Shown in pieces: positions 1-64,000 of a DNA stretch of 64,000 bases. Source of the DNA: Leptodontidium sp. MPI-SDFR-AT-0119 (taxonomy: Eukaryota; Ascomycota; Leotiomycetes; Helotiales; Leptodontidiaceae); the NCBI GenBank assembly GCA_020726505.1, contig JAHLEZ010000002.1:3906001-3970000 (forward strand), in the 5' to 3' direction. Each line of letters starts with the position of its first letter. Positions within the stretch are counted from its first letter, which is position 1. Under the pieces are notes generated by a model. That model did not search any database and was not told the origin of the DNA. It worked only from the letters and a program-made list of their open reading frames with translations. The translations under genes were made by a program, and so were the position numbers.

Positions 1-614
1 TTCTTTCATGGATGGGATGGATGGGCTGTCTTGCTAAGATTATGATATTCATGGAGGGTGGCACATGGAAAATGGGATGGCGTTTGATTGATATAGGATA
101 CCAGGGTTGCATGTGACTTCATATGCTGGCTTCCCTTGCACATGGAATCGGATATCCTGGTGCACGTAATAAAATTGTACACTTCGAATATAATTTCCAA
201 ATGTCTTACAATTGTTCATTCATCTGCTTGATTGTGTTTGAATTATGACTTGATCTTTCGAGCATACCTAGATACATCATGGTACGTACCGTCGGGATCA
301 AGTTTGCCACCAGAATGGGCCCTTTAAAAGCAGTGTCTGTCTGTGCTCCCAACGGGTTTCTAAATGCCTGTCCCTACAACTTGGCTCGGCATTTGAGACC
401 TGTTCTTGGTGCCCTCGGTCCTCCCACTTCGTCCTCCGTGTTCTGATAGCGCCTATAGTACCAGGGGTGCTGCGGGCGGTGGTAGTGCTGATAGCGGTAA
501 ACGTCACCGTGCAACTAACTGAAGCTGCTTCAGTTGACATCCGGTTCCTTGGAGGTAGGCAAAGGGCTTGGTCTTCCCCAAACCCCTTCTTAATTGTTCT
601 GCCTGGTCTAGTGC
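1..614. other. Intergenic, nothing recognised
   Basis: No reading frame here is convincing as a gene. It lies downstream of the minus-strand Rab GAP, so it probably holds that gene's 3' UTR and flanking DNA. Confidence 0.5.
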
Positions 615-2451
615 TCACCCTCGAGGAGCGGCATTCGATGGTGTTGTACTTGAGCCTCCTTTCAGATGAGAGGTCGAGCCCTTGAACAGTGACTGCCAGA
701 TGAATGCTTCGCTGAGAAGAAGTTCAATATCTTTTTCCGTCCAGTCTCTTGTCGGCAACGCCTGCAGGAACATCATAACTTCTTGAAAGTCCATCTTCCT
801 CAATTTGTCTGACCATTTGACCAGAAACGCCACGCACACGTAGAGATGGAACTCGGAGAATCCTTGCTCTTCGGCCTTCTCAAGATATTAGCGTCTGTAT
901 TATGAGAATGCTACGATGTCAACATACCATATACGTGTCCCACATCCTGATGGTGTTCCTGACGCTGATCTCTCTCATGAGGAGGCAGTTCATCCACCTA
1001 AAACTAAATTGAATGAACTCAACGCTCTCTTGTTCCAAGTGTTTCGCAAGAGGCTCATCTATCCTAGCCGTCAAGTCATGGAGTGCCGCAACTTGTCGTT
1101 GAATGCCGGGTTGCGCAAAAATGTAGTTATCCTGGATGCCATCCAAGAGCTTGGTAATACACCAAAACGTATCAGCCTCAACAGCGTCCAGTACGGTCTT
1201 TGGGAGCTGTCCTGGGTCCATTCCACTTTCAACATCCGAATCTGTAATGTAACTTGCAAGGAATACCTGCCAGAAAGGTGTGACAAGATCATTGATGCCT
1301 TGAACGTAGCCGCTTGCAGGATGCCGAACTGCCCAAACATAGAGGATCCTCTCCAAGGATCGCTGCGTAGCTTCGTAACTGTAGAGCTCCAAGTGAGGGT
1401 TTGTTCGAGGCACGTCGATGCTAATCTGATGCCAGATTGCTTCGTCTAGACCCCTTATTTTGCCTGACTGCCCAGAACTATTTCCACCTCTCTCAAAAGC
1501 CTGTCTCACCCCGTCTAAGTACTCCTTCCTCTTGCGTTCGAGCGTTCCCACACGACGTTCGCTGCTTGTCGGGAGATAGCCGAGCAAGAGTTGCCATGTC
1601 ATTGCCCGTACTTCTTCTGGAACACCAGACCATGCCGCAGCTCTCAGTTCCGTCAAATTGATCGAGGTTGCTTGGAGAATCTTTTTAAATTTGTTGATTC
1701 GCGTTATACGGGCCGAATGTACATCCACTTCCTTGGGTGTAGCATTTGTTGGTACAGGCGGATGGTTAATGAGATGTAGAGAATTGGCTGGGTCCCTGAG
1801 AATTTCCTTGTACTGTGGTCGTAGAATCTTTCCCTCGGTCTTCTTTGCAACTGGGTAGCTTGGTGTTGGACGCTCAATGGCAATATCGGCGCTGTTAGAA
1901 AGCCTTCTGGTGCCAAATCCACCAAATCCTCCCTGCAGCCCGTGCCCAAATTGCGATAGATTCCCTCCAGTTTCAGAGCTGGCTTGTTCTGGGCCCTTCT
2001 TGCTCTTCCGTTTCATGCTGGATATGCTGGGTAGTCCAAAATCGTCCCCGTCATCATTATCATATCCATAGTCATCATATTCGTCCCCTTCTTCGTCTGC
2101 GTTCCAGTCGTTGTTCGTATTTGACAAGAAGTCTGTATAGTTCCGTCTTGGTGGGGATGTCAGACCAGACGATCCACGATGGAGAGGAGGGGTATCACTC
2201 CGGGTCTTATGTGACGAAGAAGATGGGGGCGTTCGTGGGCGCGTCGCATTTGAGGATAAAGATCTAGAGTGAGTATAAATAGCTGCTCTCCCGAGAATTC
2301 TTTGAGACCTTACAGGTTGTCAAATCTCATCATATCGGCATGCGAGTATGCGGCTCCAACGACCAGACCTGGATCCCGCGCAGATTGCTTTTTAGGAGAT
2401 GGATCGCGTCGTCCTTCTGCAGTACGAGTTCGCCAGAAAGGAGAGGAGGAT
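615..2451 (-). CDS. GYP1: Gyp1-like TBC-domain Rab GTPase-activating protein (5' end incomplete)
   Basis: TBC proteins stimulate GTP hydrolysis by Rab GTPases; yeast Gyp1 acts on Ypt1 at the Golgi. Exons read on the minus strand are 2451-2314, 2263-928 and 878-615, with introns of 50 and 49 nt. The Ser/Pro-rich N-terminus is followed by an acidic patch (EEGDEYDDYGYDNDD) and then the TBC domain. That domain carries the catalytic Arg motif IxxDVPRTNP and the Gln motif YVQGINDL, and the end reads SEAFIWQSLFKG, as in the Gyp1/TBC1D22 group. The frame is open upstream of Leu-Ser-Asn at 2127 (HRGSSGLTSPPRRNYTDF), so the coding region does not begin there. An exon at 2451-2314 joins in phase through a GTAAGG donor and TCTAG acceptor, but the initiator ATG lies in a further 5' exon that I could not place. 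The family assignment is firm; the N-terminus is not. Confidence 0.85.
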
Positions 2452-3290
2452 CTGGCATTCCAAGTCAGCGAACAGCTTGCAGTTAGCCCACCATGTACCC
2501 CCGCTCCACCTATCCCTTTGCACGTCAAGTCAAAGCAAAAGTCGCAACATACTCAGATCTTTCTATGGGAAGTATGGCGCGTCAGCCTGTGTCCAGAGGC
2601 ACAATTGGGAAGAGTCGCAAGGCATTTACTCCAGGATTCTTGGTGGGGGATTCGAACTGACCAACTTGGACCATCTCCTTCAAGACACAATCAGCCTCGT
2701 TCGTCATCTTTTGAATTTTGAGGGTGTAGACTGACCTGCTGCACCGGTTTCTTACTGCTATTTGAAGAAGAAAACATATTTGCAAGACCCGGAGACCTTT
2801 GTTGTAAGCTTCATTCCTGAAGCTTCGAGACTTCCAAATTCCTTCCTTTAATCGGCTGCGTTGGCTGGGCTCCCAATCACCTTGACCTCCCGCGAACGAG
2901 TACCACTTCCACTGCACTGCACTGGAGCCGGGAGCCGCCTCTGTTCTCGGCGCTAGTATTTTAGCGCCACTCCCATCCTCTCCCGTCCTTTCAAGCAACC
3001 TCAGCTCTTGTCCCTCCTTTCTCCATCACGACAACCACATTCACATTCACACCTCCTTCTCTTCAGCCAGAATCGGCCACGATTTATTAATTTCCATTTC
3101 TTCCGTCTATTCCACCTCTACTTGAGCCTTTTTCGGATTCTCGCTGCGAACGATTACAAGTTCCCTCCTTATTTCTACAGCCTCTCCCTCGAGGCACCCA
3201 CGTCGCAATCAACACGCCGGATCGAGACGCAACCTCGACAGTTCTCCCACTAATAATCTAGCAGACTGTTGAGGCAATCATATCGTCAGA
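2452..3290. other. Divergent promoter region
   Basis: This stretch lies between the minus-strand Rab GAP and the plus-strand RNA-binding gene. It must contain the first exon(s) of the GAP and both promoters. The 2990-3280 part is rich in CT tracts, typical of a fungal 5' UTR, and leads directly to the ATG at 3291. Confidence 0.5.
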
Positions 3291-6200
3291 ATGGCAGAAC
3301 CCGACAACTTCGAGGAGGATCTCTTCGCCGATCTGTATGTATGCCCAGATGTGCCACGACGACCCAGCTTTCCGGCAACGAGGCCTGTGCAACAAGCAGC
3401 AAACTTCATCTCCTCTACTCCCATCAATCACACAACCCACACCAGTCACTCACTTGCTACCTCAAACACTTGTCCAGGATGATGTACTAATGCCATATCT
3501 AGGTACACAGATGAAGTTGCTGCGTCGAAGCCGGCTGCTCCAGAAGTTGAACTGAAGACTGAGCTTGCCCAAGAGGAGGTGAAGGTCGAAGAATCCCATG
3601 ACCATACCGAGCAGAATGGCGAAGGTGGCGAGGAGACTTACAATGGTGGAGACCAGGACATGGATGACGAGATTGATTTCAATTTGGGTCAAAGCAATGG
3701 CAATAATTACGATGCTCCGGTCACCCATGAGGCCCATGGACCTGGAATCAAAGAAGACGGGTAAGCTATTATCGATTTTCTTTTTACTGTATATGCAAAA
3801 CGGTCCTGGTGCTTGGTCGAGGGGACAGTGTTCCACTGTCAGCACAGAGCGTATCGCGCTGTTAGGACCTATTTGCTTCAATTTACCAACATTTCGTCCT
3901 TGACACGAGGGATATGGACATTGGGCCTTCGGATTTGGAATTTGGACAAGGTGGATGGTGGAAGGACGGGATTTTTTGGGCATCACAAGTCATGAAGAAT
4001 GGCCAGATGACTTGTGAGGGACTGGGTATGAGGGGGAGGATATTTGTCTTTGGGGCGCCGGACAACTCTCAAACGTTGAAATTCTGGTGCGGGCGGGGTG
4101 GATGAAGGATGCCATAGAGCACTGAGGTGCCGCGGAAGGCCAGTGGAAACAAAACTTGGACAGCTTCAGAGGGAAACGCACAGGCGTCTTGAGAGGATTG
4201 AAAGGAAACTGATATCGACTCATGCAATCGACATCAACAGCGGCCATAGTCAAGCCTACTACATAGCCTATTGTCGAGATAATCTTCATAGAGCATCAGA
4301 GGAGGCCACAGATAGGCTAGAGCAGAAGGCAGCGCATAGCGTTCGACGCCAGTACCTAGCATCACGATAGCAAAAGACACGATTGTTCTTGGATATCTTG
4401 CAGTGTCATTCTTCATTGCATGACTACTTCTCCTGGATTCGCTGTGGCATGGGCTGGCAAGTCATTCAGGATGTGTGAGATGCTGTGGAAGCTCTGCCCA
4501 CGAAACGGACGGATGTGGTATATGTTCTCCGACATTGCCTGCCGAATCAATCATGTCGCCCAAATCATCAAACGGCCCATACTTTCTTACTACAGGACAG
4601 ACGACCCGAAAGTGTTGAAATTCCTCCCACAGCTAGCGACCTGCTCAAGCGAAGCATTTCCCCCATGTTCCAGACCATAGGATCCGAGACAGCGAAACAG
4701 CATCCCAATTTTCCGTTAACCCTGGATTTCTTTTTATAACACATGTTTTTTTTTTTACTGCTGTTGTTATTTCATTCGCTAATAAGTCATGATTATGCAG
4801 GAAGATGTTCATTGGTGGTTTGAATTGGGAGACGACCGATCGTAAGTATCCTGCCACAGCTGGTTCACTCTTTACATGTCTGACCTAGATCTTAGAATCA
4901 CTTAAGGAATACTTCTCTCAATTTGGTGAGGTTCTCGAGTGTACTGTGATGAGAGATGGCGCTTCAGGTCGTTCAAGAGGCTTTGGCTTTTTGACCTTCA
5001 AAGATGCCCGTACTGTTAACATTGTGATGGTGAAGGAACACTACCTCGATGGCAAGATCGTAAGACCCGATTTCCAAACTCCTTCAAATTCTTTACGTCA
5101 CTACCCTTCCAAAAACCTTTCCCCTAGCAGAAACAAAAGCTCACGCGCCCATTGCAAGATCGATCCAAAGAGGGCAATTCCCCGAGACGAGCAGGAACGT
5201 ACCAGCAAGATCTTTGTTGGCGGTGTCAGCCAGGAGGCCACTGAACAAGACTTCAAAGAGTACTTCATGCAGTTCGGTCGAGTCGTTGACGCCACCCTCA
5301 TGATGGATAAGGACACCGGAAGACCACGAGGTTTCGGATTTGTCACATTCGATAGCGAAGCCGCAGTTGAGGCCTGCCTGGACTCACCACTCGAGATTCT
5401 CGGCAAGCCGATTGAGGTCAAGAAGGCTCAACCACGCGGCAACATGAGAGAGGAAGAAGAGCGAGGTGGTCGAGGAGGACGATTCCGTAAAGGAGGCAAC
5501 GATGAGAACCAAAACGCCAACCAAGTTCAGCAAGGCGGTGGTAATCAAATGGCACCAGGTGGTATGACCCCCCAAGTTATGGCTCAGTACTGGCAGCGCA
5601 TGCAACAATACTTTGCCATGATGCAACAACAGATGGCTATGGGAGGTGGACGAGGTATGCCTATGGCTGGTGGCATGAATCCGGCCATGATGATGCAAAT
5701 GCAACAGATGCAAGCCATGCAACAACAAATGCAGCAGGGCAACCGTAGTCAAAGCCCTCAAAGCCCTGGTGCTGGAATGGCTGGTATGCAAGGCATGAAC
5801 CCAGCTATGATGCAGCAGATGCAGCAGATGCAACAAATGCAAATGCAAGGAATGGGTGGTGCTGGAATGGGTGGAGGAGCGGGCATGGGTGGTGGTGCTG
5901 GTATGGGCAACAACTATGCTGCTGGTGGAGGAAGTAACCCAGGTGGACGAATCGGTACGCCAGGATACAATGCCTACGAACAGCAAATATTCGAGCAGCA
6001 GAAGTATGAGCAACAACAAATGCGTCGAGCTGGTGGACGTGAGCAAGGTCAATACGGCCAAGGCGGAGGTTATGGTCAAGGCATGGGCGGGGGGCCTACA
6101 TCATGGGAGGGAATGTATGATGATGTTCCTCAACCAAACGTTCCTAGCGGAGGCGGAGGTCGTGGAGGATTCCAAGGCAATCGTGGTGGAAGTAATAGGG

Positions 6201-6346
6201 GCTCGGTTCCTCCACAGACCGGACCTCAAAGTGCTCCTCCAGCAAATGCGCCAACTGGACCGAAGAATGCTGGAAAGCCAGGTGCGAACTATCGAGGTGG
6301 GGGTAGGGGTGGCAACAGAGGTTTCCATCCATATGCTAGGGGATGA
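3291..6346 (+). CDS. HRP1: Hrp1/Nab4-like two-RRM hnRNP (mRNA 3'-end processing factor)
   Basis: Hrp1 binds UA-rich efficiency elements in pre-mRNA within cleavage factor I and shuttles with mRNA. Exons are 3291-3334, 3503-3760, 4801-4841, 4896-5059 and 5159-6346 (564 aa). An acidic N-terminus is followed by RRM1 (RNP2 MFIGGLN, RNP1 RSRGFGFLTF) and RRM2 (RNP2 KIFVGGVS, RNP1 RPRGFGFVTF). The linker DGKIIDPKRAIPRDEQ is rebuilt only when the intron 5060-5158 is removed. The C-terminal half is a Gln/Met-rich, Gly-rich low-complexity tail ending in RGG-like repeats. Intron 2 (3761-4800) is 1040 nt, exceptional for this window. Intron 4 is 99 nt, a multiple of three and free of stops, so its retention would add 33 residues between the RRMs. 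Confidence 0.9.
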
Positions 6347-6506
6347 AAGGATGTTGGATTGCTACTTCTGGGCTAGGGTCTCAAAAGCTACTCATGCATT
6401 GTGGCATGATGATTTGTTATTTGTATGATGCATATCACCGCGATAGGTGATCTACTGGGTCGATATTCATTAAGCGTTATGATTAAATTCAAAAAACAGC
6501 TCCCAT

Positions 6507-7500
6507 TTATAACTTCGTGAATCCCTCCTTTGGGGGCTGTAACCAATTCCTCTCATCGTAAATAGCCCCCTCTCCCTCAATAACGTGAAATGTATATATG
6601 ATCCTCCCCTTCTTACTAGTATTCTTCTCACTCTTATGCAACAGATTCCCATGAATCAGCACCAAAGATCCGGCTTTGACCTCCCCAAGCACATACTCCC
6701 CTCCCTTGTCCTCCGCCCCATACTCCCCACCAACCGGGAATCTCAACCCCTCATTATCAATAAACTCCGTCCCAGATCCATCCTTCTTCCTCACAAACCT
6801 CTGTCCCACCTCGGCGTTCTTATGGCTTCCCGGCAAGAAACTCAGACACCCGTTCTCAACCGTCGCGTCCTCCAACGCGTACCAGAATCCCACGGCACTC
6901 GGCGGATTGGTGTAGAGGAATGTAGAATCCTGATGTGGAGGAACAGCGCCGCCTATCTCGGGTTGCTTGCAGATAATCATACTTTGGAGGCATTGCGGGG
7001 TGTGGAAACCAATGGATTTGGCGATGAGTGATGGAGAGTGTGTGGATGATGGAGAGAGCAGGGATGCGAAGGGTGGAGAGAGGGCGTGGAGGTAATGCCC
7101 TATTTTGTTTATGGCGAGGGCTTTCGGTTTGGTGAGGTTGCCGGCTGCGTCGAATGCATCTAGAGCTGTTAGTGGGGGTTTACGGTACTTGGGGAATTGG
7201 GGTTGGGAAGTCTATCTTACCTTCTTCGAAGAAGAAACGGATCTTGTCGCCGCTGCTGAGGAAATAGTCGTCGCCTACGTGATCGCTCTTTTCTCCTGTT
7301 GAGAACTTTGTCATGGGGTGGTCGGATAGAGAGAGATTGTCTAGAAGCGAGTGGGTTTCTGTGAGGAGCTCGGAGACTTTGGAGGGGGAGAGGGCGTTGG
7401 GGATGATGAGGTAGCCATCTCGTTCGAATGTTGCTAGTTGTCCTTTTGTGAGGCCTTGGGCTGCTGAAGGGGGTTCTGGGGAAGTGCGTGAGGGTGCCAT
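6507..7500 (-). CDS. PhyH-family Fe(II)/2-oxoglutarate dioxygenase
   Basis: This belongs to the phytanoyl-CoA dioxygenase superfamily, which hydroxylates a substrate with O2 and 2-oxoglutarate. The two exons are 7500-7221 and 7159-6507 (310 aa), joined across a 61-nt intron; the phase fits (FFEE-G|D-AFDAAGNL). The start is the ATG at 7500 (MAPSRTSPEPP), since the open frame further upstream has no ATG. Visible features are the N-terminal helix FERDGYLIIPNAL, the metal-binding HxD motif in PPHQDSTFLY, the distal His in VLIHGNLLHKS and the 2-oxoglutarate-binding Arg in GRIIYTFHV. All catalytic residues are present and the length is normal. The substrate cannot be deduced: fungal members range from peroxisomal lipid to secondary-metabolite enzymes, and no metabolic cluster surrounds this one. 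Confidence 0.85.
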
Positions 7501-7560
7501 TTTGAAGGTTGAGGTTGGATGGAGGGAGAGGAGGGGTTCAAATAATGAGGAGCTTATCAA

Positions 7561-7965
7561 ACTTGCCCCTCGCCGATAAGAATGGGCTGCTTGGGGAGTC
7601 AGAAATCAGGGAGTAGCATTTGTTCTTGTATTCTAAATCATATGTTCATCATAGGTAATTATTTAATGGTATGTCCCAAGCATGTGACAATTCATTTTCA
7701 ACGAGCATGGTTGACTGTGAATATGGCTATTTACCTGAACAAGCAGATGCTGGCAGTTGTTAGCCTAACTCCAGAACAAAAGATTGCACTGCACAGCAAA
7801 GCAGACGAGAAAGATAAATAAATATATTATTAGCTCTTAATTTATCGTCTGCCAAGGTATTTCAGGAGTTTAAAAAGAAAGAATCTCTCCTTAACTCCTA
7901 GCACACACATATTTACTTTGAATAATTTAGAATAGCAAAAGTTTATTTTCAAGGTCCACGTCATT
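7561..7965. other. AT-rich spacer downstream of the tRNA
   Basis: I see no protein gene. Reading the minus strand away from the tRNA, the first T-runs are TTTT at 7940-7937 and TTTTT at 7876-7872, the only nearby candidates for Pol III termination. Confidence 0.4.
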
Positions 7966-7986
7966 TGCTGCCAGAGGGGTTCGAAC

Positions 7987-8038
7987 CTTTCACAACGTCA
8001 GTGACTATTCAGTGTTTAGCAGAAGTTATTTAGCTCAC
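7987..8038 (-). other. GT-AG intron inside the tRNA T-stem (between positions 52 and 53)
   Basis: This is a 52-nt insertion starting GTGAGC and ending GAAAG, with branch-like CACTGAC about 10 nt before the acceptor. Removing it joins GAGG to G and rebuilds the perfect T-stem. Its last G also supplies the first G of the intact B box GGTTCGAACC at the DNA level. Length and signals match the spliceosomal introns of nearby protein genes; removal by the spliceosome is an inference. Confidence 0.8.
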
Positions 8039-8061
8039 CCTCGCTCATTTCTGAAATGGTG

Positions 8062-8078
8062 ATTTATTGATGTGTCAA
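8062..8078 (-). other. Canonical tRNA intron after position 37
   Basis: This is a 17-nt insertion between G37 and C38 of the anticodon loop, the standard place for nuclear tRNA introns removed by the tRNA splicing endonuclease and ligase. It holds a small TTGA-CACA-TCAA hairpin. The exact bounds are inferred from the 7-nt loop requirement. Confidence 0.7.
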
Positions 8079-8097
8079 CTTAAAACCATCGCCTTAG

Positions 8098-8147
8098 CTA
8101 TGAGAAGTTAGTGCCAATGCGCAACAACGTTGGGTGGGAGCACAAAC
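8098..8147 (-). other. GT-AG intron inside the tRNA D-loop
   Basis: This is a 50-nt insertion between GAGTGGT and CTAAGGC, starting GTTTGT and ending CATAG, with a textbook fungal branch site CACTAAC about 10 nt before the acceptor. Its removal gives GGCCGAGTGGTCTAAGGC, the usual D-arm of class II tRNAs. The A box upstream of the insertion is untouched. Confidence 0.8.
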
Positions 8148-8166
8148 ACCACTCGGCCATAGCAGC

Positions 8167-8937
8167 GTCTCACATGTTGTGAAAGCAAAAAGTCGTTATC
8201 TCATTACATACCAGAAATAAAGATTTTACCCTTTTTGAAAGTTGAACCTCATTGTGATTGGCGAGTCTAGTGATACCGCCACGGCCAGAGGTGATAAGGC
8301 AAGGAAGGGCCCACTACCTACTAGATACCCCATTGTTACATTCGATACAGAGCATATTAATTACAGCGGTCACTTCAACTTACTCTTACTGCTTCATAGC
8401 ATTGATCTTTCTAGACTTAGAGGCTAAGCGAGGAATATAATTACTAAACCCGAAAAATTTATTGAGGAGGAAAGATATGCAAATAGATATTTTGGGACTT
8501 GTTCATGCCATGATTTTGAGATGTGCGGATTTGCACGTCTACTCCGCTATCCTCCGCAAGCTAGTCATAGAACAATGGCTGACTCATCACGAAAGCAGGT
8601 TGACTCGCAAGTACGCTAAAGAGTTCGTGGACCTGAACTAGGCGCAGCCTCCTAGAGCCTCTACGAAGTACTGATGAAAGATAGTGGGATCTTTACTTCC
8701 AAGAAAGTACCCAAAGCAATTCTGGAGATTCAACCCAAAGACAGAAAACACTTCCCAAAAATGAATGAGATTCTGTCTAAGACTCATGACTCACGCTCAT
8801 TAATTCCCGTGCAGAAATCGTAAACATAATGATTCATACACCCATCCCAATGCCATGCAGGAAAAACCGTAAGTAGTAGCCACCAGCCCGCCCAAACCCA
8901 AGTTGACCAACGCCCGAGATGCACTCTTCCGATACCA
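8167..8937. other. Spacer between the tRNA and the membrane-protein gene
   Basis: No supported gene. The part next to the tRNA is its 5' flank; the remainder is low in coding signal on both strands. Confidence 0.45.
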
Positions 8938-9624
8938 CTAATGACCATATCGCTCACTTGGAATAAGCTCATATCCTCCTTCTGAAGGGAATACAAATGC
9001 CGAAAGGGAGAGCAATGCTGCGCTAACTACCGCAATACACCAACTGACAGTGCAAAGAATCCAAGACTTGTCCAATTTCCAACCGACGAAGAAGCGATCA
9101 TCATTATCGAAAAGGTATGCCTAATCCCATTAGTAAAATCCGGGAAGAGTCCATGGGCCACTTACCACAATAGCCATACCAGCACATTGAACAATCCCCA
9201 CAAGCATCAACATGAAACCGAGTACCTTCCAACCTGTTTCCCTCTTTTGTTTCCCACCGCCAATGATTATCACAAAAGCAACAATCGTAGCCAATTCTAA
9301 GACAGCCGCAAATGACATCAAGAAGCCCACTGACCGCCACATCGAACAGAAGTACCTGTCGTTCCCATGGCAATCCTCCTTCTGTGGGAAATGTATACAG
9401 GTATTACTCGTCGAGGAACAGCTGCGATGCAAGCCTATCGTCTTCGTATAATGTCCGCCTGAGGGAGAATCAACCGCGTAAGTCACCCAGTCCGGTATAA
9501 AAATCGCAGCAAAAGTCATGGCCGTGGCTAGGTGCTGTCAGTGATGCGTACATAAATAGAGAGATCCAAACCCACCTGCAACGAACGCCACAAGGCCAGT
9601 AGTGTAGACATAGTTTCTCGTCAT
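8938..9624 (-). CDS. Four-helix membrane protein, claudin/SUR7-like topology
   Basis: Three exons (9624-9576, 9527-9166, 9120-8938) separated by 48- and 45-nt introns encode 197 aa starting MTRNYVYTTGLVAFVA. Four hydrophobic helices are visible: residues about 8-28, about 80-105 (SVGFLMSFAAVLELATIVAF), about 115-138 (VLGFMLMLVGIVQCAGMAIV) and about 155-180 (ILCTVSWCIAVVSAALL). The large loop after helix 1 has WVTY and four Cys, recalling the claudin/PMP22/SUR7 plan of a tryptophan and disulphide in the first extracellular loop. It probably sits in the plasma membrane or another endomembrane. The exon joins are in phase and restore a continuous protein; the family placement is only by topology. 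Confidence 0.7.
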
Positions 9625-10290
9625 CGTGATCTATACCCTCCCCAGCTGAGCCCGTATGTATTTCCCAAGCCTGAGGAATCTGCAAGGCGAGAGGAGGTTT
9701 GGGGGGAGACGAGAGGCTGGGTATTTGTCGCGAGGAGGGGGTCGATTCTAGCTGCCTAGAATGGCACTTCAAACGCTGATCGATCGCAACAAGCCCTGCA
9801 GGCGCAAATCGTGGTCAGAGATAATAGCTATATAAACCGCTGCAAGAGGTTGGAAAAGGACAGTTTAACAATTTTCTCGTGTGGGGGAATTGCGGGATAT
9901 TTCAAGATGGGATTGTAGGATGGGAATGGAAGTGTTGATTCAATTGGCCGTCGCGGCTTCAATATGCGCCTACGTCAGTTTGGGGCTTGAGACGCATATG
10001 CGAGTTTTGTTCACGAGGCACACTTTTGATAAGAATTCGAGATATCGGACCTTGCTCCTTTCACTTCTCATTGGGTTTGAAAGATCGTGAGATGCATTTA
10101 GAAGATTATTTGACTTGGTATTGGTTTCCATTCCATTCAATGGGCGTTCCAGAGTCTTTGAATTCGTCTGGCTAGCCTCCCAGCCTTTCTTGGCAATCTC
10201 CAAGCACTCGTAATTCCTCTAGAGTGTGCTGGCCACGCTCAACGACTGTTGCTATGAAAGTCGAGGATTGATTTGGTGACACCTGAAAAG
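9625..10290. other. Intergenic, nothing recognised
   Basis: This lies upstream of the membrane-protein gene and downstream of the WKF gene, both on the minus strand. I see no further gene. Confidence 0.45.
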
Positions 10291-11559
10291 CTACTCGCTT
10301 TCACTGTCATCGCTATCATCAGAATCTGAATCACTAACTTCCTCTCCCGAATCGGAATCCGATGACGAACTGGAAGAACTTGATGAAGAATCCTCCTCCT
10401 GGTCATTCTGAGCGGTAGAGTCGTCCGAGCTGCTATCCGAATCGCTGCTCTCATCACTGGAGTCCGAGTCATCAATCGTAATGACCGTCCGCTGCTTTCT
10501 TTTCCTGGCAACTTTCTGTGGGACCTCATTTTTCACATGGGGCCCTTTTGGAGTATCGTCTCCCTCATTGACCTTTGCTGCTGCTGTCCCATTTTGTTCT
10601 GGTGTTGATGCCAAAGTCGCAAGTATCCTCTCCGTTCTCATCCTCTTTGCAACCCTTCCCTCCATTGCCTTGTCTGAAAGCCCAAGCAAAATGCCCGCCT
10701 CATAACCCATCTCCTCTGGTACATTTGCTGCCGTCATTGTTGCAACATACTCCTCCATAGCCACATCGTACTCTCGTTGTCTCTTTTCCGGGTGAACCAT
10801 ATCTTCTGGAAACCCTGCTTGGCCTGCTTCCTTGTCCTTGACTTTGATTTCGATTGCAGTATCCCGTAGTCTTGTCCGTACTCCTCCTGCAAGCCCCTCG
10901 ACGTATTTGTAGAGAAAATGAACGTGGTCTGACGGAACTACTTCAACGTTGAAAGCGTGTTTGAGCAGGTGGTTCTGGTGGTTCTTGTTGAATTTCCAAG
11001 TATCTCGAGATTCGCAGTATTGCTTAAGGTATTGGAGGAACGGTCGTGAGGAGGGTGTGGGAGGTTTGACAATCTTCGAGGGTTTCTTTGCTTTTGCCTT
11101 ACTTGCTTTCTCTGGTGTTGGCTTGACTCTCTTGACTCTTCGTTCCTTTTCGTCAAGTTTTGGGTCTACCTTGACTTCAACTTTCGGTGGCTCTGGAGTT
11201 GCGAAAGCTGGATTTGAATTACCAAATTCGAATGTAGGATCCTGTGCTTGTTGTTCCGCTTTCCAGGAATTGAAAAGTTGCTTTATGCTGTCGCCATCCT
11301 CATGCTTCGTCTCAGGCGTGAATGTAACAGACTTCTTCCGCAGAATTTGAGGGGTGATTGGCTCTTGAGACGATTCAACTAGGGCCGTAGAGTTCTTCTT
11401 CAACTTCTTCGACGGTGTGCTGTCATCTGTTGAGGTTCTCTTCCTCTTGCTTGACTCGTCTCCAGGTGTTGCGGGGGACTCAACAGATGGAGAATCTTGT
11501 GCGGACTTTAACTTGAGACCCAATCGTCTCCAGGCGGGAATGTGCGTGGCAGATGGCAT
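10291..11559 (-). CDS. WKF-domain (DUF2373, C7orf50-like) nucleolar-type protein
   Basis: A single exon encodes 422 aa. The central block at about residues 170-240 starts RPFLQYLKQYCESRDTWKFN and continues with NHLLKHAF and FLYKYVEGL. It matches the WKF domain of human C7orf50, a nucleolar protein associated with ribosome biogenesis factors. Before it lie Lys-rich segments (SKRKRTSTDD, KKLKKN, KAKAKKPSK) that look like nuclear or nucleolar signals. The C-terminal about 80 residues are an acidic Ser/Asp/Glu tract with a run of ten serines, a likely CK2 substrate. A nuclear/nucleolar role is an inference from the domain and composition; no catalytic residues are apparent. Confidence 0.8.
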   Translation of the reverse strand: MPSATHIPAWRRLGLKLKSAQDSPSVESPATPGDESSKRKRTSTDDSTPSKKLKKNSTALVESSQEPITPQILRKKSVTFTPETKHEDGDSIKQLFNSWKAEQQAQDPTFEFGNSNPAFATPEPPKVEVKVDPKLDEKERRVKRVKPTPEKASKAKAKKPSKIVKPPTPSSRPFLQYLKQYCESRDTWKFNKNHQNHLLKHAFNVEVVPSDHVHFLYKYVEGLAGGVRTRLRDTAIEIKVKDKEAGQAGFPEDMVHPEKRQREYDVAMEEYVATMTAANVPEEMGYEAGILLGLSDKAMEGRVAKRMRTERILATLASTPEQNGTAAAKVNEGDDTPKGPHVKNEVPQKVARKRKQRTVITIDDSDSSDESSDSDSSSDDSTAQNDQEEDSSSSSSSSSSDSDSGEEVSDSDSDDSDDSESE

Positions 11560-12139
11560 GATTAAGGCCCACGAATGGCTTCAGTAATGCGAGACTTTGT
11601 GTTCTTGAGCCAATGCAGGGTAATTCCTGCGTGGCAGCAGAAAAAATAAAACACTCTTATCGGTTATCGTTCTCCCAGTGGGCCCAAAAAGCGGCATTGG
11701 CTAGGTCCTCCTCTCAACATGGCTTCACTGGAGGAAGTAACATATTAGAAATATGGGTTTTAATGGAGTTTAAAGCTGAGGGAAGATGTCCGATTGTCAA
11801 TGAACTACAACACCACCTCACTAACGTAGTCTTGTAATTCTCTTAATTTTCATTCTTGCCCATGGAATTCCTTCCGATCAATACCTCTGTGATCCCTGTC
11901 CCTTGGAGTGCCGCTTTTTGAAGGCAATTATTGATCCACGTGACCGTACGCGAGGCAGGCAGGCAAGCTCGCGCGTCGACGGGAGCTCCAGCTGTTTGAG
12001 AGCTCAACTTCTACGCCCTCATTCCATCTCCATCACCGTCACCAACTCCGCACAACTACAACCGCTTCTCACAGCCGGACCGAAAGACAGAGAAGTTCTT
12101 CTACTACACCGCAAGCCTTCAAATCCACGACCTGTCAAG
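11560..12139. other. Divergent promoter of the WKF and proteasome genes
   Basis: A shared 580-bp gap separates two outward-facing genes. The last 150 bp before 12140 are a C/T/A-rich leader. No other feature is seen. Confidence 0.5.
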
Positions 12140-13222
12140 ATGTCGGGTATGTTGACATCCAGCCTCCAGCTGTTTCGGAGGATCACAGCTAACCAGACAT
12201 GGCATATAGGCAGTGCAGGTTACGATAGACACATCACGATCTTCTCAGATCAGGGAAGATTGTACCAAGTCGGTATGCATAGTTGCCCGTTCCTTGATTC
12301 TCCATGACAACCTTGTTCTGTTCAGCTTCCTCCGTACTCTAGCTCCCTTCGAACCTGGTCTTCAGCGTCGCATTAGAAGGCTCATGCTGATATGATGAGG
12401 ATAGAATATGCCTTCAAAGCTATCACTGCTGCGAACATCATGTCGATTGGTGTAAGAGGAAAGGATTGTGCAGTTGTCTTGTCACAGAAGAAGGTTCCGG
12501 TAAGGATACATGACTACATTTCTATTTCAAGATCAACGTTAACGTTATGGGTGGTTTTAGGACAAGCTTATCGACCCATCATCCGTCTCTCACGTCTTCC
12601 AACTCTCACCCTCAGTGGGCTGTGTGATGACCGGATCCATCGCCGACGCCAGAGCCTCTGTCCAAAGAGCCATTGGTGAAGCCGCCGAGTTCAGATATAA
12701 GTTCGGATACGAGATGCCTTGCGATGCCCTAGCCAAGCGTATTGCAAACATCAGTCAGGTTTATACTCAGAGGGTAAGCTGACTTAATCGGTCCGCTCAG
12801 CACTCTATCGAACACTTTGACTTACAGGAACACAGGCTTACATGCGTCCATATGGCGTTGCTACAACTTTGATCTCATTGGATTCTGAGTTCGGCCCACA
12901 ACTGTACAAGTGCGACCCAGCGGGATACTATACCGGCTACAAGGGTACGGCGTCAGGTCCCAAGCAGCAAGAGGCGTTCAATCATCTGGAGAAGAAGCTC
13001 AAGAACAAGGATTGTGCAGATGGCAGCTGGGAGGATGTTGTGGAGCTTGCCATTACTACCCTGAGCACGGTCCTCAGCGTGGATTTCAAGAAAGGCGAAT
13101 TGGAGATTGGTATCGTTGGTGGACCCAGAAAGGATGGGAAGGAAGGTACCGACCCGGGATTTAGAGCCCTGACTGAAGAGGAGATCGACGAGAGACTGCA
13201 AGCAATCGCGGAGAAAGATTGA
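12140..13222 (+). CDS. SCL1: 20S proteasome subunit alpha1 (Scl1/PSMA6 type)
   Basis: This is a structural alpha-ring subunit of the 20S core. Exons are 12140-12146, 12210-12272, 12405-12499, 12561-12773 and 12836-13222. The N-terminus joins as [15 protein letters not shown], followed by GRLYQVEYAFKAI, the alpha-subunit signature. Further landmarks are [38 protein letters not shown] and MRPYGV, typical of the alpha1 subunit. The final exon needs the acceptor at 12835; an upstream CAG at 12827 would shift the frame. The first exon holds only seven coding bases. Length is normal and no residue is missing. It is an essential housekeeping gene with no functional link to its neighbours. Confidence 0.93.
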
Positions 13223-14429
13223 GTTTCGACATGACGATATGATATCCAGGAAAGCAACTTAGCGTTCGGCGTCACCGACAGACAGACCACTGGTTTCCAA
13301 AAGTCTCTTTGCTACTTTCAATTGCAATACCGTGTATTAGAACAGAGAAGGACTGGCGTGAAGCCACATCTCTTCTATCTTGTGTCATTAGTCTCAATCA
13401 CATTTGGGGAAACCAGAGGTCAAACATCCGTCTGCCATTGGCGGTATATTCTTGGGATGGGGGGACCAACACAGCCCGTGTGGCTTGACCTGAAGTGAAC
13501 ATGCAGTGATTCATTCTGACCGGATGCAGGAGATGCAGCCTTACCGCAGGAAGGCAAACCATACAGCGCGCAAGAGTAACGCCCGAACCGCGAGAGGGGA
13601 GCAAGTATTGACGACAAAGACCCAGGGCTGTCTTCCAGGAGCAGACAGATTCGATGGGTCCTGCAGCCACGCGATTGCCAGGAGACCAGAGAGATGCGAC
13701 GATTCGAACCTTGTATGGCGCAGTCAACGGTGCTATGCCTGATTCGACGGCCCTGCAGCTTCAGCTGCCCACAAGCGAAGGTTCGTCGGACAGTTTAGTG
13801 TTCACAGGTGGTCGCCAGCCAGGGTCCTGGGCGCTGTAATTGGTCCCAGTCCACGCTGGCTGGCCACGCTGGGCCTGAGCATCAGGGCGATGTGGCTTAC
13901 TTTCCACGCTGAACCTCAGAAGCGAGAGCCAGTATGCTTGGCCCCCTGCCAAAATGGAGAGAGAGGCTCTATCCTCAACCCCTCTCCTTCTCAACTTCTG
14001 TTGCAACCACCTCCGTCATGCAGCACAAGATGAAAGTGCACCTTTAGTTACAGCTCGGTAGGGTTCTCTGTAGCTTTGAGCTCGCAAGTGTCGAGTTGAA
14101 AATAGCCCCCATTGCGTGGGGCTTCTCCAGCAGTTCCTAACAGCGGCTCCAATCGATCAGATGGCACACTGGTGATGGCTGAACAATTGTGGATAGCTAG
14201 CAACAGTAAACTCCCGATAGGGATGAGTCTGCCAGCAAGATGCACGATACTATGTTCCTGCGTTTTCTCATATATCTCCGTGAGGCCGACCCATCCCGTC
14301 GTCTCAGACATCTCAACGGCGAACTAGCTTTCCACTTTTCAACACCCTCTTTCATTCGTTTCCTAGCATTCATTTTGCCTCTTTCCCCATAATCTCCATC
14401 TCTCACATACCCAATCACTCTCTTTCGAA
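13223..14429. other. Intergenic, nothing recognised
   Basis: This 1.2-kb gap holds no convincing coding region on either strand. The final 100 bp before 14430 are CT-rich, like the leader of the next gene. Confidence 0.45.
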
Positions 14430-15497
14430 ATGGCGGACGGATGTGAGTTTGGGCATTACTTTCTTTCTCGTACCTTCTTCCACTCTCCGTCTCTCTGTCT
14501 TTGGAGAAAGCAATTGGTTTCAAGGCTGATATCTGCAATAGTAAATGACCAGAGAACTGCTCGGGTAGCAGATCTACTATCAGACTTTCGCACTCTTCAA
14601 TACTATATCGCGGCTGCACCTGTCGATCCTGAAGATCAAGATGATTACTGTAGGTACTGGGGAAACCCACGTCTTTCGTTCTTGAATGTCCCAAGAATCT
14701 CTGAAGACATGTCTTACTCCCTTCTAAGAACATCCCAGATGTAGCAATTGCTAACTTTTCCCAGACACAGAGGGTTGGGCTGCTTTAAGACAGTGCTCTA
14801 TTGATGGCCAACACATCTTGAACTGTGCGGCAGAGACTCGAGTCCCGAGGGTACGAGGCGGTCCAGAGGAACAGGCAAAGGCGGAACTTCAGCAGTATGT
14901 TCAGAGAAAACTCGGTTGGTGAAGCTTTTGCTGATTATCGCAGGGTTATGCTTGACGCGTACTCCCGCCGGCACGAGGCGCAAAAGATCTACCTTAGGCA
15001 GGGTGCTGCCCAGCGCTGGATTGGATGGCGGGATCAAGTCCTTCAAGGGGAACGTCCACACACTGGCCATACTGAGCAATTGGCAGCCTGTGATGCGCAA
15101 TTACGAGTTGTAAGTACTCAGACTGGCCTCTACCCACCTCAATCCTCGTTTCCCATTTTGGCACGAAAGACTTGCTTTCGCCGACAAGAGACACCGACAA
15201 CTCGAGTCGGTGGCTCTTGACTCGTTTATGGGATTAAGGTCCACTTGGTACCTACACACTTCAAAAGTTTATTGCAAGTGCTACGTATCTCTCGTTATCT
15301 TGCCAAGGAAGACCCAATACCATGTCAATATTAGATGAATGGAGTAGGAGCTGACTCAAGGCAATCAGGAACTCGCAGCCATCACGGATGACTCAATCTA
15401 TTCTGACATGCGATCATCAGACTACCAGATGGGTCGCTGGACACTTGAAGATCCCAGTTTACGACACATCCAGAGATGGGTCAGGGCCAGGCGCTAG
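14430..15497 (+). CDS. Unrecognised 181-aa protein from five exons
   Basis: No single long reading frame marks this gene. It appears when five exons are joined: 14430-14442, 14542-14649, 14765-14894, 14944-15109 and 15369-15497. All introns are GT-AG, the phases agree throughout and the total of 546 nt is a multiple of three. The protein begins MADGLNDQRTARVADLLSDF, continues through YYIAAAPVDPEDQDDYYTEG and RVRGGPEEQAKAELQQVMLD, and ends SLRHIQRWVRARR. It is hydrophilic, probably helical, rich in Arg, Gln and Trp, and has neither signal peptide nor membrane segment. I recognise no family and give no function. The 49-nt intron at 14895-14943 and the 258-nt intron at 15110-15368 are the least certain parts. 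Confidence 0.6.
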
Positions 15498-15884
15498 AAA
15501 AACAACTTCAACTCGACGAGGCAATGGATCACGGGAGACATGGTAATGGGCAATTGGGCAATGAACTACGGAGTAGGAAAAGAAATGGGCATGGACAGGG
15601 AGCTTTATTCATCACTGCATTCACATGGAGCACACGGATAGCGCGCAAGCGTGGCATTTTGGATTTTAAACAACGGGCATTGGGAAGGCGCTTATATTCT
15701 TTCGCGGTGCAGGATACCAGCAGTTTTGTTTTTGCAGCAGGGAGAGCATTGCCAGGCGCATTGTTTTTTGAAGACAAGTCGGATTTTGAGAGGCGCCCAG
15801 TCGTCTTAGGGTTTCATAGAGTACACGAGTTTGATACCCAAATGAAATATAAATGTTATTATACAAAATATTTAGTTCAAGCTT
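15498..15884. other. 3' gap between convergent genes
   Basis: This 387-bp stretch separates the ends of the unknown gene and the TMEM234-like gene and presumably holds both 3' UTRs. Nothing else is seen. Confidence 0.45.
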
Positions 15885-16582
15885 TCACTTCGTCTTGCTT
15901 TGGACACAGAGACCTATTCCTGCTAGGGACAGAGCCATACCCACCCACGTATCTTGAAAATTAGATTAGCTGATAGTGAGTAATTTGGGACAGGTGACGT
16001 TACCGCGGCTAATGACTTTTCGGTCAACATACCAATCGCCGAGGACCGTGAAAAGGAATGCCAGCGAGTTCGTAATCGGAACTGTCAAGCTCAATTCTAG
16101 TAACCCGTTAGTTAATTCAAGCTTCGACCTTCCATTTTCAGCCCAGCTGTCTAAACGCCATTGCACTAGGGAAACCTCCAATGATGTCCTCTTTATCGAA
16201 CCTCCAGCCAATCGCGAACACAGCAAACTAAAGCGAAACTAGGTAGGTAGGTCAGGAAACACGAATCGCACTTACCAGCCTTCCCGATTAACAGGAAGAA
16301 CCAAATGCTTCCCGTCAGATTGATCACCAACGGTATCGCATACCTTGGGTTCCTCAGCAGATCCACAACTCCGAAGAACGCTCTGTAGAGTCTAGACTTG
16401 ACCCAGCTATTCTTGACAGCTGGAGAGTCGAGAATCGGATGCGGAGGGGGTGAATGGGTACGTGCGGCTTTGCGGATGAAGGGTGTTGTGAATCCCCATG
16501 CTACGCCTACCAAAATAAAGGCGAAGATATAGCGGATGATGTGGTCGGCATCTGTAGGAGGAGGCTCTGGTGTGTCTGACAT
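15885..16582 (-). CDS. TMEM234-family small membrane protein
   Basis: Exons 16582-16276, 16096-16004 and 15952-15885 give 155 aa. The N-terminal cytosolic part (MSDTPEPPPTDADH) leads to a helix IIRYIFAFILVGVAWGFTTP. Helices IPLVINLTGSIWFFLLIG, LTVPITNSLAFLFTVLGDW and WVGMALSLAGIGLCVQ follow. The motif LSLTVPITNSLAFLFT and the order of four helices match TMEM234 and related drug/metabolite-transporter-like (EamA-fold half) proteins. The molecular role is not well established for the family. The second intron is 51 nt and joins SRG to DTW in phase. It converges with the unknown gene ending at 15497. Confidence 0.85.
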
Positions 16583-17087
16583 TGTGTTGTGATGAGCGAG
16601 TGATGGATGGAGTGATCAACTGAATGGAAGCTGTCGTGTGAAGCTGGAAGCGACGGAGTTGTTGGTCCTGGTGGTCCGATGGCTTGGCAATGGATTGGAC
16701 ATGTGACATCAGGGGGCTTGCCTTAGTGGGTCCCCTCCCCCTTTTTTATGCGATTTGTTTTCTTTTGGCTCGAGTAATTGAAATGGCAGAAGATCTCAAG
16801 GGTAGCGAGTAACGGCTGCCACCTGCCTACTTTCATACTGGCCTGTGAACAGCTACACAGGGTGAATGTAGATGAAGAGGCTTGAACTAACTTGATGCCC
16901 TATGGGGAGCTAATACATCCATTAATACATTGTCTATTTATTTTCTATCTCTCTATATTAGTCTTCGTGTCTACCAAAAGAAATTACAAATCGGTTGTCA
17001 GTTCTTACAGTATCGTGCAATACGGGAGTCCCCCGCTTCGTGATCATGACGTGTTTTCCAGGAAAAGTAGAACATGATTCTCACAAA
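16583..17087. other. Intergenic, nothing recognised
   Basis: This spans from the TMEM234-like gene's promoter to the 3' side of the Zn2Cys6 gene. No supported gene. Confidence 0.45.
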
Positions 17088-18371
17088 TCACAAATCCCTA
17101 TTCTCCAGCCCGACCTTTACAGCGACATCCAAAACCTTAAGCGGCCACTCCATCGCCCAATTCCATTCATCGCCAACCAAACTTGCCATTCCTCGAACCT
17201 CAAAATCAGCGGTGCCTCGAATCCACCAAGGCTCCTCGACGTATTTGAGCAGCGCGTAGAATCTCGACATGATGACGATGGCCAGTGGATCGCCTTCCTC
17301 CAAAAAGCCGACAAACTCTCTTGGGATTCCATGGACGAGCCAAGCGAGACGGCGTTGGATCCAGCGTATCTCCTCATGGAACCCGATACTCTCTCTGAGT
17401 TCAGAAAGGTACGCTAGAGTTGTAGCGTAAATTGACACACTCTCTGGAGATGTTGGGAGCAACTCCCATGATGATAGGAGAGGGTCATGAGGAAACTCGA
17501 AGCCGTTACGGTTCACGTTCATTGGGAACATTTCGAACGACACGGGTCTTGCCTCGGGTCTCAGATCAGGTCTCATATCTATAAACTTTCTGACGCTAGA
17601 ATCTCTGATGTATTGGTCGGTCTCGAAATATATCTCCTTGGTTCCTAATTGCAGATGCAAATAGTCAAGTGGCAGCGTGTACTGTGGAGGATTGCACCCT
17701 AGACACCTATATCTGAGTCTCGCATTTATCCCCAGAAGGATGGATGCGGTGAAGACTGCGAGTGCATTCTCGCTGGTTATACTGGCCAGCTCATTTCTGT
17801 ACCCAGACAGTGACTCGTCGATGTATTGGTAAGTGGCGGTCTGGAGAGAGACATCGTTCGGATTTTCGCTTAAGAGATGACCAGCTGCAATTGCTAGAAC
17901 GGAGGAGTAGACGTAAGGGTGCTCGAAAGCAATGGTTGGGACGGCTACAACCCACATCTCTCGCCCGGCTTCTTCTTCGCACAACGACATCGTGTGACAA
18001 GTGGTGGTTGAGTAGTGATGGAATAGTCTCAACTCCATAGCTCGAGAAGCATTCTGAGCAATACTTCCGGTGATTGAGTCGGCTATCGATGCTGGCGATA
18101 CGGCTGATGAAGGCGTGCGTGCAAGAGGTGGAGATAGGACTTCGAACTCGCATTCTTCCTCTGGGTTGGGAAATCTCTTGATGCATGGGCCACAGATGGG
18201 ACGCCTTTCATCACACTGATAAAAATTTAGTTGCTGAAATTTCGATTGTCGGAAGGGCATGTTACTGACCTTGATCTTCCGTGCTTTACACACTTTGCAG
18301 CCAAGTCGACTTTTTCTGTGGGGTTTTTGGGTTCTTTGTTCCCCAGATGTCTCCCATGGAAATGGTAACAT
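17088..18371 (-). CDS. Zn2Cys6 transcription factor (with fungal-specific C-terminal region)
   Basis: This is a DNA-binding regulator of the Gal4 type. The start is the ATG at 18371 (MLPFPWETSGEQ). The zinc cluster GCKVCKARKIKCDERRPICG then continues with the remaining Cys in PCIKRFPNPEEECEF. The six Cys appear only after the 54-nt intron 18216-18269 is removed, giving 409 aa from exons 18371-18270 and 18215-17088. The rest (AMELRLFHHYSTTTCHTMS, then HPYVYSSVLAIAAGHL) is the helical fungal transcription factor domain seen in sterol-uptake-control-like factors. The intron is a multiple of three and stop-free, so an unspliced message would carry 18 extra residues between the third and fourth Cys. 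The target genes are unknown; the adjacent hydrolase is one possibility. Confidence 0.88.
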   Translation of the reverse strand: MLPFPWETSGEQRTQKPHRKSRLGCKVCKARKIKVSNMPFRQSKFQQLNFYQCDERRPICGPCIKRFPNPEEECEFEVLSPPLARTPSSAVSPASIADSITGSIAQNASRAMELRLFHHYSTTTCHTMSLCEEEAGREMWVVAVPTIAFEHPYVYSSVLAIAAGHLLSENPNDVSLQTATYQYIDESLSGYRNELASITSENALAVFTASILLGINARLRYRCLGCNPPQYTLPLDYLHLQLGTKEIYFETDQYIRDSSVRKFIDMRPDLRPEARPVSFEMFPMNVNRNGFEFPHDPLLSSWELLPTSPESVSIYATTLAYLSELRESIGFHEEIRWIQRRLAWLVHGIPREFVGFLEEGDPLAIVIMSRFYALLKYVEEPWWIRGTADFEVRGMASLVGDEWNWAMEWPLKVLDVAVKVGLENRDL

Positions 18372-20117
18372 TGATACTTCTGGAGAGATTTGAACTTGCA
18401 GGAATGTCTCAAAATGTGGGCAATCTATGGTCTGGAAATTTGATCGTGTTATTGAACAAACTATGGAGTAGAATATGCAGTTCTTTGATGATTTGATCAT
18501 ATTTATGCAGGGAAACCATTGAAGTATATGAAGTCGAGGAATTTGGCCCATTGAATATCTCGCTAACTGTGCCGCTGCTGAGCTGAAGCAATTCACAGAA
18601 TGGTGGGGCTGACAACAAAGGCACTGCCCCAGAAAGAAGCCTCAAGGAGTGACAAATACCTGCACGATGACACTCTTAAGCATAAATCGGATCAGCAACC
18701 GAGCAATACTTTCTACGAGACTGGGTCGCAGAACTCGCACAAAACAATAATCACATAATATCCACGCGTTGCTCCTTCAAAATCTAAGCCATCGCAATCA
18801 GATCTAGACCCGAGCCTGCGATACCTCGGTCTCCACGAGCAATTTTGGCCCAGTATCGATAATTGTTTTCCTGGTTGCCTGGAATACACAGCCTCGCTAA
18901 TACAATACAATCCTACGTGGTCAGCTGCGTTCGGGCCGTTTCGTTCCACGATCGCAGAAAGTGCATTTGAGATTTCGGGACTGCCGTTTTATACAAGACG
19001 GATTAGATACCGGGTCTTGAAAGGAGGCAAATGGTGGCAAGAGTATGGAATCGAGGTAGTCAGTAAGGCTCAACTCGAAGTCAACAACTCTGTATCCAGG
19101 TACAAGATAAGTCGCAATCTCGGTTCAGCACATAAGGATAAGTAGTTGACGTGTCGATCATGTTGATATGCCAGTGCAGTGTCTCTGTTGCAGCTGGCAC
19201 TTCGTTTGGAGATTCCGAATGCAACGACCTGCGGTGTCTATCTCCCCATGGGGAAATCTTTGCCCAAGTCTTGTTCGCGTTCTGTTGTTTCTGACCCAAA
19301 CAGGGCGAACGCCTGTGCCCGCAGAATCATCGTAGGACGCTGAGCACCCCTTGTTCCTCGTCCGGCGGATGGTTGTGGGTATTTAGTCTGCTGTAGATGT
19401 ATAGAGTTTTCGATCACTAAAGAGAATAAGCAGTCATAAACTTCTAAGAAAGTGTTTAAGTGCGCTTGGTGGTTCGGGCGATTGTCGGATTAACATACTA
19501 AAACTCCAACCCCTCTGTATTTCCCTCGTTGGCCAGCAGCATGCGTGCATTTGTAACACCAGTGACCAAAAGCAAGCTATCTCCGATTCGGATTCGACAA
19601 TGAATACCAACGCAGTGTTTGGAAGAGTTTGCAGGTGCTCTGCACTAAGGATGACTAAGACTGGAGGGAAGAGTAGAGATCATCGGATAGAGGTGATCAC
19701 CAATAGGAAACGCTCTCACTGTTGGCTGATATGAGGAACATGCAGCACGGAGCAATTATTCTCCATCCTAAGATGGCATTGGTCAATTTACAGCATCGGA
19801 AACCGCATCGTAAATTGCTGCTGCAGGACTTGGAGTTACCAGGTAGACAAGGGCCAGCAACCCGAGAAACCGACCTGGTCAGCCTCATGTTCTAAGCCGA
19901 ATTGGGACAACCGATGCTTCGACTTACAGCAATGCGAGCTCCGAGATGTCCATCCCATGGTACAGTGATTGTTCTAGCAATTGAGGTAATATTATTTTGG
20001 GGGCGGTAATTACAGAATTGGTATAAAGTTCCACTTGAAAGGGGCTTGCATCGCCACATCCTTCTTGCTCGTTGGCCAACTACTGTTTGTTTTAGGATAC
20101 ATCATACATTATACATC
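18372..20117. other. Divergent intergenic region with an orphan open stretch
   Basis: A 1.7-kb gap lies between two outward-facing genes. An uninterrupted plus-strand frame of about 130 codons runs from about 18757 to 19143 without an ATG; it contains segments such as SLRYLGLHEQFWPSI and GGKWWQEYGIEVV. It could be a gene relic or chance. Nothing else is seen. Confidence 0.35.
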
Positions 20118-21450
20118 ATGAAGCTCTCATTGATCTCCTCGGTCACACTCCTTTTCTCTGATGCGGTCTCCCACAGCACTTGCTCGGATACAGGCACACG
20201 GGCTTGTCAAGAATACACGATTCCTGTCAACGTCACATCCCAAGTGTTTATCCCCAGCTATCCTCGCTTCAAGGATAACTTCGACGTTGTAGACTTCTTC
20301 AGTGCTCTTGGAGGCAGAGCCTCTTTTATCCCCTTCTCTGGCACGAAAAACGTCACAGCAGCCTACAGCATCGGGGCAACGATCTGCAGTCCTTGCGGGA
20401 GCACACGAAAGGAAAAGACGCTCTTGCTTGCTTCCCATGGCCTTGGATATGATCGAAGGTATGTACTAACGTGGAAATGCGACATAAGGCGCTGACCATT
20501 TTGTCAGATACTGGGATTCTGGAGTAGAGGCTGCAAATTACAGTTTTGTTGATTTTGCTGTGTCTCAAGGCTATTCGGTATTCTTCTATGACCGACTTGG
20601 CACAGGCAAATCTTCCATGTAAGAAACAGCAACAGACAACTTTGATAAGCGACGACTGATAACAATAGGGTTTCTGGTTATGACGTACCTCAGTCCACAA
20701 CTCAACTTGCAATTCTGCAGCAATTGACTTCTCTTCTCCGAAACGGGAATTACACTGGTGCATTTGGGAAGCCTTCTAAGCTCGTCCACATCGGTCACTC
20801 ATACGGCTCTCAATTGTCCAATGGACTCATTGCGACTACTCCTGGCCTTTCCGATGGTGCGATACTCACTGGGTTATCATATGGAGTGACTTCGGGGTCT
20901 TTCCTCAAGGAATGGGGATTTCGCATTGCAGAATTACAAGCACCCGGAAAATGGCCTGGCAGAGACAACAACTATGTTACGGGTGTAGATGCTTGTGGCA
21001 ATGCCGCCACTTTCTTTCATGAGAACAGCTACAGCAAAGAAATTGCTTGGTACAATGAAGATATAAAGCAGCCTGTGGCGACCGTCGAGCTCCTCACATT
21101 TAGAGCACTCCCACAGGAAGCCCCTAAATTTACAAAACCTCTGATGGTATGCATGCCTTGGCTGACGAACTCGTACTTGCTGACTGGGAATAGGTCATCA
21201 CAGGGGAGTTTGATGCGGCTTTTTGTGACGGAAACTGTACGGGGGTACTTGCGCCACCTGATTCCTACTTTCCCAATGCGACGGATTTTCAAGCTATTGT
21301 CCATCCTGCGGTTGGACATGGAATCAACTTCAGTACGTGTTTCTTTCTTTCTTGCTTGCTGGTGAGCACAGAAAGTTGATTTCCCTAGGTTACAATGCAA
21401 CTGGAGCATACGCAGTCATGCTTGACTATTTGAAGAAACATGGGCTTTGA
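20118..21450 (+). CDS. Secreted alpha/beta hydrolase
   Basis: Exons 20118-20458, 20508-20618, 20669-21146, 21194-21332 and 21389-21450 encode 376 aa. The N-terminal MKLSLISSVTLLFSDAVSHS looks like a signal peptide. The lid-less hydrolase core shows the oxyanion region LLASHGLGYDR, the FYDRLGTGKSS strand-turn, the nucleophile elbow GHSYG (Ser), an acid candidate in VITGEFDAAFCDGNC and the catalytic His in HPAVGHGINF. All triad elements are present. Several Asn-x-Ser/Thr sites (NVTS, NVTA, NYS, NYT, NCT, NAT) suggest N-glycosylation on the secretory route. Substrate specificity (ester, peptide, mycotoxin lactone) cannot be read from the sequence. It is divergent from the Zn2Cys6 gene across 1.7 kb. 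Confidence 0.85.
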
Positions 21451-22666
21451 GAAGATGGGACCGAATAACGTGGGCTGACTGCAGGATGGATGATGTTGAA
21501 GCATGGTCAATTCAAAAGTAGTGGCAGTTTCAAGACTTGAAAATATGTGATGTAATGAAAATATCGAGGTGGTAGGAGATAAATGATCCAATCATAGTAC
21601 TCGTTTGCTTCCAGTTCGTTTCAGATCTTGATGCAGGAGAGACTTCCCCTCTTCAGCTCGGTAGGGGTCATTCGAACCAATCTGAGAGGCACAGCCAACT
21701 CAAATTCCCCATGTAACACATTCTGATTGACCAGTTCATGTAGGTATCCATATGTTTTGCTGCGCACAAGAAGGCAGAGCGGCTCAGGCAACCAAACAGC
21801 CAAGGAACTATCACGAGAAGCTTTTGGGGCCGCGTACTTCAAAAAATGTCAAAGGATTTGGCATTGTAAGAGAAAGCTTGAGCGAGAAGAGGTCATGCCT
21901 TCATGGGCCTTTTTATCGTTTGTTAACATTGCAGAATTTCATGTTGGCTTCAACAAGGTCTCTGGGACTCACTGGATAACTAATATTTGTTAGTGAGGTT
22001 GAGAAGTTTGCCTCGTACTAAAGAACGCGAGGCTCAAATGTTTTCCTATGATCTGCAAGATTTTCTACAGGGATATCTTGTGGTTCGCATAGCGGACATT
22101 TATAGAATTGCCAAGCTTTAGAGCCCCTGTAGATGACGACCGCATAGCAACGGAGAAGATGCGGAACACGGCAAAAGATATGGATGTTTGCAGCATCCAA
22201 TTATCCGTATGAACCAATGAATCGTGAATATTTAATAAATCAAATGCATTTGCAAGAAACCTGTATTGAAAGTGGAATGCAGTTGGGGCTTGTTTTCTTT
22301 GACACATGGATACAGTTGGCGTTCTTCCGGACGCGAAAGTCCCCCAGCCACCAGCAACTTCGCCATCGTGATTTCTCTCTCAAGCCAATGCCCTACACGC
22401 AACATCCAACCATCCCGCAACTCTGCATTTGCATCTTGATCTCTTCATCGCATTTCTCCGCCTTCACACAGCACAGCTTCTTCATGCATTGGTGATGTGC
22501 AGATAGATAATCTTCAATCCTTTGGTTATTCTCGAAATGTTCTGCTAGAGCCTCGCGCAGTCAGCCTCGTAAACACACGAGCCAAAACAAACTGGCGCCT
22601 CAGCCGAGCGCCCGCTGCCTCGCAACAACATCATCCATTCATTCATTCATTTAACAACCACCCACC
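21451..22666. other. Intergenic, promoter of the C2 gene
   Basis: No supported gene. Immediately before 22667 there is a (CATT)n run at 22637-22651, a simple repeat in the leader. Confidence 0.45.
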
Positions 22667-25600
22667 ATGGCGAGCAAAACGAAGCTCAATGGCCTCAACG
22701 GCGCCCACACAGCTGGCATCTTCTCTGATATGACCGTCGATGGTCCTGAAATTGGAACACTCGTCCTCATTGTTGATCGTGCGAAGAATCTGCCCAACCG
22801 GAAGACAATTGGCAAGCAGGACCCATATTGTGCTGCCAGACTGGGAAAGGAAGCAAAGAAGACAGACACGGACCGCAGAGGAGGACAGACGCCACGATGG
22901 TAAGTCAATTGATGCCAACAATGTTGCGCTGCTAATGTTTCTACAGGGACCAAGAGCTTCGATATACCGTCCACGACTCCCCCGACTACTACCAATTGAA
23001 GGTATCGGTTTTCAACGATGACAAAAAGACGGACTTAATTGGAGAGACATGGGTCGACTTGAAGGAGGTAGTCGTCCCGGGCGGAGGGCAGAACGATTTG
23101 TGGCACAATCTGAGTTGCAAGGGCAAATACGCGGGCGAGATTAGAATCGAGATCACATACTACGACTCCCGACCTAAACAAGAGAAGCCAGAGAAGGTTA
23201 GACAAGCCGCCGCGAACGGTGTCGATGACGGGAGTAGGGACTCTTTGAAGGGACCTCGACAACCAAAATCCGCAGTCAAGAGAAGACCTCTGCCATCCGA
23301 TCCTGTTACTGGGGCACCAGCCTCACCCGTGACAGTCCCAGACCATGTTCAGACTCCACCACGTGGCTACCCGCCATCACCCACTGTTGCCCCAGATCAT
23401 ATACAAATGCCCCCGAGAGGTTATCAAAATACTCCAGGAGGCATTCCGGACCATATCCAAACCCCGCCTCGAGGATACCAGACCCCACCAACAGCTATTC
23501 CGGAGCATGTCCAAACTCCCCAACGAGGCTACCAGTCCCCCAGCTATATACCGAATCAGTCACCCTTGCAAACTATGGAATATGCCACAGCACCAGCAAA
23601 CTACTCCCCATCTCAGGGCTACGATGATGGCTCAAACTCAAACATGAATGGATATGGACAATCGCCTGATTTCACAGCTACCCCGCCATCTCAGCCAATG
23701 CAGAATGACCGATATGAGGTGTATGATCCAACGTCTAGGAGCGACTACTCGCATAGTAATTCAGCAGACCATTATCGGGGAGACGAACAAAGCACCGACC
23801 CCCGAGATCTGTACAACCCTCGACAACAACAAAGCCCTTATGAGCTTCCTCAGCCAGACGAATTTGGCTCCCCTCCAAGCCCCGGTGGACCTCCCCCGCC
23901 TCCACCAGCACACAGAACCAGAGCTGGGAGTAATCATGTCAGCCCTCACCCTTTGGAGTCCCAAGGAAGCTACGGGTTTTCTCAGGAGAATCGATCCCCA
24001 AACCCCTACGGCACACCACCACATGAAGCCCATCGCCACTCCGTGCCATCTCATTCCCATAGCAACTCATACCAAGCGTATAGTCCAGACAAGACTCAGG
24101 AGCAATTCCGGCGCTCCGCAAATGATAGCTACCAGCAATCCCCTCCTCGACACCAATCCTATGATTCAAGATACAATGGAGATTATGGTTCCATGCAGCC
24201 CACTGTGGAAGATGCACCCCCATCTCCTGGTGGAAGCTACTCCGGGCTGAGGAACGGATCACGAGTGTCACAACACGATGAGAGACGGTACGACCAAGTC
24301 CCATCTCCAGCACCTCTCAACTTGAGTGGCCGAGGGAGTTCTGCTTCTGGACGTAATAGCATGTCGAACGCACCGACCCCCACCCATCAGTATTCGAATA
24401 GTTCCATGGGCTATGCGGCCAATGGCTCTCAAAATTCCTTTCGAGATCGATCACAAGCAGACATGTCCATTGCTCCCCGAACATCTTACAGTTCAATGCA
24501 GCAGCAACAGGATCACCATAGACGCCAAAGCGAGGATCAGATGGGAGGATCTCCAAATTACCAGCGGCCAAGAGGGCAATCGGAAGACCAAATGGGTGCC
24601 CAATCCGGTTATCAGCGACCTCGCGGACATTCTGAAGATCAGATGGGAATGTCTAATTATGCACTTCCACCAGTACCAGCAACACTGGTTCCTGGCATGG
24701 ATCCTATGATTGCACAGGAAATCTCGGAGAGAATTTATGATGAGAAGCGAGCGAGCTACAGCCAAGGTGCTGGAAATTCAGCACGAGGAAGATACCAAAA
24801 TTCGCCCCAGTATCAACAGAATAAGCCGAAACTTCTGTCCTACCACGAGGAGGATGCGCCTTTCGTGCCAGCCCCTGCTACTTACGATGATCGTCAAAGT
24901 CGATTCTCCACTGCAGTTGTTCCCGTCGTCAAACCTAGAGCCATCTCTCCTGATCCTCGAGCACCTATGCGGAAGTCTGTTAGTCCTTCACCACGGCCCT
25001 CCGATGACACCAGAAGGCTGTCTGGCATACCCTTCGGGCCAGACTCCTACAACGCTCTGAATCCAAGTCTTGCTGGCTCCACCTCTACCCCATCGCTAAG
25101 TGCAGCATACGACACCAAGATCATTGATCCTGATGCAAAAATCATTACGCATGACGGTCGAGAGATCGATCCAAGCGATCATATCCCTGAATCGAACTAC
25201 GCACCACTTCTGGAATCAAAGGGCCCAAAGTACGCTTCACAACTTCCTGACCGAAACTACAGACCACCACCGAGCGGTCCTCTGCCAGTTTCTACAACCG
25301 GTCGTCGACCACTGAGACAAGCTGGCAGGCCTCAATCAATGGCGACTTCATCTCCCATCTACATGAACAATACCCCGACGCACGATCCACCAACCCCAAC
25401 TGGCCGCAATCGTCTCCAGAAGAAGGCTAACCGAATGTCGGCCCATCCAGCACAAAATTCAAGTCCATTGGCTCCCATCACTCCATACCAGGATAACAGC
25501 TATGCCCAGAGGAGTCTACCAAGGTCCCATTCGACTGATTTCCACTCTAATGAGAACTATGCTCCTAGCTATGGAGGCAGCCCTGGATATAGAGGTGCTG

Positions 25601-25749
25601 CAGGTCCCCCACCTATTCCTGCAAAAGTGCCGATGAGCATGGACGGACCGCCGCCACCTCAAGCAAGCGGTGGTGATGCCTGGGCTTTATTAGAAGAGAT
25701 GAAGAGCATCGACCTAGGACATGGCCGCGCAAGACGTCGTGGTTATTGA
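22667..25749 (+). CDS. C2-domain, proline-rich protein (Inn1/Fic1-like)
   Basis: Two exons (22667-22899, 22947-25749; 47-nt intron) give 1011 aa. Residues about 20-150 form a C2 domain: GTLVLIVDRAKNLPNRKTIG, KQDPYCAARLG, then ELRYTVHDSPDYYQLKVSVF and GEIRIEITYYDS. The rest is disordered and rich in Pro, Ser, Tyr and Gln with many PxxP sites. An N-terminal C2 followed by a proline-rich tail is the plan of yeast Inn1 and fission yeast Fic1, which bind F-BAR/SH3 proteins at the septum. A role in cytokinesis or septation is inferred. Two internal repeats stand out: about five copies of a PDHIQTPPRGYQ-type unit at residues about 208-300, and three copies of a QRPRGQSEDQMG-type unit near 605-650. 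Confidence 0.85.
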
Positions 25750-27754
25750 TTGTTGTTGAATGATTGATGACGCCATGTCATTGATGTTTGTGTACAACTT
25801 CTCTTTTCATACGTTATAGACTGCGATTTCTCTAAGGTGGATTTCTTCGGCTTTAATAATTAGGTTGGGATATGGACAACGGAAGGATCCGAGGATTTCT
25901 CACAGGTCAGGCTTGAGGATGGGCTCATTTGGTTTTGCATGGCTAGTTGGCGTTTTCAATAGGACTGGGTTGGCCTGGAATTATATGTGGCCGTTAGACG
26001 GAGGAAGTTGCTGGCGCAATCTTCTGTGTAATGAGTAAAATGTCCGATGTCAAAACTTCACGTAGCCATTTGTCTACAAATCCGCAATTATTTTCGTGCC
26101 CGTGGGGAGCTCCTCTTCTGGTTCTTGTCTGTATGGTCCATTCTCTCGCCTGGAAGCATCATATCTCATAATCGACTATGGAGGACATTTGTGGCGGAGG
26201 CATCACTCGCTCCTCCACAGTTCTTCGAGAAGGAAAGAAGAGATTTACAAGGCAATGAATTAACTTGGACATATTCCAAGTCGAGCAAATCTCATTGCAT
26301 GCCCTCGGTGGCAACAACCCCCACAGGCGTACGAATTCGGTGTCAGAGCCAAACAAAAATCCACCCGCAGAGCCCACCCACACCATGTTGAGAAATTACC
26401 AAGAGCGCAAAGAACCTTCCCGTTCAAGTGTTCATCCGTTCTCCCGGATGCCAATGTAAGGTTCGGAGCCCTGGCCTTTTCAGATTCCACCATCGCTGGC
26501 GTTGGCATTACCATAGTAAAGCCGACCAGTGGGGCGGTTTGACGCTGAATAGGCATCCAAAGTGAGGTGACGTCCCAGATTCGATTCGATTCGCAGAGGC
26601 CCATTCAAAAACCCAAGCTCAGTTCCCTGGTTTTTGTTTTATTCTAGCTAGACAAGTACCGGTATGTACCCCGCGCTGTCTTTCCCCGCAGTCTACCGTT
26701 GACAGTTTAATTTTGTTGTTTTTTCCAAGCAGGTCTTGCATCTCTTGGTATGTGTCCCCTCTACTCTCTCTCCCAACGACCTCTTCAATCCGACTTTGAA
26801 GCTCAACACAACAATTCAACCCCCCGAATTTGAGTAGAATTGAAGCAATCGGAGAAATTGGAGGATCCCATCATCATTTCTCGAAATAGGATGGGGGAGG
26901 GGTACACGCCTGCCCCTTTCATGATCAGGTATTTCGGCGAAGCGACCCCTTTCAACCACCTACCGAGTCAAGAGTCTCGCTTAGCTCCAGGACTTCAGGG
27001 GACAGGGTTAGAAATACTTGAGACGAAGCAGCCCCAGAGATCCCGTGGGTTTACTCCATAATTGTGTGCCAGGGTGGGAAAGTTTGAGTTTAAGTTGCAT
27101 TCTAGACCCTTCTGGCTAGGTCGACGGATTGCTCCATTGTACAGTATCCTCGAGTGAGTTACTCGGACGTTGGGTTAGAGTTGAAATTGAGCCCAAGTTA
27201 TGTTGTTCCTACTTCGTATTAGAGATACTGTGTATAGCAAAATCACCTCGTTCAATTTTTCCTTTTCAACCATCTCCTGTGAGTAGGTATGGGCATTGCC
27301 GAGTCCTGTCAAGTCGGGAGTGGAGTCTGATTCGGACTCGCTCGCTCTGCCCGTATTGCTTGGCAAACACTCCCTACCCACTTCTAAATCCATGCTGGGT
27401 GACCTGTGTGGCCTGACTGTTTCTATTAGAGTTGCTTGGAGATCTTAAAATTGCACGACTCCCCTCATGCCGAATTAAACCACACATTTGTAAGGAAACG
27501 CTTCAACTCAGGGCAAATCCCAATCCGCTCCGGGAGGACGTGCAGAAGGCGACAGCCAGGCCCTGTTGATTAGACTTGGGAGAGTTTTCCAAGCCTTGAA
27601 CAGGCGGCGTCTCCGATGGCAAATTACTTCTCAGGCTAGTTATTCTTAAGGAAGCCATGTCCTTGGTTTGGTTTGATTTTTAAAGTTCAAGAAGAACATC
27701 CACCAGCTCTCTCTTCTCCATCAATCTAGAAGTCAACTTTCTCTGAACACCAAA
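25750..27754. other. Intergenic, nothing recognised
   Basis: A 2-kb gap. The short frames on both strands have no features of real proteins. The last 60 bp are the leader of the lipocalin-like gene. Confidence 0.45.
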
Positions 27755-28442
27755 ATGCAGCCTACACAGATTCTCGCGGTTCTAGCCGGAACATACTCAC
27801 TCCTGAATACTTCTGCGTATGTTTGTGATACTTATGTTTTTCATTGTAACTCGGTTATTCTCGGCGCTAATTCATTCGTCGAATAGATGGCTCGATGAAG
27901 TCCCAGTACCAGATGCGGTTTACGGTTCCGCTCCAGTTGGAATCTTGACTTACAGCAAGTCCGGATACATGTCTGCCACAATCACATCAACAGACCCTGA
28001 GGACAGACCAGCAAACCTTACTTTTCCCTTCAGAGATGGTCAAACAGATGCCGATGTATGTATTGACAGTTTATGTTGCCCACATCTTTGATGTCTTGAG
28101 CTACCTCAATGCATCTTCTGCGAGTCGAGACTTTTGCCCACCTGCCAATTTTTTCGGATCCGTACACTTCGTACAACGATACTAATTATGATACAGTGGG
28201 CACTTGTGGGCAGACACAGCATCGGATACGCAGGACCCCTTCAAATCAGCACCGCTATCCCAGCGACGCTCACCCACGGCCAAGTCATCCACGGCCCTCT
28301 CACAGTAGCCAACGTCCCTTCAATGTCCGGAGCAAGCCACGTACGCAACTACACGCTTTTCGACAATGGGAAGACACTGCTCATCGCGTCGCAAAGAGAT
28401 TCGAGGAATAGAGGGGAGCTTTGGTGGACGAGGCTGGATTAA
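27755..28442 (+). CDS. Small secreted lipocalin-like protein
   Basis: Exons 27755-27816, 27887-28055 and 28197-28442 give 158 aa. It starts MQPTQILAVLAGTYSLLNTS, where GTYSLLN is also the first strand of the lipocalin-like domain. It continues VYGSAPVGILTYSKSGYMSA, which matches the fungal Lipocalin_5 family (beta-barrel, small-molecule binding). Later strands include HSIGYAGPLQI, HGPLTVANVP and TLLIASQRD, ending GELWWTRLD, also typical of the family. A hydrophobic start could be a weak signal peptide or just the first strand, so secretion is uncertain. In other fungi such proteins occur as enzymes or accessory proteins in secondary metabolism; nothing adjacent confirms that here. Confidence 0.8.
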
Positions 28443-29470
28443 AATACTGTGGTTCGTTGGGGTTGTAGAGATGTTTTTCTTGTATAAAATTGATGGCGGG
28501 GTTTTTCTAGAAGAAGAAAAATGTGAATCGGATGTTCTGCCTGGGAATGAAGTATTTGTCTCTCTGCGTCACGACTTTTCTGTGGTATTGGTTTGTGGCG
28601 TATGATTCATAGCTTGAAAACCTGTGCTGACTTTCAACAACTGTGGAGAGAAAACGATCACCAATATATTACCCAACAAGCATCATCTACGCATGTAAAA
28701 ACTATAAACTTGAAGAACGCCTCATGCATGAAATGTATACCACCATCTTGCCCTGTTTAGCGAAGCGCTAAGAGGGGAGCAAAATGCGCTTCATATGCGG
28801 GCTACAAAAGTGGCCGATTTAGACCTACTCTCAGATATGCTTCTTCCCGCGGTTTTCACACAGTCCATGTTTGAAGCAGTGTTTGTGTGTCGTACTTCAT
28901 TAAAAGATTTTACGATCGTAGAAGTAGCTTCAGGTTTGAAGCGGAAATTCATTGTTTCTTTCTGTGACCATTTGTAAGCTCTTAAATAGTGACTCGAAAA
29001 TTCTTCAGATCGATTTGCATGTTTTGTTTGGACAACAACCCATGCCGTGGTGGCCATGACCCATCCCTCATTATTGAGATAGGCAGATTAAGATATTTGG
29101 GCAGCTGAAAGTCGTATTGGCCTGGAGGCTAGACTTTGGGTCGTGTATACGAATGTGCCTGGCAATGCCACCATCATGGCCCCTAAAGCTTCAGCAAACG
29201 CTTTTCCACGCCCTTCCATTCCGTGGATCGCAGGCACTGTGACTCCTACAGTCTGCGTTGCTGGAGGGAAGTGCTACTCAAATCTCCATATTTAAGTAAC
29301 TGTCATTGTTGCATATCTCCCTTTTCTTCAACATTGTCTTGCTTAGTGCCCATCTATTATAACATAGCTTCAAATCCCCGCCAACGATTACCCTGCATAA
29401 CCACTAAGAGACATTCCGAGAAGAGAGTTATAAGTTTCACTTGTGACTTTCCACTCAAGGGTCTTTCAGA
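28443..29470. other. Intergenic, nothing recognised
   Basis: A 1-kb AT-rich gap before the dynamin-like pseudogene. No gene is supported. Confidence 0.45.
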
Positions 29471-31950
29471 ATGGGCGACAACATTGCTCCCGAAGATGAG
29501 ATGAACGAGGCAGGTATTGGTCTCGGTGACCAAGACACTCTGAACAGGCTGCAATTCATCGAACGGCTCCATGCAATTGGTGTAGCCAGGTACATGGACT
29601 TGCCTCAGGTATGTCAATGCCTATCAGACAGAAGGTTAAATACAAGCTAAAAAACCTCGCCAACAATTTTAAATAGCTCGTAGTGGTCGGTGACCAAAAC
29701 TCGGGCAAAAGCTCTGTGCTTCAGGCCATCACGCAACTTCCATTTCCGGTCAATGATACTGTATGCACTCGATTTGCAACCGAGGTGTCTCTTCGCAGGT
29801 CTCCAGGATTGGAGTCCCTAGAATTACTGATTAAGAGGACAGCTGCTCAAGAGTCTGAGCGTTTCGATGTCTCAGAATATAACTCTGCTTTTGGCTCGCC
29901 GGAGTTCAAAACGCAATTTGGGAATATGCTTGCGAGGGTTAGCTGACTCGATTACCCGGTGAATACGAAGATACTACTAACAATGTTTGTTCATCTTCAG
30001 GCTAGTGATAATATTTTTGGACCTCGAGTCAACAGTACGGACTTGACAGAAACCACTTTACACATTACTGTCAACACGCCCACTCAGATCAATCTCACCA
30101 TAGTGGATCTTCCTGGACTTGTTAGTGGTTAGTGAAATATCCGCGCTTAACAGATCACATTTTCTCTGACTCTATACTGTATAGCCTCTCATCCGTCTTC
30201 GCAAATGGCGCGAACTCTTGTCAGCAGGCATATCGAGAATCCTAGAAGCACTATTCTGTAAGTACCTTTCAAGTGCCACTTCATGTGACGGATAGTTAAT
30301 GATTAGCACAGGGCTGTTGCAGTTCCATCGGATCCAGACATCTAGGAAGTGCTCCAGATCATCAGGAACATCCCAGACAGGGAGAATAGAGTCATTGGAT
30401 TTATCAACAAGTGTGACAGGAAGCAAGAGGGTGCTGATCACTGGGTATGTTTTGCCCCGACAAGAAACATAACATGGCAGGGTCTCACAAATTCAGATCT
30501 TGGATGCCATTAAGAACGATCGACGGTCAACAAACCGGGACTACTTGTCTCAAGAGTAGTATAGCTTGCGAAACCGTCTACCAAGTAAGAACGACACCAC
30601 AAATGAAGAACGAGATAGAGTCGAGCGAAACTTTTTCACTCGTAGAATCTAGGGTGAGCTTAATCAACCGACCAAGCTCGGCATCAGCAATTTGAGAAGT
30701 GCACTAACTCGAATGCACAATGCTCAGATCGCCAGGGCCATACCACTTCTCAGTCCCGAAATCAAAGAACGGCTGGAAAGCTGCAAGACTCGTCGTGCCC
30801 AGCTTAGACAGCCTCGAACTACCCGGCGAGAGCAACGAGGTTGCATGATTGAGCTGGCATCTTCCTTCACAAAGCTTTCAACGGATGCATTAGACGGCCA
30901 TTACCACAATATACAAGATTACCCCTTAGCCAGAATTCGAAAGAGTGTTCGGGACTCCCTGGATGGCTTCCAAGGGAGAGTGCAGCGAACATTCGACAAT
31001 ATTGTCCCGGAACTTCCAAACAACATTTTAACTTCGTTGGACGAAAATTCGTGGAGAAATCTGATGCTCGCGGATAGGTCATTGCGCGATATACACTGCG
31101 TAAGGCAGGAAAACCGTGGACGAGAATTCCCCGACGAAGTCAACCAAAACGTCCTGAGGGTTTTGTGGGCTGCGGAGATTGTGCCATGGTTTGGTGTGGC
31201 TACCAGCTGTATAGATAACATGGTCGGGCACCTACAGAGTTCGATAAACGTTCTGATGCAGCAAGCAACCTTAGACGACGAGCTTCGGACTAAAAGCACA
31301 CAGTGGCTTTCAGAAGTGCTACAAGATACGACCAAGCTCACCCACGAAGAGTTGTCACAACTCGCAGGGGATGACAGCCATATCTGGACCTTGTCTCCGC
31401 GGTATATGACGCTTAGTAGAGCGATGTACAATAAGTACATCACAAATATAGCGAGAGATCTCGTCTCGCTAACCCCAGACCGAGCTGCAACCATTTCTGA
31501 GAGAGAACGGGAGAATCAGGTCAAGCTGTGGCTTTCCAATAACAAGGACGTGGATGCTGTCTCGGAAACTCACGTCCGTCTGAGAGTTTACTATGATATC
31601 GCAAGTAAGTAAATCTAAGTGGCTAGGTGGTCCCCCATGCCGTATCTTTCCCCAAATGCCACGGAACCAAACTCTAACTACTCTTAAATTACAGTGACGA
31701 GATTCATCGACAATGTTGGAATGCAAGTCGTTGAACGTCACCTCCTGGGCAGCGAAAGTCCCTTGAGGATGTTCACCCCACAATAGTGATCAACATGGCA
31801 GATGATAACCCGGAATGGCTGGCAAGAATCGCGAGTGAGAACGAGGAGAAGACGGTTGCAAGAAGTGCGATCAGTCAAGAGATTGCGACTCTTGTAGAGG
31901 CATTGGTTGAGGTGCAGAGGTATGGGTATCTTCGTCCTGGCAACAGTTGA
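29471..31950 (+). pseudogene. Dynamin/Mx-like large GTPase, disabled
   Basis: The start MGDNIAPEDEMNEAG, the P-loop GDQNSGKSSVLQAI, the G3 motif DLPGL and a G4-like NKCD (FINKCDR) show a dynamin-superfamily GTPase. The stalk (NLRSALTRMHNAQIARAI) and the GED-like end (DNPEWLARIASENEEK) follow. Recognised exons are 29471-29608, 29677-29937, 30001-30127 and 30185 onward. The frame is broken by TAG at 30343-30345 (where Gln is expected, before EVLQIIRN), TAG at 30558-30560 and TAG at 30650-30652 (both where Trp is expected). There is also a one-base loss near 31780 after LRMFTP, followed by a further stop. The joining of the exon after 30443 may hold another shift. The protein cannot be full length. 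The stop changes are C-to-T or G-to-A in a CpA/TpG context, as RIP would produce. Confidence 0.85.
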
Positions 31951-32135
31951 AGATTTGGTCAGCAATAGGGAATATTTGCTGGAAGTTGTTTTGTGGGATG
32001 TTTCCCGGGATGTTCAGTCTTGCAAGAGATCTAGTATTTTCATTTAGTAAACGAATACCTGTAACTAATTCCGTTCTAAGAAACTAACCGCTCCGAGATG
32101 GTGTTACTCAAATGATCTGAAGATATGTCAAGACA

Positions 32136-32786
32136 TCACTTCTTCCCCAGTGGACTTAACAGCCAGCTCAACTCTTCCGCTTTTGCCTCCCCAAGAAGTT
32201 CTACCAATCCCTCCGGTGCCAGAAAATCATGATCCACAAACTCAAAGCCTGGCACAACAGTCTCACTAATGAGCAAACCCTGACTCTCGCTTCCGCCCTC
32301 TTCATCCGGCAGCAGATAACTAGCTTTGAATTTGCCTCCATCCACAATCCACTGCAACTTCTCTCCCTTCTCGACATCATGACCCACGACAAAACTCTCT
32401 ACTCTCTTTTCTTTGCCCTCTTCATCAGCATGAATTATGACATAACTACCGCGCCCTCGATGGAGAGTATGCACCGTCCTAGCTGAATTCCGATGGAAAC
32501 CGCCCTGTGGGCCCGAGGGCGTCAGGAGGTAGAAGATGGTAGTGGATAGAGAGCGTACGGAGGGATGGAAACCGGGTCGGGTGGGTACGAGACCAGTCGT
32601 TGTGGATGACATCTTTGAAGGGAACGGTGATGGAATGCTTTCTTTTGAGCGGTCCGTTTCTGCGTAGTACCCCCCTTCAATGTGGGGGATTAAGTTGAGT
32701 GCTTTGATGAGGGCGAGGAGGGAGGGAGATTCTTCTTTGGCTGACGGAGAGGAGGATGATGGGAAAGATGGTTTGAGTGTGGACAT
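32136..32786 (-). CDS. DUF985/Cupin_5 family protein
   Basis: A single exon of 216 aa. After a Ser/Pro-rich N-terminus, the domain begins LIPHIEGGYYAETDR, followed by STTIFYLLTPSGPQGGFHRN, HTLHRGRGSYVIIHADEEG and a final stretch VVPGFEFVDHDFLAPEGLVE. These are the landmarks of the Cupin_5 (DUF985) beta-barrel, with conserved Glu and His that may bind a metal. Its biochemical role is unknown in most organisms. Length and motifs are normal, with no lesion. It converges with the dynamin pseudogene, separated by only 185 bp. Confidence 0.88.
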   Translation of the reverse strand: MSTLKPSFPSSSSPSAKEESPSLLALIKALNLIPHIEGGYYAETDRSKESIPSPFPSKMSSTTTGLVPTRPGFHPSVRSLSTTIFYLLTPSGPQGGFHRNSARTVHTLHRGRGSYVIIHADEEGKEKRVESFVVGHDVEKGEKLQWIVDGGKFKASYLLPDEEGGSESQGLLISETVVPGFEFVDHDFLAPEGLVELLGEAKAEELSWLLSPLGKK

Positions 32787-34320
32787 TTTCGAAGATGGAG
32801 TAAAGAGTGAAGGAGGAAATGAATACGGTATGTCTAGTATATATATATTTGAACAGTTGATGGATAATCAGATAGCATATACTCGTGAAGTGGGATTTGA
32901 AAAGCTCAATTGATAAGCAAATGGCAAACATGATAAGCGCTTGGATAGCCCATGTTCCTGTCAGCAAGAGTGGGGATACAGTATGTACTGATGTTTTACG
33001 AATTCCCTATTTGTTCTAAAGGATATTGATATAAATTGGAGTAATGGAAGGAGCCGGCGAAGCCGTCCACTAGACTATGGACCAGCGAGTGAAACGATGC
33101 ATGCTAGATTTCAGGTATGAAAATGAGACATCGTAGAAATATGCATTGGAGGAGTTCTAGTTGGCGGGAAAGTAAGTTGGCTCAAAACATACCAGGATTC
33201 AATATTGAAGCGGCGATGGTGTCACAACTGAAGAGGTAGTTGGACAAATACAGACCCTCTCTCCTTCCATGACCGCTGCTCGCTTGGGAGGAGCAACAAA
33301 GCCATCTGCAGTACACATGTACAAGTATCTTTCGGCCACCACACAACAACCCGGCCTCTCTTAAAATGTGGTCATAATAATCTACCAGAAATGCCAGTAG
33401 CTTCCGTTGTCATTCCCTTGAGTACACGTGCCACAAGAAGCGTGACCGCATTCCCGTGACTTGCTCCAGAAACACTTATTCTTAGCTGGCCCCATTAAAA
33501 CCCAAGGCCTGGGCATTGAGTGACGATCTTCGCCCCAACTTGCGCCACTCCAGATTCCCATTATGAAAAACCATCAGGTCATGCCTTCCTCCCCGCCAAC
33601 CTACTCTTTAGCATCCCGTACATCGGCACCAGCTTCCCGTCATGGCTTCCAAGCCGGCGATCGGCCAACCAGGAAAATACTTCTCAAGAAGGGCCGAGAA
33701 GCTCTGCATAGAAGAGACGCGGGGGGATTAGAAAGAGCGGGGAGGATGTCGTGAGGCTTGCTTTCCCCGCTGCGGTGCATACTAAGTAAAGTACAGTCAA
33801 GTAGGCATGCATGAATCCTCCAGTGCGTCACTTTGGCCATACAGCAAAGCTTCTTGCCATGTTCTGCTGCTATTGATCCCAAACGTCCGACCAGCCTGGG
33901 CTACTTTCTCTTCTCATTGCCTACTTATATTAAATGCCACTTTTGAACATCCTGACAAGAAAGGGTGTAAGCGGTTGCAGTTGTTATCGCTCATGGGAAG
34001 CTGGGAATAAGCGTTCCTGAACTTGGTACCATAAGGCCAATAGTTGACAACTCGGGCTGACCGACGTGGTTATTAGCCTAACAAGGGACCTGCAAGAGGA
34101 CGGGTAGGTTTACCCCAACCCTGCCGACCCCAGAAATGATCCTTGGAAGTCCTGCGTCATCCAAGCTTTATGACCATACGTTTTTTTCTCATGGCGGGGA
34201 AAGCTGCCTACGATGGATGGAATAGTCGCTTTCGGCCCGAGCTACTGGAACTCAGTATTAAAGCGAGTTTGATTTCCTCGTTCACTTCCTGTTATCCTTC
34301 TCCCCAAATTCTTCAGCACA
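32787..34320. other. Divergent promoter region of cupin and trehalase genes
   Basis: A 1.5-kb gap between outward-facing genes. No gene is supported; the part next to 34321 is a CT-rich leader. Confidence 0.45.
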
Positions 34321-37300
34321 ATGTTTGGTTTCAAGAAGGCGTGTGAGGCGGCAGCTTCACTTGCAGTGATTCTCGCCTCTGGAGCTTCCGCAGTTACTGA
34401 TTTCTCGCCCTTGAGTGGAATCTCGGATTGGGACCAAAGTGACTGGTCTTTGACCGCAAACACATTCATTCCTGGTCAATTCCAATCTCGATTGTCCCTT
34501 TCCAATGGGTGAGTTTCCACTCCCAATTGCTCGGGAAATTAAGCTAAATGAATGTAGATACACAGGAGCATCACTTGCGGCTGCCGGCCCGTTCTTTGAG
34601 GTCGATGTGAACCAGACAGATGCGAGCGGTACCCAACCATCGAATGGATGGCCTCTGTACAGCACCAGAATTTCCTTTGCAACAGTTGCCGGATTTTTCG
34701 ATGTACAGGACAATGCGACGGGAACAAATTATCCATGGTTGAACCAATACGGCTGGGAATCATTCATTGCTGGAATCCCTCATCCCTCTGCGATTGTCTT
34801 CAAATTTGGGGATGATTACTTGGATGCCACCGTCAGCAACAAGACGATCTCCAACTTTTCATCGAAGCTTTCCTTCAAGACGGGTGTTGCTGAATGGACC
34901 TATACCTGGACTCCGGAGACCTGCGGCGCTTCGTTCAATGTTTCCTATTCGGCGATTTACAGCAGGGAAAGACCCAATGTCCTGGCTGTTAAGTCTACTA
35001 TCGTCCCTTCTGCTGACATCTGTGGCACTGTGACTGATATGTTGGATGGGCGAAGTGCTGTGCGATCATATCTGAATTCGAAAGGTCTGGACAATGACAG
35101 CCAGATCGTCTATACCTCAGTCCACCCCAATGGACTTTCAAACGTCACAGCATGGATCGTTTCCGGCGCTAATTTTTCAAATGGATACACCGATCTAGCT
35201 TCAAGAGTTATAGCGGATGGCTGCTTTGTTGGCACTAACGAGACTACCATGGGCCAGACCTTCGATATCAACCTCAAGGCTGGAGAACCTGCCACGTTCT
35301 ACAAATACGTCGGCATTGCGTCAAATGACAAGTTTGCTGATGCTGAAGGTACTGCTCGAGAAAGCCAGAAATTGGCCCAGGAGGATGGATGGGATACGCT
35401 GGTCCCCGAACATGCTGAGGCATGGGGTAAGATCATGACGGAAGACTCTATTGATAACTTCACCGATCCAGTCACCGGACAATTGCCAGACAACCCAGAC
35501 ATCAAGCTTCTCCAGATTGCATCGGTTGCGAATGCCTTCTACCTCCTTCAGGCACTCCAGCCAGACGGAAGTGGACTTAACGATGAGAGTATCTCAGTTG
35601 GTGGTCTAGTGTCGGACTCCTATGCCGGACTTCGCTTCTGGGATGCGGATTATTGGATGGTAGCCGGCTTGAATATTGCGTTCCCCGGCTGGAGCAAGCA
35701 GATAAGCAATTTGAGGATCAAGCAATACGCTCAAGCTCTCGCAAATGCTGCTTTCAACAACTTTCCCAGCGGGTCTGCTCTCTATTCCTGGACCACTGGG
35801 CGATATGGTAATTGCACTGGTACAGGACCCTGTGTCGATTACCAGTACCATCTCAATCATGATATCGCTCTCAACCTCATCCAAGAGTACAACATTACCA
35901 AGAACGAAACCTGGTTCAACAATGGCCCCAAGCAGATCATTGAGAGTGTTGCTACGTCGGTATCCAAGTTGCTGCAATTCAACGAGACAACGCAGAAGTT
36001 TGACATCTACAATATGACGGACCCGGACGAATACGCCAACAACATTGACAATGGCGCGTTTACTCTTGCTTCTTCGTCGGAAGTGTTGAGGCATGCCAAC
36101 GAGTTGCGATTCGAGCGTGGCGACCCAATCAACGAGACATGGACTCTTCAAGCAGATAATGTCGCATACCCCGTCGCGGACTCGATGATTACCCTTGAAT
36201 ATTCGACAATGAATAACAGTGCTGCCGTAAAGCAAGCCGATATCGTCCTTATCAACTATCCTCTGGTGTACAGCAGAAATTATACTGCTACGCAGAAGTT
36301 GCTTGACTTGGACTACGTAAGTCTCCACCAAGATTGTAGCATCTTCAGTGACTAACAGACCACAGTATGCCAACCGTCAAAGTCCCGATGGACCAGCAAT
36401 GACATACTCCATCTTTGCAATCAATGCAAATGAGTTGTCCCCATCTGGTTGCTCCGCCTACACCTACACGCAGAATGGCTTCGAGCCGTACCTGCGGGCT
36501 CCATGGTATCAGTTCTCCGAGCAGGTAAACGATGACCCCGACACGAACGGCAACACCAAGCCCGCCTTCCCTTTCCTCACAGGCCACGGAGGTGCCAATC
36601 AAGTCGTCCCATTCGGTTATCTTGGAATCCGAACAACTCAGCCACAGTTATACATCGATCCCTCCCTCCCTCCTCAAATCCTCTACGTCAAGGTCCGCAC
36701 ATTTTACTATGCCGGAGCGACTTTCACGGCCACCATGAACAGCACCCACACAAACCTCACTCGCTTAGCTACCGACCCCTCAGTTAAGGTTGTTGACATC
36801 TCTGCCGACACGACCGTGGGAGTTGTAGTCGCAGGCCAGGATTCCGAGAGCCCCAGCACAAACTACACGCTTGCAATCAACCAGACCATCACGGTTCCCA
36901 ACCGTCTGTACTGGCAAAAGGTGACCTCTAAGGGCAACATCAACCAATGTCTCCCGGTCACAAGTGACACCAAATACGCTCAAGGACAATTCCCATTTGC
37001 TGCCATTGATGGCGCAACAGCTACCAGATGGCAACCTATCAGCAACGAAACAGCATCCATAACTGTCAATATGACCTCTACAACTCCACAACGCATCTCA
37101 AGCATCCACTTCGACTGGGGACTTCGCCCTGCGAGATCAGCTGTCGTCTACCTCGGCAATTCCACAGATGGCATTGCTGACACCGCCAACGAAGTCGAGA
37201 TCATGATCAATGGCATCGAGCCTGACAAGCCATTCGACGCTGCAGCAGCTGCGAATAGCACCGATGAGGTCTTGCCCGTTCAAGGCAACGTCACAACATT

Positions 37301-37418
37301 CAGCGTAGTGGGCGGCCAATGGACCGGCAACTACGCCCGCTTGGTGATCGAGGGATGCTGGGAGGAAGATGGTCATGGCGCCACGGTTGGAGAGTTCGAG
37401 CTTATTGGATCTTCGTGA
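34321..37418 (+). CDS. ATC1: Secreted acid trehalase, GH65
   Basis: It cleaves trehalose to two glucose at the cell surface or in the vacuole. Exons 34321-34508, 34558-36316 and 36366-37418 give 999 aa. A signal peptide is visible (ACEAAASLAVILASGASAV). The GH65 N-terminal beta-sandwich spans about residues 40-330. The (alpha/alpha)6 catalytic part includes GLRFWDADYWM (about residue 420) and PDEYANNIDNGAFT (about residue 553). The latter corresponds to the PDEYxxxVxNNAYTN motif holding the family's general-acid Glu. Residues about 800-960 (FAAIDGATATRWQPIS, ARLVIEGCW) form an F5/8-type beta-sandwich at the C-terminus. More than twenty N-glycosylation sites fit secretion. Length is close to that of Aspergillus acid trehalases. 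No lesion is seen. Confidence 0.92.
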
Positions 37419-38031
37419 GCGAGAGTGATTGATTTTCGGGTTGGGTGGAGGTCGAGTTGGTCGTCTTGTGTAGAGGGAAGAGCATATTCGCGTCATTTGA
37501 AGTCTTAGCTAATAGCCAGATGCTAATTTTATACTAAACAAGATAACTCAAGTTGGAAATTCGTTTGCGTTTGACTTTGCTTGTTGTGGCCTGCAGCCCA
37601 TGAGGTCGAATACGTACGCCCCATAGTGAGTAGTCCTGGAGTGAAGCTGTAGCACCCCCTTATAGGTATATTAGCGAGCCTCACCAAATTCCGGGCTCGT
37701 TCATTAGAAGCTCAGCGTCTCGTTTCAGCAGCAAAGCCAGGACCGACCATGCCATGTTGATATCTTTGATCCTCACGACCCAAAGATACTCGTACAGGAA
37801 CTACAGTTCCGACGACGATCAAACTAAGGGTAACCTTAGCTGCCGAAGAGGTCCCTCGGAGACCAGTTTTCATGCGCTTGCAATGAACTTTCCGTCTTTT
37901 CATAGACCGGGCGCAAGATTGAATAGCTTGGTGAGATAACACACACTTCCTCTCGTGACGGTACGAAAGCACATATTTCCAAGTTTAGCCAGGGTTCGCG
38001 TGTCCAGCAGATCAAGGAAGAAACGAGTCGT
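37419..38031. other. 3' gap between convergent genes
   Basis: This lies between the trehalase and ankyrin genes, both ending here. I see no gene. Confidence 0.45.
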
Positions 38032-40062
38032 CTACATCGATTCGAACACGTGGTAGCCTGCCACAATGTTCCTAGCAACATCAGGTGTTTCTATATAAGG
38101 CTTGGGGCCAATGTTGGTATAATAGTCTCTCCAGAATTTGGCATTTGACTTAGCACCCAATTCTAAGAACTGCTGAGCAATTTCGAAGTGCCGGTGTTCC
38201 ATGGCCCAGTCTAGAGGAGTGAGACTACTGGCATTGGTTGAAGAAAGACTTAGCTGTTGTCCAACCACTTGAATGTATCCAGACGAAGAGCCATCGTCTG
38301 TTAAGAATTTTGTGATGGCCCAAAAGTCTGTTCTCCAGTTGACTTTTGCGCCTCTTTCGAGAAGGATCCTTGCACTGTCGTATCTACCCGCCTCAATAGC
38401 TGCTACAAAGACCGACCTACCCACCTTTGTCGTAAAATTTACGTTGGCTCTATAATCTAAGAGGATTTTCAAGTATCTGTTGGAGCCATGTGCAACGCAA
38501 TCTTCGAAAGCAGCCTGGAAGTCTTCCCCTCCTTGTAAATCTTCTCCTGAATTCGAGATATGCTCGAGAATAATTCGAACAACGTCTTCGTAACCACCCT
38601 CAACTGCCTTTCTCAGCGGCGAAAAAAATCTAGCCCTTTCGAATTTCGCTCCATATTGAAGTAGGAGAGCAACCACTTTTGCGTTTCCTATGTAAGCTGC
38701 TCTGTAGAGAGGATTCTTTCTACCGAAAATCAGTCCGCCATTGACTTTCGCGCCTCTTCGCAAGAGCATTTCTGTCATGGGGATATTCTGGTCAGAGTCT
38801 AGCTTCTTGATGCTGAGAGTGAGTGGTGACATTAGATTCTTGTCGAGAAGGTCAATATCTGCACCCGAGTTCAAAAGCCAAGTGGCCATCGTGAGATCGC
38901 CTCTTGCTGCTACGAACCCCAGGGCTGTTCTTTCGTGACGAGTCGAATCCAAGTCCAGGCCTTTGGGCAATAGTTTCTTTGCCGTTTCTAAATCACCATT
39001 CATACATGCTTCCGAGAATGCAGCATCATAGCCAAGGACTCGTGCCATGAGGCTTTTGATGCGTGGGGTCGTACATTACGCGGAATGCGTCCAGAATTTG
39101 GTACGGTTTTGTATTGAAGGTGTTTCGAGTGGATACCAGAGCTGTTGAAGCTTGGGTGCTGTCACCTAATGCTTCATTTTGAAACTTTCGTACCCTTTGT
39201 CTGTGATAGATATCTCTCTCCGAGGTCTCTGGAACGTCCGAAGCCTGATCCTGTGCGTTGACATGCGAGATCAGGGGCCGCTCTGATAGGTGATCTGGCT
39301 TGGGAAATCCGTGGTTCGACAGGGGGCCTGGCGTGGTTTCTGAAATATTGCTGGAGTACAACGATTCATGATCAGAGTCCATGCCCTGTTCCTCGAATGC
39401 CCCGGATTGAATTGCTGTCTGGAACCAATCCATGATAAAAGGTCTATTGGCATCGAATGCTACCACCGAAATCCCGATGGTTTCAAGCTCTTTCCGTATT
39501 AATCTCCAGGTCTCCCTTTCATCTGCAGCCAGCGAATCGACTGTCGTGACGGTGATGACTGATCCCTCGTGCTTTCCATCTTGGAACTCTTCAACAAACT
39601 TGTTGAGCTTTCGCTCCACAGTTACCTGTGAAGTTCTATAAAATCAGTAAGCCAGGATTTCCCACAAGACATACTTGTTGCATACACCAAGAAAGTCGTC
39701 AAAAGCATAGTATTAGACGTAAGCCTCGCTCTCAACTCGGCGATATCATTCGATCCCCATCTCATTCGATCCCAGGTCCGTCGACTCTGAGACCCCAGGC
39801 TTTCATATTTGACGACAAGTGCTTGCAAGTCGGCGAGAACACTCTGGCAGCCGTTCCCAACAGTCGCGAGGCTGCGCTGTTTTGACTCCGTCAGGGGCTC
39901 ATCCGCGAGAGCCTCTTCCACTTCTTTCAGGACAACATGCAGAGATAGGACCTCAGTTGATATGTTGCTGAAGCTTTCAGGTGCATCTTTGCATGATTTG
40001 TAGACAGACCAGGCAAGTTTACCAACGGCGATGAAATCGCCTACACCGAAGCCAAAGCTCAT
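38032..40062 (-). CDS. STAND-type N-terminal domain plus ankyrin repeats (frame break at the join)
   Basis: The first exon (40062-39688) encodes MSFGFGVGDFIAVGKLAWSV, the start of the helical fungal STAND N-terminal domain also found before NACHT and ankyrin modules. A 62-nt intron joins TTFL to VTVERKLNKFVEEF (39625 on). The segment IGISVVAFDANRPFIMDWF is a conserved end of that domain. This frame stops at 39026 (HGTSPWL). The ankyrin part begins in another frame, readable from the ATG at 39048 (MARVLGYDAAFSEACMNGD), and carries about eight repeats (GFVAARGDLTMATWLLNSGA, LYRAAYIGNAKVVALLLQYG) to 38032. No convincing intron reconciles the frames, so this is either one gene with a frameshift or two overlapping genes. 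Such architectures are typical of fungal NLR-like or self-recognition proteins. Confidence 0.65.
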
Positions 40063-40361
40063 GGTGCTCGTCGTATCAACCCGAGGAGCTCCAAGAGGAT
40101 CGTCGATAGGCGATAGCCTCGAGTGTCAGTGATAATAGCTGCCCGCGTTGACTAGTAATGACTTGTGACTATCTGGGGAAATGTTGCGAGGAGGTTGATT
40201 GTAAGAAGGAAGGAGGGAACTGAGGTGCGAGATGAAAGATAGGAGATGGAATCCTCAGCCTTGTGCAACATCACATGGGAGCTGAAAAATCATGTGACTT
40301 GTCAGCTGTTCAAAATATGCTAGTTGGTCTTGCTGTTCCACTGGATCTAGCGGCTAGACAT

Positions 40362-41948
40362 TTACTTTGAAGCCTCTTCAAGAACACTTCTTACAAGTAG
40401 CAGATCTCTCTCTAGCTCAACTTTGAAAGTGCTCACAGCAATCCTACAAGCAGCTTTTCCATCCCATTTTGTGCCGGAGACATACATCTTCCTCGTGGCG
40501 TTGATTCTCCTAACCAACTCCGCATTGATGCTTTCGTTCTTAGCTCTGAAGATGACAATTATATGAACATTATCAAATTCTCCACTCTGACTTGGACGTG
40601 TAGCCAACAGCTCAAAGTCCTCAGAATCGGACAGGAATTCCGAAATTCCTCTGGCCAGTTGAACTTGCCTGCCAAACATTTCTGCCAGACCGTCTCGACC
40701 ATAAGCGAGGAGGACAGCGTAGACTGGTAGGGCTCGGAAGCGTCGTGAGTTCTCGAGACCGTTGTTTAGCGGCGAAGGAATGGACGACTGTCCTACGGAG
40801 AGGTACGCGGCGTTTGGATTCTGGAAAATGGAGGAGAGAATGGTATTTGAGCGAGTGAGGAAGAAACCACAGTCGTAAGGCTAAAATGTAAGCGATGTTC
40901 GGGAATCGAGGGGGGAGCACAAACCACATTGAGCATTTTGTGTCCGTCGCCGCAAATGGAATCGGCAAGTTCGATTCCAGATGCAGAATTAATCAGGGTG
41001 GTGAACTCGGCTGTGGGTGGCAAACATCGTGCAAATATCCCGAAAGCTTTTCAACAAGGGTCAGGCCCTGGAATCTACAGTTCGGAGGGAATGAAATCTT
41101 GACATACCTCCATCAACGTGCAACCATGCCCCATGCTGGTTGCAAATATCTCGAATTCGCTTCATCGCATACAGTCCGTCGGTTGCAAACCTTCCTGTAT
41201 TGACCTCTCCCATACTCAGAGCAACAATGCTCACCACACCTTCCTCGGCGCTTTCCAACTCTTTTTCGAGAGCATCGATATCCATCTTCCAGGGTTCCTC
41301 TTTGCTTGTAGCAATGTCTTTCACTGATGCCCTTCCGAGGCCAACAACACTCGCAGCTTTGTATAACGAGCTGTGTCCCATGGTCGTCAAAACCTGGATC
41401 TCTTTGATTCCAGCCTTCAGACATGCTCCCAGGAGTCCGAGTTCTCCAACACTACCAACCTCTCCTACAGCTTTCAGGCGAGCATCTACAACAGCTTCTC
41501 GGCCACATGCCAATCCCATGATATTGGCACCAGTAGCACCAGTCGTGAAAGTCTTCCCATTCCATCCATCTCCAAGATTCAGCAGCTCAACAAGCATACT
41601 CAGGGCTTTGTCTTCCACTGCAGTTGCAACACTCTGATCTGATAAATGAACCTGTACGTTTTGATCAAAGGCGGTGACGATGTTATCGGCAACTTCTGCG
41701 ATTGGAAAGACACCTCCAGTAACAAAGCCATAATAGTTCGAGGATGTCTTTGGGCCATTGAAACCAGGAGTAAGGTCTTTTAGGAGATGAGTCTCGGTTG
41801 CTGCTTCGCCCAGGCCTGTCACCGGAAGGGAAGAAGGGAGGCTGTTGTGTGATTTCTCCAGCTTGGACAAAGATGGAAGAGCGTCATTTGAGGCCGAGTC
41901 TACAATAGCCCGAAGCTTCGTGTAGGATGATGAAACTGAGAAGGACAT
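40362..41948 (-). CDS. PLP-dependent group II (aromatic/diaminobutyrate-type) decarboxylase
   Basis: Exons 41948-41108, 41046-40925 and 40880-40362 (493 aa). The N-terminal region (GLGEAATETHLLKDLTPGFN, SSNYYGFVTGG) and FTTGATGANIMGLACGRE match pyridoxal-dependent decarboxylases. HVDGGAFGIFARC contains the Asp that contacts the PLP ring nitrogen, and DGHKMLNVPYDCG contains the Schiff-base Lys. The C-terminal small domain ends VRRINATRKMYVSGTKWDGK and ACRIAVSTFKVE. All cofactor residues are present. The natural substrate is unclear: relatives act on glutamate, tyrosine/tryptophan or 2,4-diaminobutyrate. The exon total (1482 nt) and all phases are consistent; introns are 61 and 44 nt. Confidence 0.88.
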
Positions 41949-43769
41949 GGCGATTTAGTATCCCGGACTTGAATTAAAAATTCGAAGAGGAGACCGAAAG
42001 TTGCCGGAAAAGGCGACACTGCCACCTATTAATATATACTGGTACTTCCTGAACGGCGGAAGATGGAGACTTTGTGAGTCACCCTGAATACTTCCAACGA
42101 CTTAGAGGGACCGCATTCAATATTCTTCTATACCACCGCCTGTACTTCCCTGTCCTGGTTTAGTACGGGTATTTGGCGATGAGATGTGTATCGTACTGCA
42201 TCTTGATCGCAAACTCCTTCCCTGAGTTCGAAGTTGTATGTCAGAAAATCTCTAAGCGAGAAAACACAGGGGTATCCGCAATAACGGTAACGGTTAGGTT
42301 AGCAGCCGTGACGAAGAAGTGCAAAAGTAAACAGCTCCAAGCCATGAGATCCCGAAAAGGTTATTGAAGCAATTATTGCAGTTCAAGCTTATTACAGAAG
42401 CCTTTGTCGCTCACGACTGATGCAGGAAACTCTATTCATCAGTCCCCTGATATGCCGGAGAATTTTCTGCCAGTGCTTGCATACCTAGGTACGCTTAGAC
42501 CCCGTGCGAAGTGGCCAGCTAACCTACAAAATACCCATCGCTCGATCCTCATCTCGTTCTTTGTTCCCATCACTCGGGTCGGATAATACTTACCAAGGCG
42601 TTCTTGGTCTACCGAAAGAGTCGTAGGTCATCTGCAAGAGAATCCCGACTCAGCCATCTACCCCGAGAGGCCACCCGGCATTGATGAGTGATTTGCCGCC
42701 CAGCTGGAAAGAGGAAGCGATCTCCTCGGTCCCAACACTTGGAGGTTGCATGCAGGATGCTCACGATAATCATTCTCCAAGCTGACAAGCTGCATCTATC
42801 TGACCACCCGTCTGCACGAAGGCATGGCAGACCATAGTTGGTCGGGCAGTGGAAAATAACTCAAATCCTTGGATCAGCTGGACCCAGTAATGGGGGAAAC
42901 ATCCCACCTACGCCATCACTCACCAACCGTGAAGTACATCAGGGCTACTGACCACAGGCACTGCCCCGAACGAGAACGATCATGACGACCTACCACAGAC
43001 AGACAGGCAGATAGGCAATAGTTCTTTCTTGCTCTCTGGCAGTATCTGTCTGTCTACCGATCGCTTCCATCTACACGAGTGGTGGTGAGGGGTAAGACTG
43101 ATATTACACAGTCGGGCAACTTGCAAAATGGGAGCCTGCCATCCGGGGTGGAGGGATGGATCATGGGCGTTATTTAGTAGCACCTTCCAAACTCGAGATA
43201 TCATTCATTATCTTTTTCGTGGGGTCTGGCCACTAGAAGCCCAGCTACAGTTCCACGACAGTTTATCCGTCTGCAGATGCCCCGCTGGCGGGTTTCCAGC
43301 CCTGGGACTTTGGGACCAATGAGGCAGAAACAACAACATTCTTGTCCCTAACTCGCATGCAACTCAGCAAGGGCTGGAGGGCTGCTGCATCTCTAGCGCT
43401 GCTATTCACGAAGATGATTCGATCCTCGGGCGAGTAGTGGCCACCCAAGACCCCAGCAGCCCGGGTGAAGAACCAGATCCAAGCTGCTGGATTTTTTCGT
43501 GTGTTCCGCCGCTTCCCAGTGCAGAGGCTCGGGCCACACACCTTAAAGCGAGCCGTCGTATTGCGCAACATACTTGCTTCTGCTGGTCCAGCCTGTCGGA
43601 ATTCTTTGTCTCCCCGTCTTTATTCGCTGCTCACCCCCCTTGGACGATCGTGCAGACCATTTAATTTAGGAGCGGTGTGCGGGCGGGAATCGTATGATAA
43701 ATTGGGAAATCTCGAAAGTGTGATGAGGAACATCCCTTTGCAACTTTTTCGAGCTTCATCGATCCGAAA
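41949..43769. other. Divergent intergenic region, nothing recognised
   Basis: A 1.8-kb gap between the decarboxylase and the methyltransferase. Frames on both strands are short and unconvincing. A (GACA/GGCA)-like simple tract occurs near 42999-43015. Confidence 0.45.
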
Positions 43770-45114
43770 ATGTCAGGCAATAGCAGTTCTCAGAACTCTC
43801 CAGGAGGAAGTCCTCATACACCGATGCTAGCAGATGTGAGTCCTTCAACTGCATCCCAGGCTGGGAGATTCTGACTCTGTGGCCCGACCAGTCGCCAACA
43901 AATTTCTCGAGTCCAGATGAGTTAGTTCCCAGCAGTCCGGAGACGAAAGTTGCACAAAGATTCATCTGTCGTGCTTGAATCGTGCCGAGCCACGTGCTGA
44001 TAATTTGAGCAGTGCATCACAATCCGTCGACAGTACTGTATATGCATTTCAAGAAGAGAACGGGCGGAGATATCATGGATACAGAGCAGGATGTATGAAT
44101 CTAGCCCCATTTTTGGTATTCGATGCTTACAAATGTTAGCGTATCTGTACCCTAATGACGAGACAGAAACAGACCGGCTCAACAAACAACATGCCATGCT
44201 CAAATTTGCGTTCAAGGGACGAAATCATTTTGCACCTCTCTCGAAACCTCAACGCATTCTAGACATCGGAACTGGAACTGGAATATGGGCAATCGAAATG
44301 GCAGATGATGAATTTCCCAATGCTCAATTCCATGGAACAGATCTGTCGCCGATCCAACCTGACACAGTTCCAGAAAACGTTCATTTCTTCATCGACGATG
44401 CGAGCGAAGAGGATTGGGCAGTTGAGGCGGCCTCTTTCGACTACATCCACACTCGGGTACTCCTAGGGTCATTTGAAAGTTTTCGGGACATCATCCGGAG
44501 AAGCTTCTACTACACCAAGCCGGGCGGTTATATGGAGAGCCAGGAGATCCTTCCAACTCCTTTCTGTGACGATAATACGATGCCAGATGATTTTCCTTTT
44601 TTGGAATGGTCAAAATACCTCGATCAAGCAGCTAGTAAGGAAACCCAATAGCATATACAAAGCTTTATGTCACTTCAAAAAGGGGAACTGACATTTTCCG
44701 TCCATAGCAACGGCAAATCGACCAGTTCGAATAGCCCACAAAATGAAGCGGTGGTATGAAGAAGCCGGTTTTGTCGATGTGCAGGAGAAGATAATTCGAA
44801 TGCCCATGAACCAATGGCCAAGAGACAGACATGCAAAAGCCTTGGGAAAGATGTCAGAAGCAAATTTGCTTGCTGGACTTGGTGCGTTCACCATGGGGCC
44901 ATTCTCGAGGGTGTTTGGTTGGAACATGACGGAAATCGAAGTACGTGTTAATAAATCCCGCCTCTCTAACCACTAATGACTGACTTATCTGCAGGTATAC
45001 CTTGTGAATGTGCGTAGATCTATCTCAGATAGAAATGTGCACGCATATCTCAAGGTATATGTTGTTTGGGGACGGAAACCTAAGACGCCGAGAAACTCAG
45101 GCTCGGCTTCATGA
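43770..45114 (+). CDS. LaeA-like SAM-dependent methyltransferase
   Basis: Proposed exons are 43770-43835, 43936-44092 (or from 43933), 44140-44634, 44708-44940 and 44995-45114, giving about 356 aa. The sequence reads YAFQEENGRRYHGYRAGSYL, then YPNDETETDRLNKQHAMLKF, motif I ILDIGTGTGIWAIEMAD, post-I FHGTDLSPIQP, motif II/III SFDYIHTRVLLGSF and YYTKPGGYMESQE, ending YLKVYVVWGRKP. This is the large fungal LaeA/UMTA-like family; some members regulate secondary metabolism, most are uncharacterised. The SAM-binding glycines are intact. The N-terminal exon (MSGNSSSQNSPGGSP) and its acceptor near 43932-43935 are the least certain parts. No partner genes of a metabolic cluster are adjacent. Confidence 0.8.
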
Positions 45115-45306
45115 CATGTGGCCACCCTCTGTGACGGGCGTTCACTTACGACATAACGATTTAATGAATGAACGGGCTACCTGTTTGAGCGTGTAAGGTA
45201 GTAGTTCAAGGACTGGTCTGCATGGCAGATGGCCTCGAGCGGAGGCGTCAATTGATTGTAGTGAAAATCTTTAGCGATGTATAATTCAATTCTGCATTAC
45301 ATCCCA

Positions 45307-45659
45307 TCAAAGTATTTCTTCAATACGAAGCGAGACAGCTTCTTCGCCTGGTTCTTCTCCTATACTAAAGACATGGGGGGACGTTAAAGATTTCAAGAAG
45401 ACAAGACATAATCCAGAAAATGTTTGTTTAGGAAGTGGTGGTGTGAGGATTGGAATTTGGAGAGGACTCACTTATTTTGGATAATATGGACGGCCAAAAA
45501 ATGGGCATGCCACGCAAGTACGGCTGGCTTCCGAGAGAGAGAGAAAGCCCCCTTTAGTCCAGCACCTGTTTGAGGCTCTGCTGTAGTTATATCTTCTGGG
45601 ATTATATCGACATGATCTATCCTTGTAATCTCCCATGTGTGTGTGCCTCGTAAGTGCAT
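45307..45659 (-). CDS. Small unrecognised protein, 81 aa
   Basis: Two exons on the minus strand, 45659-45472 and 45364-45307, join in phase across a 107-nt intron (GTGAGT to TTTAG) to give 81 aa. The protein starts MHLRGTHTWEITRIDHVDII, passes through SLSRKPAVLAWHAHFLAVHI and ends VSLRIEEIL. It reads like a compact soluble domain and may extend upstream (EIAVTMHLRG is open for a few codons, with a possible exon MNLKLQ about 60 nt earlier behind a TATAAAATA). I recognise no family. It converges with the methyltransferase, about 190 bp apart. Confidence 0.4.
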
Positions 45660-47674
45660 TGTGACAGCAATCTCACATGATACTTAGTTTATACATGACT
45701 TGATGTGTGAAAGTACGTTATGCTATGTTCACTTGGAGCTTGAGATTCATTCCTTCTGCTGATATTTTATAGAAAGAAGTTCTCAAAACAATGTTGAATA
45801 TTTCTCATGAAGTTCAATGGAAATCCTGTTCCGCCAGCTCCAATGAGATAAGAGTTTCGAGTGGCTCGAGTTCAGTATGCTGAGTCTCTGTAAGCCCTTC
45901 GCACTCCATTTGGTTGAAGGAAGATATGCTAGTGTTGGCGATATGTGTTGGAATGATGGTGGTATCAGTGGCATTAAGGAGTATGCTAAAAATGCTTGAA
46001 GGCAGAAGGAAGCATTCTGGCGTACTAGAATGTTTTTCGAGAAGGATGTCTCTGTGAATGTGTGTCTCCTAACCAGGGCTACTTGGTAACTGTGATCCAG
46101 AAGTTGGGTGATTCTGTCCGCATAGTCAATCATGATTCCCTGGAACGTTCATGTAACGTATATTTACAGCAAGTGATCTTCCAAACTTTTTCAATCTCCA
46201 TCGAAGCTTCGCATCCATGGAATAGATCTGCTGATCGCTTCCCAAACTTTGAAGTCAAACGTGGGCGCCACCCAAGTGTGGTCATCAAAAATGTTCATAT
46301 CAATCACAATCTGGATGCGACTTCTCTCCTCGGTCAGCGAGTTATCGTCCGTCCGCGGCCTTCCGCGGGTCCGGTCAACATGCGATAAGCTGGTGAACCT
46401 GCTGAACCAAGACATGGGATAGCCCGGTTAGCCTCCATCGACACACGTCTCCAACCCCACTATAGTGACCTGTGGCGAGGAACCTGACCTTGTTGAGATC
46501 TCCTTGAGAAACACAATAAGAAAAGCCGCGAATCTCCAACATGCCGGAAAATACATTTGGCCCCTCGTCCCGTGAATGAAAGGGTGTCAGTAGCAAGAAA
46601 AGTCGACATGTCGAGGCCCGATGGCTTCTATTGCCCATTCGAATATGATCATGCGGAGCTCTAGAGGAAGTTGAGAGAACAGTGGGAAAGATTTCAAGTG
46701 TTGTTGTGCATCCTCCTGCGATGTGCTTGTTGTGCTGTTGCGGTTTTTCATTGCTGCAACCGCTGGAGAGAGTCTTGAGGGTGTCTTGATTGCCTTGATT
46801 AGTTTGTGTATTTTGAGAAGCTGAGTGACTTGATGGCTCTTTGAATGTGTGGTTGAGGGAAGAATTTAGATATTGTGAACGGGTTCTGTAGTGGACCTGC
46901 AAAATTCACGACAACTGGCGTTCAATCTGGAGGTAGACACTCACTTGGAGTGAATCTAAAGTGACCTAAACTTCCAAGCTTGACTCATGGCAGATCTTCA
47001 GCTTCAAAGAGCAAAATTGATCTACCATTCAGAGCCCTCTTCCTATTCCACAGCCCGAATAACTAGACTTATTCACACCGTCCCCAAGCCCCCTTTCCTC
47101 TTGCTCTACCCCAACACTCCACCCCAATGCCCTCCGCAAATGCTCCAGCCCACCCCAATTAACCAAAATATCCAACTTACCCAACCGCTCAAAGCTCAGA
47201 AAACACACCTCCTCAACATCTCCACCACCCGCTTAAGAACCGACTTCCCGCTTATCATAAGCCTCGCCCTGCTCTTGTCTTCCCCTCCCTATCTTACAAA
47301 ATGTCACCATTTCAACCTGTCTTACTGATTCAGAAGAGTAAAATACAGCTCCTCTTGACGAAATCTTGTAATTGTCTGGAAGTACTGGATATCGAAATAA
47401 GCGAAAAATAAACAAACAAACGATGCAGTGCTGCACTTCTTCGTGCCCACTTAATGTAAAAATCGAATTGGAATGAAAACAAGTACGAGAGATTTGGTAA
47501 TTTATTATGTTTTTGTTTTCTTGTGATGAGGAATATCCTCTTAGCACTTTTAGTACTTTTCAATTTCTTGGATCATTTCCCCTCGCTAACAATATCCGCC
47601 TACTCCTATACTTCTCATAGAACAGCCAAGAATATTATCACTATCAATATCAATATCCCAATTCACAAAGCGAC
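45660..47674. other. Intergenic, with weak unproven frames
   Basis: The best candidate is a minus-strand frame from ATG 46415 to 46191 (74 aa, MSWFSRFTSLSH, HTWVAPTFDFKVWEAISRS). It looks protein-like but has no supporting context. The remainder has low-complexity C/T-rich DNA (about 47060-47300). Confidence 0.3.
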
Positions 47675-49229
47675 TCAAAGTCTATTCCTCCTACACCTAT
47701 TACAGGCCCTGATATGGCACCGTCGACACTCAAATATATACTCCGGGAGGTCATGTCGGCACTCCTCACACTCATGCAGACCTCTCACCCAGCGCCACGA
47801 GCCATAATCGCACTCATGCCGCTCGAGGAGATCCTGAGCGATGGCTGCGACGCGCGCCCGTCGCTGCTCGGCTGGCTGGTGATGGATTGCGGGTTGGCGA
47901 GCGACGACGACCTCGGCGCGAGCGTATAGTCTATGCTCGTCCCATTGTGCGCACCGGCAGGTCTTCCATTTCGCGCTTCATTTGTAGCAGAATTGTGCGT
48001 GGCAGCTACAACTGATTGGGGAGTCAGTATATTGCCATCTGTGACTTAGTGATAATGTCTGTATCTAAATAGCAAATTCTGAATGAGGAAGTAGGTAAGT
48101 AAAAAGAGATACGAACGTCATATGATTACACCCCGTATCCAACTCCACCAACCGACGACAACTATAGCACCTCTGCCAACCATTCTCCCTCGCAGTCTCA
48201 AGCACCAACTTCAACGCCTCGTCATCAGGACAATCACCCGTATGCGCAGCGCCCTTACAGATCGTACAAGTCACCACCTGACACACCTGACACGTCGCCT
48301 GTTCTTCAGCAATGTATTCAATCCTGATGAACGATGAGCACAGCGGATTAGAGCAGTACGTCCGATTCGGGGTATCGAACTCGATTTTCTTGGCCTCGTA
48401 TTGGCGCACGATGGAGGCCGGGAGGCAGATCCGGATAGAGGCGGTGGGTGTGATGGGGAGGCGACAGTAGCGTGGGGGGAAGAGCGTGTCGTCTATTAAG
48501 GAGGCGTTGAAGAGGTCGTGGAGACACCCGCGGCAGTACTCGTGCGTGCATGGGACGCGGCTTAGGTCGTGAGAGGGGAAGGTCTCGCGGCAGGCGGTGC
48601 AGTGTCGTTTTGGAACCTGGGAGGGTCGTGATGCTGCCCATTTGGAGGACTCGGTGCCTAGTGAGTGTTAGTGATGTTCCAAGGTTGTGAGTAAGGGTAG
48701 CGGGTAGAGGCTTACCTGGAGAAGATGGGGAGTTATATGGTACTAAGGCCTTCGAGTCATCTTGACCTTCTTGGTCATCTGCAGAGCGCGAGTCCGAGTC
48801 CAAGGGCTCCTCAGCAGCACAGATATACAGCGCATTCAACTTCTCGATCACCTCATCATCCAACTCCTCTCCATTCGCCACAACCTCAATACCGGCAATT
48901 GCAAGAGGAACATCCAAACCACCAAGTCTCATCGCAACCTGGCGATCCCTCGCCTCGCGCTGCTCCTGCGAGAACGACAACGCGAGGATATCCCCATCTG
49001 ACTGACATGCTCGAGCCAGGCTGCGTGTCATGTGTCGATCTGAGATAATGGTTGCATTGCGTTCGAGTTCCTCTGTGTAGAGTTGGAGAGCTAGTTGGGT
49101 GTCGGTGAAGACGCCTTCGATGCCTTTCCCTTTACCCTCGTAGGAGGAGAGGAGATTGGTGCTGTCTTCGATTTGGAGTTGGAGGATTAGAGATGCGGTT
49201 TTTGAGTCCATGGAGTGGAAGGTGTCCAT
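47675..49229 (-). CDS. RBR-type RING/IBR E3 ubiquitin ligase, interrupted by TGA in RING2
   Basis: Exons 49229-48716, 48657-48117 and 48011-47675. RBR ligases take ubiquitin from E2 onto a RING2 Cys before transfer to substrate. RING1 is CTACRETF-CTHEYCRGCLHDLF with a later PPRYCRLP; the IBR is TYCSNPLCSSFI-CQVCQVVTCTICK; RING2 starts RCYSCRRLVELDTGCNHMTC and continues SCHAQFCYK. The next codon is TGA (47978-47980), exactly where RBR proteins have a zinc-binding Cys (CYxC). After it the frame stays open with WKTCRCAQWDEHRLYARAEV and a Cys-rich end CEECRHDLPEYIFEC, RRCHIRACNRCRR. If TGA stops translation, the protein is 362 aa and lacks the end of RING2; otherwise it is 463 codons. It could be a recent null allele, a sequence error or a recoded codon. 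Confidence 0.75.
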
Positions 49230-50230
49230 TGTGATATTAGGAGGAATATATTGTGCGGGTGATAGATGAGGTTTGTTGTTGCTTGAGATGAATCTGAAGG
49301 ATCAAGGAAAGGAGGAAATAGGCAGTGTAAAGTGAGACAAGATATCGAGTTCGAGACCAGACAATCGATGGCCACCGCTATGCCTCAACCCGTGCAAACA
49401 AACAAACAAACAAGCAAGCAAGCAAAAAACAACCCTTGAATTCTCAATTCAACACCCTATCACTTCTCGTTTGCAGACTTCCGACATGGCGGGGATGTAG
49501 AAGGCCAGATTTAGAAATGCAAATGCATGTATCCGATAACCATTGATATCTCAACTTTGAGACCCACCCCAATCCATCGAGTAGAGCCCTTCGTGCAGAC
49601 AATCGAAATCCAGCTGGAGACTCCACCTACTCAGGGTAATCCCCAGAGAGCTTCCCCGGATTTATATGGGTCTGAAGTTTGATGTCTGACCCGCTCGCCA
49701 GGGAGCAAGCTTCCCCTCAACTCTAAAAGCAAGACAGTAAACAAATGAAAAGGAATCAATAACGAAAGTCCCGAAATAGCTGCCTTTGTCATCTTCCCAT
49801 GCTCCATATGCATTAGTCCTCAGCTGCTACTTTTTCCTGGCCTTAGCATACACTGTAGTATTAAACATTGACTCCTCGAATGGAAGATATATCCATCCTC
49901 CTCTTGAAATCCCTTCAACTTCAGATCGCTTTCCCATTTTCGCACCCTTTCATTTTGCGTGAGACCGACTTCTCACAATCCAGTAGCCCCGGATAAGTTC
50001 GTGTGACATCCCCAACGAGATCGTTCATTCGTGATATCCCGGCCAGCGAGTGGATTAGTTAAAACTCAACCATCTTGCCTTGCGACTCGACGCGATTTGG
50101 CTTCAACAGCACAATGATATAGACATTGAAGAGCTGAAAGCCATGTCCATACTCTGTACCTCCACCCTTTGCTCATATCCGCTTGACACTGGTTTCTTCT
50201 CGCGTTCCAATTGTTGCGTCTTTGCTTCAC
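49230..50230. other. Intergenic with a simple repeat
   Basis: This 1-kb stretch holds the promoter side of the RING/IBR gene. A CAAA/CAAG tetranucleotide tract lies at 49395-49425. No gene is supported. Confidence 0.45.
49395..49425. repeat. (CAAA)n(CAAG)n microsatellite
   Basis: A tetranucleotide tract of CAAA units changes to CAAG units, followed by an A-run. Confidence 0.9.
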
Positions 50231-50935
50231 TCAAGTATTCGTATGCCCTGTCGTATCGCCTCCAAGTCCGTGATGTCTCTCGCTGAAGCTCCTCGACGAC
50301 CCTTCTGATGGAGAATGATCAAGCACCACATCCTCAAACGGTATCTCACTCAACGGTGTCTTCCCGTCCGATATCACACCCTCCTCCTCGTCTTCCCTTA
50401 TATACCGAGCTCCACCAGCAATATGTTGATGGCGAGGCGGCACAGCCTCCTCGTACTGCGGAGGAGCATCGCCCGCGGGGGGCGGGGCTGTGTTCGAATT
50501 CATCGTGTTCAGAGGTACTGGTCGCTGAGTGTTGATATCTGGTGCTCGCGTGCCTTCTCGTCGTTTCCTGCGTCTGGCACGTAGTCCACAGCACCCACAG
50601 CAATACCACGTGGACACAATAACGATAATGAGAATCCCGAAGGCGATCGCGATACCCATCCCAGCTTTGGTACCGCTTTCGAGCCTGTCGAAGAATCCAT
50701 CGTGATTTTTGTCAGGGTAGCCAGTGTGAGTGGGATAGTAGTATGACGAAGTTGTTGAGGTTGTCATCGTCGTTTGCAGTCCGGGCGGTGTGGTCTGGCT
50801 GGTCATCGCAGCTGGTATAATGGTCTTAGTGGTAGATGTGGTCAAGGTGCTGGACTGTTCATCTTCCCCGTTCAAAAATGGATTTGGAAAGGATGTTGGA
50901 AATCCTGTCGGGATACTGGAAAGAAAGTCTGCCAT
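50231..50935 (-). CDS. Single-pass membrane protein with Ser/Thr-rich ectodomain and PPxY motif
   Basis: A single exon of 234 aa. The first about 85 residues are rich in Thr, Ser and Pro (TLTTSTTKTIIPAAMTSQTT), a likely O-mannosylated region. GMGIAIAFGILIIVIVSTWY is the transmembrane helix, followed by CCGCC and a basic stop-transfer ARRRKRR. The cytosolic tail has PPQYEEAVPP, a PY motif of the type bound by Rsp5/Nedd4 WW domains, and acidic/Ser-rich segments. No cleaved signal peptide is evident, so it may be a type III membrane protein. The layout resembles Mid2/Wsc-like wall sensors and arrestin-adaptor cargo, but I do not assign a family. Confidence 0.75.
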   Translation of the reverse strand: MADFLSSIPTGFPTSFPNPFLNGEDEQSSTLTTSTTKTIIPAAMTSQTTPPGLQTTMTTSTTSSYYYPTHTGYPDKNHDGFFDRLESGTKAGMGIAIAFGILIIVIVSTWYCCGCCGLRARRRKRREGTRAPDINTQRPVPLNTMNSNTAPPPAGDAPPQYEEAVPPRHQHIAGGARYIREDEEEGVISDGKTPLSEIPFEDVVLDHSPSEGSSRSFSERHHGLGGDTTGHTNT

Positions 50936-52600
50936 TGTAATGCTGTCGAATTGAATTGTGTCAAGGCCGATGGTGAGGGGAATTTGGTCCGGTCAGGACT
51001 CGGGACAGGCTTGGGGAGCTGAGCTGAGTTGATTATTTTCTCTCGCTAGAATACGAAGTACGAGCCCGCAATTTAGCTCGAGCTTGAGTCTTGTCTTGCC
51101 GTGGCAGAGAACGCGATAACGCGTTTTGACTTTCTATCAGAAGTCGAATAAGGGATTGCTATGGGAAGAGGAAACGAATAAAAACAGAGAGATAGAGGGA
51201 AGGGGGAGAAAGAAGGATAGAAAGAGAGGAGAAGAAATCGAGAAACACGTTGTGCGGCACGAAAACTCACCGCAGCACTGCACTGCACACCACTCCTCCG
51301 TACCATACACTGCACACACACACTCATGATCGAACAAGCTGATTGAGTTGGTCTGCATACCATGAGGCGCAGCGATCTGCACTTCCCATGAGTGGTGAGA
51401 TTCTTGCTCGGAACCTTGATTTGGAGCGCCGACATGCAGCGGACGGCGGACCTTGCCTTTCAATTTGTTTTGTCTCGGGGCCAAGAGTCCGTGAAATCCG
51501 TAGATTTTAGGGCACTGGAGATGCAGATCTTGAGGTGTAGCGAGTGTGGTGTAGCGAAACTGAAGGATGGCATTGCGAGGTTTGGAGATGGTTGAAATAG
51601 TTGATTGAGATGTTTCTCTGTGTAAAGGATAGGAATTGTTATGTAAAGAAGGAAAGTCCGAACCTCGAGAGATCCATTATTGATGTGACGTGGGCAGTGC
51701 GTCACGGGCAGGGTACATCCTCCATTTGATAAATACCTACCTCCGTACCTAGGCAAGGGACCTACGGACCTATTAATCTTAACATCTAATGGGTTGAATG
51801 CCCTATTTGTTAAATGTATAGTTACTCATTGCTTAACAGTAGAAATCGAGCTATGCCTTGCATTCCGAAGACCAAAAATGGTACCTATCGAAGAGCGAGT
51901 GGTGATTCGAAGGTCGGAAGTATGCCATGGCCGCTTACTAGGTACAGTTTCGCACTCTATACCTCCGAATATCTGTCCTATATCATTAGATATATAATGC
52001 ATGATACTACCCCGCTGACACCTGCAGCTAAGAAGATTCTCTCGTCTAATGTATGCCATGTAGTCAAATAGCTCGAGAGAATCGTCCTCGTTTTGGTTGA
52101 CTTCCTTACTTCGCTTAAATCCGGACGTCCTGTGGCACTTCTAAGAAGTTGACAACCTCTCCTCTTCTTGGTTTTTACGATCAAGGCTTCGACAATGTCC
52201 CGACGCACTATGCATCCTATTTCGGATTGGCCTACTGTCGTCCGGCTCTATCTTGCTTTCCCTTCCCTTCCCCCATTTCCTCCTCTCTTCCAGCGTCAGC
52301 GGCTGTTGTGCGAAGTACTCCATCACGTGCCTTCCACCCTAATGCAGACTTCCAGAGATCATGCAGGCCGAATCACTTCTGGACTGGTCGTCGAGCCGTC
52401 TGGATGGTCTGGTGGTCTGGTGAACATAGATGTTGGTAACAACTGGTAACCAGCCAATTATCCTCCGATATGTCTGTCCCTCTGTCCCTCTGTCTAAGGC
52501 CGGTCCGGTCCATGGTGAGAGCTAATGGTCGTCGGCCCAGCCTCCCCGATTCCTTCTTCTTCCTTTTCAGCATAGCAGTGTGACGACAGCAACGACTGGT

Positions 52601-52621
52601 GCAGGCAGGCAGGCAGGCAGG
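52601..52621. repeat. (GCAG)n microsatellite
   Basis: Five tandem GCAG units. Confidence 0.9.
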
Positions 52622-53150
52622 ATATCGGCAGAAATACAACAGAGAAGGTCAGCGAGCAAGTGGCCCACCCCAAGGAGGAAGGCCATTCGGTGAGTTCAGC
52701 AGGATGATTCGCTGTGTTGATGGGGGGCTGGAAATGTTGCATATGTTTTATGCAGTCGTGAATCGGCACTAGATATTCCAAGGCCCTCTGCGGGTGTGAT
52801 TCGAGGAGAAGGTCGTGATCCATCCCCATGCCTATGCCTGTGGAAAAGCAAGGTATATTATTTAGTTAGTCGGAGGAAGGGTTGCCTCTTTTGCGTCAGA
52901 GCCAGCCCCAACCAGATACTCACAGCATACCTCTTGCCCAATTAAGCGGATAAGACACTGCTTGGGGAGTCTTCTCTCAGACACCTCTTCCCCACCCACC
53001 TACCCACTCACTGAACTCACTGCACTGCAGTCTTCTCAACTCCCACCAACCCCCCTCCACTGCCTCACTCGGCCACCACTACTAACTGACCCTGACCTCA
53101 ACCATCTCGAGACCTCTATTCGCGCCAGATGTCCTCAGCGGTCTCCGAGA

Positions 53151-53169
53151 CATACATACATACATACAT
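53151..53169. repeat. (CATA)n microsatellite
   Basis: Tandem CATA units in the leader of the 53722 gene. Confidence 0.9.
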
Positions 53170-53721
53170 GCCGCAGTGACAGAGCGTCCGACACGACAGG
53201 AGGTACCTACATTACTACTTCCCTGTACCTCTGCACCTCTGCACCGCGGTCTCTTACAGTCCATCCTCGAATCCGACTCGCTCAACGCCTGGCCTGAGCC
53301 ACCTGAGAGGCTTGCTGCAGCCTACCTACGCGCAGACAATCGCCGACTCTCCTGAAGACCTCTAGCCCAGCCCAGCCCTCACTCACCCACTTGCTTCTGC
53401 TTCTTCTCTCACTCACTCTCTCTCCCCTTGGTCGACGCCCACCTCTTGCGCCTTCACTCCTCACTACCTGCGAATTTCTTTTCTGGTGTCGCATTCAATT
53501 GTTCCACCATAGTTCACGACTTCCACGACTCTCACGACTCTCGTTACCACTACTTACTGTAATTCGCGACTGGAATCAGCTTCCACGAGGTCAGAAACAA
53601 CCATGCAACCTGCCGCAAGTCACTATGACCAGTGATCCCCTCCTGAGACAGACCTCGACGACTACGCGATGACCCATGATTGAACCTTCTTTTTCCACCA
53701 TCTAACTTTGACGCGGATTGA

Positions 53722-56700
53722 ATGCTTCTCACACAGACGAATTGGCTCAGGATGCCGGCGCGCGAGCTGGGCAGCTCCTATGATGCTCCGCATAGAGCTC
53801 ACGGAGTTGGAACAACTTTACTGAAGAAACACAAGATACTACCTCACCCTCGAGAGCCCGAATACTATCCTCCGACGCCTGCGGCGAAGCCACGCGATCT
53901 ATCCATCGACACGGGAATATCCTCTTTGACAAGTTCAGATTCCTCGAGTCCAAGGACATTGAAACATGCCTCCAAGAGGATTGGAGTCCCTGTCTTGCCT
54001 CCGACCCCTCCTACCCATTCTCGACAATCCTCTGGATCTCATCCAACTCTTGCTCCAGCGCCCAAGTTTGACATATCTTCGATAAAAGCCTCGGCAGATT
54101 CCCCATCCACACCCACCACACCTCTCAACCAACAAAGCCCTCCAACTCCAGATGTTACTCCCCCTCGAGCAATGCCATTGGCATTTCGACCCCCTATAAG
54201 CGATAGATACCCCTCCTCGCGGACAGATTCTTTCAAAACTGCTCGAGAAAATCCATATTCCTCAGATGAGGACGAAGCTTCCACAGTGAGACCGATTTTA
54301 CCGTCTGCAAGAACTTCTGCGGTCGAAGTGCCACAGGTCACTCAGAAACCACAGAAACGCAAGGAGGTTGGATTAGGATTGGGTCTTGAATCGGACAATG
54401 AAGGAACAACTACGCCAAGAGCCAGAGTAGACTCGCAAGAGGAATTCGTTGTCTTTGATGGAGAATGGGGTGCTGCTGATGAAGTAAGCGAAGTAGAACG
54501 AGAATGGGATGACAACCTTATGAGGAATGTGACAGTTCGAAAAAGACCTGGTCGAAATATACAAAGACTACATTTGGACACGGACGGAGCCGTGGACGAC
54601 GTTGTAGAGGATGACATTGTATCCCCAACAAACGCTACGCGGGTTGTCAGAAGCTTGCCTCTCCAGGAGAGAATTGCTAGACACCGACTTGCAAGAGACT
54701 CGGCTGATCGATCTTCTACCGAAAAATTTGCTGAACGTATTGCTTGGCCGGCTGCTGTTGCTGATCCAGAATCACCCTCAACTCCAGACGTACGGCGGTT
54801 CTCAGCTATGTCTGGCCCTTCAGTATCTTCGGCAGTTGTTGAAGCTCTCGTCGTAGATGCTCCTCCGCTCAGACGAAAGACTCTTCGACATACCAAGAAG
54901 CACCTAGGTCTTAGAGACTTCAGCTCTGATCAGTCAACAAGGAGCTCGGCGCCAAATTCGGTCGTATCCAGCGAGCCACACCATCGTCTCCATCACGCGG
55001 CAGCAAGGATTCCAGAGCGAAGACACCGAAGCCTTGCTTCCAACACCACCGTGAGCACAACGTCGTCTAGTGGGAGGTCTCGAAAGGAGGTTATTAGCAG
55101 TGGAGGAATTCCTGTAGTAATCGTTCCAGAACGACGCTCTTCGAGTAAATCAAGACCCCCGTCACTTCGATCCACGAGCAGTAAGAGAACCAAAAGAAGC
55201 ATGTCCCTAAGTTCGGCGCCCTTATCTCAGTCATCGAAATTCAACGAACCGGGGTATTTCGAATCTCGTCCACCTCGAAAACGAACAATGTCGGAGTCGG
55301 CTGGGTCAGGGCATGATTCAGTACGGACCATTGACTACCCTCCAAGTATCCCTGCTAGAAGGTCGTCTCTCTCTGCTCCAACAAGCCGTAATACTTCAAG
55401 AGCTGGATCTCTGACTGCAGAAAGTCTCAACGCTCATAACATGATCCTGAAACAGAAACAAGAAGCAGCTACTGCCATCAAAGAACCTGTCCAACCTCAG
55501 TCTCACCTGGACGCCGAGAGAGATGTGGACACTCATCCCCACCATCGACTGAATGTCGATCACAATGGAGATCCATTCTTTGGGAAACGACTTTCTACGC
55601 AAGTGACGCCATTTTCACAAACCTCTTACGAAACTGCCGGAACCGCTGCAGAAGTATCAGAAGCTTTGGCAGTCACGATATTCCCCCACCAGAACAAATC
55701 AGTTCTGGTTGTGGAGCACAGAACATCAGAGGAGAATTCACCATCTTCTCTCAAGCCTGTAGAAACATCCCAACCCCCGCCTAAGATGGCTGTCAACGGC
55801 AAAACAACCATAGGCCCAGTAACTCCTCCGCAACCATCTCACCCTATGGACTCCGTCGACTCTCCACTCCGGAACCCCCGTGATCCGCCCGAACCCCCAG
55901 CGATCAAGTTCATTCCACCTACACCTGCCGCTCTCACTCCTTCACAGGAAGAAGATCGCCAATTAGGCTATGACATAGATGACCGACCTGTAAGCTCAGA
56001 CAACAAGCCGAAGCGAAGTATGTCCTTGATGCGTCGTGCATTCAGCAATCGTCGCAACTCAGAAGGCTCTGCTCAATTTCCAGGTCTTCTGAAAAGGACC
56101 TTCTCATTAAGTGGTGGTCGCAGGAAAGATTTGGTGGACGGTTCGACCCAGACATCAAAAGAGCAAGCAAATCCCACAACTCTCTATCCTTCGGTCGCCG
56201 ATCGACCAGCAGATGCTGGCAAACTACATCCGTTTTGGAGACCAGCCCACTTCTGGGATGACCTAGAAGATCATGATAGCATTGATGACGATGAGTATGG
56301 GTACCCACCTATCGACAACAGACCTGCACCTCCAAAACGAACTCTCAGCCAGAAACTCAAACGCACATTTGCGATCCTTCCTATTGAAGATGATCACTAT
56401 GATTATCAGCCATACGCCATGGATCGCAGGACAATGAGACGGACTGCCAGCGGCAATATGAGAGTGGTCAAACAACGTAGCAATTCGTCGTTGCGGAGAG
56501 ATGGGACTGATAGGAGAGTATATTCTGAATATCGCCGCCCAACAAGTGGTCCGGCTGAAGGCACTTTCGGATACGGTTTTAGAGAAGGCAATGGTGGACG
56601 GGTAGCCACAATTCCAGGCTTAGGTCTGCGAGTGGAGTACGTAGGCTGGAGCGGCGTAAGGAACAAACTCAGCGAGCGAAGACGAGAACAACGGAGCCAA

Positions 56701-56775
56701 AAGCTTCGGGCTTCTATCAGTGGTCCAAAGGGTGTCCAGAGTGGGATGGACGATGTACTAAGAAGGCGAAATTAA
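53722..56775 (+). CDS. Large disordered Ser/Arg/Pro-rich fungal protein, function unknown
   Basis: A single exon of 1017 aa from ATG 53722 (MLLTQTNWLRMPARELGSSY); the Met at 53752 is an alternative start and lies in a conserved-looking context. The protein is mostly low-complexity, with numerous SP/TP and RxxS sites suggesting heavy phosphorylation. More ordered blocks are EEFVVFDGEWGAADEVSEVE, LPLQERIARHRLARDSA, LHPFWRPAHFWDDLED near residue 835 and a C-terminal segment with GYGFREGN, IPGLGLRVEYVGWSG and a basic end. I recognise no domain, signal peptide or membrane segment. Such proteins are common in Pezizomycotina and usually annotated only as Ser/Arg-rich. No lesion is seen across the long frame. 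Confidence 0.85.
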   Translation: MLLTQTNWLRMPARELGSSYDAPHRAHGVGTTLLKKHKILPHPREPEYYPPTPAAKPRDLSIDTGISSLTSSDSSSPRTLKHASKRIGVPVLPPTPPTHSRQSSGSHPTLAPAPKFDISSIKASADSPSTPTTPLNQQSPPTPDVTPPRAMPLAFRPPISDRYPSSRTDSFKTARENPYSSDEDEASTVRPILPSARTSAVEVPQVTQKPQKRKEVGLGLGLESDNEGTTTPRARVDSQEEFVVFDGEWGAADEVSEVEREWDDNLMRNVTVRKRPGRNIQRLHLDTDGAVDDVVEDDIVSPTNATRVVRSLPLQERIARHRLARDSADRSSTEKFAERIAWPAAVADPESPSTPDVRRFSAMSGPSVSSAVVEALVVDAPPLRRKTLRHTKKHLGLRDFSSDQSTRSSAPNSVVSSEPHHRLHHAAARIPERRHRSLASNTTVSTTSSSGRSRKEVISSGGIPVVIVPERRSSSKSRPPSLRSTSSKRTKRSMSLSSAPLSQSSKFNEPGYFESRPPRKRTMSESAGSGHDSVRTIDYPPSIPARRSSLSAPTSRNTSRAGSLTAESLNAHNMILKQKQEAATAIKEPVQPQSHLDAERDVDTHPHHRLNVDHNGDPFFGKRLSTQVTPFSQTSYETAGTAAEVSEALAVTIFPHQNKSVLVVEHRTSEENSPSSLKPVETSQPPPKMAVNGKTTIGPVTPPQPSHPMDSVDSPLRNPRDPPEPPAIKFIPPTPAALTPSQEEDRQLGYDIDDRPVSSDNKPKRSMSLMRRAFSNRRNSEGSAQFPGLLKRTFSLSGGRRKDLVDGSTQTSKEQANPTTLYPSVADRPADAGKLHPFWRPAHFWDDLEDHDSIDDDEYGYPPIDNRPAPPKRTLSQKLKRTFAILPIEDDHYDYQPYAMDRRTMRRTASGNMRVVKQRSNSSLRRDGTDRRVYSEYRRPTSGPAEGTFGYGFREGNGGRVATIPGLGLRVEYVGWSGVRNKLSERRREQRSQKLRASISGPKGVQSGMDDVLRRRN

Positions 56776-57959
56776 ACACGAACAAGGGAGGTATCAAATC
56801 AATCAACAACGGAGTAATGGTGGGTTATAGGTGGTTCAACTCAGCGGCCTGGGAGGCAATGGAAGGGAAGGAAGGGAAGGATTGTACTATCAATGGGGAA
56901 CCGAAAGAAAGCAAAAGAGATATCCCGGTGGGCGGCGAGCGACGGGCGAGGCGGTCGCACTTTGTCACAATTTCGCCTTTGCCCTTCACACCTGTATTTT
57001 TTGTGATTTGTTTGCAAGAGACCAGAGGAGAGGCGGGAGAGAATCTGGTATCGTGGATCGAGCGAGTGAAGCGACTGCTTTGATTCTTTATCTCTCTCTC
57101 TTCTCACCTCACGTTTTGCATATTTTGAGAGCTCGAGCAAGCTTGCTATATAACGACGGAAATGACTTGATGAATGGATCTTGGGAGCAGCAATGCATGC
57201 ATGTACGGCAGGCGGCAAGAAAGGAGAATGATTTTTATGACGAGATTATATGACAGAGAGAAGAGGATGAGGATGAGGAGTGTGTGATCCTTTTTTTTTT
57301 TACCTGAACTGAAACTGGAACTGATATTATCTGGACTCTGATGAAGCGGAGTGGAGTGCTGTGAGGTGGGAGAAACTTGTATGTGAAATTTTTGAAAAGA
57401 ATTTGGAGAGGTAGACCTGCTTTTGTTGTGATGATTGAATGCAATATGATATGAATGAATGTTTTTCAGCCTCCCTCTAAGATGAGATGGAGATGGATTT
57501 TTAGGAATTATGTTTGATGAGAATATTGATTCTATCGTTACTGATGTGAAAACTGATGAGGAATGGTGGCTTGAGCATACAAAACACAATGGGGTTCTAT
57601 TATCAAAATATGAAGTAAAAAAAGTCCGGAGAAGTAAATGGAATAGCTGTGTAGGTAGGTACATGTGAATTCTTGCTGCTCTTTCTGGATATCTTTGAGC
57701 ACAAAGGGGAGTTGAGGAACACAGTAGTGGTAGCGGCGGGGTGACGCTAGCGGCCGCGTGGGCTGGAAAATATTATCGAAAGAGTTTGGCTCATCTCCAA
57801 ACTCTCCAAACTCTCCAACTCTCCAACCTTCCTGCTACAGCCCACCTGCACGGTCACTCCCACCACTCCCACAGCGCAAATTCTCGATCCCCAACCTGAC
57901 TTAAAAAAGCGCACAAGAGGGAAAACGAAAACGGACAAAAGAGGAAACGGGGGGAAAAG
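56776..57959. other. Intergenic, nothing recognised
   Basis: A 1.2-kb gap with a (GGAAG)n-like tract at 56861-56880 and a T11 run near 57291. No gene is supported. Confidence 0.45.
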
Positions 57960-58470
57960 ATGGCGCAAGGAACGCTCAAGTCCAAGAAACTCACTACGGC
58001 GACTGCGAAATCGAGTACGAGGCGGCCGGGCGTGCTGGGTCCTAAGAAGGGATCTAGGACTATTGCGCCGAGGAACCAGGTGCTGGTTAGGAATGCGAAG
58101 ATGACAAAGGTAGGTTTTTTATACTGTTTTTTGTTTCCTGCCTTTTAAGTTTTAGGGGGGTTGCTTAGTAGACGTGGAGTGGAGTTGGTATTTGGAATGA
58201 ATGGGTTTGGAGAAAAAGAGAGAGGTAGGGGGGTTGAAGGCTCCTATGGGTTCTGGGATTCAAAGAAGGTACTTTTGAGAGGTATGAGTGCTGATTGAGG
58301 AATTTGTGTAGAAACATTCTGCGGGCCTCACTGCCATGACGGAACGGACGCTCGGTGCGAAGGCGGGACATTTGGAGCTGTTGAAGGGTGGGAAGAAGAA
58401 TAAGGATGGGAAGGATAAGAAGGGGAATGATGTTGAGGTTAGGAAGGGGGGGAGTAAGAAGTTTGGTTGA
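57960..58470 (+). CDS. DUF2462 (UPF0390, C19orf53-like) small basic protein
   Basis: Exons 57960-58109 and 58312-58470 (202-nt intron) give 102 aa. It starts [20 protein letters not shown], followed by [19 protein letters not shown] and, across the splice, [20 protein letters not shown] and [11 protein letters not shown]. This is the UPF0390 family, including the human 10-kDa Leydig cell tumour protein homologue: small, Lys-rich, probably nuclear or nucleolar and of unclear function. The Lys/Gly-rich end [10 protein letters not shown] is typical. The ATG at 57960 sits 10 bp after a purine-rich leader. All conserved blocks are present. Confidence 0.9.
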
Positions 58471-59249
58471 ACGAGGGGAGGGGAGTAAGGATTGAGGATT
58501 TCTTGTATAGATTATTAGGGTTGGGATGCTTGGGCAGGGGAGGGAGAGAGAAGGGCGGTGGGGGAGGAGGCTCTATCCAGCTTAAGGAAACGCTGTGTGG
58601 GTTCTGGGGATGAACGAACTTCTGTGGGAGAGGATTGGTGTGGAGCATGGCACTGCTGGAGGGGGTTTGGATGGGGATGGGCTAGTGAAGAGTCCTCTGG
58701 AGCTTCTGCGCAGCAAGAGGCCAGGTCGGTTGGCTCTTACCGCTCTAGGTCTGTAGTACTCAGGTGCTAAGTTATTAGACAGAACAATAATATTACCGTC
58801 TAATTTTTGAGCTGGGGGTATTGGTATGAGGTGTTGGATTCCTTGTGAACTCCCACATGATTAAGGACATACTGGCATCCTCTGCGCAGAGAATATCGAT
58901 GGAAAGTGCTGTGTTTTGGCTCGGTACTTTGGCTTTAATGCCCTGTAGGAGCTAACCTCTTGAAAGTCAATATTGTACGCGACACCTTCCCATGGCAGAA
59001 TAATGACAACTTCAGAGTGCTCTTGAAGTTATTGTGGTTAAGTATGTCGGTGGAGAGGGTTGATATTGGGTCATTAAATTAAGTCCGCGGACATATTTTC
59101 GAGATTTTGATCCTCTTTACCCTTTACGAAGCAAATTGTGTCATCTAAAGCTAGCATGTGGCACAGTTAGACCCGGACATAACTTGATGTCCATGTCGAT
59201 TTTACAACTTTCAAAGTTTGCCCTTCATTTACGAATCTACTAATTCAGA
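58471..59249. other. Intergenic, nothing recognised
   Basis: A 780-bp gap between two plus-strand genes. No gene is supported. Confidence 0.45.
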
Positions 59250-61775
59250 ATGGATACAATTACAAATAAATCCGCGGCGAAAAAACTGCACAGGAAAGCA
59301 GAGAGGAAGACTCGCTCAACGCTGTCTTGTGAAGCATGCCGAACTAGGAAGTAAGACCCACTCACCCATCTAATGTCCCCAAACCTCTTCAGAACATCTC
59401 TAACCAGTTTTATAGGCTCAAATGCAACCGTGAGCAACCTTGTCAGAACTGTACTGTCAGAGACAAGGCGGCATCTTGCTTCTATCGAGGAGAAGCAGCT
59501 CCTCAGCATAGCAGGCGTCATGTACAGACTGGGCAAGCAGAGGACATGCAAACCAGGATCGATCGTCTAGAGTCTCTCGTCACTACTCTTGTTGAGCAAA
59601 ATCAGCAGCTAGGGGGTGGTTCCTCCTCTCAAGGACGTGGCTCGGCGAATTTGCCGTCCGATCGGATTACGCCTAGTAGTTCAGACGCTTCGGATAATGA
59701 CAATCCTACAGAGGAGATCCAACATGGTGTTGGAATCATGCAAGTGGACGAGAAGCAGTCCATCTACAAAGGCTCTACGCATTGGTATGATGTGCTGGAG
59801 GAGGTATGGCCGTTTCAACAGCCCAAGTCAACACGAGACTGACAATCCTAGTTAAATGAGCTCAAAAGTCTCTGGGGGCAGATGAAGGAAACCCAAGATG
59901 TGACCGCTCTGTACAACCCTTCGTTCGGTGTTCCGGACGCACCAAGTTTGCTTTGCGGAATGGCTCGCCCAGTAAGCAGGGAGGAATTGATAGCTACGAT
60001 CCCCCCGAAAGTGGCATGTGACAAGCTGATGGCGCGATTCTTCGATGAAGAGAATTCGCCTGTGCCGACATACCGTATGTGTATCTTAACATCAGTGTCA
60101 CTGGTACATCTTCTGACATATGTTTAGATCTACTACACCAGCCTTCCTTCATGAGACAGTATGAAGAGCACTGGGCCGATCCGTCAAAAACTTCCATTAT
60201 GTGGCTTGGTCTTCTCTTCTCGATGCTCAGCCCGATTATGTTCTCGTATTATTCCAATAAGGACGAACCCCCTGAGTATGAAGGTACCTCAAGGTCTTTG
60301 TCTGAATTGTATAGAGTCCGAACTGCACAGTGCTTGATGATGGGAGGTAAGTTGACCTGCATTCATCTCCCATTGACTAACTAACAGTTTCCTCGATTAG
60401 ATATCACTAAGTGTGCTCCTTTCACACTGGAAACCTTGGTATATAACAGCATGGCGGAATGGGCTAGGAAAACCGTCAGTGAAACAAGGGTTTGGATGAT
60501 GGTAGGGCTGGTCGTGAGGGTTGCCTTGCAGATGGGGTACCACCGGTAAGTTTTATCCTCCCAACAGGAAAATAGATCTAAAAACATTGCAGAGACCCTT
60601 CTCAATTCCCCGACATATCTGTCTTCCAAGGAGAGATGAGGCGCCGACTATGGCATTTTGTCTATCGAATGGATTCACTGACCTCTTTCCTTACTGGTCT
60701 ACCGGGAATGATTCGCAGCTCCGACATCGACACAGCTGAGCCGATAAATGTCTATGACTGGGAATTGACGGAGGATATGACCGAACTGCCTTCACCACAG
60801 CCAGAGACAACCCCTACTCCTGTCTCATACTTGCTTGTAAAGGGCCGCATACTTCGCTGCCTGGGACGTATTATGGACTTTTTGAGTGCTTTAGGCCAAT
60901 ATTCTTACAGCGAGGTTATGAAATTGGATGAAGAGATGGTAACAGCCTTCAAGGGCATTCCACCGTTCCTCAGGATGCAAGGCACAGAATCCAGTTTGGG
61001 CCCTGATTCCGAATCCATAGTCAATAGGCGCGTGCAACTGGTATTTCTCCATCACCAAGGTGAGTTTATTTCTGGGCCAGGAATTTGAAATAGATCGGTG
61101 CTAATAAACTGGAAAAGGAATGTGCGTCCTTCATCGCAAGTTCTTCATCCGCGGTAGAAGCGATCCACGGTTTGCGCCATCTTACAATCGCTGCATAAGC
61201 TCTGCCGTCGCGTTGCTAGAGCTTCAAGACTTCTTGTATACTTCTGCCAACGCGTCATTCCTAATCGCAACACACTGGTACCGAATCTCATACACCAGCC
61301 ATGAGTTTATTCTAGCAGCCATGATAGTCGTTCTGGATATCCGGAACAGAAAAATGGAAAGAAACGACGGAATTGACGCGCAAGTTATCCTACAGCCTGA
61401 GTGCCTGTCGGTCCTTCCTAAACTCTACAAAGCGTACCAAATCTGGAAGGATGAGGGTACTAGAAAGAGATCTCCCGAAGCTATCAAAGTCTCTCAAGTA
61501 CTGTCAAATCTCTTGGTGCCCCTTGGCTTCTTCGAGTACATAAATTCACAACCCGAACTTATTCCAGAGATGCCAGAAATAGACCCTCAGATCTTGCCAT
61601 TCATGCCTTTTGCTGGCCAAGTTGGAATGCCTGAGTCTGAAATGGATATTGACTGGGTAGGCTCGATTAGAAAGACTCTCATTGAGTCCGTGTCGCTAAC
61701 AAATGGCAGGGCGTCTGGGATTCATTTATCGAGGGAACCAGTTTCGAAGATGCCTATGGCGAAATGACATTCTAA
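59250..61775 (+). CDS. Zn2Cys6 transcription factor with fungal_trans domain
   Basis: Eight exons: 59250-59350, 59416-59803, 59852-60074, 60128-60346, 60401-60545, 60593-61059, 61118-61656 and 61710-61775. After a basic N-terminus, the zinc cluster reads CEACRTRKLKCNREQPCQNC with the last Cys in ASCFYRG; the intron falls inside the cluster. A coiled-coil linker QTRIDRLESLVTTLVEQNQQ follows, then the fungal_trans domain: HQPSFMRQYEEHW, VGLVVRVALQMGYHRD, EMRRRLWHFVYRMDS. The end is DWGVWDSFIEGTSFEDAYGE. All six Cys and the domain are intact. It converges on the decayed SDR at 61811-62758, 35 bp away, which might once have been a target or partner gene (inference). Confidence 0.88.
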
Positions 61776-61810
61776 CGTAAGAAGATAATCTCCTCTAGCA
61801 TATTATGGGA

Positions 61811-62758
61811 CTAATGAAGACACCTACTCAGGCACAGTTGGCTCAAGTAGTGCAAGTTCCAATACCTTCGACTCCTCGATCTCTGAGCACGTTCCTTCAA
61901 CTCGTCAACGTCCCAATTCGCCCACAGATACTTGCCTTTCAGAAATCCCGCTTCCGGGCCCGACAATCACACCATTAGCCCAGCTACCAGCTTAGCTTCA
62001 TTTGATCAGTAAGAATATTATGTCTCTTGGGGCGAAGAACCTACAATCATCCATCCCCGAAGCACCAAACTTCTCAGTCATAGCAGACTCCACAATTCCA
62101 GGATGCACCGACACAACTCTCAACTCGGGATGTTCAACTTGCAAGCACTCGTGGAGTCTCCCGCTTGCCATCTTCGATATGATATAACTGCTTCTGCTTA
62201 TCCCCGGCAAAGCAGGTTGCAAATGAGCCAGTGCGGCGTTCAGACTCAGTACAGCTGCATTCGGCTTTGCATGGCGAAGGAAGGCTTGAATGGTATTGAA
62301 GCTTCCTTTGACATTGACCTCGAATGATCTCCACCAGTCCTCTTCATCTGCAGAGCTCAAGTCTCCTCTCGAGAAGTATCCCGTGTTTGATACCAAGGCA
62401 TCGGTCTCGCCTAAGGTCTCGGCAAATTGACGAAAAACGGCCTCCAGGGACTTCTTTTCCGTGACGTCTGCTACTGAGTGCACCACTTTCGTCGTGCTAG
62501 ACACTGATGAGATGGTCTTTGAGCTGGACTTGAGTTGCTCCTCTCGTCTGCTGATCAGGCCAATGCCTGCAGCGCCTCGTCTGCAAAGCATTTGGCGATA
62601 GCAGCTCCAATGCCAGTTCCGCCTCCAGTCACGGTGACTACCTTTCCACGAGCTGAGTTTTCAGCCCGTCTTGGGGAAATTGTTGGATAGGGTTTGTTGT
62701 GCCAGCGTTTGGTGAAGACTGGGAACCTGTCAGGCGTTGAGAAATCCGACGAAGACAT
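61811..62758 (-). pseudogene. Short-chain dehydrogenase/reductase, disabled
   Basis: It starts MSSSDFSTPDRFPVF and has the Rossmann motif VTVTGGGTGIGAAIAK, NxG-like SNTGYFSRG, the catalytic SYIISK (Tyr-x3-Lys) and HPGIVESAMTEKFGASGMDD. Two lesions are clear. A one-base loss near 62572-62582 moves the frame between KCFADE and GAAGIGLISRREEQL. The frame then continues through a 49-nt intron (61996-62044) into [24 protein letters not shown], where TGA at 61967-61969 replaces the Trp expected in this family. The true end [14 protein letters not shown] is still recognisable down to 61811. With both changes no full-length enzyme can be made. The recognisable sequence on both sides of each lesion suggests recent inactivation or an assembly error. 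Confidence 0.85.
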
Positions 62759-64000
62759 CTTTGGGAACGAACTTGACTATGTGTTAGAGAGGAGTTTCTT
62801 CTGAAGATTCTGGGGGTGTTTGGGGAAATTCATTCTGAAGCATGTACGCAAGATCTTACCCTTACGTCATTAAACACTCTTCGGAGGATCAGAAGCCACC
62901 CATACCCCGTTGATGACGATGAGCGAGTGGATCGGGCCAAATCTGTCTCCGGCGAAGCAAGAACAAACCTTCGATTCTTCACTAAAACCATGGATCAGAA
63001 CATGCCCAGAGTCTCAAAGTCATTTCAGAACATTTACTTGAAAGAACGCAAGTGTGAGTGATCCTCGGTTTGAATTTTAAAGCGAAGTGTGTAATACAGT
63101 GACTCGCTTTACTGACTATGGATTTGGGCTGCCTCGGGGAAACGACAATGGATATTGTTAGCCCAATACAATAAAGGACTTTCGTATGAAACTAGGCTTT
63201 ATTTTCAAGTTGTAGTAGTCACCTAGTCACCCCACTCCTGACCAGAGGTGGCTACCTGTTGACACACAAAGCAGTCCCGGATAAATTTCCCTCCAGAGGC
63301 AGTTAGAATAAACGCAACATGATATGACAGTTCTCGAAATTACTCAAAACTCCAAAGGGGATTTTCTCTCCAGAACCTCCCCTTCCCAAAAACGAGCTTC
63401 ATGCAATGGAAGCAAGACGAGTCGGTCAGGCTTCCTTTAAGCGAGCCAGCACCATCACGTGCCTGAATTCTTTATTTACTTTCCATTGTGTATCCCATTT
63501 CGTCGCGAAACGAGTCGCGATGATCGCAGAACTATCCAGCATCGGTGGCAATTTCTCCTCGTAGTCGCTCAATTCCCGGGCTCATTATAGCTTGGTAATT
63601 GCCCCTGCGAGGTGTGGTAAACTTGACAGTCCTAGGATGCAAAGGTGAACTCGAAGCGACCTTGAAATCTGATCGTCCTATCGCTACCTCTCTCGTTATC
63701 GCCATCACCGACGAACCTAGCGACAGCGACATAAATTTCCCCGCAATCTTTTCCAGTTTCAAAATCTACCTCAACACCGCACGCCATCGACGTGATCCTC
63801 CATTGCTGGTATTCGATCCGCGTTCATACATCTCCCACGTCGAAGATCTTCCTTCGCGCTCGCGCTCTCTGTCCAGGCCAGTAGACTGGCCTCCTGATAT
63901 CTCGATTTTGGAAACGGTTTGGATTCTGCTTCCTGGACCAGAAACACCAATGTCTCTCGCTGCGTGTTTCGGAACTTGAAAACAGTGCTAATATTCTAAA
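62759..64000. other. Intergenic to window end
   Basis: No supported gene. A plus-strand frame 63599-63979 (NLTVLGCKGELEATLKSD, then FFxS-like stretches) lacks an ATG and could be chance or the edge of something cut off by the window. Confidence 0.35.

Follow-up and report, generated by a model that had tools for sequence, protein, structure and literature searches.

Spliceosomal introns are known in fungal U6 snRNA genes, i.e., those of Schizosaccharomyces pombe and others, and in ascomycete ribosomal DNA. U6 is an RNA polymerase III transcript. In textbook tRNA splicing the intron is handled by a protein endonuclease and a ligase. Among small structured RNAs, frequent interruption by an intron was so far known for U3 and U6 only, according to a 2017 paper (PMC5832005). 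The fungal U3 introns treated in that paper have GTRWGT donors and RCTRAC branches, and all but one end in YAG. Introns in the D-arm and T-arm, several of them in one tRNA gene, have been described for the red alga Cyanidioschyzon merolae and the nucleomorph of the cryptophyte Guillardia theta (PMC4090602, section 5); the sequence-only reading of the locus presented here, which placed nuclear tRNA introns after position 37, was too narrow in this respect.

We studied a tRNA-Leu(UAA) gene and nine further tRNA genes of one fungal genome that contain segments with GT-AG ends. The segments would be introns of a known kind, occupying ten sites within a single genome, in a class of host RNA that is both new for them and essential. 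The segments resemble the fungal U6 introns, being short, with GT-AG ends and a CTRAC branch, in a small structured RNA of the polymerase III type, and the U6 gene of this same genome has two of them (50 and 49 nt). They differ from the U6 introns in that the host is a tRNA, in that they lie at many sites in six isoacceptors, with no more than two in any gene, and in that a canonical tRNA intron is present on the same transcript. With ascomycete rDNA they have in common that mRNA-type introns lie in a non-coding RNA, although there the host is a large rRNA precursor and not a tRNA. The likeness to fungal U3 (PMC5832005) extends to a structured host RNA, to GT-AG ends with a GTRWGT donor and an RCTRAC branch, and to the coexistence of paralogues with and without introns; the U3 introns, however, cluster in one 5' stem-loop, whereas here ten sites, spread along the entire tRNA and in several tRNA families, are occupied. 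The tRNA introns of the G. theta nucleomorph are 3-24 nt long and those of C. merolae are associated with a bulge-helix-bulge and the endonuclease, and section 5 of PMC4090602 describes GT-AG ends or branch signals for neither. Searches of the open-licence literature, with passages of PMC11782384 and PMC8450103 among it, turned up no description of a GT-AG intron in a nuclear tRNA gene.

The tRNA-Leu(UAA) gene of the window

The window, i.e., the whole stretch of 64,000 nt that was analyzed, comprises bases 3906001-3970000 of a 5.6-Mb contig in an assembly of 77 Mb and 69 contigs. A protein encoded nearby (WKF domain, 422 aa) was 100% identical over its full length to ACEPPN_008772 of Leptodophora sp. 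'Broadleaf-Isolate-01', a member of a helotialean ascomycete genus, and the window is therefore nuclear sequence of a filamentous fungus. The features of the gene and the introns used for comparison are given in Table 1.

Table 1 Features of the tRNA-Leu(UAA) gene and comparison introns (window positions unless a locus is named)
Feature	Position	Strand	Description	Basis
tRNA-Leu(UAA) gene	7966..8166	minus	201 nt, from mature position 1 to discriminator base A73	sequence, cloverleaf parse
Exon 1	8148..8166	minus	acceptor 5' strand, T8, D-stem 5' strand, D-loop to GGT	
A box	8159-8148	minus	TGGCCGAGTGGT, intact, inside exon 1	
Putative GT-AG intron 1	8098..8147	minus	50 nt, D-loop (after mature nt 19), GTTTGT...CACTAAC...TAG	
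Middle exon	8039..8097	minus	remaining D-arm, anticodon arm, variable arm, T-stem bases 1-4; houses the canonical intron	
Anticodon	8080..8082	minus	TAA	our cloverleaf parse; ARAGORN register one base off
Canonical anticodon-loop intron	8062..8078	minus	17 nt, after anticodon position 37, without GT-AG ends	
Putative GT-AG intron 2	7987..8038	minus	52 nt, T-stem (after mature nt 61, i.e., 52/53), GTGAGC...CACTGAC...AAAG	
Exon 3	7966..7986	minus	final T-stem base, T-loop, T-stem 3' strand, acceptor 3' strand, A73	
B box core	within 7966..7986	minus	GTTCGAACC, in exon 3	
Candidate Pol III terminator	7937..7940	minus	T4 run, starting 26 nt past the gene	
PhyH comparison intron	7160..7220	minus	61 nt, GTAAGA...CACTAAC...TAG, in the neighbouring phytanoyl-CoA dioxygenase gene	
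U6 snRNA gene (L124)	L124:1477-1526, 1561-1609		two GT-AG introns, 50 and 49 nt; match G000:C13:138532-138689	

Read along the minus strand from 8166 to 7966, the gene consists of GCTGCTATGGCCGAGTGGT [50 nt] CTAAGGCGATGGTTTTAAG [17 nt] CACCATTTCAGAAATGAGCGAGG [52 nt] GTTCGAACCCCTCTGGCAGCA. The joined exons form a class II tRNA of 82 nt with an acceptor stem of 7 bp, a D-arm containing GG, an anticodon stem of 5 bp (ATGGT/ACCAT) closing the loop TTTAAGC, a variable region of 13 nt, the T-stem GAGGG/CCCTC and the T-loop TTCGAAC. Our parse placed G26, U33 and G37 around the ATGGT/ACCAT stem and read the anticodon as TAA, i.e., a complete class II cloverleaf with the conserved bases, and gave a score of 33.5, compared with 28-35 for 40 of the 41 ordinary tRNA matches of the genome; for the unspliced gene no cloverleaf parse was possible. 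The claim of the sequence-only reading, that a class II tRNA emerges solely after both segments and the anticodon-loop intron are taken out, was thus confirmed, and its coordinates, lengths and motifs for the two GT-AG segments were exact to the base. A branch-like A lies 10 nt from the end of intron 1 and 11 nt from the end of intron 2.

ARAGORN found no tRNA in the window and none in the unspliced Leu gene; it called one once both GT-AG segments had been removed, under the label 'tRNA-Stop(tta)', because it shifted the anticodon stem by one base. With intron 2 alone retained it reported a spurious tRNA-Ser, and with intron 1 alone retained, nothing. No Rfam family reached its gathering score within the window. 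A group I or group II intron was rejected, given the absence of an Rfam match in the window and segments of 50 and 52 nt as against a far longer ribozyme core. A DNA search with the spliced 82-nt sequence returned no match, its own gene included. We consider it very likely that the gene contains, next to the 17-nt anticodon-loop intron, two GT-AG introns removed by the spliceosome.

An ordinary tRNA-Leu(UAA) elsewhere in the genome was an observation named beforehand as counting against this reading; within their limits, searches with an intact CGAGYGGT-type D-arm and with the Leu 3' exon revealed none. The single match to the D-arm pattern (G000:C10:693117) was not a tRNA, and it was discarded as a second Leu-UAA gene after a splice-aware scan of the surrounding sequence gave no tRNA. 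The second match to the 3' exon (3 mismatches) had no TTCRA and no tRNA around it. A divergent uninterrupted copy could still exist elsewhere in the genome. The UUA codon requires a UAA anticodon; seven long open frames of the window, with 3770 codons together, contain TTA 19 times.

Interrupted tRNA genes across the genome

GT-AG introns were found in ten tRNA genes of the genome, corresponding to six isoacceptors and five amino acids, with a total of 14 introns of 49-64 nt: two in Leu-UAA, one in each of two Arg-UCG genes, one and two in the two Ser-GCU genes, one in each of three Tyr-GUA genes, and two each in Pro-AGG and Pro-CGG. They occupy 10 distinct sites, after mature nt 5, 7, 19, 26, 42, 45, 47, 54, 58 and 61, in the acceptor stem, the 7/8 junction, the D-loop, the anticodon stem, the variable region and the T-stem; none of the sites is the canonical tRNA intron position 37/38. 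All ten genes also have a canonical anticodon-loop intron (12-27 nt), and of these canonical introns one starts with GT, none ends with AG and none has both ends.

The genes came from several searches. An Rfam tRNA search of the genome, in which 63 of 2877 candidates were scored, yielded 46 places; two of these, the Arg-UCG pair, have GT-AG introns (a 59-nt GTAAGT...AAAAG segment in the variable loop), and for the remainder, within what was tested, no removal of this kind was needed, so that most of the matches are ordinary. Arg-UCG genes of another type (L018, L019 and L024) are uninterrupted. Patterns combining a branch motif and an AG directly before the T-loop led to the additional Tyr, Ser and Pro genes. 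A Tyr exon search (30 bases, up to 3 mismatches) gave three Tyr-GUA genes, all three interrupted at T-stem 52/53, and a Ser-GCU exon search gave two genes, both interrupted; both exon patterns were able to find uninterrupted copies too. 'Every gene found' is not every gene here, as the inventory is incomplete.

Of the three branch/AG pattern searches, one, with all 40 matches examined, gave five interrupted tRNA genes, another (41 of 41 examined) gave the window's own gene only, and the third gave at least one interrupted gene among the 30 examined of 49 matches. Without the branch/AG demand, at least seven tRNA genes appeared among 31 of 34 matches, four with GT-AG introns and three with the canonical intron only. 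Reversed control patterns had more matches than the three branch/AG patterns, so pattern matches by themselves are meaningless and identification relied on structure. The scan covered tRNA genes with certain kinds of A box. Splice variants had to contain GTNNG and [CT]T[AG]AC, so introns with other signals, such as the CTAAT of the Arg-UCG gene on C23, may be missed. The Leu gene, the Arg pair, the Tyr gene on C4 and the Ser gene on C4 were found without demanding CTAAC or CTGAC plus AG.

A 96-nt intron at the canonical place was observed in L049 (G000:C2:157628-157795, minus strand), with C for U at position 33; its anticodon would read CCA. A GT-AG intron was considered for this gene and set aside, since the canonical-place intron explains the sequence equally well, the odd C33 notwithstanding.

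Splice signals, boundaries and paralogues

All 14 introns have the form GTNNG...AG, starting with GT and finishing with AG. The donors are GTAAGT in eight, GTGAGC in two, and GTAAGC, GTGAGT, GTATGA and GTTTGT in one each, i.e., extended GTRWGT-like sequences complementary to U1, with G at +5 in 14/14, A or G at +3 in 13/14 (the exception is GTTTGT, Leu intron 1) and T at +6 in 10/14. A branch-like A lies 9-13 nt from the end of every intron, in CTAAC (11), CTGAC (1), CTAAT (1) or TTAAC (1), counts that are biased by the patterns demanding CTAAC or CTGAC plus AG with which several of the genes were found. With the same partial bias, a CTRAY motif was found within 6-36 nt of the acceptor, a range taken from PMC5832005. 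The acceptors are YAG in ten introns and AAG in four (Leu intron 2, both Arg introns and Pro-AGG intron 1), and apart from these four the signals agree with those given for fungal U3 introns in that paper.

Introns of the same kind were present in other genes of the genome. The sequence-only reading had likened the two Leu segments in size and signals to introns of neighbouring protein genes; this holds for the PhyH intron (61 nt), in the sole gene firmly checked. Once its exons are joined, the PhyH protein covers 212 of 213 positions of PF05721. Looking for protein-gene introns by frame continuity was too noisy, and the PhyH intron alone was therefore used. In the U6 gene L124, one intron follows ACATTTGGT and the other ATTAGCATGGC. 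A second U6-like sequence 21 kb away (L123, G000:C13:117239-117337, minus strand) is without both introns; its 5' half differs from L124, and it is perhaps a processed pseudogene. As regards the signals of the tRNA splicing endonuclease, none of the 13 testable junctions could form the four central pairs of a bulge-helix-bulge, the best being three of four at two junctions, in one register. Because the signals are U3-like, the U6 and PhyH introns are alike and no bulge-helix-bulge is present, we infer that the spliceosome removes the 14 introns.

The mature product fixes the boundary of 7 of the 14 introns; in the rest, one GT-AG boundary occurs among 2-4 that give the same product. To judge alternative deletions we used our own, stricter cloverleaf score in place of ARAGORN, which was too lenient, since 3 to 1816 deletions per intron resulted in a full-length call. 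The reference was 41 ordinary tRNAs, i.e., the 46 Rfam matches minus the two Arg genes, L046, L048 and L054; the one that fell outside the range of the other 40, L049, failed solely through an intron above the limit of that run. The spliced forms of the ten genes scored 31.0-34.0 (28-35 for 40 of the 41 ordinary tRNAs), and the unspliced forms were unparsable in six genes and reached 20.5-25.5 in four, for which a long intron and variable region had to be forced.

Every deletion of 38-75 nt was then scored (2831-3629 per intron), the other intron of the gene having been removed beforehand. The GT-AG product was best or tied best in 13/14 introns and the single best in 6/14 (one Ser, three Tyr and one in each Pro gene), and the single-best introns of Ser C4, Tyr C4 and both Pro genes are not the stretch matched by a pattern. 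At Pro-CGG intron 2, 21 products scored half a point above the GT-AG product. For the Leu introns (3287 and 3363 deletions) no product exceeded that of GT-AG and no other GT-AG deletion equalled it; the top score was common to 21 products for intron 1 and 2 for intron 2. Ties were as many as 158 products at sites in the variable loop and the D-loop, where the sequence of the loop is free, and a second or third GT-AG product tied in Arg C23, Ser C12 and Pro-CGG intron 2. In introns with higher-scoring or tied products the boundaries therefore rest on the splice signals and the paralogues.

As a null, random pieces of window DNA, matched in length to the introns, were put into 31 ordinary tRNAs, 220 insertions in all; the best product was reached via GT-AG in 28/220, compared with 13/14 for the real introns, a comparison that favours the real set since part of it was found by the CTAAC/CTGAC plus AG patterns. 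Among single-best cases, a GT-AG deletion was best in 0/95 null insertions versus 6/6 real introns. The rest of the window (904 tile-strands, 838 GT-AG splice variants) gave no tRNA. Removal of GT-AG segments from ordinary tRNAs was a weak control, effective for 7 of 41 because the others leave fewer than 70 nt; a gain of at least 2 points was seen in none of the six ordinary tRNAs besides L049. Chance structure was ruled out by the tile scan of the window, the deletion scans and the random-insertion null.

Comparisons between paralogues were possible for Ser, Tyr and Pro. The Ser-GCU genes on C4 and C12, different contigs, have introns at three different sites and, after GT-AG removal, give identical tRNAs (81/81), with canonical introns matching at 13 of 20 aligned positions; each gene is thus the empty site of the other. 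The Ser C4 introns cannot be slid against the other Ser gene and are exactly GT...AG. The Tyr-GUA genes on C35 and C45 encode identical tRNAs of 75 nt and their introns align at 40/58. Across the three Tyr genes the tRNAs are identical or differ by 4 of 75 bases, and the introns, of 64 nt in C4 and 54 or 58 nt in the other two, align at 40/58 to 55/65. The four differences of Tyr C4 make up two compensatory pairs in the anticodon stem (TCGGA/TCCGA versus TCCGG/CCGGA), and the comparison fits with selection having kept the structure of the spliced tRNA as the letters of the intron changed. Pro-AGG (L132) and Pro-CGG (L139), whose tRNAs are 54/72 identical, have a common variable-loop site (after mature nt 45), with introns that align at 33/55; a shared site at this level of tRNA identity suggests that the Pro intron is old.

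Repeated insertion of one mobile element was rejected, as the intron interiors aligned no better than shuffles, same-site paralogues excepted; the best pair of non-paralogous introns had a local alignment score of 9, against a shuffle maximum of 11. The same applies to the proposal that an intron-like element had inserted twice in the Leu gene, which was not sustained since its two introns show no similarity beyond that of shuffles. No AG|G context common to the insertion sites was found.

Transcription, alternative explanations and proposed pathway

The A and B boxes are kept in the DNA of the interrupted genes. A run of four or more T within 60 nt downstream was present in 9/10 of them (for the tenth, 19 nt were read) and in 42/43 ordinary tRNA genes. 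A perfect AAATAAG at -35 to -60 occurred in 5/10 interrupted and 18/43 ordinary genes, and with up to one mismatch in 27/43 of the latter; the element is poor at the Leu gene. From these signals we infer that RNA polymerase III probably transcribes the interrupted genes. In Ser-GCU C4 (L095) and Pro-CGG (L139), introns at 7/8 and 5/6, respectively, shift the A box to about 50 nt downstream of the mature 5' end, an unusual layout for a polymerase III promoter.

That the spliceosome processes this tRNA, as the sequence-only reading supposed, gained support from the nine further genes, from paralogues that serve as empty sites, from two isoacceptors in which all genes found are interrupted and from the failure of the bulge-helix-bulge test. 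It has to be weighed against removal of the segments by the tRNA splicing endonuclease, with GT-AG ends that are incidental. Non-canonical introns in the D- and T-arms of eukaryotic tRNAs are documented (PMC4090602, section 5), and all ten genes here do contain canonical anticodon-loop introns; but it is in these that GT starts are 1/10 and AG ends 0/10, whereas each of the 14 segments has the form GTNNG...AG together with a CTAAC-type motif whose distance is fixed, and a 4-pair central helix was formed at 0 of 13 testable junctions (3/4 at best, at two, in one register). We regard the endonuclease as a most improbable agent for these segments. Equally improbable, in our view, is that insertions have turned the interrupted genes into pseudogenes, the tRNAs being supplied by uninterrupted copies elsewhere. 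The three Tyr-GUA and two Ser-GCU genes found are all interrupted, and were found by patterns that would catch intact copies; the mature Ser sequences are identical, the Tyr changes are compensatory and every site is in GT-AG phase. These points stand against the usual practice, according to PMC4090602, of calling D/T-arm insertions in single copies among synonymous genes pseudogenes, against the uninterrupted Arg-UCG genes of another type (L018, L019 and L024) and against the incompleteness of the tRNA inventory (63 of 2877 candidates scored).

Splicing by the spliceosome might also take place on transcripts of RNA polymerase II, including its read-through, rather than of polymerase III. The A boxes lying about 50 nt further than usual from the 5' portions of Ser C4 and Pro-CGG and the weak upstream element of the Leu gene would fit with this alternative, which seems unlikely to us given that A and B boxes are kept, T runs follow 9/10 genes, AAATAAG is perfect at -35 to -60 in 5/10, like 18/43 ordinary genes, and U6, a polymerase III RNA, has introns of the same kind in this genome.

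Under the reading in which polymerase III transcripts are spliced by the spliceosome, the Leu gene would be transcribed from its internal A and B boxes, set apart but intact, to the T run. U1 would likely act on the strong donors (GTAAGT in 8/14) and U2 on the CTAAC-type branch, and, as with U6, the nucleus would be the place where the GT-AG introns are spliced from the tRNA precursor. The tRNA endonuclease would then excise the anticodon-loop intron from the folded tRNA; the spliceosome step is placed before it because the endonuclease is thought to measure from the tRNA body, which is incomplete until the GT-AG introns are gone. A ruler mechanism by which this enzyme recognises the folded tRNA is described in section 5 of PMC4090602. 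A single transcript would thus pass through two splicing machines, one after the other.

Tyr codons and the AGC/AGU codons need particular mention: the former are read by GUA alone and the latter by GCU. To read Tyr, Ser-AGY and probably Leu-UUA codons, the cell would depend on the spliceosome for the tRNA and not for the mRNA alone. We think it likely that the spliceosome is an essential tRNA-processing machine in this Helotiales lineage, with Tyr-GUA, Ser-GCU and Leu-UAA tRNAs made solely via mRNA-type splicing followed by the endonuclease, with the translation of entire codon families tied directly to spliceosome activity, and with the ten sites most likely representing ten separate entries. 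If so, an RNA made by polymerase III, which has to fold and to match the ribosome with precision, relies on the accuracy of the spliceosome, and two splicing systems work on one molecule. The interrupted tRNAs would offer natural tests of a possible requirement of the spliceosome for a cap or a Pol II transcript, and of the way in which introns enter new genes, since there are ten sites and the paralogues provide empty ones. They would also offer a test of how splicing could regulate the supply of tRNA.

Fungal genomes that seem to be without tRNA-Tyr or other isoacceptors should be rescanned allowing for GT-AG introns, because ARAGORN, set to anticodon introns of up to 70 nt, reported nothing for 8/10 of the unspliced interrupted genes and misnamed the other 2/10. 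To the spliced Arg gene on C23 it assigned no name. The interrupted Arg-UCG genes L047 and L051 are named by ARAGORN tRNA-Glu and tRNA-Pro in one run and tRNA-SeC and tRNA-Leu in another, with an anticodon intron of 65-77 nt. Misnamed tRNAs with long introns in fungal annotations may likewise hide GT-AG introns.
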